Origin: Lachnospiraceae bacterium
Lineage (GTDB): Bacteria > Bacillota > Clostridia > Lachnospirales > Lachnospiraceae
Assembly: GCA_024685005.1 (NCBI GenBank)
Contig: JAIKWF010000012.1
Coordinates: 62,001-126,000 of the forward strand
Length of the DNA stretch: 64,000 nt
Direction: 5' to 3'
A program made the translations under genes and the position numbers. Below the pieces are notes generated by a model. The model was not told the origin of the DNA, searched no databases, and was given only the letters and a program-made list of their open reading frames with translations. Each line of letters starts with the position of its first letter. The stretch's first letter is position 1. This document shows positions 1 through 64,000 of this stretch, piece after piece.

Positions 1-615
1 CAGTTTTTCCTTGGTATAACCGCTTCCCACGATAAAGCCGGATTTCCGGTTGTCCGGATCCATGTATTCGCCGATACCGAATTTTTTACTGGATGCCAGA
101 TAATCGATGACCTGCTCAGGGGTTGCGGTTTTCTGGGCATAGTCCAGTTCTTCGATCCTCTGCTTGCCGTAAACGTCTGCCAAAAATCGCTGTAGTCTGG
201 TTCCTTCCTCCGTAAAGGCAAACTCGTTGTTGCCGTCCACGATAATGGAAAAGTCGCTGACGATCTTGTCTCCTCCTGCTTCGATCAGATCGATGAGCTC
301 CGAAATGGTGGCGTTCAGCTTCGCATTTTTATTCCTTCCGGATTCATAAACGTCCTCGATCATCACCGAATAAGCCAGCTCATTGTAAGCCAGCAGCTCA
401 CCGTTGCGATCGAAGATCTTTCCTCTGGTACTGTCAAGGGTTTTTTCTTTGCGAATGATCAGCCGAAAGTTGTTCAGATACTCTTCACCTTTCACGATCT
501 GCAGATCAAAAAGACGGTGGATCAACACCGCAGAAAGCATAAAAAACACCAGCATCAGGACGAAGACCCTGCTTGTTATGAAACTGATGACTTCATCTCG
601 AATGGTCTTTAACAT
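1..615 (-). CDS. mrdA: Penicillin-binding protein 2 (class B), N-terminal part, cut by window edge
   Basis: Class B PBPs are the transpeptidases that cross-link peptidoglycan with the Rod elongation complex. The first 205 codons are present, and the transpeptidase domain lies beyond position 1. The ATG at 615 is preceded by AGGAGT. A single membrane helix covers about residues 14-31, followed by the usual juxtamembrane stretch and the class B signature STRGKIFDRNG near residues 60-70, where the PBP dimerisation region begins. It follows mreD by 10 bp in the same direction, the classical mreBCD-PBP2 order. Family assignment rests on signature and context because the catalytic SxxK motif is outside the window. 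Confidence 0.9.
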   Translation of the reverse strand, partial: MLKTIRDEVISFITSRVFVLMLVFFMLSAVLIHRLFDLQIVKGEEYLNNFRLIIRKEKTLDSTRGKIFDRNGELLAYNELAYSVMIEDVYESGRNKNAKLNATISELIDLIEAGGDKIVSDFSIIVDGNNEFAFTEEGTRLQRFLADVYGKQRIEELDYAQKTATPEQVIDYLASSKKFGIGEYMDPDNRKSGFIVGSGYTKEKL

Positions 616-625
616 CAAATAACTC

Positions 626-1132
626 CTAGTTCAGCTCGAAGCGGCTTTCCTCAAGCCTCAGCGTGATACTTCGAAGAGGCGGATACAAAATCATGGTAAG
701 CAAAACGGTATATACCATCTCCGGAATGATCACATACATCATATAATGGGGGAAATGGAATCTTCCCCGGAGTAAAAACTGCAATACAAAGCAGACGATA
801 CCGTACAAAAAATCGCTGACCATGATCAGGATCAGCGGAAGCTTTATGTCTTCTTTGAAAAAGATCTGTTTAAAGCCTCCGTTCATGTAGCCGATGTACA
901 TAAAGATCAGGGCATAGTACCCCAGAAGGTCTCCGTAATACAGATCATACAAAAGTCCGGCTCCGAATCCGGCAAACATGCCGCAATAGGGGCCGCACAT
1001 AAAACCGGAGGCTGCCACCACGATGATCAGCAGATTGGGGCTGATGCCTCCGAAGGCAATCCATTTTCCGACAGTGGTCTGCAGCACAAAAGAAACAAGG
1101 ACTGCAAAAACAAGAAAGATATTCCGTTTCAT
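626..1132 (-). CDS. mreD: Rod shape-determining protein MreD
   Basis: MreD is a small integral membrane subunit of the Rod elongasome that links cytoplasmic MreB and extracytoplasmic MreC to the wall synthases. The 168-residue product is almost entirely hydrophobic, with about five predicted helices (for example residues 4-24, 27-60 and 70-90), the usual MreD size. Its ATG overlaps the mreC stop as ATGA, giving a 4-bp overlap that suggests translational coupling. Sequence conservation in MreD is low, so the call leans on topology and on its place between mreC and PBP2. Confidence 0.93.
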   Translation of the reverse strand: MKRNIFLVFAVLVSFVLQTTVGKWIAFGGISPNLLIIVVAASGFMCGPYCGMFAGFGAGLLYDLYYGDLLGYYALIFMYIGYMNGGFKQIFFKEDIKLPLILIMVSDFLYGIVCFVLQFLLRGRFHFPHYMMYVIIPEMVYTVLLTMILYPPLRSITLRLEESRFELN

Positions 1133-2004
1133 TGCTGTCCCTCCTGCAAAGCACCGATGGCATTTTTCTGGGTTGTCACTACCAGCACCTGCTGCAAATG
1201 GGAAAAATCCACCGCCGGCGTCATATATCCGGAATTGGTCAGATGGTTGGCATCGGGGTTGATCTCCGTTACATAACCGATGAGGATACCGGGCAGATAT
1301 TTGGTACTGATGTAACTTGTTACCAGCTTATCTCCCTCTTTTACTTCTCCTTCCTTTGCCACCAGCTTGGAAAAGGTGATCATACCGCTGCGCATGGTTT
1401 CCAGATTTCCCTGGACGATACAGTTATCCTCTGTGGAAAGCACCATGGCGCTGACGGAAGAATTGTCATTGATCACGCTTAAGACCTTGGCCCAGTCATC
1501 TCCTACTTCGATGACTCTGCCCACAAGTCCGGAGCCTGCCAGCACGTTCATATCCACGCCGATGCCGTCCTTGGTGCCTTTATCAATGACAAAAGAAGAA
1601 AACCAGTTCCCCGGATCTTTGGAAATGACCCTGGCACCGATCTTTTCATAGTTTTCATACTGTTTATCCAGATCATACAGTTCCCGCAAATGGTTCAGCT
1701 CATACTTATCCTGCTGGAGGGAGTTGTTCTCCATGACCAGCTGATCGATCTTGTTTTGCAGGAGCTCGTTTTTCTCCATGACGTCTTTAATGTTTACAAC
1801 TTCTTCCTTTCGGCGGCTTAAGGATTCACCGATCCTGCTCACACCGCTCTGAAAGGGAATAATAACGCCGCCTGCCACATTGGACAGGGGCGTTGCAAGG
1901 AAATCCGTAAAGAAAGTCGCGCACATCAGTGCCAGGCAAAAAACCGTAAGACCCAGCAGAAGATATTTACTTGGAATCGTAATTTTTCTGCGTTTCCTGT
2001 TCAT
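1129..2004 (-). CDS. mreC: Rod shape-determining protein MreC
   Basis: MreC is the bitopic scaffold of the elongation machinery. Residues 1-12 are basic (RKRRK), a single membrane helix spans about 13-36, and a coiled coil covers about 65-115 with heptad-like Leu, Glu and Lys. The extracytoplasmic beta-barrel part follows, including GSGLVGRVIEVG and the late SGYMTPAVDFSHL segment typical of the family. Length, 291 residues, is normal. The gene lies 6 bp after mreB and overlaps mreD by 4 bp. Confidence 0.95.
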   Translation of the reverse strand: MNRKRRKITIPSKYLLLGLTVFCLALMCATFFTDFLATPLSNVAGGVIIPFQSGVSRIGESLSRRKEEVVNIKDVMEKNELLQNKIDQLVMENNSLQQDKYELNHLRELYDLDKQYENYEKIGARVISKDPGNWFSSFVIDKGTKDGIGVDMNVLAGSGLVGRVIEVGDDWAKVLSVINDNSSVSAMVLSTEDNCIVQGNLETMRSGMITFSKLVAKEGEVKEGDKLVTSYISTKYLPGILIGYVTEINPDANHLTNSGYMTPAVDFSHLQQVLVVTTQKNAIGALQEGQQ

Positions 2005-2010
2005 AAACGA

Positions 2011-3018
2011 TTAGTCTGCTCCTCCCGGCAGATAGGCCACTGACTTATAATTATCATCCTCAATGATCCTGCCCAGTCCCAAAGCAACGCTTTCCACGGG
2101 ATGTTCCGCCACATTCACCTTTAAGTTGGTTCCGTTAGAGATCAGCTGGGACAGCTGGGATACCTGGCAGGCTCCTCCCGTAAGATAAATGCCCTGTCTG
2201 TAGATATCCGCTGCCAGTTCCGGCGGAGTTCTCTCCAGGATCAGTTTGATATTGTCAATGATAGTCACAAAATGCTCATACAGATACTCTTCCACAAGAT
2301 CCGTGGGAATCTCACGCTCCACGGGAAGTCCGGATACGATGTCTCTTCCGTAGACTACGGAAGGCTGCTCCGCATAGGCCATGTCAGCCAGCTCATTTTT
2401 CACCTTCTCCGCAGTCTTTCCGCCGATGATCAGGGAATACTCTTTTCTTACAGCGGAACGGATGGCGTCGTCAAACTTCAGACCGCCTACTTTGATCAGT
2501 CTGCTGACCACGATACCCCCCAGTGACAAAATGGAAATCTCGGTGGTATCATATCCCACATCCACCACCAATACGCCCTGGGAGTTTTTCACATCGATCT
2601 CAAGGCCAAGGCCGTCGGCAATGGCTTTTTCCACCACCATAACGCTTTTGGCTTTCACATTTGCATTTTTGATCAGATCGTAAAATGCTCTTTTTTCCAC
2701 ATCCGTAACGTCTGTGGGCACGGCAATGTAATAATCCGCCGGACGGATATTTCCGCCGCAGATCTCCTCCATAAAGCAATGGATCAGGGTCTGCATGTTG
2801 TTGATATCGGCGATAACACCGTTCATAAGGGGATAGGAAATGTGAATGTTGCCCGGTGCTTTTTCATACATTTCATGGGCGTCATCCCCATAAGCAAACA
2901 GGTTTCCTTTTCCCTCGATGGCGATCATATTTTTCTGGCAAAAGATCTCCTTGGATCCTTTCGCACAGATCTTAATATTGCTGGTACCCAGATCGATACC
3001 GTATGCGCTTGAAGACAT
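2011..3018 (-). CDS. mreB: Actin-like cell shape protein MreB
   Basis: MreB polymerises on the inner face of the membrane and directs lateral wall synthesis. The product starts with the ASKHA phosphate-1 loop YGIDLGTSNIKI. It also shows the phosphate-2 region VLVVDVGYDTTEISIL near residues 150-165 and the adenosine motif GIYLTGGACQ near residues 275-285. Length, 335 residues, matches the family. The ATG at 3018 sits 1 bp past the radC stop, so the two genes are tightly coupled. The sequence departs somewhat from canonical MreB (TTEIS in place of TTEVA), so an Mbl- or MreBH-type paralogue is possible, but the mreCD context favours MreB. Confidence 0.93.
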   Translation of the reverse strand: MSSSAYGIDLGTSNIKICAKGSKEIFCQKNMIAIEGKGNLFAYGDDAHEMYEKAPGNIHISYPLMNGVIADINNMQTLIHCFMEEICGGNIRPADYYIAVPTDVTDVEKRAFYDLIKNANVKAKSVMVVEKAIADGLGLEIDVKNSQGVLVVDVGYDTTEISILSLGGIVVSRLIKVGGLKFDDAIRSAVRKEYSLIIGGKTAEKVKNELADMAYAEQPSVVYGRDIVSGLPVEREIPTDLVEEYLYEHFVTIIDNIKLILERTPPELAADIYRQGIYLTGGACQVSQLSQLISNGTNLKVNVAEHPVESVALGLGRIIEDDNYKSVAYLPGGAD

Positions 3019-3019
3019 A

Positions 3020-3709
3020 TTAAAGCATTCCTTCCTTTCGTAGGCTGTAATATCGGCCGTCGCCTATAATGATATGATCCAGAAGCTGTACATCCATAAA
3101 CTCAGCTGCCAGGATCAGTTTTTTCGTAGTCTTGATATCATCCTCTGATGGTGCGGGATTCCCGCTGGGATGATTGTGCAGCAGGATCACGGAAGCTGCA
3201 TTCAGCAAAAGTGCCTGGCGGAAAATCTCCTTTGCACAGATCACCGTGGCATTCATGCTGCCTTTTGACAGGACCCTGTCTTCGATCCTGTGGTCTGCAC
3301 TGTCCAGATAGACTGTGATGCATACCTCCTGCTCTAAGTGGCGCATCCGCTCCATGTAAGCATCCGCAACTGCCGCGGGGCTATTGAGGCACACATCTTT
3401 GGCGATCCTTGCTCCTGCCATCCTTCTTGAAAGCTCCGCTACGGCTTTCAGTTTCACGGCCTTGACTTTGCCGATCCCTTCGATCTGGCAAAGCTGTCTG
3501 ACCGTCAGGTGAAACAGTCCCAAAAGACCTTTATCCCTGCCGCAAAGATCCAGTACATGGCAGGCCAGTGTCAGTGCATCTTTTCCTTCTGTTCCCGTTC
3601 GGATGATGATGGCCAGAAGCTCCTCATCACTCATGCCTTCCGCTCCGTACTGCAGGTATTTTTCACAGGGGAGCATCTGAACGGTTCCGTTTTGTTTTGT
3701 CCGGTGCAT
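3020..3709 (-). CDS. radC: RadC family JAB1/MPN domain protein
   Basis: RadC proteins combine a helix-hairpin-helix region with a C-terminal JAMM metalloprotease-like domain. Their biological role is unsettled and a DNA repair function is not firmly supported. Here the HhH motif IEGIGKVKAVKLKA lies mid-protein and the JAMM metal site HNHPSGNPAPSEDD is intact. I place the start at the ATG at 3709, which has TAGGAA seven bases upstream. A further-upstream ATG at 3745 has no ribosome binding site and lies only about 20 bp from the predicted -10 box. The gene appears to be the first of the mre operon. RadC next to mreB is common in Firmicutes. Confidence 0.93.
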   Translation of the reverse strand: MHRTKQNGTVQMLPCEKYLQYGAEGMSDEELLAIIIRTGTEGKDALTLACHVLDLCGRDKGLLGLFHLTVRQLCQIEGIGKVKAVKLKAVAELSRRMAGARIAKDVCLNSPAAVADAYMERMRHLEQEVCITVYLDSADHRIEDRVLSKGSMNATVICAKEIFRQALLLNAASVILLHNHPSGNPAPSEDDIKTTKKLILAAEFMDVQLLDHIIIGDGRYYSLRKEGML

Positions 3710-3762
3710 GGCATTTCCTACATTCCGTGCCCGGTCCCTTACCATTTACACAAACATAGAAC

Positions 3763-3791
3763 AGTATAGCATATCTAAGGCAAAAAGTCAT
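3763..3791 (-). promoter_or_regulatory. Sigma-70-type promoter of the radC-mreBCD-PBP2 operon
   Basis: Read on the minus strand: -35 ATGACT at 3791-3786, 17-bp spacer, -10 TATACT at 3768-3763, ending about 54 bp before the radC ATG. The -35 has four of six and the -10 five of six consensus bases. No other good promoter was found between radC and PBP2. Confidence 0.55.
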
Positions 3792-3804
3792 TATGTAATC
3801 TCAT

Positions 3805-5091
3805 TTACAGGGTGACCTCCCCCTCACTTACCAGTTCCTGCAGGGCGCGAAGCATGCCGTATTTGGCATGGGGGAAGGTAAGTCCTCCCTGGAAGTAGGC
3901 TGCGTAGGGTTCTTTCATGGGACCGTCTGCGGAAAGCTCAATGGAGGAACCCTGGATAAAGGCTCCCGCCGCCATGATCACTTTGGCATCGTATCCCGGC
4001 ATATCCCATGCTTCCGGGGTAACAAAGCTGTCCACCGGCGATGCAGACTGAATTCCCCGGCAAAAAGCCTCCAGAGCTTTGGGATTTTTCAGCTTGATGG
4101 CCTGTATGATGTCGTAGCGGGGGCTTCCCGCAGAAGGGATCACTTCATATCCCAGATTTTCAAACATGGTGGCCGCGAAAATGGCGCCTTTCATGGCAGC
4201 CGCCGTAACGGTGGGGGCTAAAAACAGTCCCTGATAAAAGGAAGGCAGCACTCCGAGGGAAGCTCCCACTTCTTTTCCCAGACCGGGACTTGTGAGTCTG
4301 ACAGCGGCATTTTCGATGCACTCTTTTTTTCCTGCCAGATATCCGCCGATGGGCGCCAGTCCGCCGCCGGGGTTTTTGATCAGGGATCCCACCACAAGAT
4401 CCGCTCCCACATCCGTAGGTTCGATCAGGTCCGTAAATTCTCCGTAGCAGTTATCCACCATACAGATCACATCGCTTTTAATGCTTTTGATGTAGCTTAC
4501 AAGCTCACCGATCTGAGCCGGAGAAAGGGTTTGTCTTGTTTCATAGCCTTTGGACCTTTGAATGGTCACAAGCTTTGTTTTTTCCCCAATGGCCTCTTTG
4601 ATGCCGGGAAGATCGAACTGTCCGTCCGGCAAAAGATCCACCTGCCTGTAGGTTATGCCGTACTCTGCAAGAGAGCCCCGGCTTTCCCTGATACCGATAA
4701 CTTCGTCTAAGGTATCATAGGGTTTTCCCACAGGGGATAACAGCTCATCTCCCGGTCGCAGATTACTCATAAGTGCCAGGGCCAGAGCATGGGTTCCGCA
4801 GGTGATCTGAGGCCGCACCAGAGCGTCTTCCGTGTGAAAGATCCGGGCGTATACCGCTTCCAGTTTTTCCCTTCCCAAATCGTTATAGCCATAGCCGGTG
4901 GAGCCCAAAAGGCAGCTTTCCGATACGCCTGCTTCCTGCATGGCAGAAAGGACTTTCAGCTGATTGTATTCCGCGATCTCATCGATTTTATCAAATCGCT
5001 CTTTTAATCCTTCCATGGTTTTTTCGCCAAAGGAGATCACTTCCTCTGACAAGCCCATCTTTCGATACAGTTCTATTGCTTCCTGTTTCAT
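3805..5091 (-). CDS. Methionine gamma-lyase-like PLP enzyme (aluminium-resistance family, YnbB-like)
   Basis: This fold-type I PLP enzyme belongs to the family annotated as 'aluminium resistance protein' or methionine gamma-lyase-like. The substrate is not established. Visible features are TGYGYNDLGRE near the N-terminus, the PLP-phosphate region RPQITCGTHALALAL, and the probable Schiff-base lysine in VVGSLIKNPGGG. The ATG at 5091 is chosen because AAGGA lies just upstream and homologues begin shortly before LYRKMG. An in-frame ATG at 5145 would add 18 Lys/Glu-rich residues. It lies directly downstream of miaA and is the last gene of the long minus-strand array before the radC promoter. Confidence 0.85.
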   Translation of the reverse strand: MKQEAIELYRKMGLSEEVISFGEKTMEGLKERFDKIDEIAEYNQLKVLSAMQEAGVSESCLLGSTGYGYNDLGREKLEAVYARIFHTEDALVRPQITCGTHALALALMSNLRPGDELLSPVGKPYDTLDEVIGIRESRGSLAEYGITYRQVDLLPDGQFDLPGIKEAIGEKTKLVTIQRSKGYETRQTLSPAQIGELVSYIKSIKSDVICMVDNCYGEFTDLIEPTDVGADLVVGSLIKNPGGGLAPIGGYLAGKKECIENAAVRLTSPGLGKEVGASLGVLPSFYQGLFLAPTVTAAAMKGAIFAATMFENLGYEVIPSAGSPRYDIIQAIKLKNPKALEAFCRGIQSASPVDSFVTPEAWDMPGYDAKVIMAAGAFIQGSSIELSADGPMKEPYAAYFQGGLTFPHAKYGMLRALQELVSEGEVTL

Positions 5092-5148
5092 GTTCATTTC
5101 CTTTTCTGTTGATTCCTGCTTTTTATTTTTTTCATTTGTTAGCATGCG

Positions 5149-6111
5149 CTAACTTTTTATCCCCTTCTCAGTCAGTACCGACAGCATATATTCCAGGATC
5201 TTCTCTTCGCTATAGGAATATTCGCTTTTGGGGATCCAGATCACCTCTTTTTCCCTGCCGAACCAGGTCAGCTGTCGTTTTGCAAAATGTCTTGTATTTC
5301 GCTTGATCAGTCTGACGGCTTCTTCCAATGGGTAGTCTCCCGAAAGACAGCTGTAGATCTCTCTGTATCCCAGTCCCTGCATGGAGGTATCTTCTTTTTT
5401 CACGCCCATTTCCATCAGCTTCCGGACTTCCTCTTCCAGTCCCTCTTTCATCATCTCATCCACGCGCCTGTCGATGGCATCGTAGAGTTTCTGCCGCTCA
5501 TCCGTTAACACAAAATAAGCAAAATTGTAAGGCGATTCTTTCTGTCTTTGGGTCATATTATGGGAAAAGATGGTTTCTCCCGTCAGTTTGTAATACTCCA
5601 GTGCTCTGATCACCCGCTTCACATTCCCGGCCGGGATCGTCTCAGCGCTTTGGGGATCCACTTCCTTTAGCAGATCATGCATATAGGCCGGTCCCATTTG
5701 TAAGGCCTGCTGTTCCAGCTCTCTTCTGAGATCCGCATCTCTTGAATCATCCTCAAATTCAATATCGTAAAGCAGGGCCTGAATATAAAAGCCGGTGCCC
5801 CCCACAAGAATGGGCAGCTTCCCACGGCTTCGAATCTGCTCTGCTGCCTCCCTTGCCATGGCCTGAAAGATCGTAACGTCAAAGGGCTGCGTGGGATCTA
5901 CCACATCCAGAAGATGGTGGGGTACACCCTGCATCTGCTCCCTGCTGATCTTGGCGGAGCCAATATCCATATGCCTGTAAACCTGCATGGAATCGGCGGA
6001 GATGATCTCTCCGCCGATCTGTTTTGCAAGGGCAATAGACAGATTTGATTTTCCCACCGCCGTAGGTCCCGTTAAGATCACCAACGGCTGTTTTTCCGAT
6101 CCATTCTGCAT
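5149..6111 (-). CDS. miaA: tRNA dimethylallyltransferase MiaA
   Basis: MiaA transfers the dimethylallyl group from DMAPP to the N6 of A37 in tRNAs reading UNN codons. The P-loop GPTAVGKS lies at residues 15-22. It is followed by the conserved ISADSMQVYRHMDIGSAK and then VGGTGFYIQALL, both diagnostic. Length, 320 residues, is normal. It lies 15 bp after mutL, the classical mutS-mutL-miaA order, and miaB, which acts on the product of MiaA, is encoded upstream in the same run, so both i6A37 and ms2i6A37 steps are present. Confidence 0.97.
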   Translation of the reverse strand: MQNGSEKQPLVILTGPTAVGKSNLSIALAKQIGGEIISADSMQVYRHMDIGSAKISREQMQGVPHHLLDVVDPTQPFDVTIFQAMAREAAEQIRSRGKLPILVGGTGFYIQALLYDIEFEDDSRDADLRRELEQQALQMGPAYMHDLLKEVDPQSAETIPAGNVKRVIRALEYYKLTGETIFSHNMTQRQKESPYNFAYFVLTDERQKLYDAIDRRVDEMMKEGLEEEVRKLMEMGVKKEDTSMQGLGYREIYSCLSGDYPLEEAVRLIKRNTRHFAKRQLTWFGREKEVIWIPKSEYSYSEEKILEYMLSVLTEKGIKS

Positions 6112-6126
6112 ATTCCGTTTCGTCCT

Positions 6127-8250
6127 TTATCTGTGGAACTTCTTTTCCATCTCCTGCCTGGATACCGAGATCATGGTAGGTCGTCCGTGAGGACAATGAT
6201 AGGGGTTATCACAGGCTAACATTTCTTTGATCAGTGCTCTGGCTTCCTCTTCGGAAATATTCTGTCCGCCTTTAATAGCTGCCTTACAGGACATGCTGGC
6301 GATCTTAAAGAGGATCACGTCGGGATCTTTTCTTCCCACGCCTTCCGCCAGGGCGTCCAGCACCGATAAGAACAATTCTTTTTCACCGGATCCGTACAGA
6401 TCCATGGGCACACCCCGAAGGGCGTAGGTGTTCTCGCCGAAGTGCTCCGTTTCAAAGCCCAGTTTGGAAAAATCCTTTTGATACTCCTCTAAGATCTCGC
6501 ATTCCTTCGGTGTCAGTGTCATGATCAGCGGCGGACTTAAGGGCTCTGAGAAAACATCCTTTTCCCGGTAATGCTCCATCAGTCTTTCGTACATGACTTT
6601 TTCATGTGCCGCGTGCTGGTCTACGTAGTAGATCTTATCTCCAAGGGCCAGGATCCAGTAGGTATCAAAGATCTGGCCGACGATCCGGAAGTTTTCGATT
6701 TCCTGTTTTCTGATATCCACTTCATCAAACAGTTCCATCTGCACCGGTTTTTGTACCAGCACCATGTCTTTTTGTTTGATGACATTGCTTTCTCTGGGCA
6801 TTCCTGCCTTCTCACCGGGTTTGCCCAAAAGGCGGGAGATATCATAGCTGCTTGCTTCGCTGAGAACCGTTTTTTTCGGAGCACTTTCCGCTTCCTTACG
6901 ACCGGAGTCGGCACTTGCATCTTCCTTCTGCTCGCTGCCTGCGTTCGCGTCTTCTTTCTCACCGCTTCCGAAGATTTCCTCTTCCTTCTCTTCCACAATG
7001 TCGTTTTCTATATTGTCCGTCGGAGCCGCTTTCTGATCTGTCCGCACCGTCGCACCCTGTCCGGTGGTTGCCAATCCGGCGCTCTCCTGCACTGCCGCAC
7101 CCCGGTCCTGTGCCTCCTGCCTCGTGGGATCCTCCACCCTTCTATGCTGTTCGAAGGGCTGGGGAATCTGATCCGTCAGCTGTTTTGCCTCCTGGCGCCG
7201 CTCCATGCTCTCTTCTTTTTTCTCTGCCGCTGTCAGCTCCGGCGCTTCCGGCTGGATCAATGATTTGCCGGCAAGGGTCTGGGCCACGGAGTCTGCCAGA
7301 AACTTTAGAAGCTCTCCGGGATCGGAGATCCTGATGTCCAGTTTGGTGGGATGCACGTTCACATCCAGTCTCTGGGGATCGATGGAAAAATGCAGTACCA
7401 CAAAGGGATATTTGTGCTGCATCAAAAGGGTTCGGTATCCCTCCTCCACCGCAGAGGATAAAAGTGCGCTTTTGATATATCTTCCATTTACGAAAAAGGT
7501 TTCATAGCTGCGGTTTGCACGGGCCAGTATGGGACGTCCCAAAAATCCCCTGACCACAACGCCTTCCATGGTAGCCGCAAAGGGAAGCAGCTGGGTGGAC
7601 ACGTCTTTTCCGTAAATGCGGTAAATGATCTCTTTCATATCGCCGTTTCCGGAAGTAAAGAAACGGGTCTGTCCGTTGGAGACAAACTGAAAGGCTACCC
7701 CCGGCGAGCTCAGTGCCAGGTGCTGCATATATTCGCTGATATAATTGCCTTCCGTTGTGGGAGATTTTAAAAACTTTTTCCGGACAGGGGTATTGAAAAA
7801 CAGGTTTCGCACCACAATGGTGGTTCCCGTAGGTGCTCCCACTTCTTCCGGTTCCTCCAGACTTCCACCTGCGATCAAAAGCCTTGATCCCACCAGGTCG
7901 TCTGCCGTTTTTGTGATCAGTTCCACCTGACCCACAGCGGATATGGAGGAAAGCGCCTCACCGCGAAATCCCAGGGAATGGATACTGGAAAGATCCTCAG
8001 CGGTTTCGATCTTGCTTGTGGCATGGCGGTAAAAAACTTTTCCCAATTCACTTTTTTCAATTCCGCTTCCGTCATCCGTAACCCGGATCATGGAAACGCC
8101 CCCATCTTTGATCTCTACGCAGACATGGGTCGCGCCGGCATCAATGGCATTTTCCACCAGTTCCTTTACCACGGAAACCGGACGTTCCACCACTTCGCCT
8201 GCGGCGATCTTATCAATGGTTGCCGAATCTAAAACATGAATCACTGCCAT
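6127..8250 (-). CDS. mutL: DNA mismatch repair protein MutL
   Basis: MutL couples mismatch recognition by MutS to strand incision. The N-terminal GHKL ATPase shows VVKELVENAIDAGA, the DDGSGI Mg/ATP region and FRGEALSSISAVG. The C-terminus has the metal-dependent endonuclease motif DQHAAHEKVMYE near residues 545-556 and the late CPHGRPT motif, so this is a nicking MutL as expected in a genome without MutH. A long acidic, low-complexity linker covers about residues 340-470 and makes the protein, at 707 residues, longer than many homologues. It is 17 bp downstream of mutS. Confidence 0.98.
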   Translation of the reverse strand: MAVIHVLDSATIDKIAAGEVVERPVSVVKELVENAIDAGATHVCVEIKDGGVSMIRVTDDGSGIEKSELGKVFYRHATSKIETAEDLSSIHSLGFRGEALSSISAVGQVELITKTADDLVGSRLLIAGGSLEEPEEVGAPTGTTIVVRNLFFNTPVRKKFLKSPTTEGNYISEYMQHLALSSPGVAFQFVSNGQTRFFTSGNGDMKEIIYRIYGKDVSTQLLPFAATMEGVVVRGFLGRPILARANRSYETFFVNGRYIKSALLSSAVEEGYRTLLMQHKYPFVVLHFSIDPQRLDVNVHPTKLDIRISDPGELLKFLADSVAQTLAGKSLIQPEAPELTAAEKKEESMERRQEAKQLTDQIPQPFEQHRRVEDPTRQEAQDRGAAVQESAGLATTGQGATVRTDQKAAPTDNIENDIVEEKEEEIFGSGEKEDANAGSEQKEDASADSGRKEAESAPKKTVLSEASSYDISRLLGKPGEKAGMPRESNVIKQKDMVLVQKPVQMELFDEVDIRKQEIENFRIVGQIFDTYWILALGDKIYYVDQHAAHEKVMYERLMEHYREKDVFSEPLSPPLIMTLTPKECEILEEYQKDFSKLGFETEHFGENTYALRGVPMDLYGSGEKELFLSVLDALAEGVGRKDPDVILFKIASMSCKAAIKGGQNISEEEARALIKEMLACDNPYHCPHGRPTMISVSRQEMEKKFHR

Positions 8251-8267
8251 GGGATCACCTCACCTTT

Positions 8268-10943
8268 TCACTTGCTCCATCTGTTCTTGATCATATTTTG
8301 CAGCCGGTACAGAGTATTCATGGCATCCAGCGGCGTCATCACCGTGATATCCACTTCCTTCAGCTCCCTGATCACGTCTTCATCGGTGCTGGTATCAAAC
8401 AGGGAAAGCTGTCCTCTGTCAACGTCGTCGTATTTGACGGGCTGCGGTTTCTTTCCGCTCTTTGCCTTCGTGCCCGCAGCAGCCACAGCCACATCACTGA
8501 TGTTTCTTGTGATATCACTGCCCGCCAGCTCGGCCACGATCTCTTTGGCTCTGTCTATTACCATATCCGGTACGCCGGCCAGTTTTGCCACCTGAATACC
8601 GTAGCTTTTATCCGCACCGCCTTTTACAATCTTGCGTAAAAATACAATATCGTCTCCTTTTTCCTTTACGGCGATGCAATAGTTATTCACATTGCTGATC
8701 TTGCCTTCCAGCTCCGTCAGCTCATGATAATGGGTGGCAAACAATGTCTTTGCCCCCAAAAGGCGCTTATTGGAAATATGCTCTACCACTGCCCATGCAA
8801 TGGACAGTCCGTCGTAGGTGGATGTGCCCCTTCCGATCTCGTCTAAGATCAAAAGGCTTTTGGATGTGGCGTTTCTGAGGATATTGGCCACTTCATTCAT
8901 CTCAACCATAAAAGTGGACTGGCCGCTGGCAAGATCATCCGAGGCTCCCACTCTTGTAAAGATCCGGTCCACAATGCCGATCCTGGCGGATTTGGCCGGT
9001 ACGAAGCTTCCGATCTGGGCCATGAGCACAATAAGTGCACTCTGCCTCATATAGGTGGATTTACCCGCCATATTGGGGCCTGTGATGATGGAGATCAGTT
9101 TGGATCCTCCGTCCAGATAGGTATCGTTGGTAATGAACATACCTCTGTCCATCATTTTTTCCACCACGGGATGACGGCCTTCCTTGATATCGATGATGCC
9201 CTTTTTGTCGATGACGGGGCGAACGTAGTGATTAACCTCCGCCACATAAGCCAGGGATGCCAGGGCATCCAGCATGGCTATCGCCTTGGCCGTTTCCCGG
9301 ATCCGCTCCACATTTGCCGCGATCCTGTCCCTGACGGAAACAAAGATCTCATATTCCAGACTGTAAAGTTTATCCTCCGCATTCAGGATGGTATTCTCCA
9401 TCTCCTTCAGCTCCGGTGTGGTAAAACGCTCTGCATTTGTAAGCGTCTGCTTACGAACGTAATGCTCCGGAACCAGAGAAAGGTTGGAGCTGGTCACTTC
9501 AATGTAGTAACCGAAGACCTTGTTATATTTGATCTTCAGATTCTTAATGCCGGTCTGCTCTTTTTCCCGCACTTCCAGTTCCATCAGCCATTGACGTCCG
9601 TCTGTTTTGGCTGCCCGGAGTCTGTCTGCTTCCTCGGAATACCCTTCCCGGATCAGTCCTCCGTCTCTGGATGAGATGGGGGGATCATCCACAATGGCTT
9701 CCTCAATGAGGACCCTCAGGTCATCCAAAGGATCCAGACTGTCTGTCAGATCTTTTACAAGCGATGTATCAAAAACGGAAGCGGTGTCTTTGATGGGGCC
9801 TAACATTTTCAGGGAGTTGCCAAAGGCGATGAGATCTCTGGGATTGGCAGTCTGATAACAGATCTTGCCCATCAGGCGCTCTAAGTCGTAGATCGGACCT
9901 AAGTACTCCCGCATTTCATCCCTGTCCACCATATGGCTGTTCATGCTCTCAATGGCGTCCAGTCTTGCATTGATCTTTTCTTCTTCGATGAGGGGCTGCT
10001 CCAGGAAAGATCGCAGCATGCGGGCTCCCATTGCGGTCTTGGTTTTATCCAGCACCCATAAAAGCGTACCGCGTTTCTGTTTGTCCCGCATGGTCTCACA
10101 CAGCTCCAGATTTCTTCTGGTATATCCGTCCAGCACCATAAAACGGTTGCCGTGGTAGGCCTTCACCGACGTAATATGGGACAGATCGCTTTTCTGGGTT
10201 TGGATCAGATACTGCATCAGGGCACCGCATGAAAGGATTCCCGTGGGGAAATCTGCAATTCCCAATGCAGTCATGGAAGATACATGAAAATGTTTTTCCA
10301 GAAGGCTGACGCAGGCATGTTCATCAAAATAGCTGCTGTCCAGGCTGCCGAGGGAAATATGATGTCGTTCCCGAAGCTCGGTTACGGGAAATCCGGAAAG
10401 TAAGAACGCCTCATTACAGATGATCTCCGCCGGCTCGTATTTCAGCACTTCATCCATCAGTGCTTCCACGTCGCCAAGCTCTGTCAAAAACAGATCCCCC
10501 GTCAGGGCATCTGCCACTGCAAGCCCCACCGTATCATCCAGATAGGTGACGCTCATCAGATAATTGTTTTTGTCTTCCTCCAGGGAAAGCATGTTCAGAT
10601 TGGTACCGGGGGTCACGATCCGGGTAACTTCCCGTTTTACCAGTCCTTTGGCAAGCTTCGGATCCTCCACCTGTTCGCATATGGCAACTTTATAGCCACG
10701 TTCCACCAGCTTTGGCAGGTAGGAATCTACCGCATGAAAGGGCACGCCGCACATGGGCGCACGCTCTGCCAGACCGCACTGTTTTCCCGTCAGGGTCAGT
10801 TCCAGTTCCTTCGAAACGATCTTTGCATCTTCAAAGAACATTTCGTAGAAATCACCAAGCCGGTAAAACAGGATACAATCCGGATACTCGGCTTTGGTTT
10901 CCATATATTTTTCCATCATGGGAGAGAGTTTTTCTTCTGCCAT
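8268..10943 (-). CDS. mutS: DNA mismatch repair protein MutS
   Basis: MutS binds base mismatches and small loops. The mismatch-reading Phe-x-Glu motif is in GDFYEMF near residue 33. The C-terminal ABC-type ATPase shows Walker A GPNMAGKST near residue 620, Walker B LLILDEIGRGTST and the helix-turn-helix end. Length, 891 residues, fits MutS1. The ATG at 10943 follows AAAGGAAG. It lies in the order miaB, mutS, mutL, miaA, with short gaps. Confidence 0.98.
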   Translation of the reverse strand: MAEEKLSPMMEKYMETKAEYPDCILFYRLGDFYEMFFEDAKIVSKELELTLTGKQCGLAERAPMCGVPFHAVDSYLPKLVERGYKVAICEQVEDPKLAKGLVKREVTRIVTPGTNLNMLSLEEDKNNYLMSVTYLDDTVGLAVADALTGDLFLTELGDVEALMDEVLKYEPAEIICNEAFLLSGFPVTELRERHHISLGSLDSSYFDEHACVSLLEKHFHVSSMTALGIADFPTGILSCGALMQYLIQTQKSDLSHITSVKAYHGNRFMVLDGYTRRNLELCETMRDKQKRGTLLWVLDKTKTAMGARMLRSFLEQPLIEEEKINARLDAIESMNSHMVDRDEMREYLGPIYDLERLMGKICYQTANPRDLIAFGNSLKMLGPIKDTASVFDTSLVKDLTDSLDPLDDLRVLIEEAIVDDPPISSRDGGLIREGYSEEADRLRAAKTDGRQWLMELEVREKEQTGIKNLKIKYNKVFGYYIEVTSSNLSLVPEHYVRKQTLTNAERFTTPELKEMENTILNAEDKLYSLEYEIFVSVRDRIAANVERIRETAKAIAMLDALASLAYVAEVNHYVRPVIDKKGIIDIKEGRHPVVEKMMDRGMFITNDTYLDGGSKLISIITGPNMAGKSTYMRQSALIVLMAQIGSFVPAKSARIGIVDRIFTRVGASDDLASGQSTFMVEMNEVANILRNATSKSLLILDEIGRGTSTYDGLSIAWAVVEHISNKRLLGAKTLFATHYHELTELEGKISNVNNYCIAVKEKGDDIVFLRKIVKGGADKSYGIQVAKLAGVPDMVIDRAKEIVAELAGSDITRNISDVAVAAAGTKAKSGKKPQPVKYDDVDRGQLSLFDTSTDEDVIRELKEVDITVMTPLDAMNTLYRLQNMIKNRWSK

Positions 10944-10989
10944 GGGTCTTCCTTTCCGTATATGGTTTTCTTTCGGGGAACGCTGGCTT

Positions 10990-12393
10990 TTACACCCGTT
11001 CTCCGAGATAATAAAATCCTTTGCACTCCGTAAGTTTCACGGGCAGGATCTGTCCGATCAGGGAGGGATCTCCCGGAAAATGTACGGTGGTATTGTTGGA
11101 AAGACGGCCGGTAAGAAGGCTGCTGTCCTGCTCATTTACCTGCTCCGCCAAAACATCCATGGTGCGGCCCGTAAAACGGTCTGCCATGGATCTGGCCGTT
11201 TCCTGTACCGCCGCAAGCACCATATCAAAGTGTTTTTTCTTTATCTCTTCGGGCACCTGCTCCATAGCGGCTGCCGGGGTATTGCTCCTGATGGAGTAAA
11301 TAAAGGTAAAGGCGTTGTCAAAGGCAGCGGTCTTTACCGCATCAATCGTCTCCTGCACATCACTCAGCTCTTCTCCCGGGAATCCCACAATGATATCCGT
11401 GGTAATGGCGATATCCGGAATACGGTCCCTGAGCTTTTTCACAAGTCCTAAGTACTGCTCTTTGGTATAGCGTCTGTTCATCTTTTCCAGGATCCTGGTG
11501 GAGCCTGACTGCATGGCAAGATGCATGTGACGGCAGATCTTGGAACTATTTGCCATAACATCGATTAGTTCATCCGACAGATCCTTGGGATGGGAGGACA
11601 TAAAGCGGATCCGCTCAATGCCTTCCACTTTCTCTACTTCCTGCAAAAGCTGAGGGAAAGACAGACCTCCCTGCAGGTCATTGCCGTAGGAATTCACATT
11701 TTGTCCCAGCAGCATAACCTCTTTGACGCCGCCGGCGCTTAGGGTCTCGATCTCTCTGATGATATCCTTTGCATCTCTGCTGCGCTCCCTGCCCCGTACG
11801 TAAGGTACGATACAGTAGCTGCAGAAATTGTTGCAGCCGAACATAATGTTTACGCCGGATTTAAAAGGATATTTGCGGGATACCGGCAGATCTTCGATGA
11901 TCCCCTTTTCTTCCTTCCAGATGCTGACGATCATCCGGTCTGATTCCAGCATATCGCAGACCAGCCTGGGAAACGTATACAGATTATGGGTGCCGAAGAT
12001 CAGATCCACAAAGCGATAGCTTTTTTTGATCTTTTCGATCACTTCTTCTTCCTGCATCATGCAGCCGCAAAGGGCAATGCGCATGTGGGGATTCTTTTTC
12101 TTATATCCCTGCAGACCGCCCAGTCTTCCGTAAACCCTTTGATTGGCATTATCCCGCACGGTGCAGGTATTATATACCACGAAATCGGCTTCTTCGTTTT
12201 CTCCCAGATCCTCATAGCCCATGGCCAGCAACACGCCGCGCAGCTTTTCGGAGTCCCTGGCGTTCATCTGACAGCCGAAGGTGATCACGCTGCAGGTGGG
12301 CTTTCTGCCAAGCTTTTGCTGCAGATCCTCCACCAGATGTTTCCCTTTTTCAAGATATTCTTCTAAAAATGCCTGCTGATCATTCTCAGCCAT
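10990..12393 (-). CDS. miaB: tRNA (N6-isopentenyladenosine37-C2)-methylthiotransferase MiaB
   Basis: MiaB adds a methylthio group to i6A37 of tRNA. Three domains are visible. The N-terminal MTTase domain has TFGCQMNARDSE and further conserved cysteines for the auxiliary cluster. The radical SAM core has the CxxxCxxC motif in GCNNFCSYCIVPYVRGRE. A C-terminal TRAM-like domain covers about residues 400-467. Length, 467 residues, is typical. Cooperation with MiaA, encoded downstream, is direct. Confidence 0.97.
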   Translation of the reverse strand: MAENDQQAFLEEYLEKGKHLVEDLQQKLGRKPTCSVITFGCQMNARDSEKLRGVLLAMGYEDLGENEEADFVVYNTCTVRDNANQRVYGRLGGLQGYKKKNPHMRIALCGCMMQEEEVIEKIKKSYRFVDLIFGTHNLYTFPRLVCDMLESDRMIVSIWKEEKGIIEDLPVSRKYPFKSGVNIMFGCNNFCSYCIVPYVRGRERSRDAKDIIREIETLSAGGVKEVMLLGQNVNSYGNDLQGGLSFPQLLQEVEKVEGIERIRFMSSHPKDLSDELIDVMANSSKICRHMHLAMQSGSTRILEKMNRRYTKEQYLGLVKKLRDRIPDIAITTDIIVGFPGEELSDVQETIDAVKTAAFDNAFTFIYSIRSNTPAAAMEQVPEEIKKKHFDMVLAAVQETARSMADRFTGRTMDVLAEQVNEQDSSLLTGRLSNNTTVHFPGDPSLIGQILPVKLTECKGFYYLGERV

Positions 12394-12451
12394 AACTTAC
12401 CTCTTTTTTTACAATCCTTGTTTATATCCTGTTTGTTGCTTATATCAGAAG

Positions 12452-13063
12452 TTATAACAGATACTGCAGCCCTTCTTCTGTGACAATGCAGGGGACTTTC
12501 TGATCCGTATCCTCCATGGGAAGGATCTCATCTTTCATCAGCTGCAGATCAAATGCAACGGCACAGATCTTCAAATTTTCATAAGACACAAGGTTTGCGA
12601 TCCTTTGCAAAAATCTGTCATAAAAGCCTTTACCGTACCCGATCCTTCCGCCGGCTCTGTCAAAGACAACCCCGGGCAAAAGTAAGAGGCTGCTAACTAT
12701 TTTTTCCTCCGATTCCGGAAAAATATCTGCTTTTTCCGAATCCGGTTCCCGGATACCCCGATACCCTTCCACCAGGTCCCCTAGATCTTCGATGCGGTAA
12801 AAATGCATCTCATCTCCCTCTACCTTCGGCAGATATACTTCCTTTTGATCTGCCAGGGCTGCCCGGATCAAAGGGTCAAGATCTGCCTCCGATCCGAAGG
12901 ATGCAAAGGCCAGGATCTGCCCGGCATTTTTGTACAGATCCGATGCCAGAAGGATCCTTGTGATCCTTTCGTTTTTCTCATTCCGGCACTCTTTCGTCAG
13001 GGTATCTCTTTTTTCCAGGGTCTGTTTGCGAAGTCTTTTTTTCTCTGCAGCTGTTTCTGTCAT
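12452..13063 (-). CDS. 5-formyltetrahydrofolate cyclo-ligase
   Basis: This ATP-dependent enzyme converts 5-formyl-THF to 5,10-methenyl-THF and so returns stored folate to one-carbon metabolism. The product starts with the basic helix KKRLRKQTLEKRDTL, shows GxEADLDPLIRAAL mid-protein, and ends with the family signature GGRIGYGKGFYDRFL, which binds phosphate. Length, 203 residues, is normal. The gene is separated by 18 bp from the upstream DUF896 gene and by 58 bp from miaB. Confidence 0.92.
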   Translation of the reverse strand: MTETAAEKKRLRKQTLEKRDTLTKECRNEKNERITRILLASDLYKNAGQILAFASFGSEADLDPLIRAALADQKEVYLPKVEGDEMHFYRIEDLGDLVEGYRGIREPDSEKADIFPESEEKIVSSLLLLPGVVFDRAGGRIGYGKGFYDRFLQRIANLVSYENLKICAVAFDLQLMKDEILPMEDTDQKVPCIVTEEGLQYLL

Positions 13064-13081
13064 CTGTTCTGAATTCTGTTA

Positions 13082-13303
13082 TTAATTCTTTTCTCTGTTT
13101 CCGAATTTTTCTCCCAGATTGGTTACCGTTCCGTCCGCTTCCACCATATCGATGTTATTCAGCTGGGCTCTCAGATTCCCTCTGACGGCTGCCAGGTACT
13201 CTTCCCTAAGAAGTTTCTGCTCTTTTTTCTCTTCCTCGGTGAGTCCTTCCGACTGGGATTTATGATACAATTCATTGATCCGTTTGATCCTGCTCTCTTC
13301 CAT
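13082..13303 (-). CDS. DUF896 (YnzC-like) small protein
   Basis: This 73-residue cytoplasmic protein is mostly helical and highly charged. The N-terminal pattern IKRINELYHKSQSEGLTEEE followed by LREEYLAAVRGNLRAQL is characteristic of the DUF896/YnzC family of Firmicutes, which in Bacillus is linked to the SOS regulon. No enzymatic residues are evident. It sits between proB and the cyclo-ligase gene in the same direction. Function is unknown. Confidence 0.88.
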   Translation of the reverse strand: MEESRIKRINELYHKSQSEGLTEEEKKEQKLLREEYLAAVRGNLRAQLNNIDMVEADGTVTNLGEKFGNREKN

Positions 13304-13344
13304 GGTTCTCCTTACTGTTTATACGATCTTTCTGCCTTCATTTC

Positions 13345-14193
13345 TTACTGATTCATATTTTCCACAAAGGATAACAGGTCAAAGCCCTCATCTTCATGGG
13401 CCGCAAACATGGTTCCGATCTCTCTTCCGTCCATGATGCGGTGCAGGATATGCATATCCGATGCATTGGCGATGATCATATCCACCCCGGAACAGGTGGC
13501 GATCTTGGCTGCCTGGAGCTTAGTGTTCATGCCGCCGGTTCCCACTGCTGATCCGGTGGATGCTTTTCCCATATCCATGATCTTCTCATCCAGCCGTTCC
13601 ACATAGGGGATGAATTCTGCATCCTTTACTTTCCTCGGATCATCGGTATAGAGTCCGTCAATATCGGAAAGAAGGATCAGAAGATCCGCTCCCACCAAAG
13701 ATGCAACGATGGCGGAAAGGGAGTCGTTATCACCAAATTCGATTTCGTAGGTCGCAATGGTATCATTCTCGTTTACAATGGGAATGGCACCCAGCTTTAA
13801 AAGCTCCTCAAAGGTGTTTCTGGCATTAAACCGGTTCAGATCATCAATGATGGTATTCTTGGTCATCAGGATCTGTGCTGCTGTATGATTATACTCGGAG
13901 AACAGCTTCTGATAGGTCATCATAAGTCTTGCCTGTCCCACTGCGGCGCAGGCCTGCTTAACGGAGATGGCCTTTTCACTCTGGTCGATGTGAAGCACTC
14001 TTTTTCCCACGGAGATAGCGCCACTGCTGACAAGGATCACATCTTTGTCCTGGTTGTTGATATCACAAAGCTCTCTGACCAGCACCTCCAGTTTGGTATA
14101 GTCCAGACCACCTGTCTGTGCATGGGTCAGGGAAGATGATCCCACCTTCACCACGATCCGTTTTTTCTCCGGTATTCTCTCTCTTGGATTCAT
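13345..14193 (-). CDS. proB: Glutamate 5-kinase, short form without PUA domain
   Basis: ProB phosphorylates glutamate in the first step of proline synthesis. The amino-acid kinase fold is clear: RIVVKVGSSSLT at the N-terminus, the glutamate-binding NENDTIATYEIEFGDNDSLSA region, and LLILLSDIDGLYTDDPRK. The product has 282 residues, whereas the Escherichia coli and Bacillus enzymes have about 365 because of a C-terminal PUA domain that is absent here. The short form occurs in other bacteria and should be active. The ATG at 14193 follows AAGGAGAG. proA lies 24 bp upstream. Confidence 0.96.
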   Translation of the reverse strand: MNPRERIPEKKRIVVKVGSSSLTHAQTGGLDYTKLEVLVRELCDINNQDKDVILVSSGAISVGKRVLHIDQSEKAISVKQACAAVGQARLMMTYQKLFSEYNHTAAQILMTKNTIIDDLNRFNARNTFEELLKLGAIPIVNENDTIATYEIEFGDNDSLSAIVASLVGADLLILLSDIDGLYTDDPRKVKDAEFIPYVERLDEKIMDMGKASTGSAVGTGGMNTKLQAAKIATCSGVDMIIANASDMHILHRIMDGREIGTMFAAHEDEGFDLLSFVENMNQ

Positions 14194-14217
14194 TGCTTTT
14201 GTACTCTCCTTTATTCT

Positions 14218-15513
14218 TTACAGATCCTTGAAGTGGAACTGCGACCTGCCCGATGCGTAATCTCCCACGATCTGTCCCTGTCCGTAAAGCTTATATTTGT
14301 AGGTCACAAGCCCTTCCAGCCCTACAGGTCCTCTTGCATGGAGCTTGCTTGTGCTGATCCCCACTTCCGCACCGAATCCGTAACGGAATCCGTCAGCAAA
14401 CCGGGTGGAACAGTTTTGATAAACGCCTGCGGAATCCACCAGCTCCATAAATCTGTCCGCCGTCTCCTGATTCTGTGTCATAATGGCATCGGTATGATGG
14501 GAACCGTACCGGTTGATATGATCAATGGCTTCCTTCTCATCTGCCACCACGGCAACGGAAGCGGTAAGGGCCAGATATTCTTTAAAGTCGGAAACCTCTG
14601 TCTGTTCCAGATGGTCCTTCTTTTCACCCTTTTCAATGATCTCAACTGCTTCTTTTGTGCCCCGCAGCAGGATTCCTTCTGCCGCCATGGCTTCATGGAG
14701 TTTCGGCAAAAATTCCGCCGCGATGTCTCTGTGTACCAAAAGGGTCTCCACTGCGTTGCAGGCTGCGGTATACTGGGTCTTGGCATCCAGAATGATCCGG
14801 ATGGCCTGATCCTGATCCGCATCTTTGTCCACATAAATATGGCAGATGCCGTCTGCATGGCCCATTACGGGAATCTTTGTATGATCCATGATATAGCGCA
14901 CAAATGCATTGGAGCCTCTGGGGATCAAAAGATCCACATATCCGTCGCATTCCAAGAGTTCGTCGATCTGGCTGTGGGTCTCTGCCAGTACCAGGCATCC
15001 CTTCTCAAGACCTGCGGATACCACTGCGTCGTGGATCAGTGCAAACAGCGCTCTGTTGGTATTGCTTGTTTCTTTTCCGCCCTTTAATACAGCGCAGTTT
15101 CCGCTTTTAATGCAAAGAGAAGCGATCTGCACCATGGCATCGGGTCTTGCTTCAAAGATCACGCCGATGACACCGATGGGGCAGGTTACCCGGTTTAAGG
15201 TAAGGCCGTCATCCAGCTGTCTGTAAAGGGTTTTCTTTCCCAAAGGATCCGGCAGGCTCATGAGCTGCTCAATTCCCTTGATCACATCCGAAAGCTTTCC
15301 TTCGTTAAACACAAGGCGCTTTACGACGGCAGGTGCAACCCCTTCTTTTTCCGCCAGCTCCAGATCTTTTTTATTTTCTTCAAAAATCTCCGCCTTCTTT
15401 GCGGCGAGGGCCTCTTTAATGGCTTCCAGGGCCTTGTTTCTTTGGGCATTGGTGGTATTGGCCACATAGGGCGATACCAGTTTCATCTCTCTGACCTGTT
15501 CTTTAATCGTCAT
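14218..15513 (-). CDS. proA: Glutamate-5-semialdehyde dehydrogenase
   Basis: ProA reduces gamma-glutamyl phosphate to glutamate semialdehyde with NADPH. The sequence shows VIFEARPDAMVQIASLCIKSGN, the catalytic-cysteine segment TAACNAVETLL and a normal C-terminus. The start is the ATG at 15513, preceded by GAAGGAAG, giving 431 residues. It overlaps the end of the upstream FAD oxidoreductase gene by 11 bp. A longer in-frame opening to 15606 exists but reads through that gene and lacks similarity. ProB follows, so glutamate to proline is nearly complete here apart from proC. Confidence 0.96.
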   Translation of the reverse strand: MTIKEQVREMKLVSPYVANTTNAQRNKALEAIKEALAAKKAEIFEENKKDLELAEKEGVAPAVVKRLVFNEGKLSDVIKGIEQLMSLPDPLGKKTLYRQLDDGLTLNRVTCPIGVIGVIFEARPDAMVQIASLCIKSGNCAVLKGGKETSNTNRALFALIHDAVVSAGLEKGCLVLAETHSQIDELLECDGYVDLLIPRGSNAFVRYIMDHTKIPVMGHADGICHIYVDKDADQDQAIRIILDAKTQYTAACNAVETLLVHRDIAAEFLPKLHEAMAAEGILLRGTKEAVEIIEKGEKKDHLEQTEVSDFKEYLALTASVAVVADEKEAIDHINRYGSHHTDAIMTQNQETADRFMELVDSAGVYQNCSTRFADGFRYGFGAEVGISTSKLHARGPVGLEGLVTYKYKLYGQGQIVGDYASGRSQFHFKDL

Positions 15514-17194
15514 TGGCTTCTTCCTTCTCCTTCCCAAAATACTGCCTGCAGATCCGCTCTGCTGCCAGCAGTCCGTCCATGGCTGCGGAGGTAATACCTC
15601 CCGCATATCCTGCGCCTTCTCCCACCGGATACAGTCCCGTAAGCTGTGACTGTCCGTCGGGCCCCCTTAAGATCCTCACCGGTGATGAGGTCCTGCTCTC
15701 GATGCCGCAAAGTGGTACTGTATCGTCGTCAAATCCGGGAAGCTTTTTCCCGAATTGCGTCATTGCCTGTATGAAAGAATTATTATACTCCGAAGGAAGC
15801 ATTTCATGCAAGGGGGCTTCCTGCCACCTGCCTTTGACCGGCAGATCTTCAATTGTTAGCTCCTGCTTACTTTTTTTGCTTCCGTCGCTGCCTTTTACGC
15901 CGGAAACAAAGTCTTTATAACGCTCTACCGGAACAGCGCCTCCCGCCATCTCATAGGCCTTTTTTTCCAGCTGCCTCTGAAAGGCGATGCCGGATAAGGG
16001 ATCATTGCCCCCTCCGGGATAATCCACAGGATCTATGGATATGATGATGGCACTGTTGGCATAGCCGCTGTTTCTGTCATGATAACTCATTCCGTTGATG
16101 CAAAGACTTTCCGGTTCGGATGAGCTGTTTACCACATATCCCCCGGGGCACATGCAAAATGAGTATACTCCTCTGCCGCTGTCTGTCCGGGCTGTCAGCT
16201 TATAGGCTGCTGCCCCCAGCGCCTCTTTGCTCTTCTCATCCGCGTTGCCGTACTGGTCAAGATCAATGACATTTTGGGGATGGATCACGCGAAAGCCCAC
16301 TGCAAAGGCTTTTGCTTCCAATTGGATCTGCTGTCTTTGCAGCATGTAGAATGTATCCCTTGCACTGTGACCGATGGCCAGCACCAATTGATCGCAGGAA
16401 AGATTTTTCGTCTTTCCGTCTTTTCCCTCGATCTCGATACCGCATATTGCTCCGTCCTTTTGCAAAAGGCCGGTCATCTTTGTTTCAAACAGCACCTGTC
16501 CCCCCAGCTGCTCTGTCTTTTTTCGAAGATTTTCCACCATGCCGATGAGCAGATCCGTTCCCACGTGGGGCTTGTGATCATAGCAGATCTCCTCCGGCGC
16601 TCCCATGGATGCAAACAGGGATAAGACCTCCCTGCATCTTCCGTCTTTATCTTTGATCAGGGTATTCAGCTTCCCGTCGGAAAAAGTTCCGGCGCCGCCT
16701 TCTCCGAACTGCACGTTGGAATCCGGATCCAAAACGCCTTCTTTCCAAAACCGTTCCACATCCCTGCGTCTTTCGGATGCTTTTTTCCCCCGCTCGATCA
16801 CAAGGGGCTTAAGGCCTGCCAGCGACAGATAATAGGCACATACCATTCCTGCGGGACCGTATCCCACAACAATGGGCGGTTTTTTCCCTTCCTGCAGGCT
16901 TTTTTCCGCCATCTCTTTCATTCCGGAATAGGGGAACCTGTAAGGCTTCGGAGCAGGATTGATATCGGGATCTTTTTTCCCTTTCAGGATCCTTGTCTCC
17001 TCGCCGCCTGCCAGAGTCACATCCACTGTACACACATAACAAAGCTCCGGCTTTTTCCTGGCATCCAGGCTCCTTCTGATCAGCTTCAGGTCCCGGATCT
17101 TTTCGGAAGGGATCCGCAATTTCTTTGCAGCTTTTTTCATCAGATCCTGCTCACTGTATATGATTGGCACTTTCAGTTGCGTGATGCGCAGCAT
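15503..17194 (-). CDS. FAD-dependent oxidoreductase, uncharacterised COG2509-like family
   Basis: A basic N-terminal domain of about 100 residues (LRIPSEKIRDLKLIRRSLDA) precedes a Rossmann FAD-binding motif GYGPAGMVCAYYLSLAG near residues 108-124. Then come FGEGGAGTFSDGKL and a C-terminal GEGAGYAGGITSAAMDG, typical of the FAD-pyrophosphate contact. This combination marks a widespread family of predicted FAD-dependent dehydrogenases whose substrate is unknown. Length, 563 residues, is usual. It overlaps proA by 11 bp, which implies co-expression but not necessarily a proline role. No membrane segment is seen. Confidence 0.85.
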   Translation of the reverse strand: MLRITQLKVPIIYSEQDLMKKAAKKLRIPSEKIRDLKLIRRSLDARKKPELCYVCTVDVTLAGGEETRILKGKKDPDINPAPKPYRFPYSGMKEMAEKSLQEGKKPPIVVGYGPAGMVCAYYLSLAGLKPLVIERGKKASERRRDVERFWKEGVLDPDSNVQFGEGGAGTFSDGKLNTLIKDKDGRCREVLSLFASMGAPEEICYDHKPHVGTDLLIGMVENLRKKTEQLGGQVLFETKMTGLLQKDGAICGIEIEGKDGKTKNLSCDQLVLAIGHSARDTFYMLQRQQIQLEAKAFAVGFRVIHPQNVIDLDQYGNADEKSKEALGAAAYKLTARTDSGRGVYSFCMCPGGYVVNSSSEPESLCINGMSYHDRNSGYANSAIIISIDPVDYPGGGNDPLSGIAFQRQLEKKAYEMAGGAVPVERYKDFVSGVKGSDGSKKSKQELTIEDLPVKGRWQEAPLHEMLPSEYNNSFIQAMTQFGKKLPGFDDDTVPLCGIESRTSSPVRILRGPDGQSQLTGLYPVGEGAGYAGGITSAAMDGLLAAERICRQYFGKEKEEANDD

Positions 17195-17208
17195 ATCAGG
17201 CCTTCCTC

Positions 17209-18828
17209 TTAGTATAGTTTAAAGTATTTTGCAAAGCTTACGGGAAAGGCAGATCCCGGTACATTATGCCATTCGTGGGGATCAAAGGTATGGGTCATGA
17301 CGATGCAGATCACATAGGACAGGCTGCCCAAAACCGCTCCCAAAAGCACGCTGATGGGATTGTCCGGCATTACATGACAGATGATAAATGCCAAAAGTCC
17401 CAATACCACGCTGCTTACCATGGTCAGCACAAAGATCCGCAGCAGGTCTTCGCAAAAATGCAATCTGTTCCAGATCAGAATTCCATGGACCACCAAAAGC
17501 ACCGCCATACTGATCAAAAGTGACAGCATAATGGCTTTTTCCGGTGCCATCTCCTGTTTTTTCAAAAATACGATCCCCAGCAACAGAATCATGATGCTGC
17601 CTCCGGAAAGAAGCAGGTTGGCGCCTGCTTTCGAAAAGGTCACAGAGATCACCCCATTGGCAAACAGGGCAAGAACGGCAAAGAGGGACACCCATACGCC
17701 GAAGCGGATGCTCATGGCAAACATCTCTTCTTCCGTATCAAACAATGTCTTTCCGATGGGACGTGCCATGGAAAGAAGCAGGGTAAGATAAGGCAAAACG
17801 CAATACATCAGCACCTTCAGGCACAGTGCCATCCGTTCCCGCAGGCCGGGAAGATTCCTTGCCTTGATCTCTCTTGTCAGACCCCGCATGGTAACCATGG
17901 TGATGTGCCTTTGCAAAAGCAGAGGCGGTAAAAACAAAAGGAGAAGCGCCGTCATAAAGCTTCCGATCCACATACCGTCTTCTGTCCTCGTATGCATGGC
18001 TATGCCGCAGATCAGGATCAGGGGCAGATACAAAAAGCACTCTCTCACGCCCCGGGAAAGCAGCTGCTGCAAATAGTCAAAGACGATCTCCGATACGGGC
18101 TTGGAATTTTTACTCGCGCCGCCGTCATAGATCCTGTGGATCCGCTTCATAAGCGCTGCCTTCAGACACAGCATCACAAGGGCAGCAAGCAGGTTTCCGA
18201 CAAGCACGCTTCCGGTGCCCAGAACGGACATATATGCGTAATAATAGCTTTCCGTACGCATCAGGTCCGAGATTTTTTTTGCATAATCCGACAGAGGGCC
18301 GGAGGTAAAAAAAGCCACAACCAGCGAGGATACGGCTGCTACCAGATTCGCCACCTTCATAGGCGCTCCGATACCCATCCCTTCCAGATAGCCTCCCTGG
18401 GCCAGGGTCCAGATCCGGATCAGGGTCGCGACGCTTACAAGCTTTAATCCCAGAGAACAAAGCACTGTATGGAACAGCAAAAGGGAAATCTGATCCGACA
18501 GTATAAATACCGCCGCCAGAATGCCGATCATCAATATGTTTTCCGCAATACAGATCACATGAAAGCATTTATTGGCACTTAAAAAAGCATCTCTTGTCCT
18601 GTAAAAGCTGACTCTGCGGGCGATCATCTCTCTTGAGGTCATTCCCACCCACCTTGAAAGCAAAAGATACAACAGCACCGGGAAAGCCAGATAGGATATT
18701 CCCTGCATGCCGATCCTGTGGGACAGATATACCGTCAGGATCCCGAACAGCAGAAGGCAGGGCCATTCCCATACCGAAGCCGTTCCGCTCTGTCTGATCA
18801 GATTTGTTCGTTTTTTTCGTTCATTCAT
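17209..18828 (-). CDS. Polytopic membrane protein, MOP/SpoVB-like flippase family (probable)
   Basis: This 539-residue integral membrane protein has about 12-14 hydrophobic helices and short charged loops. Size, helix spacing and the RQSGTASVWEWPCLL start resemble the polysaccharide-exporter/MurJ/SpoVB branch of the MOP superfamily, which flips lipid-linked sugars. I see no decisive motif, and the sequence is divergent, so the transported lipid cannot be named. It sits 15 bp upstream of the FAD oxidoreductase gene and 9 bp after ybeY, within the housekeeping array. Confidence 0.6.
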   Translation of the reverse strand: MNERKKRTNLIRQSGTASVWEWPCLLLFGILTVYLSHRIGMQGISYLAFPVLLYLLLSRWVGMTSREMIARRVSFYRTRDAFLSANKCFHVICIAENILMIGILAAVFILSDQISLLLFHTVLCSLGLKLVSVATLIRIWTLAQGGYLEGMGIGAPMKVANLVAAVSSLVVAFFTSGPLSDYAKKISDLMRTESYYYAYMSVLGTGSVLVGNLLAALVMLCLKAALMKRIHRIYDGGASKNSKPVSEIVFDYLQQLLSRGVRECFLYLPLILICGIAMHTRTEDGMWIGSFMTALLLLFLPPLLLQRHITMVTMRGLTREIKARNLPGLRERMALCLKVLMYCVLPYLTLLLSMARPIGKTLFDTEEEMFAMSIRFGVWVSLFAVLALFANGVISVTFSKAGANLLLSGGSIMILLLGIVFLKKQEMAPEKAIMLSLLISMAVLLVVHGILIWNRLHFCEDLLRIFVLTMVSSVVLGLLAFIICHVMPDNPISVLLGAVLGSLSYVICIVMTHTFDPHEWHNVPGSAFPVSFAKYFKLY

Positions 18829-18837
18829 ATTGCATCC

Positions 18838-19344
18838 TCAGATATTGTCACGAAGGATCCCCATTTTTGTCAGGATCTCTTCCTGTCTTCCAAACATTTC
18901 CTTTTCTTCTTCCTCTGTCATATGATCATAGCCAAACAGGTGCAAAAAGCTGTGGGTCAGCAAAAAGGCATACTCCCGCTTCACACTGTGGCCGTATTCT
19001 TCGGCCTGTTTGATGCACCGCTGGGCACTGATCATGATGTCCCCCAGCATCAGTTCCTTTGTTTCCGGATCCAGATAAGATAAAGGCTCCGCTTTTACCG
19101 CGGAAAAGTCGGAGGGCTTTTCAAAATCCACTCCGGGAAAGGAAAGCACATCCGTGGGGGCATCGATCTGCCGGAATTCCTTGTTGCAAGCATGGATCCC
19201 CTCATCATCGGTGATCACCAGATTCACCGAAATATCATAGGGACAGTTTTCATATTCACAGACCGCTTTTGCCACTTCTTCCAGAAGGCCCTTTTCATCT
19301 TCACAAAGGGTCAGATCCGTTTCTTTCTCAACGTAAAAAGTCAT
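18838..19344 (-). CDS. ybeY: Endoribonuclease YbeY (16S rRNA maturation factor)
   Basis: YbeY is a zinc-dependent endoribonuclease needed for 16S rRNA 3'-end processing and ribosome quality control. The metal site is seen as HSFLHLFGYDH near residues 128-138, equivalent to the HGxLHLxGYDH consensus with Ser in place of Gly. The upstream NxEFRQIDAPTDVLSFP segment is also diagnostic. Length, 168 residues, is normal. Its start lies inside the end of the HD-protein gene (17-bp overlap), the usual phoH-HD-ybeY order of Firmicutes. Confidence 0.96.
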   Translation of the reverse strand: MTFYVEKETDLTLCEDEKGLLEEVAKAVCEYENCPYDISVNLVITDDEGIHACNKEFRQIDAPTDVLSFPGVDFEKPSDFSAVKAEPLSYLDPETKELMLGDIMISAQRCIKQAEEYGHSVKREYAFLLTHSFLHLFGYDHMTEEEEKEMFGRQEEILTKMGILRDNI

Positions 19345-20641
19345 AGTAAAGTTTTTCCTCCATAAAGCAGCGTTTGATGGTTGACAGCTCCGACATGGTC
19401 AGATCGCATTCATCCAGATAGCCGCTTTCAAGCTGCTTGGCAAATACCACGGATACCAGCTGCTCATAGTTCAGTCTGGCATCTTTATTCTTCTCAAACA
19501 GGAACATAACGGAAGAAACCATGGCATCCGAGATCAGTACGATGGCCGCTTCCTTGGACCGCAGCGTTGTATTCTTGGAGCCGTATTCCCGGAGGAGACT
19601 GATAAGGGACGGGGGGAAGCTGTACTCTTCCGCGATCTTCAGCGCATTTACCAGATTGCTCTGTCCCCGCATCCTGCCGATCTTGTGATAATAGCCGCCG
19701 GCCTTGCAAAGCTGGGGATCCGCCCCGATCTTTTCAGCCAGTTTTTCGCAAAAATGAGCCGTATGGACTGCATGATAATAAGCCCGCAGGTTCTTTTCCT
19801 TCAGCTGCACCAGCAGTTCAAATTCGGGATCATTGATCTCGGAGAACCGGTCGGTACTCTTATGGAGCACCCGAAAACTGAGGTATTTTAAAAGCCCCGT
19901 CAAAAGCAAGAAGCTCACCAGAAGGTTGGTACCGGTGAACACAAAGGTCCGGAATATAAACTCTCCCCTAACCGAATACTCCATGGAAAACAAAAGCAGC
20001 GTCTGCAGCAGCATAGCCGCAAACAGGGGCATTCCGAAGAGAAATTCCTCATCCAGAAACCCAAAGAGCAGGATCCCGGAAAGACCGATGAGGGTCATGG
20101 TCACAAAAACTTCCGCCGTCATCCCGCATAGATAATACTGGGCCGTCAACAAAAGCAGCAGACCACTGATGGCCTGGGGCCTGTGGGAAAACAGCATCAG
20201 GGAAACCCCGATGGGAAGATACAGCCACAAAAGAGGCGGTATCATACAACAAAAAAGCATAAGACAGATGCACCCAAGAAAAATCAGGGCAAATCGGAGC
20301 TTATGCTGCTCATTATTGTATTTCCAAATATGTTTGCTTTCACAAAAGAGGATCACAAACAAAAACACAAGGCCCGCGGCGGCTGTCTGCGCCATGGCTC
20401 CCATGGAAACGCTTTGCATATGGGCTATCCTTGCAAAAAGCAAAATAACGGTGGGAAGAAAAGACAAAAAAAGCCACAAAAACACAGAAAGGATACGGTT
20501 TTCTCCCCTATCCTCCTTGGTTTCGTTTTGTATTGTCTCTTCTTTATCTTCCCCGCTTTGCGCGTCGGTCTGCACCTCTTGCGTTTCCGCGCTCAGACCG
20601 ATCACGTCCAGCTCTGCTTTCTTTTTTTTCATATTCTTCAT
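19328..20641 (-). CDS. Membrane HD-domain protein (PgpH/YqfF-like) with degenerate metal site
   Basis: The gene occupies the place of the 7TM-HD phosphodiesterase gene (pgpH/yqfF) between phoH and ybeY. PgpH enzymes hydrolyse c-di-AMP. This protein lacks the large extracellular 7TMR-HDED domain: a 50-residue charged N-terminus leads into about seven helices (residues 53-265), then a C-terminal HD-like domain. There YYHKIGRM stands where active enzymes have YHDIGK, so the metal-binding Asp is replaced by Lys, while the first His (YYHAVH) and the GADPQLCKAGGYYH scaffold remain. Phosphodiesterase activity is therefore doubtful. The 5' end overlaps phoH by 98 bp. Confidence 0.8.
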   Translation of the reverse strand: MKNMKKKKAELDVIGLSAETQEVQTDAQSGEDKEETIQNETKEDRGENRILSVFLWLFLSFLPTVILLFARIAHMQSVSMGAMAQTAAAGLVFLFVILFCESKHIWKYNNEQHKLRFALIFLGCICLMLFCCMIPPLLWLYLPIGVSLMLFSHRPQAISGLLLLLTAQYYLCGMTAEVFVTMTLIGLSGILLFGFLDEEFLFGMPLFAAMLLQTLLLFSMEYSVRGEFIFRTFVFTGTNLLVSFLLLTGLLKYLSFRVLHKSTDRFSEINDPEFELLVQLKEKNLRAYYHAVHTAHFCEKLAEKIGADPQLCKAGGYYHKIGRMRGQSNLVNALKIAEEYSFPPSLISLLREYGSKNTTLRSKEAAIVLISDAMVSSVMFLFEKNKDARLNYEQLVSVVFAKQLESGYLDECDLTMSELSTIKRCFMEEKLYYDFLR

Positions 20642-21581
20642 AAGCCTTTACGATCTTCTGTACCAGCGGATGTCTTACCACATCCCTGCTGGTCAGGGTA
20701 CAAAAAGCAATCTCTTCCACATTTTTTAAAACTTCAACAGCCAGATCCAGTCCGCTTCTGACATCTGCCGAAAGATCCTTCTGAGTCGGGTCTCCGGTAA
20801 TGACAACCTTGGATCCGAATCCGATTCTGGTTAAAAACATCTTCATCTGGGACTGTGTGGTATTCTGGGCCTCATCTAAGATAATATAGGCATTATCCAG
20901 GGTACGGCCGCGCATATAGGCAAGGGGTGCCACCTCAATGAGTCCCTTTTCCATATTCCGGACAAAACTCTCCGCCCCCATGATCTGATAAAGAGCATCA
21001 TATAAAGGACGAAGGTAGGGGTCTACCTTACTTTGCAGATCCCCGGGCAAAAAGCCCAGCTTTTCACCTGCCTCAATGGCAGGACGGGTCAAAATGATCC
21101 GCTCTACTTCATTTTTTTTAAAAGCCTGTATGGCCATTGCCATGGCAAGATAAGTCTTTCCCGTTCCCGCAGGTCCCAGTCCGAAGACGATCATATGATC
21201 CCGCATGGCGGACACATAATCAGCCTGTCCTTTGGTTTTGGGATGGATGGGTTTGCCTGCTATGGTATGGGCAATGCAGTCGCTGTCCATGGCGGACAGC
21301 TCCGGGTCCTGCCCTTCGTTTGTAAGCTCTATGGCATAGTCGACCCTTTGCATATCCAGATCGGAGCCTTTTTCGATACTGTCAGCCAGTGACAGGATCA
21401 GTTTCTCCGCCTTATTTACATCCTCTTCTCTTCCCTGGATCCGCAGCGCACCGTCTCTGTCGATAAACAGTACATGCATCTGCTTTTCCATTTTGGAAAG
21501 ATAGCTGTCATACTGGCCGAATAAGGCCTGCATGATCTCTGTATCCAGTTCGATCCTTACTTCTTTTTCTTCCAAGCTCAA
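20544..21581 (-). CDS. phoH: PhoH family ATPase
   Basis: PhoH proteins are P-loop NTPases, possibly RNA helicase- or RNase-associated, with unsettled function. An N-terminal KH-like region is followed by Walker A GLGPAGTGKTYLAMA near residues 134-148, Walker B AYIILDEAQNTT, and sensor-like VVITGDPTQKDL. The start is a TTG at 21581 preceded by AGAGGAAG. The usual C-terminus (KIVKAYEEYE) is followed by about 25 extra Arg-rich residues that overlap the start of the HD-protein gene. Order phoH, HD protein, ybeY is conserved in Firmicutes. Confidence 0.93.
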   Translation of the reverse strand: MSLEEKEVRIELDTEIMQALFGQYDSYLSKMEKQMHVLFIDRDGALRIQGREEDVNKAEKLILSLADSIEKGSDLDMQRVDYAIELTNEGQDPELSAMDSDCIAHTIAGKPIHPKTKGQADYVSAMRDHMIVFGLGPAGTGKTYLAMAMAIQAFKKNEVERIILTRPAIEAGEKLGFLPGDLQSKVDPYLRPLYDALYQIMGAESFVRNMEKGLIEVAPLAYMRGRTLDNAYIILDEAQNTTQSQMKMFLTRIGFGSKVVITGDPTQKDLSADVRSGLDLAVEVLKNVEEIAFCTLTSRDVVRHPLVQKIVKAYEEYEKKESRAGRDRSERGNARGADRRAKRGR

Positions 21582-21624
21582 ATCCTGCTTCCTCTGATCC
21601 CGGCCTGCCTGCCGCTTATGACTC

Positions 21625-22926
21625 TCAGATGATCTCCCAGATCAGCGGCCGGGGTTCCGGCTCCTGTTTATCAATGGTCACAGCCTTCAGATATCGCTGC
21701 GCCGCCTGCTGCGCCGTTTCTTCATCGGCTGCATAAAGAATGGCGATCACATCTCCTTCCGTAACCCGGTCTCCCACTTTTCTTGTCAGTTCAAGACCTA
21801 CCGTCAGATCGATCTCGTCTTCTTTGGTCACTCTTCCGCCGCCCAGCATCAGGCAGCAGTTACCTGCTTCATCACATACGATCCGGTTGATAATGCCGCT
21901 TTCGGGTGCTGTCACTTCATATCTGACTGGGGCCTTCGGAAGCTTCTCCGGCTCGTAAACATAGGAGGAATCTCCTCCCTGGGCACTGATCAGATCTGCC
22001 AGGCGATCCAGTGCGCTTCCGTCCCGGATCACGGAGTTCAGTCTGCCTCTTGCCTCTTCTTCGGTTTGAACGATGCCGCCCAAAATCAGCATCTGACTTC
22101 CCAGAGTCATCACCAGCTCCGTAAAGTCCTTCGGTCCGTTGCCCCGCAGGGTGTCGATGGCTTCCTGTACTTCCAGGATATTACCGATCTTTCTTCCCAG
22201 GGGCTGATCCATATCGGAGATCACGGCTCTCATTTTTCTGCCTGCATCTTCTCCGATCTGTACCATTTCCTTTGCCAGTGCTTTGGCATCATCCAGATTC
22301 TTCATAAAGGCGCCGGAGCCGGTCTTTACGTCCAAAACGATAAGATCCGCGCCGGATGCCAGTTTCTTACTCATAATAGAGCTTGCGATCAGGGACATCT
22401 GATCCACTGTGGCCGTCACGTCACGCAAAGCATACAGCTTTTTGTCCGCAGGGGCCAGCTCCGCCGTCTGTCCCATGAGTGCGATCCCAAGCTCGTCTGC
22501 ATTTCTCTTAAATTCATCAATGGCGATATCTGTCCGAAATCCCGGGAAACTCTCCAGCTTATCGATGGTTCCGCCGGTATGTCCCAGTCCGCGGCCGCTC
22601 ATTTTTGCAATGGTAAGGCCGCAGGCAGATACCATGGGAAGGAGTGCTAAGGATGTCTTATCTCCCACACCTCCTGTGGAATGTTTATCAGCTTTGATCC
22701 CGCTGATACTGCCCAGATCCAGCATCTGGCCGCTTTTTGCCATGGACAGGGTCAGTTCCACCGTCTCCTGACGGGTCATTCCCTGAAAGTAGATTGCCAT
22801 CATCATGGCAGACATCTGATAATCGGGAATACGGCCGGCCGTAAACCCTTCTACCATAAAGGCAATCTCTTCGGCGGTAAGCTCTCCGCCCGTTTTCTTT
22901 TTCTGGATCAGATCATACATTCGCAT
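21625..22926 (-). CDS. pdp: Pyrimidine-nucleoside phosphorylase
   Basis: The enzyme splits thymidine, deoxyuridine or uridine with phosphate, giving a base and (deoxy)ribose-1-phosphate. The signature SGRGLGHTGGTIDKLESFPG near residues 108-128 is diagnostic of the thymidine/pyrimidine phosphorylase family, with KADKHSTGGVGDKTSL for phosphate binding just before it. Length, 433 residues, fits Gram-positive pyrimidine nucleoside phosphorylases. I cannot separate broad pyrimidine specificity from strict thymidine phosphorylase (deoA) by eye. It is 43 bp upstream of phoH and 17 bp after a small unknown gene. Confidence 0.93.
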   Translation of the reverse strand: MRMYDLIQKKKTGGELTAEEIAFMVEGFTAGRIPDYQMSAMMMAIYFQGMTRQETVELTLSMAKSGQMLDLGSISGIKADKHSTGGVGDKTSLALLPMVSACGLTIAKMSGRGLGHTGGTIDKLESFPGFRTDIAIDEFKRNADELGIALMGQTAELAPADKKLYALRDVTATVDQMSLIASSIMSKKLASGADLIVLDVKTGSGAFMKNLDDAKALAKEMVQIGEDAGRKMRAVISDMDQPLGRKIGNILEVQEAIDTLRGNGPKDFTELVMTLGSQMLILGGIVQTEEEARGRLNSVIRDGSALDRLADLISAQGGDSSYVYEPEKLPKAPVRYEVTAPESGIINRIVCDEAGNCCLMLGGGRVTKEDEIDLTVGLELTRKVGDRVTEGDVIAILYAADEETAQQAAQRYLKAVTIDKQEPEPRPLIWEII

Positions 22927-22943
22927 AAGCTATCCTCGCTTCC

Positions 22944-23246
22944 CTAAAAATAAGTCTTTTCCACCCTCCTGCGTATCATATACACCTTTTCCTGTAAGGA
23001 AGGGTTTTCCTGCAGGATCTCCATTACTTTGTCGATCTGCATTTCGTTGATACAAAAGGTGCAGCGGGATCGTTCCCCGCCCCAGAAAAACCGGTGGATA
23101 AAGGTGATCTCCTCCCATTTTTCAAAATAGGATATCCGGTTTTCCAAAAATAAATGCTCCAGCTGTTTTTTAGTCTTCATGTCGCTGACGCAAAACAGTT
23201 CCACCTCATTATGAATCTTTACGTTTGAAAATGAAAGTTCTTTCAC
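22944..23246 (-). CDS. Small protein of unknown function
   Basis: This 100-residue protein begins at a GTG with AGGGGAG seven bases upstream, which supports translation. It is soluble, basic and rich in aromatics, with an alternating strand-helix pattern, one FCVSD segment and a lone Cys pair (RCTFC). I do not recognise a family. It lies 22 bp after the alanine symporter gene and 17 bp before pdp, so it is co-directional and probably co-transcribed. No signal peptide or membrane helix. Confidence 0.7.
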   Translation of the reverse strand: MKELSFSNVKIHNEVELFCVSDMKTKKQLEHLFLENRISYFEKWEEITFIHRFFWGGERSRCTFCINEMQIDKVMEILQENPSLQEKVYMIRRRVEKTYF

Positions 23247-23268
23247 TTCGTCTCGTATCTCCCCTCTG

Positions 23269-24771
23269 TTACTCTGCTTTCTCTGCGATCTCTTTTTCGT
23301 GAAGCACCTGAATATCTTCCAGTGCGGAGAGCATGGGCTTAATATCCTCTCCCTTGATCTTACGCTTTACGTAGTTGGATGTGATCTTCATGACCGTACC
23401 GGAAAGGGCCAGCACACCGATCAGGTTGGGAATGGCCATAAGTCCGTTAAATGTATCGGAAAGATCCCATGCAAGGGTCAGATCCATGGTAGCTCCCATC
23501 ACGATAAAGAGCACGAAAAGCACCTGGTATATGATCACGGCTTTGCGGCCGAAAAGGTATTCAAACGCTTTGGTTCCGTACTGGCTCCAGCCCAATACGG
23601 TGGAAAAAGCAAAGAGCAAAATGGCAACTGCGATAAAGCTTGCTCCAAACTTGCCGAATACCGTGGAAAATGCCTCTGCCACCAGTGCGGTTGACTGGTT
23701 TTCGGAGATCACGGCGCCGGTCTCAAGATCCACAAGTCCGGAAGAAAGAACCGCAAATGCCGTCAGGGAACAAACGATGATGGTATCGGCAAATACCTCG
23801 AAGATTCCCCACATTCCCTGTACAACAGGCTCACGCACGTTGGATGAGGAATGGACCATAACGGAGGAACCAAGACCTGCTTCATTGGAGAACACGCCTC
23901 GTTTCATACCCCACTGCACTGCCAGGGATACGCCGTATCCTACCATACCGCCGCCTGCTGCACGCACGCCGAATGCTCCTTTAAAGATGGCAGCAAATAC
24001 AGCACCGAACTGATCGATATGAGCTACGCAGATCACAATGGCTCCGATGATATATGCAATGGCCATAAAAGGCACCAGGGTCTCTGTTACCGTAGCGATC
24101 CTCTTCAGACCTCCTACGATGACAAGGGCCGCGAAGATCATCAGAATGATACCGGTTGCCAGAGTAGGGATATTGAATGCCGAATTCATATTGGCGGCAA
24201 TGGAATTCACCTGACTCATGTTACCGATACCGAAGGAAGCCAGCAGGCAGAATCCGGAAAAAAGCACTGCCAGGATGGCACCGATCTGTTTGCATCCCTT
24301 TTTGGCCCCCAGACCGTCTTTCAGGTAATACATGGCTCCGCCGCACCACTCGTCTTTCTCATTTCTTCTGCGGTAGTAAATACCCAAAACGTTCTCGGAA
24401 AAGTTGGTCATCATTCCGAAAAATGCCACGATCCACATCCAGAAAATGGCTCCCGGACCGCCGGATACGATGGCTGCGGAAACCCCGGCGATATTACCGG
24501 TTCCGATGGTGGCTGCCAGGGCCGTACAAAGGCTCTGGAACTGGGTGATCTGTTTATCTTCTTTGTCAGTGTGCTTCGTTACATGGCGATCAGAAAAAAT
24601 ACCGCCGATGGTGTTTTTGATCCAGTGTCCGATGTGGCTGATCTGAAACACCTTGGTAAGCGTGGTCATCAAAATACCGGTGCCCACCAAAAGGATCAGC
24701 ATGGGAAGTCCCCAGACAAATCCGTTGACTTTCCCGTTGATACTTTCTACGCTAGTTAAAAATGAACTCAT
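23269..24771 (-). CDS. Alanine/glycine:cation symporter (AGCS family)
   Basis: Members use Na+ or H+ to import alanine or glycine. The product has about 11 membrane helices over 500 residues. It shows the AGCS family segments LCTALAATIGTGNIAGVSAAI near residue 85, VQWGMKRGVFSNEAGLGSS near residue 290 and the early GLPMLILLVGTGILMTT. It lies 24 bp downstream of alaS, which itself follows glyQS, so uptake of alanine or glycine appears linked with charging of the same amino acids. Confidence 0.95.
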   Translation of the reverse strand: MSSFLTSVESINGKVNGFVWGLPMLILLVGTGILMTTLTKVFQISHIGHWIKNTIGGIFSDRHVTKHTDKEDKQITQFQSLCTALAATIGTGNIAGVSAAIVSGGPGAIFWMWIVAFFGMMTNFSENVLGIYYRRRNEKDEWCGGAMYYLKDGLGAKKGCKQIGAILAVLFSGFCLLASFGIGNMSQVNSIAANMNSAFNIPTLATGIILMIFAALVIVGGLKRIATVTETLVPFMAIAYIIGAIVICVAHIDQFGAVFAAIFKGAFGVRAAGGGMVGYGVSLAVQWGMKRGVFSNEAGLGSSVMVHSSSNVREPVVQGMWGIFEVFADTIIVCSLTAFAVLSSGLVDLETGAVISENQSTALVAEAFSTVFGKFGASFIAVAILLFAFSTVLGWSQYGTKAFEYLFGRKAVIIYQVLFVLFIVMGATMDLTLAWDLSDTFNGLMAIPNLIGVLALSGTVMKITSNYVKRKIKGEDIKPMLSALEDIQVLHEKEIAEKAE

Positions 24772-24795
24772 ACATACTCCTGTCGTTTAATCTTC

Positions 24796-27444
24796 TTATG
24801 CGCCGATCAAAGATGCGAGTACGTTTTCCGCTTCCTTCAGGCAATCCGGGATCCCTGCAGGATTCTTGCCGCCTGCCTGAGCCATATTGGGACGTCCGCC
24901 GCCGCCTCCCCCGACCTTGGGTGCAATGGCTTTGATCAGGTTTCCCGCATGGGCACCTTTTGCTACCACATCATCGGTAGCCATTACCATCAGGCTGACT
25001 TTACCGTCGTTTTCTCCCGCAAGCACGATCACGCCGCTTCCGATCTTTTCCTTGAGCTGATCGCCCAGATCACGAAGGCCGTTGCCGTCCACGCCTTTAA
25101 CAGCAGTTGCTAACAGTTTGACACCGCTAACTTCTTTTACCTGCTGCGAAACATCTCCGAGAGCTTCTTTGGCTGCTGCACTCTTTAAGGATTCATTCTC
25201 ACCGGTCAGGCTCTTTACCTGCTGCTGGAGGCTTTCGATCCTGCCGGCCAGCTGATCCGGTGAGGTTTTCAGCAGAGCACAGGCTTTTGCAAGCTCTTCT
25301 TCCATCTTCGCATAATATGTCGTCACGTTACTTCCCGTTACAGCCTCAATTCTTCTTACGCCGGCTGCAACTCCGCTTTCGGAAAGGATCTTGAAACTGC
25401 GGATCTTTCCCGTATTTTCCACATGTGTTCCTCCGCAAAGCTCCTTGGAGAAATCACCCATGGACACGACTCTTACAGAATCGCCGTATTTCTCACCGAA
25501 TAATGCCATAGCCCCCGTTGACTTGGCTTCTTCGATACTCATCACTTTTGTTTCCACCGTCAGATCTTCCGCGATCTTCTCATTTACGATGGCTTCGATC
25601 TTTGCCAGATCCTCACTCTTTACGGCTTCTCCGTAGGAAAAGTCAAATCTGGTCCTGTCGGGATCCTGATAGGAACCCTGCTGATGTACATCACTGCCGA
25701 GAACCTGCTGCAGTGCTGCCTGCAGAAGGTGGGTTGCGGAATGGTTCATGCAGGTAGCTTCTCTGGTGGCTTTGCAAACGCTAAGCTGCGCCTTGTCTGC
25801 CATTTTGATGCTGCCCTTTGTCACCTTACCCACATGGCCGATCCTTCCCTTGGGAAGCTTAACGGTATCGGTTACTTCAAATTCACCCTCCGCTGTTTTG
25901 ATCAGGCCTACATCGCCTTTCTGTCCACCCATGGTGGCATAGAACGGCGTAACATCCGTAACGATGGTTCCTTCTGTTCCTTCACTTAAGACATCAGCCA
26001 GGCCTTCACCGCCTGCAAGCGCGATGATTGTGCCTTCACCGGTCAGGGAATCATAGCCGGTAAACTGACTTGTCTGATCATCTCCCAGGCTGTCAAATAC
26101 AGATGTTTCAGCACTCTTCTGGGAGAAGTTTGCATTTTCTCTTGCCAGTTTCTTCTGAGCTTCCATAGCTGCGTCGAAGCCCTCTTTATCCACGCTGAGG
26201 CCTTCTTCCTCGGCCATCTCTACCGTCAGCTCATAAGGGAAGCCGAAGGTATCGTAGAGATAGAATGCGGATTTGCCGTCGATCTTGCCGGAAGCCTTCT
26301 GCTCGGAAAGGATCTTTTTGAATTCCTTCATACCGTTTTCCAGCGTAGATTCAAAACGCTCGATCTCTTTTTTCAGTTCTTTTAAGATAAACTCCCTGTT
26401 CTGAGTAAGCAGCGGGTAACTATCCGCGAATACGTCATCAATATAGATCGCTGCCGAGGAAAGGATATCCTCTACCTTCATGCCCAGCACTCTTGCATGA
26501 CGGATGGCACGACGGATCAGACGTCTCAATACATAGCCGGGGCCGCCGTTAGCAGGGAGCAACTTTGCCTCATCGCCGATGAGCATAACGGAAGTACGCA
26601 GATGATCCGCAACGATACGCATGGATCTGGTGAGTTTCTCGTCTGCTCCGTACTTAGCGCCGGAGGCTTTTTCGATATTTGCGATAACACCGGTAAACAG
26701 GTCTGTCTGATATACATCATCAATGCCGTTCAGGAACATCAGGTTACGTTCCAGACCCCAGCCGGTATCCACATTCTTCTGGGAAAGTGGCTTTAAGCTG
26801 CCGTCCTTTTGCTTGTCATACTGCATAAATACATCGTTACCGATCTCGGTATATTTTCCGCAGTGGCAGCCCGGTCTGCAGTTCGGACCGCAGGGCTCCT
26901 GATCGGATACATAGAACATCTCGGAGTCGGGACCGCAGGGACCGTATTCAAGCCCCCACCAGTTATCTTCCTTAGGCAGGAAAAATACGTTCTCAGGCTT
27001 AAAGCCGGAGGCGATCCTGTATTTTGCACCCTCTTCGTCTCTGGGTGCATTCTCATCCCCTTCGAAGACGGTGGCTGCCAGATGGTCTCTGTCAAACTCA
27101 AAAACATCTGTTAAAAGCTCGAAGCTCCACTTACATCTGTCTTCTTTGAAATAGTCTCCCAGACTCCAGGAGCCCATCATCTCAAAGAAGGTCAGGTGGC
27201 TCTTATCACCCACCCCGTCAATATCGTTGGTACGAACGCAGCCCTGCACGTTGCAGAGTCTGGTTCCCTTGGGATGCTTTTTTCCAAGCAGATAAGGCAT
27301 GATGGGCTGCATTCCCGCTACATTGAACATAGCGCCGGTGGAACCGTCCGATACAAGGGAAACAGCTCCCACGTCCACATGGCCTCTCTTTTCATAAAAC
27401 TCGATCCATTCTTTTCTTAACTCTTTCGATGTAATTTTTCTCAT
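24796..27444 (-). CDS. alaS: Alanyl-tRNA synthetase
   Basis: AlaRS charges tRNA-Ala. The class II core shows GMQPIMPYLLGKKHPKG and RLCNVQGCVRTNDID near the N-terminus. The editing domain has HSATH near residue 565 and CGGTH near residue 671, the zinc-binding HxxxH and CxxxH pair that clears mischarged Ser and Gly. A coiled coil and the C-Ala domain with GGGGGGRPNMAQAGG close the protein. Length, 882 residues, is full. It follows glyQS by 33 bp. There is no room for a T-box leader. Confidence 0.98.
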   Translation of the reverse strand: MRKITSKELRKEWIEFYEKRGHVDVGAVSLVSDGSTGAMFNVAGMQPIMPYLLGKKHPKGTRLCNVQGCVRTNDIDGVGDKSHLTFFEMMGSWSLGDYFKEDRCKWSFELLTDVFEFDRDHLAATVFEGDENAPRDEEGAKYRIASGFKPENVFFLPKEDNWWGLEYGPCGPDSEMFYVSDQEPCGPNCRPGCHCGKYTEIGNDVFMQYDKQKDGSLKPLSQKNVDTGWGLERNLMFLNGIDDVYQTDLFTGVIANIEKASGAKYGADEKLTRSMRIVADHLRTSVMLIGDEAKLLPANGGPGYVLRRLIRRAIRHARVLGMKVEDILSSAAIYIDDVFADSYPLLTQNREFILKELKKEIERFESTLENGMKEFKKILSEQKASGKIDGKSAFYLYDTFGFPYELTVEMAEEEGLSVDKEGFDAAMEAQKKLARENANFSQKSAETSVFDSLGDDQTSQFTGYDSLTGEGTIIALAGGEGLADVLSEGTEGTIVTDVTPFYATMGGQKGDVGLIKTAEGEFEVTDTVKLPKGRIGHVGKVTKGSIKMADKAQLSVCKATREATCMNHSATHLLQAALQQVLGSDVHQQGSYQDPDRTRFDFSYGEAVKSEDLAKIEAIVNEKIAEDLTVETKVMSIEEAKSTGAMALFGEKYGDSVRVVSMGDFSKELCGGTHVENTGKIRSFKILSESGVAAGVRRIEAVTGSNVTTYYAKMEEELAKACALLKTSPDQLAGRIESLQQQVKSLTGENESLKSAAAKEALGDVSQQVKEVSGVKLLATAVKGVDGNGLRDLGDQLKEKIGSGVIVLAGENDGKVSLMVMATDDVVAKGAHAGNLIKAIAPKVGGGGGGRPNMAQAGGKNPAGIPDCLKEAENVLASLIGA

Positions 27445-27477
27445 GACATTAACCTTTCCCGATGCAATGTATTGATA

Positions 27478-28875
27478 TCAGAATGAAAATTTATCTCTGA
27501 AATAGCTGTCCAGCTCGTCGATCTTCACACGCTCCTGCTCCATGGAATCACGGAAACGTACGGTTACGCAGCCGTCTGTCTCGGAGTCAAAATCGTAGGT
27601 AACGCAGAAGGGCGTTCCGATCTCATCCTGACGACGATAACGCTTTCCGATATTTCCTCTGTCATCAAATTCGCAGTAGTAGGTCTTGGAAAGCTGCTCA
27701 TAGATCTTCTCTGCGCCTTCGTTGAGCTTCTTGGAAAGCGGCAGGATACCGATCTTAACCGGTGCCAGTGCGGGATGGAACCGCAGCACGGTACGCATAT
27801 CGGGTTTGTCCTCGGTGCCGATGTTTTCCTCATCATATGCAGCACAAAGGAAGGCCAGTACAACACGGTCCGCGCCCAGTGAAGGCTCGATAACGTAAGG
27901 CACGTATTTTTCGTTCTTGGTATCATCAAAGTAGCTCATATCCTGACCGGAAGTATTCTGATGCTGGGTCAGGTCGTAATCGGTACGATCTGCAATACCC
28001 CAAAGCTCGCCCCATCCGAAGGGGAACAGGAACTCAATATCCGTGGTTCCTTTGGAATAGAACGCCAGCTCTTCCGGATCATGGTCACGAAGGCGCATCT
28101 CATCTTCTTTGATGCCGAGGGAAAGGAGCCAGTCACGGCAGAAGCCGCGCCAGTACTCAAACCATTTCAGGTCTGTTCCGGGCTCACAGAAGAATTCCAG
28201 CTCCATCTGCTCAAACTCTCTGGTACGGAAGGTGAAGTTACCGGGTGTGATCTCATTTCGGAAGCTCTTTCCGATCTGTGCGATACCGAAGGGGATCTTT
28301 TTCCGGCTGGTACGCTGTACGTTTTTAAAGTTTACAAAAATACCCTGTGCGGTCTCCGGACGAAGATATACGGTGTTTTTCGCATCTTCCGTTACGCCCT
28401 GGAAGGTCTTGAACATCAGGTTGAACTGTCTGATATCGGTAAAATTGTGCTTGCCGCAGGTAGGGCAGGGTACGTTGTGATCCTCGATAAACTGCTTCAT
28501 TTCTTCATTGGAATAAGCATCAATGGGCTTATCCAGCGTGATATTGTTCTCGCCTGCAAAGGCCTCGATGATCTGATCCGCACGGAATCTCTCATGGCAC
28601 TCCTTACAATCCATCAGAGGATCGGAAAAGCCTCCTAAATGTCCGGAAGCGACCCAGGTCTGGGGATTCATCAGGATGGCGCAGTCCACACCCACGTTAT
28701 AAGGGCTTTCCTGTACAAACTTCTGCCACCATGCTTTTTTTACATTATTTTTCAGCTCCACGCCGAGATTACCGTAATCCCAGGTGTTGGCCAGTCCGCC
28801 GTAGATCTCGGATCCGGGATAGATAAATCCTCTTCCTTTTGCCAGCGCGATGATCTTTTCCATTGTCTTTTCCAT
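27478..28875 (-). CDS. glyQS: Glycyl-tRNA synthetase, dimeric (alpha2) type
   Basis: This is the single-chain class II GlyRS found in many Gram-positives, not the alpha2-beta2 enzyme. Seen are the N-terminal [20 protein letters not shown], a zinc-ribbon pair around [10 protein letters not shown] and [11 protein letters not shown], motif 2 [19 protein letters not shown] and motif 3-like [13 protein letters not shown]. The anticodon-binding domain is C-terminal. Length, 465 residues, is typical. The ATG at 28875 has AAAGGAG upstream. The 55-bp gap before it holds no T-box. Confidence 0.97.
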
Positions 28876-28930
28876 TGTGCTTCTCCTTTATATATGTTCT
28901 TAATATACTGTCCTGTTTTGCCGGGCCTGT

Positions 28931-29521
28931 CTATTCATAGATCACAAAGCCCTGCTGCATATCTGCATTCAGAACTGCTTTTCCTGTTTCCGTAATGTCC
29001 ATATTATCGCTGACGGCAATGATCTTGCCGGGAACAACAACCTGCAGCGGCTCTTCAATTACCGCCACTTTTTTCTCTCCCATCACGGAGAGAGCTTCTT
29101 CCCCTACGGTCTGTCCCTGGTCATCCTTCATCACCGGCAGCTTCATACCGGCTGCAGTCATCTTGGAAAGGGTGCCTACAAACAGTTCTTTGTGATTGAA
29201 GGCTGTGTAAAGATCTGCCCGGTCATAATCGATCTCGACCCGCAGCATCTTGTCTTCTCCTAATCCAAACTCCTTTAATGTGATCTCTTCCTTCTCCCCT
29301 GTATTCAGCGAACCGATCTGCTCCTCGATCTGGGCTTTCAGCTCGGTTTCGTTGTAATAACTCTGGTCAAAGCTTTCCACGATCACCTGGGTGACCTTGT
29401 CGTTTTTATCTAAAATGATCCCGTTGCCGTCACAGCTGACCGCTTCCTGTCCCGGCGCGCTGCATCCCATCAGCAGCACTGCCGCAAGTACAGGCAGGAT
29501 CCTTCTTTTGTATTGTTTCAT
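28931..29521 (-). CDS. Predicted lipoprotein of unknown function
   Basis: The chosen ATG at 29521 has AGAGG seven bases upstream and opens a type II signal peptide: KQYKRRILPVLAAVLL followed by lipobox MGC, so the mature protein would be lipid-anchored outside. The 196-residue product has no motif I know. The mature part is acidic with a mixed strand-helix pattern. An upstream in-frame extension to 29632 lacks a ribosome binding site and overlaps the promoter. It has its own promoter and lies between the polyamine-type module and glyQS, so it may be read through by the former. Confidence 0.8.
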   Translation of the reverse strand: MKQYKRRILPVLAAVLLMGCSAPGQEAVSCDGNGIILDKNDKVTQVIVESFDQSYYNETELKAQIEEQIGSLNTGEKEEITLKEFGLGEDKMLRVEIDYDRADLYTAFNHKELFVGTLSKMTAAGMKLPVMKDDQGQTVGEEALSVMGEKKVAVIEEPLQVVVPGKIIAVSDNMDITETGKAVLNADMQQGFVIYE

Positions 29522-29603
29522 ATATTTTCCTCTGATCTGCCCTCCGGGGCAAAAATTAATGCCGCTGACACTGCCTCGCAAAAGCAGCATCATGCGACAA
29601 TAT

Positions 29604-29632
29604 ATTATACAGACAAACGGGCTCTTTTTCAA
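29604..29632 (-). promoter_or_regulatory. Sigma-70-type promoter for the 28931-29521 lipoprotein gene
   Basis: On the minus strand: -35 TTGAAA at 29632-29627, 17-bp spacer, perfect -10 TATAAT at 29609-29604. The start codon is 82 bp further on, leaving an untranslated leader in which I see no clear terminator. Confidence 0.65.
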
Positions 29633-29648
29633 GTGAAATAAAATATCT

Positions 29649-31154
29649 CTATCGCCACTCTTCCTCTGCTTTATTATAATACTCCATCAAAACGGGCTTT
29701 GTCAGACGGTTAACCTCCACATCCTGCGCCATCTCGTCTTTTCCGAAGCAAAACAGGGCCGAAACATTCTCTCCGGAAAGGTATTTCGTTTCCACATCAA
29801 AGTCAATGGTTTCCGTCAGATCCCGGCAGCTGGCCATATTAAAGCCCCAGTCGCCGAATGCGGGCACCTCCAGATGGTAAGCCTTGACATGCAATCCTTC
29901 GCTGGCAATGGTCTTGTTGATGCACCAAAAGGCCTCTGTTGCATAGTAAGGGGAGGTGGACTGAACCACCAGCACCCCCTCCGGGGTCAGGCAGTTTTTG
30001 CACATCCGGTAAAAGACATTGGAATACAGCTTGTTTAAGGACTCGGAGTTGGGATCGGGAAGATCCACAATGATCAGATCATAGCTTTCCTTGCAATGCT
30101 CCAGATACTCATAAGCATCCTGATTGTAAACGGTAAGCTTTTCCGAAAGAAGGCTGTTTTGATTGATCTGTGTGATATTTTCATTGGTGCTGCAGATCCG
30201 GATCATTTCGGCATCCAGATCGCACAGGTCGATATGCTTTACCTCTCCGTATTTCAGCACTTCCCTTACCGCCAGGCCATCTCCGCCGCCCAGGATCAGC
30301 ACCTTTTCCCTGGTTTGCAGCTCGTTCATGGGAACATGAACAAGGGCCTCATGATAGCGGTACTCGTCTGCGGTGGAAAACTGGCAGTTGCCGTCAATGA
30401 ACAGTCGAACGTCATCCTTATGCTTTGTCATGACGATCTTCTGATAAGGCGTCTGCTCCCGCAGGATCACCCGGTCCTGATACAGCCCCCCTTCAATGGC
30501 ATCCGAGATGTTATCGGAAAAGATCATGCCCATCAGCATTGCGCCTCCCAAAAGGACTGCAATGGTCCGGTAGACCCCTACGGGTTTGATCCTGCCGGCG
30601 AATTTCCACATGATCAGAAGTGCCGCACAAATATTTAAAAAGCCGCATAAAAAGGAAGTGGCAAAATATCCCAGCTTCGGCAAAAGAAGCAGGGGAAAAG
30701 CGATAGATCCGATGAGACCTCCGATGTAATCAAAGCTGAAAATGGAGGAAAGTGTGACCTTTAAGTTGTTTTCATCCTGCTCTATGATCCTGGTCATCAC
30801 CGGGATCTCCGCCCCGGCAAATCCTCCGATGATAATGATCACCAGATACATGACCACCGCATAATTGGAGACATAGATATTGGCAAGAAAAAGGATCAGC
30901 GAGCTGACACCGCCGATGACGCCGATCCCCAATTCTATGGTAATAAAAATATGAAACAGATTTTTGGAACAATACTTGGACAGATAAGACCCCAGTCCCA
31001 GGGACGCCATGTACAGTCCTATAGTAACGGAATACTGCAGGGTACTGTTTCCAAGAAGGTAAGAACTCACTGCGCTGATGATCAGTTCATAGCACATGGA
31101 ACACCCTGAAATGATCAGGGTCGTCAGCATCAGCAGTCTGTATTTTTTGCTCAT
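29649..31154 (-). CDS. speE: Membrane-anchored spermidine synthase-like aminopropyltransferase
   Basis: Two halves are fused. Residues 1-215 hold about seven hydrophobic helices of the transporter-like domain found in 'long' spermidine synthases. Residues 220-500 form the SAM-dependent Rossmann domain: FIDGNCQFSTADEYRYHE substrate loop, LILGGGDGLAVREVL nucleotide site, DLDAEM ribose contact, and IIVDLPDPNSE with the active-site Asp. The usual product is spermidine from putrescine and decarboxylated SAM, but the acceptor in this branch is unknown. It is the last gene of a five-gene module with a SpeD homologue, DUF350 and DUF4178, 18 bp after DUF350. Confidence 0.88.
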   Translation of the reverse strand: MSKKYRLLMLTTLIISGCSMCYELIISAVSSYLLGNSTLQYSVTIGLYMASLGLGSYLSKYCSKNLFHIFITIELGIGVIGGVSSLILFLANIYVSNYAVVMYLVIIIIGGFAGAEIPVMTRIIEQDENNLKVTLSSIFSFDYIGGLIGSIAFPLLLLPKLGYFATSFLCGFLNICAALLIMWKFAGRIKPVGVYRTIAVLLGGAMLMGMIFSDNISDAIEGGLYQDRVILREQTPYQKIVMTKHKDDVRLFIDGNCQFSTADEYRYHEALVHVPMNELQTREKVLILGGGDGLAVREVLKYGEVKHIDLCDLDAEMIRICSTNENITQINQNSLLSEKLTVYNQDAYEYLEHCKESYDLIIVDLPDPNSESLNKLYSNVFYRMCKNCLTPEGVLVVQSTSPYYATEAFWCINKTIASEGLHVKAYHLEVPAFGDWGFNMASCRDLTETIDFDVETKYLSGENVSALFCFGKDEMAQDVEVNRLTKPVLMEYYNKAEEEWR

Positions 31155-31172
31155 AAAAACATCCTTCGCACG

Positions 31173-31589
31173 TTACTGGATCACACCGCTGACAATCATT
31201 GCAACGCCCATAAAGATACCGAAGATCATGATGCCGGCAGCTTCATTCTTTTTCTCAAGTTCCACATTAAAGTTGAATTTCCGGTTTACGATATCCACTG
31301 CGAAATAGCCGATGATGAATGCCAGCACACCTATAGCCGCATAAATGACCGTATTGAGGACACCGTCCAAAAGCTGTTCATGCTCCGATACGGTAAAGGT
31401 AAGGATGGCGGAACGGATGATCAGACCAAGTCCCATATAGATTCCCGCTGACACCCAGCCTACCGCTTTGTTTCCTTCCTGAATTTCCTTGGGGAAATCC
31501 GCCGGAATGATCAGGTCGATGATCAGATAACCGATCATCATCACCGCAAGTCCTACCACAAGATACACAGCTGTCTCCAATGCAAACAT
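31173..31589 (-). CDS. DUF350 (YjfL-like) integral membrane protein
   Basis: This 138-residue protein has four helices arranged as an internal duplication. GLAVMMIGYLIIDLIIP...EGNKAVGWVSAGIYMGLGLIIRS is mirrored by GVLAFIIGYFAVDIVNR...KKNEAAGIMIFGIFMGVAMIVSG. The paired G-Y-x-x-x-D and N-x-A-x-G motifs are the DUF350 hallmark. Escherichia coli YjfL belongs to this family and is encoded with a glutathionylspermidine-synthase-like protein (YjfC), so a polyamine-linked context recurs. Role unknown, possibly a small channel or membrane partner of the adjacent enzyme. It lies between the DUF4178 gene (95-bp gap) and speE (18-bp gap). Confidence 0.9.
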   Translation of the reverse strand: MFALETAVYLVVGLAVMMIGYLIIDLIIPADFPKEIQEGNKAVGWVSAGIYMGLGLIIRSAILTFTVSEHEQLLDGVLNTVIYAAIGVLAFIIGYFAVDIVNRKFNFNVELEKKNEAAGIMIFGIFMGVAMIVSGVIQ

Positions 31590-31684
31590 ATTTTTTCCCT
31601 CCTGTACTTTATACGATATGTTTTCTCTGCTGTTTTTGCTTCCGTTTTCTTCGCCCCGCCGGTTTATGATTCCCGGCAGACCGG

Positions 31685-32758
31685 CTATTTCCCTCCCCCG
31701 CTGGAAGAGCTTCTGCTGTTGATGCTGCTCTGCCTTACGGAGCTTGAATAGGAATCAAAATACCCGTTCCCCAGGTTGTGGATCGTATCTCCCTGATAAG
31801 AGGTATAGGCCGAAGGCGTTCTCTTAAAGGAGCTTGCATCCTTGCTGTAGCTGGAAGAATAATAGTGGCTCCGGTACCATCTTGCTCCGGTTTTGGAGGC
31901 TTTATATGGGGTATTGTCCGAAGTATAATTGTACTTCCTGTTGGAGATCTGGACTAAAACCCTGTTAGGTTCATTCTCCGGATGGTAAACGAGACAATAC
32001 TCCTTTTTCGTTACGATGGCGATCTCTTCATCGGGGTTATCGTCCTTTTGGGTGACGCACTGGGTATCCCCTTCGATGCCGTCTATGATCTCCTTTGCCA
32101 CCTGATCTGTGGTGAAAGTCGCTTTGCTTTGGTATACATCCGCTTTTTGTTTTTCATTTCCGGTTATGGATGTCACATAGCTGTAATTGTTTGATTTTTT
32201 CAAAAAATTGTCGATCCGCTTGTGAGTCAGGCTGAATCCCGTTGTATCCATCCAGGCTCCCACCACGGTGAAGCATACATATAAGAACACAACTGCTGTC
32301 AGCCATCCCATGCCCGATTTTTTCTTGGGCGGTTCTTCAAATCCCGTTACTGCAATCTCATTTGCATCCAGATAATATCCGGTGGAATACTCCGTCCCGT
32401 CATCCCAGATCTCAACCGAAAGGGTCTTTTCTTCCGTTTCGTCCTCAAACTCCACGAAGTTGGCACTATCGCCCCGCTCCACGTCCACGTCGCCGCCACA
32501 GGAGACTACCACCTGTCTGCCTTCGTCCACTTTCTTCCATTCCGGTCCGATATTGCCGCCCACTTTATTCTCCGGCTTGGAAATGGAATACTCTTTATAC
32601 ACCTCGTCAATAGACAACCAGCGCTCTCCCTGATTTGTGGAAAGCCGGTATTCCTTCCACCGGTTATTGCGATCCTGGGGATTGGCATATTCGATAAAGC
32701 CTATGACTTTTGCATCGATGCCATCCACCCGAAGTTTTGTTCCGACTCTGATATCCAT
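31685..32758 (-). CDS. DUF4178-TM-DUF4247 fusion protein
   Basis: The N-terminal 140 residues form two beta-rich DUF4178-like units (VGTKLRVDGIDAKVIGF... and GRQVVVSCGGDVDVERGDSANF...), each ending in a WDD- or ERWLS-type motif. A single membrane helix follows at about residues 150-170. The C-terminal part, about residues 175-357, ends in a Tyr/Ser-rich tail (YYSSSYSKDASSFKRTPSAYTSY) resembling DUF4247. In other Firmicutes DUF4178 and DUF4247 are often separate neighbours, so this looks like a fusion. No catalytic residues are evident. Both family names are recalled by pattern and not searched. It lies 24 bp after speD. Confidence 0.75.
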   Translation of the reverse strand: MDIRVGTKLRVDGIDAKVIGFIEYANPQDRNNRWKEYRLSTNQGERWLSIDEVYKEYSISKPENKVGGNIGPEWKKVDEGRQVVVSCGGDVDVERGDSANFVEFEDETEEKTLSVEIWDDGTEYSTGYYLDANEIAVTGFEEPPKKKSGMGWLTAVVFLYVCFTVVGAWMDTTGFSLTHKRIDNFLKKSNNYSYVTSITGNEKQKADVYQSKATFTTDQVAKEIIDGIEGDTQCVTQKDDNPDEEIAIVTKKEYCLVYHPENEPNRVLVQISNRKYNYTSDNTPYKASKTGARWYRSHYYSSSYSKDASSFKRTPSAYTSYQGDTIHNLGNGYFDSYSSSVRQSSINSRSSSSGGGK

Positions 32759-32782
32759 TTGTTTCTCCCCTTGGGTTAAGTG

Positions 32783-33118
32783 TTACTGACCGATCCTGCG
32801 TTCAACCGTCTGCACACAGATTTTTTCTGCGCCGAACAGCTGCTGCAGTTTTGCTGAGATCCCCTCAGCCACGCTGCCTGTACAGGAAAAAATATCCACC
32901 GCCGCATATCCGTGTTCCGGCCAGGTGTGTATGGAAAAATGCGATGTGGTGATCACCGCAAAATAGGTCACTCCTATGGGCTCAAATTCGTGCATACACT
33001 CTTCCACGATATCGGCGCCCACAAAACGGATCGCTTCCCGGGCTGCCTTTCTGATCCGCTCAGGATCATCCAGTATTTCGCCGCAGCCGTACAGATCCGC
33101 AATCAGTTGCTTTGCCAT
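32783..33118 (-). CDS. speD: SpeD-like pyruvoyl decarboxylase (S-adenosylmethionine decarboxylase family)
   Basis: Short class 1B AdoMetDC proteins cleave themselves at a Glu-Ser bond, the Ser becoming the pyruvoyl cofactor. The 111-residue product has the family core SIHTWPEHGYAAVDIFSC, with the processing Ser, the His of SIHTW and the Cys of IFSC retained. However the residue before the Ser is Thr (ITTSHFS) where SpeD proteins have Glu (ESH). It may therefore process poorly or have another substrate, since SpeD relatives that decarboxylate ornithine or arginine are known. It lies 19 bp after the zinc-ribbon gene and 24 bp before DUF4178. Confidence 0.88.
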   Translation of the reverse strand: MAKQLIADLYGCGEILDDPERIRKAAREAIRFVGADIVEECMHEFEPIGVTYFAVITTSHFSIHTWPEHGYAAVDIFSCTGSVAEGISAKLQQLFGAEKICVQTVERRIGQ

Positions 33119-33137
33119 CTTTTTACCGTCTCCCGAT

Positions 33138-33467
33138 TTATTTTTTCCAAAAAGAAAACCCGGTGAGTTTATGACGTGTTCCGTAATTGCCGTCTGCTTC
33201 TTTCTTCAGGGCACCGCAGCCTTTGCAGACCGTGGCATCCGATCTGTTATAGGTGCTGCAGTAAGAACACATCCAATCCGGTTCATTTGTGGTTTTGGCG
33301 GCTTCCTCTTTTGTAAGCACCGCTCCCTGCAAATCATCCGGAAGATAAAACCGGGTTTCCGGTCCTCTGGGACTTCCGCACTGCTGACATTCCCCATACC
33401 TTGCTTTGATGCCGGTATTCCCGCAGTATGCGCAGTCCCACAGGCCTTCAATTCTCTTAGATTCCAT
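33138..33467 (-). CDS. Protein with two RanBP2-type zinc ribbons
   Basis: The 109-residue product carries two zinc ribbons. The first is WDCAYCGNTGIKARYGECQQCG, read as C-x2-C-x11-C-x2-C. The second is WMCSYCSTYNRSDATVCKGC, an exact W-x-C-x2-C-x3-N-x6-C-x2-C RanBP2 pattern. Such ribbons bind protein, ubiquitin or single-stranded RNA in eukaryotes, and their bacterial role is unknown. The ATG at 33467 has GAGGTGG five bases upstream; a GTG at 33476 lies within that site and is rejected. It is the first gene of the speD-DUF4178-DUF350-speE module and may be its adaptor. Confidence 0.85.
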   Translation of the reverse strand: MESKRIEGLWDCAYCGNTGIKARYGECQQCGSPRGPETRFYLPDDLQGAVLTKEEAAKTTNEPDWMCSYCSTYNRSDATVCKGCGALKKEADGNYGTRHKLTGFSFWKK

Positions 33468-33485
33468 AGTTTCCACCTCATTGAT

Positions 33486-33514
33486 AGTCTACTATTTCCC
33501 ATCCCAAAGTGCAA
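33486..33514 (-). promoter_or_regulatory. Possible promoter of the zinc-ribbon/speD/DUF4178/DUF350/speE module
   Basis: On the minus strand: TTGCAC at 33514-33509, 17-bp spacer, TAGACT at 33491-33486. Matches are moderate (three and four of six). The start would lie very close to the ribosome binding site. It lies back to back with the ABC-F promoter. Confidence 0.3.
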
Positions 33515-33531
33515 CAAAAACGTAATACGGG

Positions 33532-33560
33532 TTGCATTCTTTTGGGGTTTCTGCTATGAT
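33532..33560 (+). promoter_or_regulatory. Sigma-70-type promoter of the ABC-F gene
   Basis: -35 TTGCAT at 33532-33537, 17-bp spacer, -10 TATGAT at 33555-33560. Transcription would start near 33567, giving a leader of about 235 nt before the ABC-F start codon. That leader holds the leader-peptide ORF and the attenuator. Confidence 0.6.
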
Positions 33561-33588
33561 ACTGAAAAATCATCACAGGAGGAAACCA

Positions 33589-33612
33589 ATGAAGAATATT
33601 TCTTGCAGATAA
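33589..33612 (+). CDS. Seven-residue leader peptide upstream of the ABC-F gene
   Basis: ATG at 33589 opens a seven-codon ORF, MKNISCR, ending in TAA. It has an excellent ribosome binding site, AGGAGG at 33577-33582, with 6-base spacing. Its place between a promoter and an intrinsic terminator ahead of an Lsa-type ABC-F gene is the layout of ribosome-mediated attenuation. An antibiotic-stalled ribosome on this ORF would change the downstream folding. The role is inferred from layout. Confidence 0.55.
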   Translation: MKNISCR

Positions 33613-33754
33613 ACTTAAACAGTTACAGCCTGCTTTTTGTTTTGCCGGCATTTTTATATGCCCGAACTATCCTTTCACAGGCTGACATCGCAAGGAATAA
33701 TTCACATGGTTTGACATAGGAAACGCACGGTAATGGTTTATTGACGACGCTGTG

Positions 33755-33785
33755 GCACCGTAGGATTATCCTGCGGTGCTTTTTT
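33755..33785 (+). terminator. Intrinsic terminator acting as attenuator before the ABC-F gene
   Basis: Stem GCACCGTAGGA (33755-33765), loop TTA, stem TCCTGCGGTGC (33769-33779): 11 pairs with one G-U, followed by six T (33780-33785). It ends five bases before the GGAGGTG ribosome binding site of the ABC-F gene, so it must be bypassed for expression. Upstream in the leader, CAGCCTG near 33625 can pair with CAGGCTG near 33678. I could not confirm a full antiterminator. Confidence 0.75.
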
Positions 33786-33802
33786 GTTCGGAGGTGTATC
33801 TT

Positions 33803-35314
33803 ATGTCTATATTACAGGTAAATGATCTGACCTTCTGCTATGAAGGCAGCTTTGAGAATATTTTTGAAAACGTGTCCTTCCATGTGGATACGGACTGGAA
33901 ACTGGGACTTGTGGGAAGAAACGGAAAAGGAAAAACCACCTTTTTAAATCTTCTCATGGGCAAATATGATTACAGTGGCAGTATTACCTGCAGCAGCCGC
34001 TTTGACTACTTTCCCTATCCCATCCGGGAAGGCGACCGCATGCGCAGCATATCGGAGCTGTGCGAAACCTGGAAAAGCGGCGTGGAACAATGGCGGGTGA
34101 TCTGCGAGCTGGGAAGCCTGCAGGCTGATCCGGAGATCCTGTACCGGCCCATATCCACCCTTTCCCAGGGACAACTTACCAAAGCCATGCTGGCGGTACT
34201 TTTTTCCGGAGAAAATGAATTTCTGCTCATAGACGAGCCTACCAATCATTTGGACCGCACCGGTCGGGAAGTGATCACGGAGTATCTTTCCGGCAAAAAG
34301 GGCTTTATCCTGGTCTCCCACGACCGGGTGCTTTTGGACGCTCTTTGCGATCATATGCTGGTTTTAAACCGCAGCTCCATCGAAGTTGCATCGGGTAACT
34401 TTTCTGTCTGGTGGGAAAATAAGGAGCGCAAAGACAGCTTTGCCAAAGCGGAAAACGAAAAGCACCTCAAGCAGATCAGCAAGCTGCGCTCTTCCGCTGA
34501 CAGGACCCTGCGCTGGGCCGAGAAAAGCGAGCAGACCAAGATCGGCTTTGATCCCGTCAAAGAACACGACCGCTGTCTTTCCACCCGATCTTACATCGGT
34601 GCCAAAACCAAAAAGATGCAGTCGCGGGTGAAAAACTTTGAAAAACGGATGGAACAGGAAATTGCCGAAAAAGAAGGGCTGCTCAATGACATCGAAAGCG
34701 TGGCCGATCTGAAGCTGATGCCTCTCTCCCACCACAAAAGCTGTCTTGTGGAGGCAAGAGACCTTTCCCTGTCCTATGATCCCGAGGGCGCTTCCCCTGT
34801 TATAAAGGATCTGACCTTTTCTGCCATGCAGGGAGATATTCTGTTTTTGAAAGGCGAAAACGGATGCGGTAAATCCACCCTGATCAAAGCCATCCTGCAG
34901 ACTGCAGAGTGCCGGATTACGGGCGGCTCCTTAAGCGTTGCCTCCGGACTTGTGCTCTCCTACGTCAGTCAGGATACCTCCTTTTTGAAGGGGACCCTGA
35001 AAGATTACGCCAAAGAAAAGGATCTGGATCTTTCTCTTTTGCTCACCCTCCTTCGCAAGCTGGATTTAGGCAGATCGCAGTTTGAAAAAAACATGGAGGA
35101 TTTTTCCGAAGGACAGAAGAAAAAAGTTCTGATCGCAGCCAGCCTGCTGACGCCGGCCCATTTGTACATCTGGGATGAGCCTTTAAACTATATTGATGTC
35201 TTTTCCCGGATGCAGATTGAAAAACTGATCGAAACCTATCATCCCACCATGATCCTGGTGGAGCACGATGATTATTTCAGACAAAAACTGGCAACGAAGA
35301 CCACAGAGCTTTGA
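33803..35314 (+). CDS. ABC-F ribosomal protection protein, Lsa-like
   Basis: ABC-F proteins bind the ribosomal E site. The Lsa/Vga branch protects against lincosamides, pleuromutilins and streptogramin A. The first ATP site has GRNGKGKTT, signature LSQGQ and LLIDEPTNHLD. The second has GENGCGKST, signature FSEGQ and LYIWDEPLNYID. The region KRWAEK/KIGFDP...RAYIGAK between them resembles the Lsa interdomain linker (here LRWAEKSEQTKIGFDPVKE). The start is the ATG at 33803 after GGAGGTG; a GTG at 33776 lies inside the attenuator. There are no membrane segments. Resistance is inferred from family likeness and from the attenuator upstream. A housekeeping role remains possible. Confidence 0.88.
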   Translation: MSILQVNDLTFCYEGSFENIFENVSFHVDTDWKLGLVGRNGKGKTTFLNLLMGKYDYSGSITCSSRFDYFPYPIREGDRMRSISELCETWKSGVEQWRVICELGSLQADPEILYRPISTLSQGQLTKAMLAVLFSGENEFLLIDEPTNHLDRTGREVITEYLSGKKGFILVSHDRVLLDALCDHMLVLNRSSIEVASGNFSVWWENKERKDSFAKAENEKHLKQISKLRSSADRTLRWAEKSEQTKIGFDPVKEHDRCLSTRSYIGAKTKKMQSRVKNFEKRMEQEIAEKEGLLNDIESVADLKLMPLSHHKSCLVEARDLSLSYDPEGASPVIKDLTFSAMQGDILFLKGENGCGKSTLIKAILQTAECRITGGSLSVASGLVLSYVSQDTSFLKGTLKDYAKEKDLDLSLLLTLLRKLDLGRSQFEKNMEDFSEGQKKKVLIAASLLTPAHLYIWDEPLNYIDVFSRMQIEKLIETYHPTMILVEHDDYFRQKLATKTTEL

Positions 35315-35356
35315 TCCGGATCAAAAAGAATGCTGTAAAATGTATCATAATTCGGG

Positions 35357-35362
35357 TATAAT
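35357..35362 (+). promoter_or_regulatory. Possible -10 box before the hydrolase lipoprotein gene
   Basis: A perfect TATAAT lies 24 bp before the ATG at 35386. The best -35 at 17-bp distance is TGTAAA, only a half match, so the promoter is tentative. It lies in the 71-bp gap after the ABC-F gene. Confidence 0.4.
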
Positions 35363-35385
35363 AGGTGAAAAGGCGGGTAAAAACT

Positions 35386-36534
35386 ATGATAAAAGTAAGG
35401 GAGTTATTATTGATTATGGCAGCAACCACATTACTTGGCGGATGCGGACAGCATCCCGAAAAGCAGACAGCTTCAGATGGCAGCTCTCTCATCAAAGACG
35501 TGGTGATCCACGCAACAGTTCGTACCACAGGTCAGTACCCGGAGCAGATCGTGATCTCTCTTGGCAAAAAGTTAGCAGACGCTAATCTTTCTGCGGAAGA
35601 TTTTTCCATGAAGGGACATGCGGATTCCTGGATGAATACTTCCCTCCATGAGTTTTCCTCGGCTTTTGAAAAGGCAGAGCTTACGGATACGACCCTGACC
35701 CTATATCCCAAGGACTTCCCGGAGAAGTTTTTCTACGTAAAGGATTTCACGGTGGAATGCAGCAAGAACAGCGATCTTCACTTTACCTATGAGGATGTAT
35801 CTTCCGTTATCACTCCTGTGGCTGATGATTTTGCGTATATCAAAAAAGAGGACGGTCCCGGCTTTGATCTGCGGCTCTTTACGCCGGAGAGTACGGAAAA
35901 GATGCCCGTTGTGGTTGTCTTCCACGGTTTTTCCGATACCGCCAATCTTCTGACCTACCGGACCGCAGTGGAATGGGCGGAACCTGAAAACCAGAAAAAG
36001 CGCCCCTGCTATATCGTGGCGCCTGTCATCGACGATGCAACTTACTACACCGCTCCCGGAAGGGATAAAGTATTTGAACAGCTCAAGGGCATGCTGGATG
36101 ATATGATCGCAGAAGGAAAAGCAGACCCCGACAGGATCTATGTTATGGGCAATTCCTTCGGCGGTATGTCTTCTGTTGAGTTCGGAGAAAAATATCCGGA
36201 TTTTGTAGCAGGTATCCTGTCCCTTTGTCCCGCCCTTAACTACTCTCAGGGCGCCGCTGCAAATATTGAAAAGATCAAGGACATCCCCACCCGGTTTGCT
36301 CATGCAAGCGGTGACGGTACCATTCCCGTTACCGGCACCAGAGCTGCCTTCGAGGCGCTGCAAAAAGCCGGTGCTAAGGATGTGGATTTTAAAGAGTATT
36401 CCGATGATGAGATGAATGCGGCCGGAGCCGAACCCGGAAAAGATTCCACCTACAGCTATCATCATGTGGAGCTTGCCGTCATGGAGGATGATTCCTACAT
36501 GGAATGGCTGTATTCACAGGTCAGAAATCACTGA
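35386..36534 (+). CDS. Alpha/beta-hydrolase lipoprotein (esterase/feruloyl esterase-like)
   Basis: The product starts with a lipoprotein signal (KVRELLLIMAATTLLGGC), so it should be anchored outside the cell. An immunoglobulin-like N-terminal region covers about residues 35-150. The alpha/beta-hydrolase domain then begins at VVVVFHGFSDTANL (oxyanion region) and has the nucleophile elbow YVMGNSFGGMSS, with probable Asp in ASGDGTIPV and His in SYHHVELA. This resembles peptidase- or esterase-type hydrolases such as feruloyl or acetyl-xylan esterases, but the substrate is not determined. The ATG at 35386 is preferred over a GTG at 35365. Length is 382 residues. Confidence 0.8.
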   Translation: MIKVRELLLIMAATTLLGGCGQHPEKQTASDGSSLIKDVVIHATVRTTGQYPEQIVISLGKKLADANLSAEDFSMKGHADSWMNTSLHEFSSAFEKAELTDTTLTLYPKDFPEKFFYVKDFTVECSKNSDLHFTYEDVSSVITPVADDFAYIKKEDGPGFDLRLFTPESTEKMPVVVVFHGFSDTANLLTYRTAVEWAEPENQKKRPCYIVAPVIDDATYYTAPGRDKVFEQLKGMLDDMIAEGKADPDRIYVMGNSFGGMSSVEFGEKYPDFVAGILSLCPALNYSQGAAANIEKIKDIPTRFAHASGDGTIPVTGTRAAFEALQKAGAKDVDFKEYSDDEMNAAGAEPGKDSTYSYHHVELAVMEDDSYMEWLYSQVRNH

Positions 36535-36624
36535 CCCGGCAGTTTTTACTGATTTTTTTTATTGATCATTTTTATTGATCGTTTTCATTCGTATTCTGCT
36601 TGCCGGTGTGGCAGGTTTTTCCTG

Positions 36625-37278
36625 TCACATCAGCGAGTCCCGCAATATATCCAGACTTTTGAAATGATGTCCGATAAAGTCCCGTCTGTAGATTTCGCAC
36701 TCTCCCGCCAGTTCCCGGATCACTTCCTCCGATACTTCAATACCGTAAAGCCGCTCTAAGGGGGCGTTCATGCAGTGGGCAATGGTTTTTGCCGTTGCCG
36801 GCAGGATCTGTCTTTGATTGGTGATCCCCGGGAATTCTCCCTGCAATACCAGCATCTTCATTTCATAGAGGTACTGCACCAGCTTATAAGGCAGTCTCTG
36901 TTTCTGCAGGGCTTTTAACGATACGTATAAAAGATTCAGAATCTGTCTTTCATCGTTGTTTTCCCGGCAGTAATAATCCGCCACATCGGCAAAATACATG
37001 CCGTACATGGCTCCTTCGAAATCCTCCCGCAGGCTTTCGAAATACTCTGTCACAGAGGCTTCCGAAAGGGTGTAGGCATTCTTTCCGGGAAACACCTTAA
37101 ATTTGCCCATGCAAAGCGGATTGGTGGCAGCCATCAGCCTGCTGGTGGGCCTTTTTGCTCCGTGGGCAAAGGCTGTGATCTTGCCCCGTTCTGCCGTCAG
37201 CAGGATCACCCGTTTGTCATTTTCCAAAACAGGGACGGCTTTTAATACCATCCCTGTTACTTCCATCAGATCACTCAT
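36625..37278 (-). CDS. recO: DNA repair protein RecO, short form without zinc finger
   Basis: RecO loads RecA with RecF and RecR and anneals single strands. The N-terminal OB fold shows VTGMVLKAVPVLENDKRVILLTAERGKITAFAHGAKRP, the classical RecO beginning. The remainder is helical. The CxxC-type zinc-binding segment of many RecO proteins is not visible: the expected region reads MLVLQGEFPGITNQRQILP with no paired cysteines. The protein is also slightly short, 217 residues. It follows era directly, the classical order. A GTG at 37287 would overlap the era stop; I prefer the ATG at 37278. Confidence 0.9.
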   Translation of the reverse strand: MSDLMEVTGMVLKAVPVLENDKRVILLTAERGKITAFAHGAKRPTSRLMAATNPLCMGKFKVFPGKNAYTLSEASVTEYFESLREDFEGAMYGMYFADVADYYCRENNDERQILNLLYVSLKALQKQRLPYKLVQYLYEMKMLVLQGEFPGITNQRQILPATAKTIAHCMNAPLERLYGIEVSEEVIRELAGECEIYRRDFIGHHFKSLDILRDSLM

Positions 37279-37283
37279 ATAGG

Positions 37284-38201
37284 TCACTCATTTTCGGAAA
37301 TTTCCTTTTGATCATAACCGAAATTCTTGATCAGATAATCACTCTCCCGCCAGTCTTTCTTTACTTTGACCCAAAGCTTCAGATTCACCTGGCTTTCACA
37401 CAGTTCCTCAATACCGTACCTGGCTGCGCTGCCGATCTTTTTCAGCATGCTGCCGCCTTTTCCGATGATGATACCCTTGTGGGAATCCCGTTCGCAGATA
37501 ATGGTGGCATCCACCTGGACGATCTTTTTCCCCCATTCCATCCGGTCAATGACCACCGCGATTCCGTGGGGGATCTCGTCGGACAGATTGCGAAGGGCCT
37601 GTTCCCGGATCAGCTCCGCCGTGATCTGGCGGATCGGCTGATCTGTTACGGTGTCCTCGTCAAAGAACATGGGGCCGCTCTTTAAATACCGGAAGACCGT
37701 ATCCATCAGGTCCTTTGTGTTGTCTCCGGAAAGGGCGGATACCGGAATGATCTCGGCAAAATCCATTTCCTTTCGATAGGCATCGATGACGGAAAGCACA
37801 TCCTCTTTTTTGATGGTATCGATCTTGTTGATGATCAGAAATACCGGCGTATTGACCTGGCTTAACTGCTCTATGATCATCTGATCGCCTCTTCCCACCT
37901 TCTGGTCAGGCTCTACCAAAAACAGCACGATGTCGGCTTCTTTCAGTGTATGATAGGCCACCCGGACCATATAGTCCCCCAGCTTGTTTTTCGCCTTATG
38001 CATTCCCGGAGTGTCAAGGAACACCACCTGTCCCCGGTCATCGGTAAAAACTGTCTGGATCCTGTTTCTGGTGGTCTGGGGCTTGGATGAGGTAATGGCG
38101 ATCTTTTGTCCGATGAGCTGATTCATCAGGGTGGATTTGCCCACATTGGGCCTGCCTACCAACGCCACAAAACCGGATTTTTTTGTTTCTGTACGTTCCA
38201 T
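37284..38201 (-). CDS. era: GTPase Era
   Basis: Era is an essential GTPase that binds the 3' end of 16S rRNA during 30S maturation. The G1 motif GRPNVGKST is at residues 16-24, G3 is DTPGMHK, G4 is NKID and a C-terminal KH domain carries IIGKGGSMLKKIG. Length, 305 residues, is normal. It is followed at 5 bp by recO. YbeY, another 16S maturation factor, lies elsewhere in the window. Confidence 0.98.
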   Translation of the reverse strand: MERTETKKSGFVALVGRPNVGKSTLMNQLIGQKIAITSSKPQTTRNRIQTVFTDDRGQVVFLDTPGMHKAKNKLGDYMVRVAYHTLKEADIVLFLVEPDQKVGRGDQMIIEQLSQVNTPVFLIINKIDTIKKEDVLSVIDAYRKEMDFAEIIPVSALSGDNTKDLMDTVFRYLKSGPMFFDEDTVTDQPIRQITAELIREQALRNLSDEIPHGIAVVIDRMEWGKKIVQVDATIICERDSHKGIIIGKGGSMLKKIGSAARYGIEELCESQVNLKLWVKVKKDWRESDYLIKNFGYDQKEISENE

Positions 38202-38246
38202 ATTCCGTCGAATTTCCTTTTCTTTTGTTTCCTGTCTTTTTCTATT

Positions 38247-39413
38247 TTATTTTTGATCCTTGGGCTGGTCCTTCTGCTCACCTGTCTGATCTGCGCTTTG
38301 CTGCGTGCTCTGCTCTCCGGGTTTATTGCCGGGCAGGATCAGCTCCTGGGGCTCATTTTGCATCGTATACTGTCCGCGCTTTTGTGCTGCCTTCTGCGCT
38401 GCTTTTTCCATCTTTGCCGCTTTTTTGGCAGCTCTCTTTTCCGCTCTCTTACCTTTGCCGCGGATGATCTTGCGAACGATCAAAAAGCCGATAAGGATCA
38501 CAACTGCCCATACAAACAGGTAGGGAAGGGCGATAACAAGGCCGATGAAGAAGTTGACAATGCCTCTGCCCACGCTCTTTAAGGAATGCATAAAGCCTTC
38601 AACCATGCGATCCCAGTCGGATACTTCCTTCACAGGCTCAGGGGTGTAAACTTCCACTTCATTTACGGTAATGGATACAGTGGCAAAGTCCACCAGGTTG
38701 TCATAGGTACGCAGTTTGGATTCTATGTTCTGGATCTCATAGCGCACATCCGTGATCCGCTGCTCTAATGCCACAATGGTGTCCACGTCCTCTGCCTGCT
38801 TTAAGATCTCCATCAGCCGGTCCATTTCAACCTCAAGGGCTTCTTTCCGGCTTTGATTATCCACGTAGTTCAGGGTTACATCTTCCGCACTTTCGCTTTT
38901 GTTGGTAACATTGCCGTTTTCTCCCACATCCTCCACCAGATCATTCATTTTTGCAACGGGAACTCTGGCGGTATAGCTTGCATGGCGCACTGTTCCGGCG
39001 CTTGTTCCATAGGAGTTTCCGCTGTAAACTTCGGAATTCTCCATATAGCCCCCAAGCTTGCTGACGGTCTTTTCAATATGAGAAGTCAGTTTGTCAAACT
39101 CTCTTGTTTCAACCTGAAGGGACACCCGTTTGATCAGCTTCCTGTTCTGGGCAACATTTTCGCCTTCCTCCTGGGCTTCGGGCGCGCTGTCATCTGCCTC
39201 GACATCTTCCGTTTCTTCGTAGGCCTCATCTCCCGCAGCATAAGCCTGCTTTGCCATGGTGGAACTGTCTCCCCCATCATAGGCGCCTGCGCTCTCCATA
39301 TCCGCATAGGAATCCGCTGCCATAGACGCGCTGTTTTCAGCCGCTCCGCAGCCTGCTATCATAGCAGAAAGTGCCAGTGCAAGTCCCATTACTCTGATCG
39401 ATTTCTTTTTCAT
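38247..39413 (-). CDS. DUF4349 lipoprotein with C-terminal membrane helix
   Basis: A lipobox signal (LALALSAMIAGC) is followed by a long acidic, Ala/Asp/Glu-rich spacer (residues 25-90). The DUF4349 domain at about residues 91-265 (KLIKRVSLQVETREFDKLTSHIEK... and a coiled coil with LEVEMDRLMEIL). A membrane helix lies near residues 283-312, and a basic Ala/Lys coiled tail follows. DUF4349 proteins are widespread in Clostridia with unknown function. The double anchoring is unusual. The start has AGGAGGA upstream. The 45-bp gap to era suggests possible read-through. Confidence 0.87.
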   Translation of the reverse strand: MKKKSIRVMGLALALSAMIAGCGAAENSASMAADSYADMESAGAYDGGDSSTMAKQAYAAGDEAYEETEDVEADDSAPEAQEEGENVAQNRKLIKRVSLQVETREFDKLTSHIEKTVSKLGGYMENSEVYSGNSYGTSAGTVRHASYTARVPVAKMNDLVEDVGENGNVTNKSESAEDVTLNYVDNQSRKEALEVEMDRLMEILKQAEDVDTIVALEQRITDVRYEIQNIESKLRTYDNLVDFATVSITVNEVEVYTPEPVKEVSDWDRMVEGFMHSLKSVGRGIVNFFIGLVIALPYLFVWAVVILIGFLIVRKIIRGKGKRAEKRAAKKAAKMEKAAQKAAQKRGQYTMQNEPQELILPGNKPGEQSTQQSADQTGEQKDQPKDQK

Positions 39414-39549
39414 AGTATTGTCCTCCTCATGATCCTCAGCGATAACCTGAGCTTCTTATTTTTTTGCCCGGGGAAAAGTCTGTTTTTCCCCTTTCATTCA
39501 ATACAGTGTCCATTGCCTCTGCATCTGTTGCAAAAAAAATCAAAGAATT

Positions 39550-42507
39550 TTAAAACATGGGTCTTACCGAATCGAACAGGCCGGATGCTTCCCTGATCTG
39601 CTCCTCTTTTCCGTTGACAGAAAGGATCCCTCCCTGTAAAAATCCCTCCAGGTAACGATACAATCCCCGAAGCTGCTCTGCAGTGCAGCCAATGATCTCG
39701 TCACGTTCCTTTTGCTCGGAGGCAAAATCCTGCTCCGTGATCAGCGCAGCCCAGCTTCTCTGGCCCTGTGCCTGGGGAGGCATAGGCATATCCTGGGTTG
39801 CAATGGCTCCGATCACATACTTGGTCAGTGTATCTTCATCCAGATCAAGCGCCTTAATATACGCGGGTGCTCCTTCGAATACTTCGATGGTCTTTTCCAG
39901 ATTGGGATCTCTGTAAGATACAAAATAAGCATAGCCTGTCCGCAGGAAGTTGGACAAGCATCCGTAAGCACCGCCCTGTACCCGGACATTCAGCCACAGA
40001 TAATCGTAGCCCATCAGTACTTTCAGCACCTTCAGACCGCCGGTATAAGCCAAACCTTTGCTCTTAAAATCTCCGGCCCGGCACACATAGCAAACATCGG
40101 AGCTGGTCATAAGGCCTTCTTTTGCGGTTATGGTATCATCGGTAAAAAATCCCGCACCTAACCCGGCGCCCGCATCGCTCTTTGCTTCATTTCCCGCTTC
40201 GATGCGGCTAAGCAGCGGCAGCACCTCTTTGGATAGAAGCTCTCTTCCCTGCTCCTGACCCGTATAGTCTAAGGTAACAGGGGCCTGCTTTAAGATCTTT
40301 TGCAAAATACCGCTAAGCCGCTGCGGCAGAGATGCTTTTTGCTCGTCATAGTTTGAAAGCAGGTTGGAAAGCCTGTCTGAAAAGGCAATTCCGCTGAACT
40401 GATCTGACAGCCAGCCTGCTTTGGACAATTTTGCCAGGGCTCTTCCCGCAGCACTTTGATGTCCTGCCGCCTGAAGGGAAGCCTGCATACCCGCCTTTGT
40501 TTCAGCCAGGATCTCCCGGAGTCTGTCCGTATCGGAAAAATTGCTCTCAAAGAGAAGCTCTTCCATCAGCGAAACCGCATCCTTCGTGTTTTCCTCAAAG
40601 CATCTGGCCTTTACCTCAAAGAACACCCTCAGTTTATCCCGATCCTTTGCACTTGCCGAAATAGAGGTAGGTGTGGTGATACCGCCTGTCTTTAAGTGGA
40701 TCTCGTTGTGCAGCTTTCCATAGGAAAAATTGGTTGTGCTCACAAGCCCGATGCAGTTGCGAAGCAGGGCCAGATCAAAGATATCCTCATCGGAAAAATC
40801 CGTGATCTCAAACAACAGTCTGAAATAGGATACCCCGTTGGTAAAGTAATCATGCTGCCAAAGATCCACGGATGTCTTTTCCGAAACAGTCAGCACATGC
40901 TTATCATTTTTAAAGGGTGCTGCTTCTTTTTTCAGATCCTCCCGTTTGAGCATGGGGATCTTCTTTACATCCTCCGGATCATCTTCCTGTGCCTGATATG
41001 CTTTCAGATCCGCTGCATGCTGTCTGATCTGCTCCATCTCATCATCCGATAAGGTCTGTTGATACTTTGAAAGCTTCTCCTTCAGCTTCCGGTCCTGCTC
41101 TGCTGCCAGTGTTTTGGACGGGATCAGCGTCAGAATAGCCTTATGGGGATTCTCAAGGATCAGAGATCTGATCAGCTGTTCAAAATACCCTTCTTCCGCT
41201 TTTTTCCGCAGGCTTTCAAAAATACCGTTCTGCTCTATGTAAAGGAAGGGCGCCTTATCATCGTACAGCCAGGAATCCATGGCCTGAAGACCGTACATCA
41301 GGCCCTTCGGGTAAGATCCGAAATCCGCCTCTTTGTATTTGAATGCGAAATAGTTAATGGCTGCAAACAGGGCATCTTTTTCAATTTCCTCTTCTGCGAT
41401 CTTTTGCAGGGTATCTTCAATAATGGAAATGAACTGCGCTTTATCTTCCTTTTTTGCATTCTTGGCAACAAAGGAAAAATAGGGCTGCCGGATTCCGCTT
41501 TCACAGACACTGTAGTCATCTTCACCGATGCCTGCGGCCAAAAGCGCCATTTTCACCGGCGCCCCCGGAGAAGAACAAAGGGCATAATCCAGCACATCCA
41601 AAGCCACGTAAAACTCCGGATCCAGCTCTCCCTTTGCCGCTACGGTATAGGAATAGTAATACAGGTTTTCCCGCTCTTCCGTCTCCAGCACAGGATACTC
41701 TTTTTCCAGCTCCTTTACTTCGGTAAAGGGCTTTTGCTTTTTCACTTCGGAATCAATGGGCATGGCATCATAATGGGACAGATATTCCTTGTCCAGATAG
41801 GTAAGACGCTCCTCCACATCCATGTTTCCGTACAGATAAATGTAGCTGTTGCTGGGATGATAATATTTTCTGTGGAAATTCAGAAAAGCTTCATAGGTCA
41901 GATCCGGAATAAACTCCGGGGTTCCGCCGTAATCCGAACCATATGGATTATCGGGATACAGAGCGTTCATGATCTGACGCTCCAGCACATCATCCGCCGA
42001 AGAATAGGCACCCTTCATCTCGTTATAAACCACACCGTTGTAGGTCAGGTTGCCTTCCTCATCTACTTCATAATGCCATCCTTCCTGTTCGAAGATCTTT
42101 TTCTCCTTATAGATGTTGGGATGAAAAACCGCATCCAGATACACATCCATCAGATTGGAAAAATCCTTGTCATTGCAGCTTGCTACCGGATATACGGTTT
42201 TATCCGGATAGGTAATGGCATTGAGAAAAGTATTCAGGGACCCCTTTGCCAGCTCCACGAAGGGATCCTTTACCGGATATTTTTCGGAACCGCATAAAAC
42301 GCTGTGCTCGTTAATATGCGCAACTCCGGTGGAGTCTGCCGGCGGTGTACGAAAGCCGATATAGAATACTTTGTTTTCATCCTCATTAGACAAAACGCAA
42401 ACCCTGGCGCCGGTCTTTTTATGACGAAGGATGGCGCCTTCCGAATTCAGATCCGGAACCGGTCTTGTTTCAATGATCTCATATGCTTCCAGTTTCTCAA
42501 GATTCAT
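39550..42507 (-). CDS. M16C-family metallopeptidase (presequence-protease/insulinase-like)
   Basis: The 985-residue clamshell protease carries the inverted zinc motif HINEH near residue 65 (HxxEH) with the downstream Glu region FVELAKGSLNTFLNAITYPDKTVYPVAS, the family hallmark of PreP-type M16C enzymes. A DYALCSSPGAP stretch marks the second N-half repeat, and the C-half includes YGCLSNFLRTGYAYFVSYRDPNL. Such proteases degrade unfolded peptides in the cytoplasm. No signal peptide is seen. It lies 41 bp after a small unknown gene and is convergent with none. The canonical HILEH reads HINEH here, keeping all ligands. Confidence 0.93.
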   Translation of the reverse strand: MNLEKLEAYEIIETRPVPDLNSEGAILRHKKTGARVCVLSNEDENKVFYIGFRTPPADSTGVAHINEHSVLCGSEKYPVKDPFVELAKGSLNTFLNAITYPDKTVYPVASCNDKDFSNLMDVYLDAVFHPNIYKEKKIFEQEGWHYEVDEEGNLTYNGVVYNEMKGAYSSADDVLERQIMNALYPDNPYGSDYGGTPEFIPDLTYEAFLNFHRKYYHPSNSYIYLYGNMDVEERLTYLDKEYLSHYDAMPIDSEVKKQKPFTEVKELEKEYPVLETEERENLYYYSYTVAAKGELDPEFYVALDVLDYALCSSPGAPVKMALLAAGIGEDDYSVCESGIRQPYFSFVAKNAKKEDKAQFISIIEDTLQKIAEEEIEKDALFAAINYFAFKYKEADFGSYPKGLMYGLQAMDSWLYDDKAPFLYIEQNGIFESLRKKAEEGYFEQLIRSLILENPHKAILTLIPSKTLAAEQDRKLKEKLSKYQQTLSDDEMEQIRQHAADLKAYQAQEDDPEDVKKIPMLKREDLKKEAAPFKNDKHVLTVSEKTSVDLWQHDYFTNGVSYFRLLFEITDFSDEDIFDLALLRNCIGLVSTTNFSYGKLHNEIHLKTGGITTPTSISASAKDRDKLRVFFEVKARCFEENTKDAVSLMEELLFESNFSDTDRLREILAETKAGMQASLQAAGHQSAAGRALAKLSKAGWLSDQFSGIAFSDRLSNLLSNYDEQKASLPQRLSGILQKILKQAPVTLDYTGQEQGRELLSKEVLPLLSRIEAGNEAKSDAGAGLGAGFFTDDTITAKEGLMTSSDVCYVCRAGDFKSKGLAYTGGLKVLKVLMGYDYLWLNVRVQGGAYGCLSNFLRTGYAYFVSYRDPNLEKTIEVFEGAPAYIKALDLDEDTLTKYVIGAIATQDMPMPPQAQGQRSWAALITEQDFASEQKERDEIIGCTAEQLRGLYRYLEGFLQGGILSVNGKEEQIREASGLFDSVRPMF

Positions 42508-42548
42508 GTTATTTGTATACTCCTGTTCTGTTTATATTGTTTTGGGCA

Positions 42549-42956
42549 TCATACCCGAAGGAACATCAGGTTCCTCTTTTTAAAGCGTACCTCGGAAATC
42601 TCACTTTCCTGAAGATCCGCCTCCTTCCACTGCTGTGAAAAAAGATCCGTTGCCTTTACGATGATCTGCTTGCTGCGGCCGGCTTTCTGATTGGGCAAAA
42701 CCGTGATCTCCGCCTGCAGCTGATCGTAGATCATGGCTGACTTACTTTTGGGATCCATGGAAAGTAAGTGCCGGGCAACTGTTGTGTCCATAGACACTTC
42801 ATCTTCCATATACCGAAAAATGGCACTTCGAAACTTTCCCGGCATATCCTCGTGATCGATGAGCTCATCATAAGTCATTCTCGCACCGATATAGTACCTG
42901 GAAAAATCCTGCAGAAGGTATTTAAAAGCCATATCATTTCCTGCTGCGTTACTCAA
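42549..42956 (-). CDS. Small protein of unknown function, TTG start
   Basis: The start is a TTG at 42956 with a strong ribosome binding site, GGAGG, seven bases upstream. The next Met (residue 9) has none. The 135-residue product is soluble and mixed helical, with an acidic middle (YMEDEVSMDTTVARHLLSM) and a basic C-terminus. No family is recognised. It appears to be the first gene ahead of the M16C peptidase, sharing its promoter. The two may act together but nothing in the sequence proves it. Confidence 0.75.
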   Translation of the reverse strand: MSNAAGNDMAFKYLLQDFSRYYIGARMTYDELIDHEDMPGKFRSAIFRYMEDEVSMDTTVARHLLSMDPKSKSAMIYDQLQAEITVLPNQKAGRSKQIIVKATDLFSQQWKEADLQESEISEVRFKKRNLMFLRV

Positions 42957-42997
42957 TTTGTTTCCTCCGATCTTTTATTCTTTCCTGAAACTTCTCC

Positions 42998-43006
42998 ATT
43001 ATAGCA
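42998..43006 (-). promoter_or_regulatory. Extended -10 promoter for the 42956 gene and M16C peptidase
   Basis: Minus-strand TGCTATAAT at 43006-42998, a perfect -10 with the TG extension. A weak TTGTTA lies 15 bp further upstream. The transcript would start about 35 bases before the TTG codon. The same TGCTATAAT occurs before the PPi-phosphofructokinase gene. Confidence 0.55.
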
Positions 43007-43167
43007 TAAATCCCTCTCTAACAACAGACCGTATATTTCCCTGTCCGGCCCCGAATTTGTTCTCTTTTCCCGGTTTTTGGATCGTATTTTACGCTTTTGT
43101 ACCTGCCCGCTTCGGCTTGCAGCGTCCATGCTCCTGATGCTGCTTCTTTTGGGATGCAACGCAGCCA

Positions 43168-44943
43168 GTGCCAGGGCGGGCGGAAGAACCGGAAGGTGCT
43201 GTCAATGTCAAAACCCTTGGTGCAAAGGGCGACGGCGTAACAGATGATACGCAGGTCCTGCAGAAGATTTTTAAGGAAAATCCCGGAAAGACCATATATT
43301 TTCCGGAGGGTACTTATATGATCTCGGGAACACTCAGACCGCAAACCGGCACAAAGATCCTGGGTGAGGGAGACGGTTCCATTGTTATGGCTGTGAAAGA
43401 CTTCGGTAGCGGAAAAAATATGTTCCACGTTGGTAATGCAAAAAATGTTGATTTTTACAAGATCAGCATCAGCGGAAATATTGCAGAAAATCCCATCGGA
43501 GAAAAATACAATGCAAAAGACGGCATTCACACGCTGGACATCTGGCACAGCTCCTTTATCACTGTCCGTGAATGTCATATTCAGGACAATGCATATGTTG
43601 CGATCAGGATCATAGACACCTTAAATGAACACATAACAGTGGATCATTGCAAATTCACTACCGTGGATTGCGGCATAGAAATATTGGGTTCTACGGATGT
43701 TACGGATCTGAAGGTCACAAACAATCTGTTTGACGGCCATCCGAATTCCGAACCCATTACCCTGTACGGAAGCGGCCATTACAAAGATATCCTGATCCGG
43801 GGCAACACCATAAAAAACAAATTTTACGGAAACGCCATCCTTTGCGGGGTCTCAGAGTACAACCCTCTCATAGAAAACCTGAAGATTTTGAATAATACCA
43901 TTTACGACTGTGCCACCGGTATCGTTGTGTACAACGCCCACGGCGCTGTCATTGAAGGAAACATTATCAACAACCGGAATAATTGCGGCGCGGAAACATC
44001 AAAAAGCGGAAGCGCGATCAAAATAAGTCACTGCTCCGACCTGACTGTTTCCGGCAATGATATTTCAAATATCCGGCAGTTTGGAATGCAGATCAAAAAC
44101 TGCGAAAACACTCAGGTTCAAAAGAATACCTTTACTAATACCGCATACGTAAACATTGATTTTTGTCCTGTTGATTTCAGAGGCGGTAATAAAAATGTGA
44201 TCTTTGAAGAAAATATCATAGATCAGAACGATCCTTCCATCCCATGCTACGGAAAATATTATATCCGGGTACACGGCGATGGAAATCACACAACAAAGAT
44301 CAAGAATAACAAGATCGGCAATGGTACTATTTTCTTAGAAGCTGACAGCAGCAATTTTATCGTGGTGGGAAATGACGGAAAGATTCTGGATAAAGGAAAA
44401 GGAAATATGTTCGTAGAACCTGTCACCACCAAAGATGACAAGCCGGGCTCCGGATCTGTGACAAAGGATCCTTCCAAGGACGCAGGCACCGGAACCCTTA
44501 CAGGCTCTGAAGATGGTAAGGATGAAACTGCCGCTCTTCCCATGACGGTGGCCCTGAACGGTATTACCTATACCATCCGCGCCGATAAAACCGCAGCTGT
44601 TACCAAGATCGATAAGATAAAAAAGGCCACCATCGATACGGTGACCGTTGGTGGCTCTGTATATCCTGTAACCGAGATCGCTGCCAATGCCGCAGCAAAA
44701 AACAAAAAGCTTTCGAAACTTACCATCGGCTCCAATATAAAAAAGATCGGTAAGAAAGCATTCTTTCAATGCGGAAAGCTTAAGAAAATCACCATCAAAG
44801 CAAACAAATCCTTAAAGACCGGGAAAAAGGCCTTTGACAAGATTCATAAAAATGCTGTCATCACCCTTAAGGGCGTGAAAGGAAATACCAAAAAGAAACT
44901 GATCAAAAAGATCCAAAAACAGACAACTGCCAAAGTAAAGTAA
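43168..44943 (+). CDS. Pectate lyase-like beta-helix protein with BspA-type leucine-rich tail, 5' end doubtful
   Basis: The body is a right-handed beta-helix: VNVKTLGAKGDGVTDDTQVLQKIF opens a Pectate_lyase_3-like fold, followed by many Asn-rich rungs (ISGNIAENP, NNRNNC, VSGNDIS). From about residue 455 a BspA-like LRR follows (SKLTIGSNIKKIGKKAFFQCG) and a Lys-rich end, so it looks extracellular. The reading frame is open only from 43168 (GTG, no ribosome binding site) and lacks a signal peptide. A plausible lipoprotein signal (MLLMLLLLGC) begins at 43128 in another frame, so a one-base insertion or 5' decay is likely. Carbohydrate specificity is unknown. Confidence 0.75.
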   Translation: MPGRAEEPEGAVNVKTLGAKGDGVTDDTQVLQKIFKENPGKTIYFPEGTYMISGTLRPQTGTKILGEGDGSIVMAVKDFGSGKNMFHVGNAKNVDFYKISISGNIAENPIGEKYNAKDGIHTLDIWHSSFITVRECHIQDNAYVAIRIIDTLNEHITVDHCKFTTVDCGIEILGSTDVTDLKVTNNLFDGHPNSEPITLYGSGHYKDILIRGNTIKNKFYGNAILCGVSEYNPLIENLKILNNTIYDCATGIVVYNAHGAVIEGNIINNRNNCGAETSKSGSAIKISHCSDLTVSGNDISNIRQFGMQIKNCENTQVQKNTFTNTAYVNIDFCPVDFRGGNKNVIFEENIIDQNDPSIPCYGKYYIRVHGDGNHTTKIKNNKIGNGTIFLEADSSNFIVVGNDGKILDKGKGNMFVEPVTTKDDKPGSGSVTKDPSKDAGTGTLTGSEDGKDETAALPMTVALNGITYTIRADKTAAVTKIDKIKKATIDTVTVGGSVYPVTEIAANAAAKNKKLSKLTIGSNIKKIGKKAFFQCGKLKKITIKANKSLKTGKKAFDKIHKNAVITLKGVKGNTKKKLIKKIQKQTTAKVK

Positions 44944-44946
44944 AAG

Positions 44947-45591
44947 CTAATCCAGCAGATATAACAGCTCGGATAAGGAAAACATATCATAATCCGCTTT
45001 TCCGCTTTTTACTGCATCTCCGATGGCAGCTGTGTACATGCCCCCTGCGTTGCCCGCCAGGATCCCTGCCTTTGCATCTTCTACCACAAGGCAGTGCTCC
45101 GGGGCTTCGCAAAGCATGTCCGCCCCCTTTAAGAATACTTCGGGATCCGGCTTGCTTTTGGTGATATTGTTGCCGTCGGACACCGCATCGAAGGCATCCT
45201 TCAGCTCCGTCTTTTCCAGAATGAGACCTGCATTTTTGCTGGAGGATCCCACCGCCAGCTTGTATCCCCGCTCCCTGATATCGGAAAGCACTCTTCTGAC
45301 GGACCGGGAAACATCTTCCCTGCTCATCTGGGATAAGAGATTCACATAGATGGCATTTTTCTCTTCCGTCAGTTTCTTTTTATCTTCTGCCGATAAAGGA
45401 TCGCCTTTATATTTTTCCAATATGATCTCCAGGCTTTCCTCTCTGCTGACACCCCGAAGTCTGTTATTGTCTTCTTCATCAAAGGGAACTCCCAGTCTGT
45501 CAGCTACTTTTTTCCACGCCTGATAGTGATATTTGTCCGTAAAGACCAGCACTCCATCCAGGTCAAAGATCACTGCTCTGATATTTTTCAT
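44947..45591 (-). CDS. pgmB: Beta-phosphoglucomutase
   Basis: This HAD-family enzyme interconverts beta-glucose-1-phosphate and glucose-6-phosphate. The N-terminus gives the catalytic DLDGVL (Asp10 and Asp12), then the cap signature WKKVADRLGVPFDEEDNNRLRGVSREESLEIIL typical of beta-PGM. Downstream are VGSSSKNAGLIL and the metal-binding ITKSKPDPEVFLKGA with VVEDAKAG. Length, 214 residues, is normal. It is the last gene of the sugar operon, 16 bp after the GH65 phosphorylase whose product it uses. Its end is 3 bp from the end of the convergent beta-helix gene. Confidence 0.95.
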   Translation of the reverse strand: MKNIRAVIFDLDGVLVFTDKYHYQAWKKVADRLGVPFDEEDNNRLRGVSREESLEIILEKYKGDPLSAEDKKKLTEEKNAIYVNLLSQMSREDVSRSVRRVLSDIRERGYKLAVGSSSKNAGLILEKTELKDAFDAVSDGNNITKSKPDPEVFLKGADMLCEAPEHCLVVEDAKAGILAGNAGGMYTAAIGDAVKSGKADYDMFSLSELLYLLD

Positions 45592-45607
45592 TTTCTATCA
45601 CCTTTCC

Positions 45608-47899
45608 TCAGCTAATCCTGATCTTCTCATTTCCCAAAAACAGTTCCAGACTTTCTCCCTCCAAAAGGGATACGGAAACCTCTGCCTTGTTTTCGCGATT
45701 CACCACTTCCACGGAAAGCTCTCTTCCTCTGTAGCAAAGCTTAAAGCGAAATGCCTTCCAGCAGGTGGGAATCACGGGATCTAAATGCAGTCCGTCTTCT
45801 TTGATGCGAAGACCGCCGAATCCGTAAACCACCGCCATATAGTTTCCGCCCATATTGGCGGTATGGATCCCGTCCTTGGTATTATGATGCAGATCAAACA
45901 GATCCAGTTTTGCGGAATCCCCGAAATACTTATAGGCTTTCTCCACCTGTTTCAGTCTGGCTGCCACGATACTGTAAATGCAGGTTGACAGAGACGAATC
46001 ATGGGTTGTGACCATTTCGTAAAACGCAAAGGATTTACGGATGGTCTCCTCATCCTGGGCATCTTCATAGATAAAATGCGCCAGCACCGTATCTGCCTGT
46101 TTACATACCTGATATCTGTAGATATACAGAGGATGATAATGCAGCAAAAGGGGATAATCGCTTACCGGTGTTCCGGCAAAATCCCATTCCTTCTTACTGA
46201 GGAAGGAATCATCCTGGGGATTGATTCCCCGTTCCTTGTCATAGGGCAGGAACATTTTTTCGGAAGCCTTTGCAAACTCTTTTACCTCTCTGCCGGTCAG
46301 TGAGATCTTGGCAATGGTATCCAGGTCTCCCTTTTCCACCAGCATGTAATAAAACTTTACGGCCCAGTCCAGATTGTACTTGGCAGTCACATTGGTATAA
46401 TAATTGTTGTTCACAAGGCAGGTATACTCATCCGGTCCTGTCACGCAGTTGATCACGAACCTGTCTCCGTCGTAGTTTCCCACATCCATCCAAAGACGGG
46501 CCGTTTCAAAAACGATCTCCGCTCCTTTTTTCGCAACAAACTCATAATCATTCGTTGCCAGATAGTAAGCTACTACGGAATAGGCGATGTCTCCGTCAAT
46601 ATGATACTGGGCCGTTCCGGAAGGAAAATAGCCGCTGCACTCGCTTCCTTCAATGGTCCGCCAGGGATACAGTGCTCCCTTTTTGTGTCCCAGGAGTCTG
46701 GCATTTTCCCTTGCTTTGTCCAGAGTGGAATACCTGTATGAGATCAGATTCTTAGAGATCTCGGGATTCGTCATGGTAAAAAAGGGCTGCATATACATTT
46801 CCGTATCCCAGAAATAATGCCCTTCATAACCTTCTCCGCTCAGTCCCTTGGCTGCAACGTTGGAATGCTCGTCTCTCCCGGCAGACTGCAGAAGCTGATA
46901 GGTGTTGTATTTCAGCGCCATGTCAAGCTCGTCGTCTCCTTCTATGGTCAGGGCAGATCTCTCCCAGCAGGCCGTCAGATAGTTTTTCTGCGCCGCATAA
47001 AGCTGCGCCGGATCTTTTCCGATCAGTTCCGTAATCAGCCGCTCTGCTTCGCCGAAAGGATCCTCGCATCTTAACGAGTCCGTAAATACGGAGTACTTAT
47101 ATACCGTCAGTTCCTCGGAAGCTGCGATCTTTGTATGAAGGGTTCTGTAAAATCTGTGCCCTTCCTTTTCGATGCGGACCGAAATGGAGCCTTCCTTTTG
47201 CAACGCTCCATTTTGCTCCGTAAAAAGCTGCTCCGTAACGGCGCTGCAGATCTTAAGGCCGGAGGCTGCTGTGGCGGTATACAGATAAGAAATATTATCT
47301 CTTTGCACCGCTTCTATGGGCACCAGATGTTCCTGGCTTTCTCCTGCCACTCTGGGATCCATGGGATCGCAGAAGTTATGGGTATCTCCGAAATGCTCCG
47401 ATGAGAAAAAGATCTCCCCGCAAAAATCCAATGACTTCACCTTGTACTCCATCAAAAACAGATTGGGGATCTCAAAGGATGCCATTCTTCGAATATTCAG
47501 TTCAAACCGGTTGCCGCCGGGAGATTTCCAGATCACATGACGTTTTGAAAAACCGCCGCCCATATTCAGGCTTCTTACCGATTCCAGCACGCTTCCTTCA
47601 AACATGGAAAAGCGCTCTCCGCCTGCGGTAAAGACCATTCCCTGGGTATCTGCCACATTCAGCATGGTCTGTTTTTTGTCACACAGACCGTACAGCTTTT
47701 CTGCCTGGGGCATATCGGCATAGTCATATAATCCGTTGATATATGTTCCTCTTATGGTTTTGTAGCCGGGATCATACCCTTCCTCATAACATCCCCTGAT
47801 ACCGATGTAGCCGTTGGCATTGTGAAACAGAGTTTCGTTGAGCATCAGCCTGTCATTATCGAGGGTCTGATCCGGCACTTCATAAATGTAATTGTTCAT
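45608..47899 (-). CDS. Glycoside hydrolase family 65 disaccharide phosphorylase
   Basis: GH65 phosphorylases cleave alpha-glucosides with inorganic phosphate, releasing beta-glucose-1-phosphate. The enzyme has 763 residues with the N-terminal beta-sandwich (LMLNETLFHNANGYIGIRG) and the (alpha/alpha)6 barrel. The barrel includes YEGHYFWDTEMYMQPFF, the phosphate-site region and the general-acid Glu in VTGPDEYTCLVNNNYYTN near residue 487. Kojibiose, nigerose, maltose, trehalose and 3-O-glucosyl-rhamnose phosphorylases share this fold and I cannot choose among them. Adjacent pgmB converts its product. The start is the ATG at 47899, 16 bp after the permease. Confidence 0.95.
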   Translation of the reverse strand: MNNYIYEVPDQTLDNDRLMLNETLFHNANGYIGIRGCYEEGYDPGYKTIRGTYINGLYDYADMPQAEKLYGLCDKKQTMLNVADTQGMVFTAGGERFSMFEGSVLESVRSLNMGGGFSKRHVIWKSPGGNRFELNIRRMASFEIPNLFLMEYKVKSLDFCGEIFFSSEHFGDTHNFCDPMDPRVAGESQEHLVPIEAVQRDNISYLYTATAASGLKICSAVTEQLFTEQNGALQKEGSISVRIEKEGHRFYRTLHTKIAASEELTVYKYSVFTDSLRCEDPFGEAERLITELIGKDPAQLYAAQKNYLTACWERSALTIEGDDELDMALKYNTYQLLQSAGRDEHSNVAAKGLSGEGYEGHYFWDTEMYMQPFFTMTNPEISKNLISYRYSTLDKARENARLLGHKKGALYPWRTIEGSECSGYFPSGTAQYHIDGDIAYSVVAYYLATNDYEFVAKKGAEIVFETARLWMDVGNYDGDRFVINCVTGPDEYTCLVNNNYYTNVTAKYNLDWAVKFYYMLVEKGDLDTIAKISLTGREVKEFAKASEKMFLPYDKERGINPQDDSFLSKKEWDFAGTPVSDYPLLLHYHPLYIYRYQVCKQADTVLAHFIYEDAQDEETIRKSFAFYEMVTTHDSSLSTCIYSIVAARLKQVEKAYKYFGDSAKLDLFDLHHNTKDGIHTANMGGNYMAVVYGFGGLRIKEDGLHLDPVIPTCWKAFRFKLCYRGRELSVEVVNRENKAEVSVSLLEGESLELFLGNEKIRIS

Positions 47900-47914
47900 A
47901 AGTCAGCCCTTTTA

Positions 47915-48748
47915 TTATTTTACAGCGCCTGCTGCAATTCCCTTGATGATGTACTTCTGTGCACACAGATAGAAGATCACCACAGGAATGATGGTAAGCG
48001 TCAAACCTGCCATTGCCAGATTCCACTGCACTGTATACTGTCCGAAAAAGTTAGCCGTGGATAACGGAATGGTCCGGTTCTTTTTGCTGTAAAGAATCAG
48101 TGACGGAAGCAGGTAATCATTCCAGATCCAGATCACGTTCAAAATGATCACGGTCATGGTCACCGGCTTAAGCATGGGAAATACGATCTTAAAGAACACA
48201 CCCAGCTTTGAGCAACCGTCTATGATGGCAGCTTCTTCCACTTCGACGGGAACGGATTTGATAAACCCGTGAAACAGGAATACCGACATTCCGGTTCCGA
48301 ATCCGATATAGCAAAAGATCAGTCCTCCGAGCGTATCCGTCAACTGGATCCCGCAATAGTCCCTGAAAAATCCCAGCACCTGCAAAAGAGGCATCATCAG
48401 GGTCTGGAAGGGGATCAGCATGGTAGCCACAAACATCATAAAGATAAATTTGCTCAGCTTCCCGTCATTTCTTGCCAGCATCCAGGCACACATGGAAGTT
48501 AATACCACTATGAATACCAGAGAGATACAAGTTACGATCATCGAGTTCATAAAAGCATGGGAAAAATCCATCTTATCCATTGCTTTCGTAAAATACTTAA
48601 ACGATGCATCCTTCGGAAACGCCAGGATATTCTCATAAAGCTCTGCCCTGTTCTTGAATGCATTCACCACGATGATGTAGACCGGGAACAGATATGCAAG
48701 GCCCAGTAAGATCAACACCACATTCAGCAAAATCTTCTTTGTCTTCAT
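47915..48748 (-). CDS. ABC sugar permease, MalG type
   Basis: Inner membrane subunit of a CUT1 carbohydrate importer. Six helices lie over 277 residues, with the EAA loop VEEAAIIDGCSKLGVFFKIVFP near residue 175 that contacts the ATPase. The start overlaps the stop of the upstream permease by one base (TAATG). The short cytosolic C-terminus (IKGIAAGAVK) is the usual MalG ending. No ATP-binding subunit is encoded nearby, so a shared MsmK-type ATPase elsewhere is likely. Confidence 0.95.
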   Translation of the reverse strand: MKTKKILLNVVLILLGLAYLFPVYIIVVNAFKNRAELYENILAFPKDASFKYFTKAMDKMDFSHAFMNSMIVTCISLVFIVVLTSMCAWMLARNDGKLSKFIFMMFVATMLIPFQTLMMPLLQVLGFFRDYCGIQLTDTLGGLIFCYIGFGTGMSVFLFHGFIKSVPVEVEEAAIIDGCSKLGVFFKIVFPMLKPVTMTVIILNVIWIWNDYLLPSLILYSKKNRTIPLSTANFFGQYTVQWNLAMAGLTLTIIPVVIFYLCAQKYIIKGIAAGAVK

Positions 48749-49629
48749 TACATCTGCACCTCTTTCTTCTTGGTGATGGATACCTGCATCAGCGTAAAGG
48801 ATGCAACTACGATCAGAAACAGGATCGCCTTTGCCTGTCCGTATCCGTAATTGTTCAGCTTAAAGATCTCGTTGTAGATATTCATGGCGAACATTTCCGT
48901 GGCATTGTTGGGACCGCCCCCGGTAAGGGAAAGGTTTGTATCAAAGATCTTAAAGCAGTTGGACAATGTCAAAAACAGACATATGGTAAAAGATTGCATG
49001 ATCAGCGGAAGCTTAATGTAGATCAGCTGCTGGAAAAAATTTGCTCCGTCAATGGACGCCGCCTCAAGTACATCATCCGGAATTCCCTGAATACCGGTAA
49101 TGTAGATGATCATGATATATCCCGCCATCTGCCAGATGGCAACAATGATCAGTGCCACCAGGGCCATCTTTTTATCCACCAGCCAGTTAAAGAACAGGCC
49201 GGTATTCCCCATTGCTTCGCCGATGGCCTTTAAACCTTCTCCCAAAATAAACTTCCAGATGTAACCAAGGATCAGTCCGCCGATGAGATACGGCATGAAA
49301 AGCATGGTACGAAGGATATTACGTACTTTGATCCTGCTGGTCACAATGATGGCAAACGCAAGACCCAAAAGATTGATCAGCACCACCGCAATGACGGTAA
49401 ATACCAATGTATGTCCTGCGGACACCATAAATCTGCTATCCGAAAACAGCCTCACAAAATTGTCCATTCCCACAAAGGTCTTTTCGTGAACCGGGAGGCC
49501 ATCCCAGGAGAAAAAGGAATAGCCCACACCGATCACAAACGGGATGATCACAATGATCGTAAATACAATGACCACGGGAAGAACAAACAATGCATACCAT
49601 GCTGCTTCTTTTTTCTTTCTTGCGTTCAT
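48748..49629 (-). CDS. ABC sugar permease, MalF type
   Basis: Partner permease of the importer, 293 residues with six predicted helices. A basic N-terminus (NARKKKEAAW) precedes the first helix, and the EAA loop reads EAASIDGANFFQQLIYIKLPLI near residue 205. Family CUT1, MalF/UgpA-like, without the large periplasmic loop of enterobacterial MalF. It lies 28 bp after the binding protein gene and overlaps the MalG-type gene by one base. Substrate is inferred from the GH65 neighbour to be an alpha-linked disaccharide. Confidence 0.95.
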   Translation of the reverse strand: MNARKKKEAAWYALFVLPVVIVFTIIVIIPFVIGVGYSFFSWDGLPVHEKTFVGMDNFVRLFSDSRFMVSAGHTLVFTVIAVVLINLLGLAFAIIVTSRIKVRNILRTMLFMPYLIGGLILGYIWKFILGEGLKAIGEAMGNTGLFFNWLVDKKMALVALIIVAIWQMAGYIMIIYITGIQGIPDDVLEAASIDGANFFQQLIYIKLPLIMQSFTICLFLTLSNCFKIFDTNLSLTGGGPNNATEMFAMNIYNEIFKLNNYGYGQAKAILFLIVVASFTLMQVSITKKKEVQM

Positions 49630-49657
49630 GTATAACCCCCTAAAAATCCCGTTTTAC

Positions 49658-50971
49658 TTAGTTGCCCTGATTTGCAATCGCATCTGCATAAGCCTGGTCG
49701 AGCCCTGCAAGGAAATCGTCAGCACTCATATCGGAGGTAAAGAACTCCTGAGCCAGAGGTGCGAAGTATACGTTAATGGAATTTGCAGGCCACTTTGCCA
49801 TGTTCCAGCCGATGGTCTTTCCTGCTTCTACGTAAGACTGCATATCCTGGGAAAGAACATCCAGGTTTTCATTTACGTCGCCCTTGATGACGGGTACGAA
49901 ACCAAACTGATCATAGAGATAGCTCTTTCCGGTTTCGGATGTATAAAGCCAGGTTAAAAACTTCTTTCCTGCTTCCTGCTCTGCTGCGTCAGCGCTGGCA
50001 TTGATGGCCCAGTAATAAGGAACGGAAACTGCCAGCTTATCATTTCCCGCAAGGGGAAGGGGTGCCATACCGGCATCTTCAAATTCATAATCCGCAAACA
50101 TACCTGCGCACCAGTTACCCTGATGGATCATTGCTGCTTTGCCGGTTGCCAGATCACCGATCTGTCCGTCATAGTTCTGCTCCAGCGGATTGCTGCAGTT
50201 TTCTCTGATGTCAACCATCATATTTGCAAACTCTTTAAATACGTCCTGGTCTGCCATTTTAGACTTGCCTTCTGCCAGATCTGCAATGAACGCATCGGGA
50301 TCATCCATTAATGCAAAAGGTGTATTCAAAATATGTCCGATAAGGAAATAATCTTCCTGGGTCAGCTCAAAGCCTTCGTTACCGGCTTCTTTCTGTTCTT
50401 TGATCAGATTGATGAAATCATCTGTGCTCTTAAGGGTGGTGGCATCACAAAGAGATTTGTTGTAAACGATGCCGAAGCCTTCCATGGTATAAGGGATACC
50501 CATGGTCTTGCCGTCTTTTGTGATATCTGCGGTCAGGCCTTCGGGAATATCCTTCATGCACTCCACATCGGAAAGGTCCGCACAGTAATCTTTCAGACGC
50601 TCTAAGATATCGCCGCTCTGCTGGGTGAAAATGGTCGGTCCCTGATCATTGGCCAGCTTGGTCTCCAACTGCTGCTGATAATCATCGCCGGTGGTTCCCC
50701 AGATCTCAACCTCAATTCCTGTCTCATCCGTAAAAGCTTCCGCACAATCCTCCAGCTGATCCTGGATCTCTGCCTTACTCTGGAAGATGATGATCTTGTC
50801 TGCTGTTTCAGCTCCGCCTTCTTCCTTTTCAGCACTCTCGCTTTCGCTGCTCTCGCCTTCTGCGGCTGCAACAGGTGCATCTTTCTGCGTAGAAGCACTG
50901 TTTCCGCATCCGGTAACTGCCATACCGATGGTGGTCATGGTCAATACAAGCGCTGCCAGTTTCTTTTTCAT
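49658..50971 (-). CDS. ABC sugar-binding lipoprotein
   Basis: Extracellular solute-binding protein of family 1. The signal KKKLAALVLTMTTIGMAVTGC ends in a lipobox, and the next 40 residues are a Ser/Glu-rich linker. The binding fold begins IIIFQSKAEIQDQLEDCAEAF, with GIEVEIWGTTGDDYQQQLETKLAN. Aromatic residues typical of sugar contacts (HQGNWCAGMF, YYWAINASAD) follow. The start at 50971 has AAGGGAG; an ATG seven codons upstream is rejected. It is the first gene of the five-gene sugar operon. Confidence 0.95.
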   Translation of the reverse strand: MKKKLAALVLTMTTIGMAVTGCGNSASTQKDAPVAAAEGESSESESAEKEEGGAETADKIIIFQSKAEIQDQLEDCAEAFTDETGIEVEIWGTTGDDYQQQLETKLANDQGPTIFTQQSGDILERLKDYCADLSDVECMKDIPEGLTADITKDGKTMGIPYTMEGFGIVYNKSLCDATTLKSTDDFINLIKEQKEAGNEGFELTQEDYFLIGHILNTPFALMDDPDAFIADLAEGKSKMADQDVFKEFANMMVDIRENCSNPLEQNYDGQIGDLATGKAAMIHQGNWCAGMFADYEFEDAGMAPLPLAGNDKLAVSVPYYWAINASADAAEQEAGKKFLTWLYTSETGKSYLYDQFGFVPVIKGDVNENLDVLSQDMQSYVEAGKTIGWNMAKWPANSINVYFAPLAQEFFTSDMSADDFLAGLDQAYADAIANQGN

Positions 50972-51032
50972 AATGTAACTCCCTTCCTTCATGATTTGTG
51001 TTTTATGTTTTTTGCTCTTCGTTTTCGTTGTT

Positions 51033-51094
51033 AAACGCCGCGCACGTTTCTTACGATTGCAAGGTAACCCCTTTTGCCATCCTGCGTCAACGCA
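51033..51094 (-). promoter_or_regulatory. Candidate operator/promoter region of the sugar operon
   Basis: Two palindromes lie between lacI and the binding-protein gene: TGCGT-CA-ACGCA (51083-51094) and AAACG-N7-CGTTT (51033-51049). The first overlaps a TTGACG that could serve as -35. They are plausible targets of the LacI-family protein encoded at 51227-52210. I could not fix the -10 box with confidence. Confidence 0.4.
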
Positions 51095-51140
51095 CTTTCC
51101 CGGCTTTTGGCTTTTTCGTTAAATTCACCAAAAGAAAGCA

Positions 51141-51169
51141 AAAGAGCGGACATTCATCCGCTCTTTTTT
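51141..51169 (-). terminator. Intrinsic terminator after lacI
   Basis: AAAGAGCGGA (51141-51150), loop CATTCA, TCCGCTCTTT (51157-51166): a perfect 10-bp stem. On the minus strand it is followed by TGCTTTCTTTT, on the plus strand by further T. It lies 58 bp beyond the lacI stop and separates lacI from the sugar operon. Confidence 0.75.
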
Positions 51170-51226
51170 GTGCACATTCACAGTTCGTTTTACTAAATTT
51201 TACTAATTTTACTTCCGTTTTACCTA

Positions 51227-52210
51227 TCACTCATACAGCTTATCTTTTACGCTGCCCCGCCATTTTACCTTTGCATTGATCTTAACCGGGCCGCTGCGGC
51301 TGTCATTCTTCATTCCTTCGATAAGGTACTGGGCGGCGATATATCCTCTCTCGTAATTGGGGATGCTCACCGTGGTAAGTCCCATGGGACCTGCCAGCAT
51401 ACAGTCATCAAAGCCCGTTACCGCCACATCCTCCGGCACTCGGTATCCCGCCTCATTCAATGCTTTCATGGCTCCGATGGCCATCAGATCATTGGCACAG
51501 ACGATGCAATCCGGCAGGTTTCCGCTCAGTGCCATCATTCTGGTGATCATGTACCCGGATTTTTGCCGGTAATCTCCTGTGTGATACCGCTCCGACGGAA
51601 AGCGGATGCGGTTTTTTTCCAGGACATCCGTAAAAGCTCCGTACCGTTCCATGTTGTCATCGGTCTTCTCCGGTCCGCCGATAAAATCAAATCTCCGATA
51701 GCCGCGTCTTACCAGCCCCCGGGTCAGCTCAGCCATTGCATCGTAATTATTGATCAAAATTCCCTTGATATAAGGGTGTTCCACGTACCGGTCCAGGGTA
51801 ATGATGGGATATTCTTTGCAGGCAACAGACCGCAGGAGGCTGTTATTCATAGCCATGTCCAGTATGATGCATCCGTTGGTCAGGCCGCTTTTCATGAACT
51901 TTTCGCAGGAGACCCTGGTGCAGATCATCAGATCGTATCCGTGCTCACGAACGTAGGAGTTTACTCCGTTTATGATCTCTAAGTAAAAATTCCTGTCAAA
52001 ATCACTGAAATTAAACAGAATGGTTTTTATGCCGCCGTTGCCGCTGCTCTCTTCCTGATTGATAGCAGCATGAGCGTAACCATGCTCTTTGCACAGATCC
52101 AGTATTTTTTTCCGGGTGGCATCTCCCACATTTTTTTTGCCGTTCAGCGCATTGGATACGGTTGCTACAGAAACGCCGGCCATCTGCGCGATGTCTTTGA
52201 TCCCGATCAT
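51227..52210 (-). CDS. LacI-family transcriptional regulator
   Basis: The N-terminal helix-turn-helix reads IKDIAQMAGVSVATVSNALNGKKNVGDATRKKI, the diagnostic LacI-type head, and the hinge precedes a periplasmic-binding-like effector domain (VNSYVREHGYDLMICTR, DDCMLAGPMGLTTVSIP). Length, 327 residues, is normal. It has GGAGGA upstream. Encoded immediately ahead of the sugar importer and GH65 operon, it probably controls that operon in response to the imported sugar. It has its own terminator. Confidence 0.95.
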   Translation of the reverse strand: MIGIKDIAQMAGVSVATVSNALNGKKNVGDATRKKILDLCKEHGYAHAAINQEESSGNGGIKTILFNFSDFDRNFYLEIINGVNSYVREHGYDLMICTRVSCEKFMKSGLTNGCIILDMAMNNSLLRSVACKEYPIITLDRYVEHPYIKGILINNYDAMAELTRGLVRRGYRRFDFIGGPEKTDDNMERYGAFTDVLEKNRIRFPSERYHTGDYRQKSGYMITRMMALSGNLPDCIVCANDLMAIGAMKALNEAGYRVPEDVAVTGFDDCMLAGPMGLTTVSIPNYERGYIAAQYLIEGMKNDSRSGPVKINAKVKWRGSVKDKLYE

Positions 52211-52241
52211 CTACTGTCCTCCGATCCGTCCTTTTTTCGGA

Positions 52242-53048
52242 TCATTCGTCTTCGGGTTGAATATCGATTGCTCCTTTTTCCTTGCCGAGGATCTGCATCA
52301 CCGTGCGGATGCTTTCATTGTCGATCCCCGTATTCTCGGAAAGTTCCGATACGGTAACTTTTCTTCCCAGCTCTTCGGAAAGGCTTGTGGCGGCCTCTGC
52401 CACCTGATTTACCATATCCGCCATTTTTTCGTCTTCTTCCTTAACGGACATATGGCCCCGTACCATTTCCTCCAAGGCATCCATCATTCTGGTGCCGAAA
52501 AAGCTCTCTGCCTGGGAGTGAAGTTCTTCTATGGGCAATGTTTCATCCAGATAGCTTTCCATGGACAACACCGCTTCTGTCAGGGCAAGATTCGCTTCTC
52601 CGATCAAATCTTCCATACAGGGGCCCTGTCCGGCGTAGGTTCTGGCAAGATCCGCCGCCATGGGAAGGAACTGTTCCAGCACCTGTCCCCCTGCTGCCTT
52701 ATCTCCGGCAACGGCATCCCTGATGCGGATCCCCAGCGCATCTTTTGAAAGAGGCACGATTGCCTCCAGTTCTTCTCTGTATTGTTTGATGTAATCCCGA
52801 TCCGCCGGATCAAAGGAAAACTCTTCTTCCACCGCTTTGGCAGCCAGGATCTCGTCTTTCTCATCCTCTCCGCTGTAGACGGTTACTTCTTTTGCTTTAA
52901 AATAGGCCAGCAGTATTTCCCTGTGTTTTTCGTCTCCGGCCACATCGCCGAAGATTTCTTCGATCTGGGAAAGCTGCAGGGTATTGTGATTTCGACGGGC
53001 CAGATCCAGGGCTTTTTGCAGGCCGGCCTCGAATTCTTTCTGTTCCAT
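52242..53048 (-). CDS. Sigma-70-like protein lacking region 4
   Basis: The C-terminal half resembles sigma factors. AAGGQVLEQFLPMAADLARTYAGQGPCMEDLIGEANLALTEAV follows the region 2.1-2.2 pattern in which core RNA polymerase is bound. VTVSELSENTGIDNESIRTVMQIL matches region 3 (helix-turn-helix of the ELAEETG type). Region 4, which reads the -35 box, is missing because the protein stops after EKGAIDIQPEDE. Residues 1-110 are acidic, perhaps a region 1-like part. It could act as an accessory or anti-promoter factor, or be a decaying sigma gene. The ATG at 53048 has AAGGA upstream. Length is 268 residues. Confidence 0.65.
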   Translation of the reverse strand: MEQKEFEAGLQKALDLARRNHNTLQLSQIEEIFGDVAGDEKHREILLAYFKAKEVTVYSGEDEKDEILAAKAVEEEFSFDPADRDYIKQYREELEAIVPLSKDALGIRIRDAVAGDKAAGGQVLEQFLPMAADLARTYAGQGPCMEDLIGEANLALTEAVLSMESYLDETLPIEELHSQAESFFGTRMMDALEEMVRGHMSVKEEDEKMADMVNQVAEAATSLSEELGRKVTVSELSENTGIDNESIRTVMQILGKEKGAIDIQPEDE

Positions 53049-53113
53049 ATGTGGGGTCCTTTCACAATCATGTTTACCGTGTTGTTGTGTGTATCCGCAG
53101 CGGTCTCCTCGGT

Positions 53114-53354
53114 CAGGGCTTTCGAACCTCCGACGAGCTGCGCTCGAGAGTCGGTTTGGAAGCCCTGTTCCTCGGCGCCCGCTGCTGGGTTTATGTCATT
53201 ATTTCATGATACGTACTCCCGTATCCTGTTGTATCGATATTACTATATCTCCGACGAGTTTCACTTGGTGAACGTGTCCCGATATTCCAATGAGCGGCGC
53301 TCGAGAGTCTCCCGGAAATCCTGATCCTCGGCGCCCGCTGCCGGGTTTATGTCA
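53114..53354. repeat. Tandem structured repeat, candidate non-coding RNA element (311-bp gap between genes)
   Basis: Two related units lie in the gap 53049-53359, 53135-53198 and 53292-53354. They share GAGC-N3-GCTCGAGAGTC and a later TCCTCGGCGCCCGCTGC-GGGTTTATGTCA block. In the first, CAGGGCTT (53114-53121) pairs with AAGCCCTG (53160-53167) around CCGAC/GTCGG and CGAGC/GCTCG hairpins. In the second, a different pair, GATaTTCC (53281-53288) with GGAAaTC (53314-53320), takes the same place, so pairing is kept while sequence changes. Strand of transcription is unknown. I see no promoter or convincing ORF here. Confidence 0.5.
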
Positions 53355-53359
53355 AGCTC

Positions 53360-54286
53360 TCACTCCACGTGTTTGTGGGTGTAGATATGATCCTGGCAGT
53401 ATTCGTAGTTTCCGTTGCATTTGCTGCAGAAGCGGAATTCCAGATCCGGAAATTGTTTTTCGGTTCTTCCGCAAATGGCGCACTTATGCTTGGAGGGGCT
53501 TGTGGCAGGGCGTATCTGCTGCTCGAATTTTCTCTGTCTTTTGATCTGCGAGGGTGTCCTGAAGGAGGATCTCGTGGTCACGAAGAACAGTATAAATGCC
53601 AGCAGTGAGAATACGATGGCCACTGCTTTTCCCGCAAAGAAGCACTTTGCGAAGGCATCTTTCGATCCAATGGCGTTTACGATGTTCTGGAGGAAATCAA
53701 ATCCCAGCATGATGGCGTATATGATTCCCAGTATTTTGATCTTAATGGGGATCACATACATGACCAGTACCCGCACTTCCGGGAAGGTTGCCGCAAAAGC
53801 CAGTGTAATGGACATACAGACGTAGTAGGTGGAGAATCCGTGGGCGATATAGGCCCATTCGTCCGCAATGCTTGTGACGTATCCGTTGCCCACGGAATCA
53901 GCCAGTGCTGCAGCTATGGGCGGTGCCTGGCACACCAGGTAAAACAGGATCGCTCCCAAAACGGTCATCAGCATTCCGCCGATAAGATACACATTATATC
54001 GGAAGGTTCCCCAGGTTCTCTCCAGGGTGGATCCTATGGAGAAATAAAAATACAGCATGATCAGTGTAAAGATGCTCATACCCGACGGCGGGATCACCAG
54101 CCAGGTCACGAGGCGCCATACCTGTCCGTGAAAGACCTGATACATGTCCAGGGTCAGATTTGTCTGAAATTCAGGGTTTATCATCTGAATCAGATAGCCG
54201 AAGGCATAACAGATGATCAGATACAGTGTTACATTGGGAATCGCATATTTCCCGAATTTTCGTTCCAGTTTGCTAAGCCAGCTCAT
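53360..54286 (-). CDS. Rhomboid-like membrane protein with C-terminal zinc ribbon, catalytic site not evident
   Basis: Six hydrophobic helices occupy residues 18-235. The stretch FHGQVWRLVTWLVIPPSG is the rhomboid/Der1-type signature after the first helix. No GxSG serine motif is seen; the place expected for it reads STYYVCMSITLAFAATFP, so this looks like a pseudo-rhomboid. Residues 265-300 carry a zinc ribbon (CAICGRTEKQF... RFCSKCNGNYEYC) and a His-rich tail. Function is unknown; other pseudo-rhomboids act as chaperones or quality-control factors. The ATG at 54286 has an AAAAGG-rich upstream. Its promoter is divergent from that of the activase gene. Confidence 0.75.
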   Translation of the reverse strand: MSWLSKLERKFGKYAIPNVTLYLIICYAFGYLIQMINPEFQTNLTLDMYQVFHGQVWRLVTWLVIPPSGMSIFTLIMLYFYFSIGSTLERTWGTFRYNVYLIGGMLMTVLGAILFYLVCQAPPIAAALADSVGNGYVTSIADEWAYIAHGFSTYYVCMSITLAFAATFPEVRVLVMYVIPIKIKILGIIYAIMLGFDFLQNIVNAIGSKDAFAKCFFAGKAVAIVFSLLAFILFFVTTRSSFRTPSQIKRQRKFEQQIRPATSPSKHKCAICGRTEKQFPDLEFRFCSKCNGNYEYCQDHIYTHKHVE

Positions 54287-54326
54287 ACTTTTTCCCTTTT
54301 CCTTTTATAAAATCGCTTTAAGCTGT

Positions 54327-54355
54327 AGTATACACTTTCTTAGGGCGTTTGACAA
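54327..54355 (-). promoter_or_regulatory. Sigma-70-type promoter of the rhomboid-like gene
   Basis: Minus strand: -35 TTGTCA at 54355-54350, 17-bp spacer, -10 TATACT at 54332-54327, 41 bp before the start codon. Five of six bases match in both boxes. Its -35 lies only 4 bp from that of the divergent plus-strand promoter. Confidence 0.65.
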
Positions 54356-54359
54356 ATGT

Positions 54360-54388
54360 TTGCACTTTTGAGTTTCATATATTATAAT
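54360..54388 (+). promoter_or_regulatory. Sigma-70-type promoter of the activase gene
   Basis: -35 TTGCAC at 54360-54365, 17-bp spacer, perfect -10 TATAAT at 54383-54388. The activase ATG is at 54431 with GAGGT about 11 bases upstream. Confidence 0.65.
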
Positions 54389-54430
54389 TGTTTGGTGTGT
54401 CAATTGAATTATGAAGAGGTATTCTTTACT

Positions 54431-57400
54431 ATGAGCAATAAAACCGACTGTATTTACAGAGTTGGAATTGATATTGGTTCCACTACAGTTAAAATCGCAT
54501 TTTTGGATGAGCAGGATCAGCTTGTCTTTTCTGATTATAAAAGGCACTTTGCCAACATCCGCGAAACCCTGCTGGATCTGTTTGCTTTGGCAAAGGAGCA
54601 GCTTGGAGATGTATCCATCCGCCCCATGATCACAGGTTCCGGCGGGTTAGCACTGGCAAATTATCTGGACGTTCCTTTTACCCAGGAAGTGATCGCGGTT
54701 TCCACCGCTTTGAAAAAAGCCTGTCCCAAGACGGATGTAGCCATTGAGCTGGGCGGCGAGGATGCCAAGATCATTTATTTTGAGCACGGTAATGTGGAAC
54801 AGCGTATGAACGGAATCTGTGCCGGCGGTACAGGCTCTTTTATTGACCAGATGGCTTCCCTGCTGCAGACTGATGCACCCGGACTGAATGAGTATGCCAA
54901 AAGCTATCAGTCCCTTTATACCATTGCTGCCCGCTGCGGCGTGTTTGCCAAAACGGACATCCAGCCCTTGATCAACGACGGCGCCACCAAAGAGGATCTT
55001 TCCGCCTCTATCTTTCAGGCAGTTGTAAACCAGACCATCTCCGGTCTTGCCTGCGGAAAGCCCATCCGCGGCCATGTTGCATTCTTAGGCGGTCCTTTGC
55101 ACTTTTTATCCGAACTGAAGGCTGCCTTTATCCGGACACTGAAGCTGGATGATGAGCACGCCATCACACCGGAGCATTCCCATCTCTTTGCAGCCATGGG
55201 TTCTGCTTTGAATGTAAACGATTCCTGCAGAGTGGTTGCTCTTGAAAAGATGCTTCTCTTACTGGAAAATGAGATCCACATTGCATTTGAAGTAGAGCGT
55301 CTTGCCCCTCTGTTTTCTTCCCAGACGGAATATGAACTGTTCCAGACCAGACATAAACAGCATAAAGTCCGCACCAGGAAACTTTCCGAATACCGTGGCA
55401 ATGCTTATCTTGGTATCGATGCGGGATCTACCACCACGAAGATCGCTCTCATCGGCGAGGACGGCAGTCTCCTGCATTCCTTCTATTCCGGCAATAACGG
55501 AAGCCCGCTTAAGACTGCCATTGCGGCTCTTGATGAGATCTACTCTCTTCTGCCGGAAGGTGTTACCATTCGTCACTCCTGCTCTACCGGATACGGTGAA
55601 GCACTGATGAAGGCTGCCTTTTTACTGGATGAAGGAGAAGTGGAGACCGTTGCCCATTACTATGCGGCTGCCTTTTTCTCTCCGGATGTAGACTGCATCC
55701 TGGATATCGGCGGTCAGGATATGAAATGTATCAAGATCAAAAACGGCAGTGTGGATTCCGTTCTTCTGAACGAAGCCTGCTCTTCCGGCTGCGGTTCCTT
55801 TATCGAAACCTTTGCCAATTCTTTGAATTACGATGTCAGAGACTTTGCTTCGGAGGCTCTTTTTGCCCAGCATCCCATTGATCTGGGAACCCGCTGTACC
55901 GTATTTATGAATTCCAAGGTAAAACAGGCTCAAAAGGAAGGCGCCAGCGTTGCTGACATTTCCGCCGGTCTTGCCTATTCCGTTATCAAAAACGCCCTCT
56001 TTAAGGTGATCAAGGTATCCGATGCCGCATCTTTGGGTAAAAAGATCGTGGTACAGGGCGGAACCTTTTACAATGATGCGGTTCTGCGTTCCTTCGAGAT
56101 CATCGCAGGCTGCGAAGCAGTAAGACCCGATATCGCAGGTATCATGGGTGCTTTCGGTGCGGCGCTCATCGCCAAAGACCGCTATCATGAAAAAGAAGTG
56201 GTCAGCACGGATGAAGTGATCTCCACCATGCTTTCCCATGAAAGACTGCAGGCTTTGGAGTTTACCACCCGCATGGCCAAGTGTCAGGGATGTACCAACA
56301 ATTGCCGTCTTACCATCAACCAGTTCACCGGCGGCAGACAGTATATCTCCGGTAACCGCTGCGAGCGCGGTATCGGCAAAGAAAAGAATAAAAAGAACAT
56401 TCCCAATCTGTTTGAATACAAGCTGAAGCGCATTTTTGACTACGCTTCTCTTCCTGCTGATCAGGCACCCAGAGGAAAGGTGGGAATCCCCCGGGTTCTG
56501 AATATGTATGAGAACTATCCCTTCTGGCATACCTTCTTTACCCAGCTGGGCTATCAGGTGGTTCTGTCCCCTGTTTCCACTCATAAGATCTATGAGCTGG
56601 GTATTGAGTCCATTCCCAGCGAGTCGGAATGCTACCCTGCCAAGCTGGCCCACGGTCATGTACAGTGGCTCATCAATCAGGGTGTGGATTTCATTTTTTA
56701 CCCTGCTGTCTTTTACGAGCGTGATGAAGTAAAAGGTGCCGGCAATCACTACAACTGCCCCATCGTTACTTCTTATTCCGAAAATATCAAAAATAATGTT
56801 GAGGAGATCGGCGCAGGAAAAGTTACCCTGTGCAACCCTTTCCTTTCCTTCCGTGACAGGGATCTGATCTATTCCGCCTTGGCTCCGGTATTTCCCGAGA
56901 TTCCCATGCAGGAGCTTCGGGTAGCCATTGCAAAGGGCTGGGATGAACTGGAAAATGCCCGGGAGGATATGAAAAAGAAAGGGGAAGAAACCCTGGAATG
57001 GCTGAAAGAAACAGGCCACCACGGAATCGTGCTTGCCGGTCGTCCCTACCATATCGATCCCGAGATCAATCATGGTATCCCGGAACTGATCACCTCCTAT
57101 GATGTGGCGGTTCTGACCGAGGATTCCATTTCCCATAAGGGCTTTCCCGAGCGGCCCCTGATCGTTTCCGACCAGTGGATGTATCACTCCAGTCTGTACG
57201 CCGCAGCCAGCTACGTGCGCACGGTGGACAATCTGGATCTGATCCAGCTTAACTCCTTCGGATGCGGCCTGGATGCCGTTACCACGGATCAGGTATGCGA
57301 CATTCTTTCGGACAGTAACAAGATCTATACCTGTCTTAAGATCGATGAAGTAAATAACCTGGGTGCAGCAAGGATCCGTGTTCGTTCCCTTTTGGCTGCC

Positions 57401-58711
57401 CTTCGTGTAAAAGCCCGTAAAAAAGAGGAACGGGTGGTTCGTTCCACCGCTTATATCCGTACGGAATTTACGGAAGAAATGCGAAAAGAGTATACCATTC
57501 TCTGTCCGCAGATGTCTCCTTTCCACTTTGACGTGATCGAAGCTGCCTTTTGCAGCGCAGGATACAATCTGGAGGTTCTTCCTACGGACAGCCGTTCCAT
57601 GGTCAATACCGGACTGAAATACGTAAATAACGATGCCTGCTACCCTTCCCTTATTGTGGTGGGTCAGATCATGGATGCCCTTTCCAGCGGCAAATACGAT
57701 CTGAACAAGGTAGCTGTTGTCATCACCCAGACCGGCGGCGGATGCCGTGCCACCAACTACCTCGGCTTCATCCGGCGTGCCCTGATAAAGGCAAATATGG
57801 GACATATCCCCGTGATCTCCTTAAACCTGACCAAAGGCCTTGAGACCAATGAGGGCTTCCATATGAATGCGGATCTTCTCCTGCGCGCTGCCTGCGGCTG
57901 CGTCTTCGGAGATCTGTTCATGCGCTGCGTTTACCGCATGCGTCCCTATGAGCTGACCACCGGCGCCGTTAATGCGGTCCATGAGAAATGGGTGAAAAAA
58001 TGCCGCGAATTTGTTTCCGGAAAGCATTTGAATCTCTTCACCTTCCGGAGCATGTGCAAAAAGATCGTACAGGACTTTGATAAGATTCCCATCAGCGAGG
58101 AGCGCAAGCCCCGGGTAGGTATTGTAGGCGAGATCCTGGTAAAATTCCTTCCCGCCGCCAATAATTATCTGGCAGAGCTGTTGGAGGCTGAGGGCGCTGA
58201 GCCTGTTTGCCCGGATCTGATCGATTTTATGCAATACTGCTTCTACAATCAGATTTATAAAGCAGAACATCTGGGTACGTCCAAAAAGACTGCCCGGACT
58301 TCCAGACTGGGAATCGAATTTGTGGAATTCATTCGCTCCGCTGCTACGGATGCGCTGAAAAAATCCAGACATTTTGATGCTCCCGTGCGGATCGAAAGCC
58401 TGGCTGATTATGCCAAAGACATCGTATCCATCGGTAACCAGACCGGTGAAGGATGGTTCCTGACAGGAGAAATGCTGGAGCTGATCCATTCCGGCGCTTC
58501 CAATATCGTTTGTACACAACCCTTCGGCTGTCTGCCCAACCACGTGGTGGGCAAAGGCGTGATCAAAGAAATCCGCCGCAGACATCCCGATGCCAACATC
58601 GTGGCCATTGACTACGATCCCGGCGCCAGTGAGGTAAATCAGCTGAACCGTATCAAGCTTATGCTCTCCACCGCAAACCGGAATATGGCAGAAAACAAGA
58701 ACAATGCCTGA
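54431..58711 (+). CDS. Giant 2-hydroxyacyl-CoA dehydratase activator/activase with DUF2229 and HgdB-like parts
   Basis: These large proteins are annotated as CoA-substrate-specific enzyme activases; the ATPase part resembles HgdC/BcrD. Two ASKHA ATPase domains are seen: VGIDIGSTTVKIAFLD near residue 11 and YLGIDAGSTTTKIALIG near residue 325. Each has a cluster-binding Cys segment (NGICAGGTGSFIDQM near residue 130 and EACSSGCGSFIETF near residue 448). A CQGCTNNCRL motif near residue 617 precedes a DUF2229-like and HgdB-like C-terminal half. The ATG at 54431 is preferred over an upstream ATG. Length, 1426 residues, is usual. No dehydratase subunits are visible here. Confidence 0.9.
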   Translation: MSNKTDCIYRVGIDIGSTTVKIAFLDEQDQLVFSDYKRHFANIRETLLDLFALAKEQLGDVSIRPMITGSGGLALANYLDVPFTQEVIAVSTALKKACPKTDVAIELGGEDAKIIYFEHGNVEQRMNGICAGGTGSFIDQMASLLQTDAPGLNEYAKSYQSLYTIAARCGVFAKTDIQPLINDGATKEDLSASIFQAVVNQTISGLACGKPIRGHVAFLGGPLHFLSELKAAFIRTLKLDDEHAITPEHSHLFAAMGSALNVNDSCRVVALEKMLLLLENEIHIAFEVERLAPLFSSQTEYELFQTRHKQHKVRTRKLSEYRGNAYLGIDAGSTTTKIALIGEDGSLLHSFYSGNNGSPLKTAIAALDEIYSLLPEGVTIRHSCSTGYGEALMKAAFLLDEGEVETVAHYYAAAFFSPDVDCILDIGGQDMKCIKIKNGSVDSVLLNEACSSGCGSFIETFANSLNYDVRDFASEALFAQHPIDLGTRCTVFMNSKVKQAQKEGASVADISAGLAYSVIKNALFKVIKVSDAASLGKKIVVQGGTFYNDAVLRSFEIIAGCEAVRPDIAGIMGAFGAALIAKDRYHEKEVVSTDEVISTMLSHERLQALEFTTRMAKCQGCTNNCRLTINQFTGGRQYISGNRCERGIGKEKNKKNIPNLFEYKLKRIFDYASLPADQAPRGKVGIPRVLNMYENYPFWHTFFTQLGYQVVLSPVSTHKIYELGIESIPSESECYPAKLAHGHVQWLINQGVDFIFYPAVFYERDEVKGAGNHYNCPIVTSYSENIKNNVEEIGAGKVTLCNPFLSFRDRDLIYSALAPVFPEIPMQELRVAIAKGWDELENAREDMKKKGEETLEWLKETGHHGIVLAGRPYHIDPEINHGIPELITSYDVAVLTEDSISHKGFPERPLIVSDQWMYHSSLYAAASYVRTVDNLDLIQLNSFGCGLDAVTTDQVCDILSDSNKIYTCLKIDEVNNLGAARIRVRSLLAALRVKARKKEERVVRSTAYIRTEFTEEMRKEYTILCPQMSPFHFDVIEAAFCSAGYNLEVLPTDSRSMVNTGLKYVNNDACYPSLIVVGQIMDALSSGKYDLNKVAVVITQTGGGCRATNYLGFIRRALIKANMGHIPVISLNLTKGLETNEGFHMNADLLLRAACGCVFGDLFMRCVYRMRPYELTTGAVNAVHEKWVKKCREFVSGKHLNLFTFRSMCKKIVQDFDKIPISEERKPRVGIVGEILVKFLPAANNYLAELLEAEGAEPVCPDLIDFMQYCFYNQIYKAEHLGTSKKTARTSRLGIEFVEFIRSAATDALKKSRHFDAPVRIESLADYAKDIVSIGNQTGEGWFLTGEMLELIHSGASNIVCTQPFGCLPNHVVGKGVIKEIRRRHPDANIVAIDYDPGASEVNQLNRIKLMLSTANRNMAENKNNA

Positions 58712-58771
58712 TCCGAAGGGATACAACCACGGTAAAAATGATCAATCATTTATGATAAAGGAGGATACCCC

Positions 58772-59644
58772 ATGACCGAATTAAAACCTGTAAAAGAAGG
58801 CAAAGTAAGAGAGATCTATGATAACGGCGATTCCCTGATCATGGTTGCCACAGACCGCATCAGCTGCTTTGATGTGATCCTGCACAACGAGATCGTAAAA
58901 AAAGGCACCGTACTGACCCAGATCTCCAAATTCTGGTTTGACTTTACCAAGGATCTGGTTCCCAACCATATGATCAGCACCGACACCGCTGATATGCCTG
59001 AATTTTTCAGACAGCCCCGCTTTGAAGGAAAGAGCATGAAGTGCAAAAAGCTTACCATGCTTCCCGTAGAGTGCATCGTCAGAGGCTACATCACCGGCAG
59101 CGGCTGGGCAAGCTATCAGAAAAACGGCACTGTCTGCGGCATCACCCTTCCGGAAGGATTAAAGGAATCCGACAAGCTTCCTGAGCCTATCTACACTCCT
59201 TCCACCAAGGCTGAGATCGGTGACCATGATGAAAATATCTCCTATGAGCAGAGTATCGAGCATTTGGAAAAAGAGTTCCCGGGGAAGGGAGAAGAATATG
59301 CGAAAAAGCTTCGTGATCTGACCATTGCCCTTTACAAAAAATGTGCGGATTACGCTGCTACCCGGGGTATCATCATTGCAGATACCAAGTTTGAGTTCGG
59401 TCTGGATGAAGAGGGCAACATCGTACTGGGTGATGAAATGCTCACACCGGATTCCTCCCGTTTCTGGCCTGCTGACTCCTATGAGCCGGGACACGGACAG
59501 CCTTCCTTTGACAAGCAGTTCGCAAGAGACTGGCTGAAGGCAAACGACGGCAATCACGACTGGACTCTTCCCCAGGATGTTGTAGACAAGACCATTGAGA
59601 AGTACCTGCAGGCTTACAAGCTGCTTACCGGTCAGGATCTGTAA
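58772..59644 (+). CDS. purC: Phosphoribosylaminoimidazole-succinocarboxamide synthase
   Basis: PurC couples aspartate to CAIR with ATP in purine synthesis. The sequence has the early GKVREIYDNGDSLIMVATDRISCFDV, VECIVRGYITGSGWASYQKNGTVCGI and the late IADTKFEFGLDEEGNIVLGDEMLTPDSSRFWP, all diagnostic. Length, 290 residues, is the longer SAICAR synthetase form. AAAGGAGGATA precedes the ATG. It is 60 bp after the activase gene, so the two may share a transcript. A large palindrome follows at 59769 that can end it. Confidence 0.97.
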   Translation: MTELKPVKEGKVREIYDNGDSLIMVATDRISCFDVILHNEIVKKGTVLTQISKFWFDFTKDLVPNHMISTDTADMPEFFRQPRFEGKSMKCKKLTMLPVECIVRGYITGSGWASYQKNGTVCGITLPEGLKESDKLPEPIYTPSTKAEIGDHDENISYEQSIEHLEKEFPGKGEEYAKKLRDLTIALYKKCADYAATRGIIIADTKFEFGLDEEGNIVLGDEMLTPDSSRFWPADSYEPGHGQPSFDKQFARDWLKANDGNHDWTLPQDVVDKTIEKYLQAYKLLTGQDL

Positions 59645-59701
59645 AAATCGGCCTTATTGCTGTTTTATGCATACCTGATCAGGGTGGACCTGCGTCTGGC
59701 G

Positions 59702-59770
59702 GCCTGCGGCGGGGTGCCTGTGGCGGGTGCCTGTGGCGGGGTGCCTGTGGCGGGGTGCCTGTGGCGGGGT
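59702..59770. repeat. Five-copy 14-bp tandem repeat
   Basis: Units GCCTGCGGCGGGGT, GCCTGTGGCGGGT (one G short) and three GCCTGTGGCGGGGT run head to tail from 59702 to 59770, G-rich and C-poor. The last overlaps the first two bases of the adjacent palindrome. Apparent ORFs here, Pro/Arg/His-rich, are low-complexity artefacts. Confidence 0.85.
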
Positions 59771-59844
59771 GGACCGGGGGGACGGAGTCAGTGGGTCATT
59801 TTTTAAAAATGACCCACTGACTCCGTCCCCCCGGTCCACTTTTT
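59769..59844. terminator. 71-bp perfect palindrome, bidirectional terminator or REP-like element
   Basis: Arms of 35 nt, 59769-59803 and 59805-59839, are perfect inverse complements around a single T at 59804. The left arm begins GTGGACC and ends CATTTTT. The right arm is followed by TTTTT. Placed between convergent purC and the GGDEF gene, it should end transcription both ways. Its size and the nearby echo GGTGGACC (59684) resemble a dispersed palindromic (REP/MITE-type) element more than an ordinary terminator. Confidence 0.8.
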
Positions 59845-59850
59845 ATACAA

Positions 59851-60993
59851 CTACCTTCTTCGGCGGTCATGGGTTTCATAATATCGCTTCTTATCTTCGT
59901 ACATCAGACTGTCGATTCTGGATATGATATCTGTCTGATCATTCAGGTCAAAGATGCTGCCACCCATGGCAGCCGACAATTTGTAGGGTTTGCCGGAGGT
60001 TTCATTATAAGCATCCAAAGCTTCCCTGATCTTATTGCAATACGTCGGAATGGTTTCTTCCTCTCCGGAATTAAAGATGATCACAAACTCATCTCCCGCA
60101 AACCGGATCACGTTACCGTCGTTTTGTACGACCCCCGTCAGGATGTCCGCCATGGCTACAAGGGCCGCATCTCCCTCCGTATGAGAGTAATTGTCATTGA
60201 TGGCTTTAAAGTCGTTCATATCCAGCATAATGGCTGCGATCTTCTCATTTTTTCTTTTCCGGTAGTGTTCTCTGATCTTATCCAGCTCATAACGGTTGTA
60301 AACACCCGTCAGCTTATCCAGAAACAGATATTCATTCTGCAGGCATACCACAATGCTGCAAAAAGCCACCGCAAAGCATACAGGCTGCATGGAAACCCCG
60401 TAAAACAGGGTCTGAATCGTAACACCTGAAATAATGGGCAGCAAAAATTCCCAAACCGGAAAAAAACGCAAAGCTCCCTCTCTGATCCGGCCGTTTAAAT
60501 ACACCACAAAACTGTACGCGATCAGATAAAAGGCTGCAATGATATAAACGAAATAGCAGGGGCCTCTTTTATAAACATTATTTTCATCGATGGAAAAAAC
60601 GATCGGAGAAAAGAGATTGATCACAAGGAGCACTGTTTCGATGGTGGTAAGGGCCCACACCGTAACATATTGCACCTTGGAAATTTTTTTATTGATATGC
60701 TTTACGATCAGTGCCAGGACGCCGGTGCCCATGACCAGATTGTACAAAAAGAGCAGAGAGTTGCCAACTGTATTGTAAATCCGGTTAAACAGTCCCGGTC
60801 TCCCGTCTACAATAAAAATGAAAGGATCTATCAGACAGTCTATGAAGGTTGCCACAATCAGCGTAAGCAGGATCTTGCTCTCTTCTCTCCTTGCCGGAAG
60901 TCTCCAGCCTTTGGTAAGAAGAACAAGACCCATTAGCATAACGCCAACATAATCAGCAATAAATACGGCAGTCAGATTGATGTTTGATACCAT
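59851..60993 (-). CDS. Membrane GGDEF-domain protein with AGDEF variant
   Basis: The N-terminal 210 residues hold six to seven membrane helices, followed by a GGDEF domain (LDKLTGVYNRYELDKIREH, MLDMNDFKAINDNYSHTEGDAAL). The signature reads RFAGDEF, with Ala for the first Gly. The allosteric RxxD site is not present five residues upstream (VQND). Diguanylate cyclases with AGDEF can be active but product and activity here are uncertain. The start is the ATG at 60993 with GGGAGG; a TTG at 61005 lies within it. The 3' end sits 11 bp from the palindrome. Confidence 0.85.
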   Translation of the reverse strand: MVSNINLTAVFIADYVGVMLMGLVLLTKGWRLPARREESKILLTLIVATFIDCLIDPFIFIVDGRPGLFNRIYNTVGNSLLFLYNLVMGTGVLALIVKHINKKISKVQYVTVWALTTIETVLLVINLFSPIVFSIDENNVYKRGPCYFVYIIAAFYLIAYSFVVYLNGRIREGALRFFPVWEFLLPIISGVTIQTLFYGVSMQPVCFAVAFCSIVVCLQNEYLFLDKLTGVYNRYELDKIREHYRKRKNEKIAAIMLDMNDFKAINDNYSHTEGDAALVAMADILTGVVQNDGNVIRFAGDEFVIIFNSGEEETIPTYCNKIREALDAYNETSGKPYKLSAAMGGSIFDLNDQTDIISRIDSLMYEDKKRYYETHDRRRR

Positions 60994-61014
60994 ATTACCT
61001 CCCAAGGATTCCTG

Positions 61015-61938
61015 TCATTTTTTACCGATGGAATTCAGTTCATAGGGTGTAAGCTGATAAACGTAATAATTCAGCCAGTTGGTATAAAGATTATTGCTGT
61101 GTGACCGCCACTGCAGATGCGGCTTTTGTGACGGATCATCGTCTGGGAAATAATTCACCGGAATAGCCGGATTGATTCCCTTTTTCATATCCCGCTCATA
61201 TTCATTTTTCAAAGTCAGTCTGTCGTATTCCAGATGTCCCATGACAAAGATCTGTTTTCCGTCCGGCGTCATGCAAAGGAGCACACCTGCTTCTTCAGAC
61301 TCGGCAAGGACCACCAGTCCTTTTTCCTTATGGATCAGTTCCCTGGGAACATCGGTGTAACGGCTGTGCGGTGCTACAAAATAATCATCAAATCCCCGCA
61401 CCAAAGGAACTTTTCTGTTCATCACTCTGTGGGAATAGACCCCGGAAAGCTTCGCATCAAGCCGCACCTTCGGCAGTCCGAAGTGATAATACAACCCCGC
61501 CTGGGCGCCCCAGCAGATATGGAAGGTGGAGGTTACATTCTCCTTGGACCATTCCATGATCCGGGTCAGTTCTTCCCAATAATCCACCTCTTCGAACTCC
61601 ATCAGTTCCACCGGCGCTCCCGTAATGATCAGGCCGTCGTAGGTGTTTTCCCGCAGTTCTTCAAAGGAAGTATAAAAGCGGTTCAGATGGTTTACCGAGG
61701 TGTTCTGGGAAATGTGGCTGCTCATTTTCATGAACTCCACATCCACCTGCAGCGGTGTGTTGGACAAGGAACGGAGCAGTTCCAGCTCCGTATCCTCTTT
61801 CAGGGGCATCAGATTCAGGATACAGATCTTCAGCGGTCTGATATCCTGACTCTGGGCCCTGTTTTCATCCATCACAAATATATTTTCGTCTTCCAGAATC
61901 TGTTTTACAGGTAAATCATTTTGGATCTTAATTGGCAT
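61015..61938 (-). CDS. metA: Homoserine O-acetyltransferase (MetA type)
   Basis: The enzyme acylates homoserine in the first committed methionine step. The catalytic Cys lies in [17 protein letters not shown] near residue 142, with the His/Glu pair in GHLEYDR. The acyl-donor position in [16 protein letters not shown] carries Glu, the residue linked with acetyl-CoA; Gly is linked with succinyl-CoA. So I call an acetyltransferase. Length, 307 residues, is normal. It follows pfp by 18 bp and precedes the GGDEF gene by 21 bp, on one strand. Confidence 0.95.
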
Positions 61939-61956
61939 TGCAAATACCGTCCTGTC

Positions 61957-63621
61957 TTAGTTTTCTCCCTTTTCCAAAGCCAGGGTTCTGGTAGTCAGGT
62001 CGCATACCTGTGCCGGTCCGAAGTACTGAATTGCACCGGGATAGGTAAATGCAGTCTCAACAGCCCATTTTTCTCTGTTTGCCGCAAAGAATTTGAAGGG
62101 TGCGCCATCAAGCTCTACCAAAGCCTTTCTGATAACGGGCTTGTCTTCACCGTTTCTTCTTTCCATGTTCATCATCTTAGTGATGGGCATACCGCCTGCA
62201 ACCCACTCTTCTGCAGGTTTGGACAGGTTGGAAACCTTGGAAAGATATCCGGTGTAACCATACTGGATCAGCATAAATGCATTGTATCCTAAGGAGTAGC
62301 AGTAATCAGCATCGAAGTTGGAAGGGAATGCACATCTTCCTTCATAACCGAAGAAGTGATGCTGCGCGCCGAATTTACCCTTGTAAGTGCCGGCTGCTTT
62401 TCTGGCTGCCAGTTTCTCTTTTACCATCTCGGAGAACAGCTTCTCGGACTCGATGAGGGATACCTGTACGTTTCCGTGAGGATCTCTCTCCAGGAACAGC
62501 TGCTGCTGAACGAACTGGGGAAGGATCTCAAATACCGCAAAGGACTCAGCGGTAAGACCCTTCTTGATGAAGTCATATTTTGCTGCCCAGTCGGGAAGCG
62601 CATTAAACTTTTCGGTCTTCTCACCTGCAAGAAGCTCGTTGATCTCTGCGATCAGCTTGGAGAACTCAGGCACGAACTCTACGATACCCTCGGGAATAAT
62701 GGCCACACCGAAGTTCTCACCATTGTTGCCTCTCGTCTCTACGGAATCAGCGATGTAGTCAGCAATAGCAGAAAGAGACATCTTCTTGGCTGCCACTTCT
62801 TCACCGATGAGGCAGATGTTGGGCTGGGTCTCAAGTGCGCACTCAAGTGCAACGTGGGAAGCGCTTCGACCCATAACCTTGATGAAGTGCCAGTACTTCT
62901 TAGCGGAGTTGGCATCTCTTTCAATGTTACCGATGAGCTCGGAATAGGTCTTGGTTGCGGTATCAAAACCGAAGGAAGCCTCAATATCTTCATTCTTCAG
63001 GTCGCCGTCGATGGTCTTGGGGCATCCGATCACCTGAACGCCGGTGTTGTTTGCTGCCATGTACTCTGCCAGCGTTGCAGCATTGGTGTTGGAATCATCA
63101 CCGCCGATGATCACGATAGCGGTAAGGCCGTTCTTCTTTGCATTCTCGGCAACGATAGCAAACTGCTCCTGGGTCTCGAGCTTGGTTCTTCCTGAACCGA
63201 TGATATCGAAACCGCCTGTATTTCTGTATGCATCGATAAATGCATCATCAAACTCTACATAATCATCCTTCAACAATCCGTCCGGGCCACCCTTAAAGCC
63301 CAGCAAAACATTCTCGCTATTGGTGGCTTTTAATGCATCATACAGACCGGAGATCACGTTGTGTCCGCCGGGTGCCTGTCCACCGGAAAGGATCACGCCT
63401 ACTACCTGCTTTTTCGCCTCGGAAGTATTGCTGCCCTTCTGGAAGGTGATCTCATTCTTACCGTAAGTGTTGGGGAAAAGCGCTTTGATCTTGTCCTGAT
63501 CGGCTACGCTCTGGGTAGGAGCGCCATCCTTAACACAGATCTCGGAAATGCCGCCGCGCAGCATGCCGGGAAGCTTGGGCTGATATTCGTATCTTGTTTT
63601 CTGAAGCGGTGAAAGATTCAT
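61957..63621 (-). CDS. pfp: Pyrophosphate-dependent 6-phosphofructokinase (long type)
   Basis: PFP interconverts fructose-6-phosphate and fructose-1,6-bisphosphate using PPi instead of ATP. The phosphate-donor site reads [19 protein letters not shown]; Asp in GGDD, where ATP enzymes have Gly, marks PPi dependence. [10 protein letters not shown] and [13 protein letters not shown] complete the active site. At 554 residues it belongs to the long plant-like group. The ATG at 63621 has AAAGGAG; an upstream opening to 63708 lacks a site. It leads a set with metA and the GGDEF gene and has an extended -10 promoter. Confidence 0.95.
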
Positions 63622-63688
63622 TTGTTCATTTCTCCTTTTTTGATTTGCTTTATATTTTTCACATCTTGTGTGAAATGCACTAACACTG

Positions 63689-63697
63689 ATTATAGCA
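63689..63697 (-). promoter_or_regulatory. Extended -10 promoter of pfp
   Basis: Minus strand TGCTATAAT at 63697-63689, a perfect -10 with TG extension. A TTGACA exists just 8 bp upstream, too close to act as its -35. The leader to the ATG is about 60 nt. Confidence 0.55.
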
Positions 63698-63734
63698 TAT
63701 CCTGTCAAAGACTGCTATACGAAATTACGCGGGA

Positions 63735-64000
63735 TCATTTTACTTTAAAGGTTTTTTTCAGGGTCTTGCAGCCGCTTTTTGTCACTTTGATGGTGATCTT
63801 CGTTTTTTTCTTCAGCTTTCCTGTTTTTAACGTAAACTTCTTTCCCTTTACCGTGGCTTGTTTATACTTCTTTTTCCCGACTTTAACAGAAACCGTCACC
63901 CCTTCTTCGGAAACCTTTCCCGTGATCTTTTTACTGCCTTTTTTGCATTTCACCCCTGAAAGGGTAATGGTCTTTTGCGTGATTGCTGTGCTGCCGCCGG
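63735..64000 (-). CDS. C-terminal part of a lysine-rich surface protein, cut by window edge
   Basis: The frame stays open to the right edge, so only the last 88 residues are visible, and the start lies beyond 64000. The sequence is Lys- and Thr-rich with alternating beta strands (ITLSGVKCKKGSKKITGKV, VSVKVGKKKYKQATVKGKKF), resembling the Ig-like C-terminal repeats of secreted clostridial proteins. The tail is comparable to the Lys-rich end of the beta-helix protein at 43168-44943. It ends 26 bp upstream of the pfp promoter and is on the same strand. Function unknown. Confidence 0.7.
   Translation of the reverse strand, partial: GGSTAITQKTITLSGVKCKKGSKKITGKVSEEGVTVSVKVGKKKYKQATVKGKKFTLKTGKLKKKTKITIKVTKSGCKTLKKTFKVK

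Follow-up and report, generated by a model that had tools for sequence, protein, structure and literature searches.

A co-inherited five-gene module with SpeD and a membrane-fused SpeE, a candidate aminopropyl-transfer unit of Lachnospiraceae

Five adjacent genes found in the window (the whole 64,000-nucleotide stretch of Lachnospiraceae DNA that was analysed) are a real co-inherited unit, and we hold, at slightly better than even confidence, that they specify a membrane-bound aminopropyl-transfer unit whose acceptor is likely to be held at the membrane and is likely not free putrescine. Decarboxylated SAM is best known as a precursor for polyamine synthesis. From the parts of published accounts available, aminopropyltransferases fused to a membrane domain form a widespread family that appears to have another role, and the source genome offers a compact form of such a system, in which a single SpeD and no PspA were found and spermidine is likely made by a separate route.

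Arrangement of the module

The genes are co-directional on the minus strand (29649-33467), with gaps of 19, 24, 95 and 18 bp, in a 2.94-Mb source genome of 134 contigs that is 97% complete. Coordinates and profile matches bear out the sequence-only reading, which had claimed five co-directional genes with these gaps and the domains described below. The DUF350 (YjfL-type) membrane protein (31173-31589, minus strand) has four hydrophobic peaks and an internal duplication, its self-similarity appearing as a second BLAST segment against relatives, and it matched PF03994 at 95.7 bits (cut-off 26).

Co-inheritance of the five genes

In a family sample of 80 Lachnospiraceae genomes, one per genus, DUF4178, DUF350 (at more than 90 bits) and the long SpeE fusion were each found in 5 of 80, and these were the identical five genomes (G000, G001, G037, G054 and G071), each with the genes side by side. 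Elsewhere in this sample G025 gave two weak DUF350 matches barely above the cut-off (32 bits), and G014, G045, G069 and G070 gave sub-threshold DUF350 matches only. Class 1b SpeD, as short frames scoring 110-122 bits, occurred in 4 of the 5 module genomes compared to 1 of the 75 others (p 1.6e-5), the carrier in which no SpeD was found being G001.

Related loci were fetched with the SpeE fusion as anchor and the best 80 of 191 were kept, so this sample is biased toward close relatives and every locus in it has the anchor gene; gene presence was scored with HMMs built from close relatives, so that divergent copies of DUF350 or DUF4178 could have escaped notice. The best of these loci are Lachnospiraceae records, with fusion identity of up to 83%. 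DUF4178 was present at 76 of the best 80 loci and DUF350 at 75, SpeD at 61 (one interrupted, in L143) and the zinc ribbon at 41, while the same five-gene order was seen in 37 (one with an additional upstream ribbon match). DUF4178 was absent from loci L107-L110, and L107 and L108 have a small upstream ORF in its place, which is DUF1622 in L107, the one tested. Among the flanking genes of the best 80 of 191 loci the commonest cluster occurred at 11 loci and in varied positions, so that no further partner recurs.

Co-occurrence is far above chance, in the same 5 of 80 family genomes and in the order shared by 37 of the best 80 loci. The sequence-only reading had proposed a membrane-linked unit with an aminopropyltransferase-family enzyme, which the co-inheritance supports, and had named chance-level co-occurrence, or absence of the other genes from most relatives, as grounds for dropping it; the first does not apply, and the counts for DUF4178 and DUF350 contradict the second. 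That the genes are chance neighbours or an assembly artefact is next to impossible, as the identical five genes stand in that order in separate public records, which refutes this explanation.

SpeD and the supply of decarboxylated SAM

SpeD (32783-33118, minus strand) is a B. subtilis-type AdoMet decarboxylase with the motif SHFSIHTWPE, and we take its class to be the one called 1b; it matched AdoMet_dc PF02675 at 111 bits and TIGR03330 at 96.1 bits (cut-off 75.65). A PF02675 search covered the source genome and the genomes behind 75 of the best 80 loci (the other loci being L087, L097, L132, L145 and L120, the genome of L120 covered via L112). The module SpeD is the only AdoMet_dc found in the source genome, and in the 57 genomes with a module SpeD (window plus best 80 of 191 loci) this search found no second SpeD elsewhere; 57 of 57 matches in 56 genomes mapped back onto the module SpeD, G140 having two matches and two modules, and the source genome is the 57th. 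Among the same loci, a SpeD is encoded elsewhere in 14 of the 16 Bacillota genomes without a module SpeD (in 13 as a frame of 260-317 aa, in the other truncated at the end of a contig), and the two of these 14 checked against NCBIfam were both TIGR03331 (E. coli type), far above cut-off. PF02675 found no SpeD in the Bacillota genomes of L125 (the same genome as G001, about 94% complete) and L128. Four Bacteroidota loci are without an intact module SpeD, and while L143 has an interrupted adjacent copy, none was found by PF02675 in the genomes of the other three. The donor rule is thus not universal, given L125, L128 and three of the four Bacteroidota, and these exceptions may be incomplete genomes or may use something else.

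Uncorrected Fisher tests gave p values of 4e-13 for Bacillota alone and 1.7e-11 when Bacteroidota were added. The fusion tree requires 11 or more changes in the state of the module SpeD, and a tree-aware test with 7 independent pairs on supported branches gave mostly 5 for, 0 against and 2 tied (median p 0.0625, range to 0.125), lending modest support to the donor pattern. As the module SpeD is missing mainly where the genome has another SpeD, the module most likely depends on decarboxylated SAM supplied in cis or in trans, whichever SpeD makes it. This argument is weakened in that ordinary polyamine synthesis would itself call for the long SpeD copies; of those in the family sample, 8 of 8 (4 of them checked against NCBIfam) are on the same contig as a soluble SpeE and within about 3 kb of it. 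Soluble SpeE was found in 36 family-sample genomes, 24 of which were without SpeD (read by eye), so the presence of SpeD is not explained by soluble SpeE.

The SpeE membrane fusion

The SpeE fusion (29649-31154, minus strand) is a PRK03612-type polyamine aminopropyltransferase of 501 aa, matching Spermine_synth PF01564 at 141.7 bits and NF002956 at 596 (cut-off 472) across the entire fusion. An AlphaFold2 model (pLDDT 89) has helices over residues 3-221 and the aminopropyltransferase domain at 223-480, with eight helical segments ahead of residue 222, including one of 54 residues, compared to the seven helices that had been claimed earlier. In the membrane domain (30492-31154, minus strand, residues 1-221), E23, E74, D142 and N174 are conserved in predicted helices; these, together with Y22 and Q40, are retained even in three distant fusions whose membrane parts are 27-44% identical, and all six lie within helices of the model. 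Across 68 close relatives, conservation is equally high in the membrane and enzyme parts, where 80 of 206 columns and 100 of 258, respectively, are conserved at 97% or more.

The aminopropyltransferase domain (29715-30488, minus strand, residues 223-480) carries GGGDG at 289-293, D346 and the catalytic-type D364xxD367P. By alignment D364, D367, D292 and D346 are kept in SpeE fusions; from spermidine synthase structures we presume the first two to be catalytic-type and the latter two to serve the SAM site. At the acceptor end S399, F433, D435 and G437 are fixed in the 68 fusions, and the same positions in eight soluble SpeE encoded near long-type SpeD are H, Y, H and L; residue 435 is not conserved in distant fusions. 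Judged from these residues, the putrescine end of the pocket is altered and not abolished, so that a polyamine acceptor is possible. The best solved-structure matches of the fusion are polyamine enzymes, the closest being a triamine/agmatine enzyme. The fusion scored 151.6 bits against the canonical spermidine synthase model TIGR00417, below its cut-off of 249.55, and it does not have the spermine synthase signature, GGGD(G/C)G with Glu in motif 3 (PMC11107197), as it reads GGGDGL with Asp312 at the aligned position (motif 3 being placed by alignment). Against the fused MFS/spermidine synthase family NF037959 (cut-off 40) the window fusion scored 36.7 and its relative L169 45.1.

The DUF4178-DUF4247 protein

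The third gene (31685-32758, minus strand) encodes a DUF4178 beta domain, one predicted TM helix and a DUF4247-like part, and its AlphaFold2 model (pLDDT 89, pTM 0.53) likewise shows a beta domain followed by one TM-like helix and then a further domain. DUF4178 (32339-32758, minus strand, residues 1-140) matched PF13785 at 52.9 bits (cut-off 25) over residues 4-131, with strands over 7-140 in the model. The TM helix (32249-32311, minus strand, residues 150-170) follows a Lys-rich stretch, on which basis DUF4178 is predicted to lie inside and the DUF4247-like part outside. The latter (31688-32230, minus strand, residues 177-357, ending ..SVRQSSINSRSSSSGGGK) gave no Pfam match of its own, and hhalign related it to DUF4247-type proteins from L169-L171 (probability 95.9, E 5e-9), a relation that includes a similar C-terminus (..R..S..SR...GGG..GK).

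DUF4178 and DUF4247 are separate proteins in distant loci but one chain around the predicted TM helix in the window, suggesting that the two may work together across the membrane. In G262 and G229, from farther off in the phylum, the order is DUF4178, PspA, DUF4247 lipoprotein, DUF350, SpeE fusion and potassium channel, and in G190 it is DUF4178, PspA, DUF2617, DUF4247 and SpeE fusion (domains in the distant loci being assigned by Pfam for L170 and L169 and by resemblance for L171). DUF4178 can also occur apart from the enzyme: in the phylum sample 4 of 8 DUF4178 genomes were without a full-length SpeE fusion, and the stretches fetched around DUF4178 in these four (L172-L175) contained no SpeE fusion. 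Of these, L172 has PspA, DUF350 and DUF4178 together, L173 has a DUF4247 gene and L174 has a soluble SpeE about 8 kb away.

Relation to described systems

Clusters in Li 2019 reportedly contain a class 1b AdoMetDC, a membrane-fused SpdSyn and DUF350, and an experiment excluding polyamine synthesis is said to have been done there, on other species. Going by that account, the window resembles them in its class 1b SpeD and in its membrane-SpeE fusion beside DUF350, and differs in having the DUF4178-DUF4247 fusion and the zinc ribbon and in that its genome likely makes spermidine by a separate route; the supply of donor in trans by another SpeD is a suggestion of the present analysis.

A Novosphingobium plasmid cluster (NZ_CP063446.1) is annotated as SPFH-DUF4178-DUF4178-DUF350-SpeE-FAD oxidoreductase-SpeD. 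It shares with the window the SpeE fusion (39% identical), DUF350, DUF4178 and SpeD and is also PspA-free, but unlike the window it has the SPFH protein and the oxidoreductase, and neither a zinc ribbon nor DUF4247 is annotated in it. MprF-type lipid aminoacyl transferase-flippases also join a lipid-handling membrane domain to a cytosolic transferase, with an unrelated fold and donor, and they may serve as a working analogy only, with no membership claimed for the module.

The sequence-only reading had put the module forward as its strongest candidate for an undescribed system, which does not hold, as the general kind is already published in the portions available of PMC11237479 and PMC12803844. 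The former (mSystems 2024) describes, in that portion, a SpeE-7TM/DUF350/DUF4178/PspA operon, the second group of its PspA-linked spermine-synthase operons, and a DUF4247 variant. The window has in common with this operon a SpeE fused to an N-terminal multi-helix membrane domain, DUF350 and DUF4178, and with the variant a DUF4247-like part, here fused behind a predicted TM helix. Unlike the PspA-linked operon as given there, it is without the CesT/Tir-PspA pair and has the DUF4178-DUF4247 fusion, the double zinc ribbon and SpeD in the operon; with no PF04012 found in the genome either, it is a PspA-free variant outside the group set out in that portion of PMC11237479. The window form is thus a variant of a published kind, with a ribbon added, DUF4178 and DUF4247 fused and no PspA found in module or genome.

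Proposed function and alternatives

What is observed of the module is its co-inheritance, the retention of catalytic-type residues in SpeD and SpeE, and the donor pattern. In the aminopropyl-transfer unit that we favour, decarboxylated SAM is the predicted product of SpeD, and on the inner side of the membrane the SpeE fusion would move the aminopropyl group to an acceptor other than free putrescine. The membrane domain, whose helices contain acidic residues, would handle or move a cationic product beyond simply anchoring the enzyme, the DUF4178-TM-DUF4247 protein and DUF350 may form a scaffold or sensor across the membrane, and the zinc ribbon could be an optional cytosolic adaptor. Both the identity of the acceptor and any role for a lipid are what we infer. 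A bolder version, which we regard as unlikely, is a PspA-independent machine for a new class of cationic membrane lipid, in which the cytosolic domain of SpeE would aminopropylate an amine-bearing lipid head group using decarboxylated SAM from SpeD, the acid-lined domain would carry the product across the bilayer and DUF4178-DUF4247 would sense both sides.

Ordinary polyamine synthesis, with SpeD and the membrane SpeE making spermidine (or spermine or thermospermine) and the membrane domain anchoring the enzyme or exporting its product, is a possible but doubtful account of the module. The intact aminopropyltransferase fold and catalytic-type residues, the polyamine enzymes among the solved matches, the NCBI family name of polyamine aminopropyltransferase and acidic membrane-helix residues suited to a polycation all agree with it, but it leaves the linkage to DUF350 and DUF4178 unexplained, the spermidine and spermine synthase signatures are not matched, and the source genome, which likely makes spermidine by a separate route, carries a soluble SpeE as well as a carboxyspermidine-type cluster. 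Moreover the available part of PMC12803844, citing Li 2019, reports that bacterial membrane-APT fusions make neither spermidine nor spermine, a statement concerning bacterial homologues of a fungal fusion and not this clade specifically. It is very improbable that SpeD has instead switched substrate to become an arginine or ornithine decarboxylase, the module then yielding agmatine- or putrescine-based products; such changes are widespread among SpeD homologues according to the part available of PMC10407285, but the window protein passes the TIGR03330 equivalog cut-off and absence of the gene is largely confined to genomes with another AdoMet decarboxylase, which fits loss of a redundant copy.

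A quite unlikely further alternative is a PspA-free branch of an envelope-stress response, in which DUF4178-DUF4247-DUF350 would be a membrane-stress platform, the zinc ribbon would replace PspA, and SpeD and SpeE would tune the platform by local polyamine or by aminopropylating a platform protein. In its favour, the same proteins adjoin PspA in the distant relatives L169-L171, L172 has PspA with DUF350 and DUF4178 and no SpeE fusion in the fetched stretch, the Novosphingobium cluster carries an SPFH protein instead, and PspA is rarer with the zinc ribbon, in 4 of 32 genomes compared to 16 of 30 without it (totals that omit G190, G229 and G262, where PspA is in the operon, count G103 once with G037, which it repeats, and score matches below the Pfam cut-off, in G080 and G109, as absent). 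This contrast is confounded by ancestry, however, the ribbon representing 3 state changes; four Bacteroidota modules have neither zinc ribbon nor PspA, and any induction of the module by stress is hypothetical.

The zinc ribbon

Present in just 41 of the best 80 loci, the zinc ribbon is an accessory gene of the module. It (33138-33467, minus strand) encodes a double, RanBP2-like protein of 109 aa from an ATG start, matching PF00641 at 26.3 bits, slightly below the Pfam cut-off of 27, with cysteine pairs at C12/C15-C27/C30 and C67/C70-C81/C84. Of 42 aligned proteins, 41 retain all eight cysteines; the remaining one (L087) is an 83-aa ORF. The automatic ORF list places the start of this gene at a GTG at 33476.

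Soluble SpeE proteins and SpeD

In the family sample of 80 Lachnospiraceae genomes (one per genus), SpeD was absent from 24 of the 36 genomes with a soluble SpeE, as counted by eye from the search listings, and in 13 of the 19 loci examined from such SpeD-less genomes a CASDH-like gene lay within the 1.5 kb flank of the soluble SpeE gene. A gene for an Orn/Lys/Arg-type decarboxylase adjoined soluble SpeE in all 30 loci examined. The soluble SpeE of the genome carrying the window lies at contig C1:36487-37038 (loci L002 and L068), and further soluble SpeE loci are L034-L062. The same genome has a third, distant SpeE-domain protein of 543 amino acids (contig C97:80229-80672; L004) with a membrane-like part at its N-terminal side, and weak SpeE-domain matches in long frames resembling it were frequent across the family.

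Unusual modules and module neighbours

Two modules without DUF4178 have the gene order small gene, then SpeD-DUF350-SpeE, the small gene being DUF1622 in one (L107, 7811-8161) and a relative of that gene in the other (L108, 7485-7820). The SpeD of a Bacteroidota module is interrupted by an in-frame stop (L143, 7694-7972), and a class 1b SpeD, the short B. subtilis-type form, was found outside any module in genome G017 (L067, 8452-8802), which also has a SpeD of E. coli type.

PspA was found in 4 of the 32 genomes with the zinc ribbon versus 16 of the 30 without it, among the genomes searched for PspA, a contrast which is confounded by ancestry. Adjoining the window's module, on the plus strand, is a gene for an Lsa/ABC-F-like ATPase (33776-35314), whose profile score of 607 bits is below the Lsa cut-off of 750 and whose match to the general ABC-F profile is above the cut-off of the latter.
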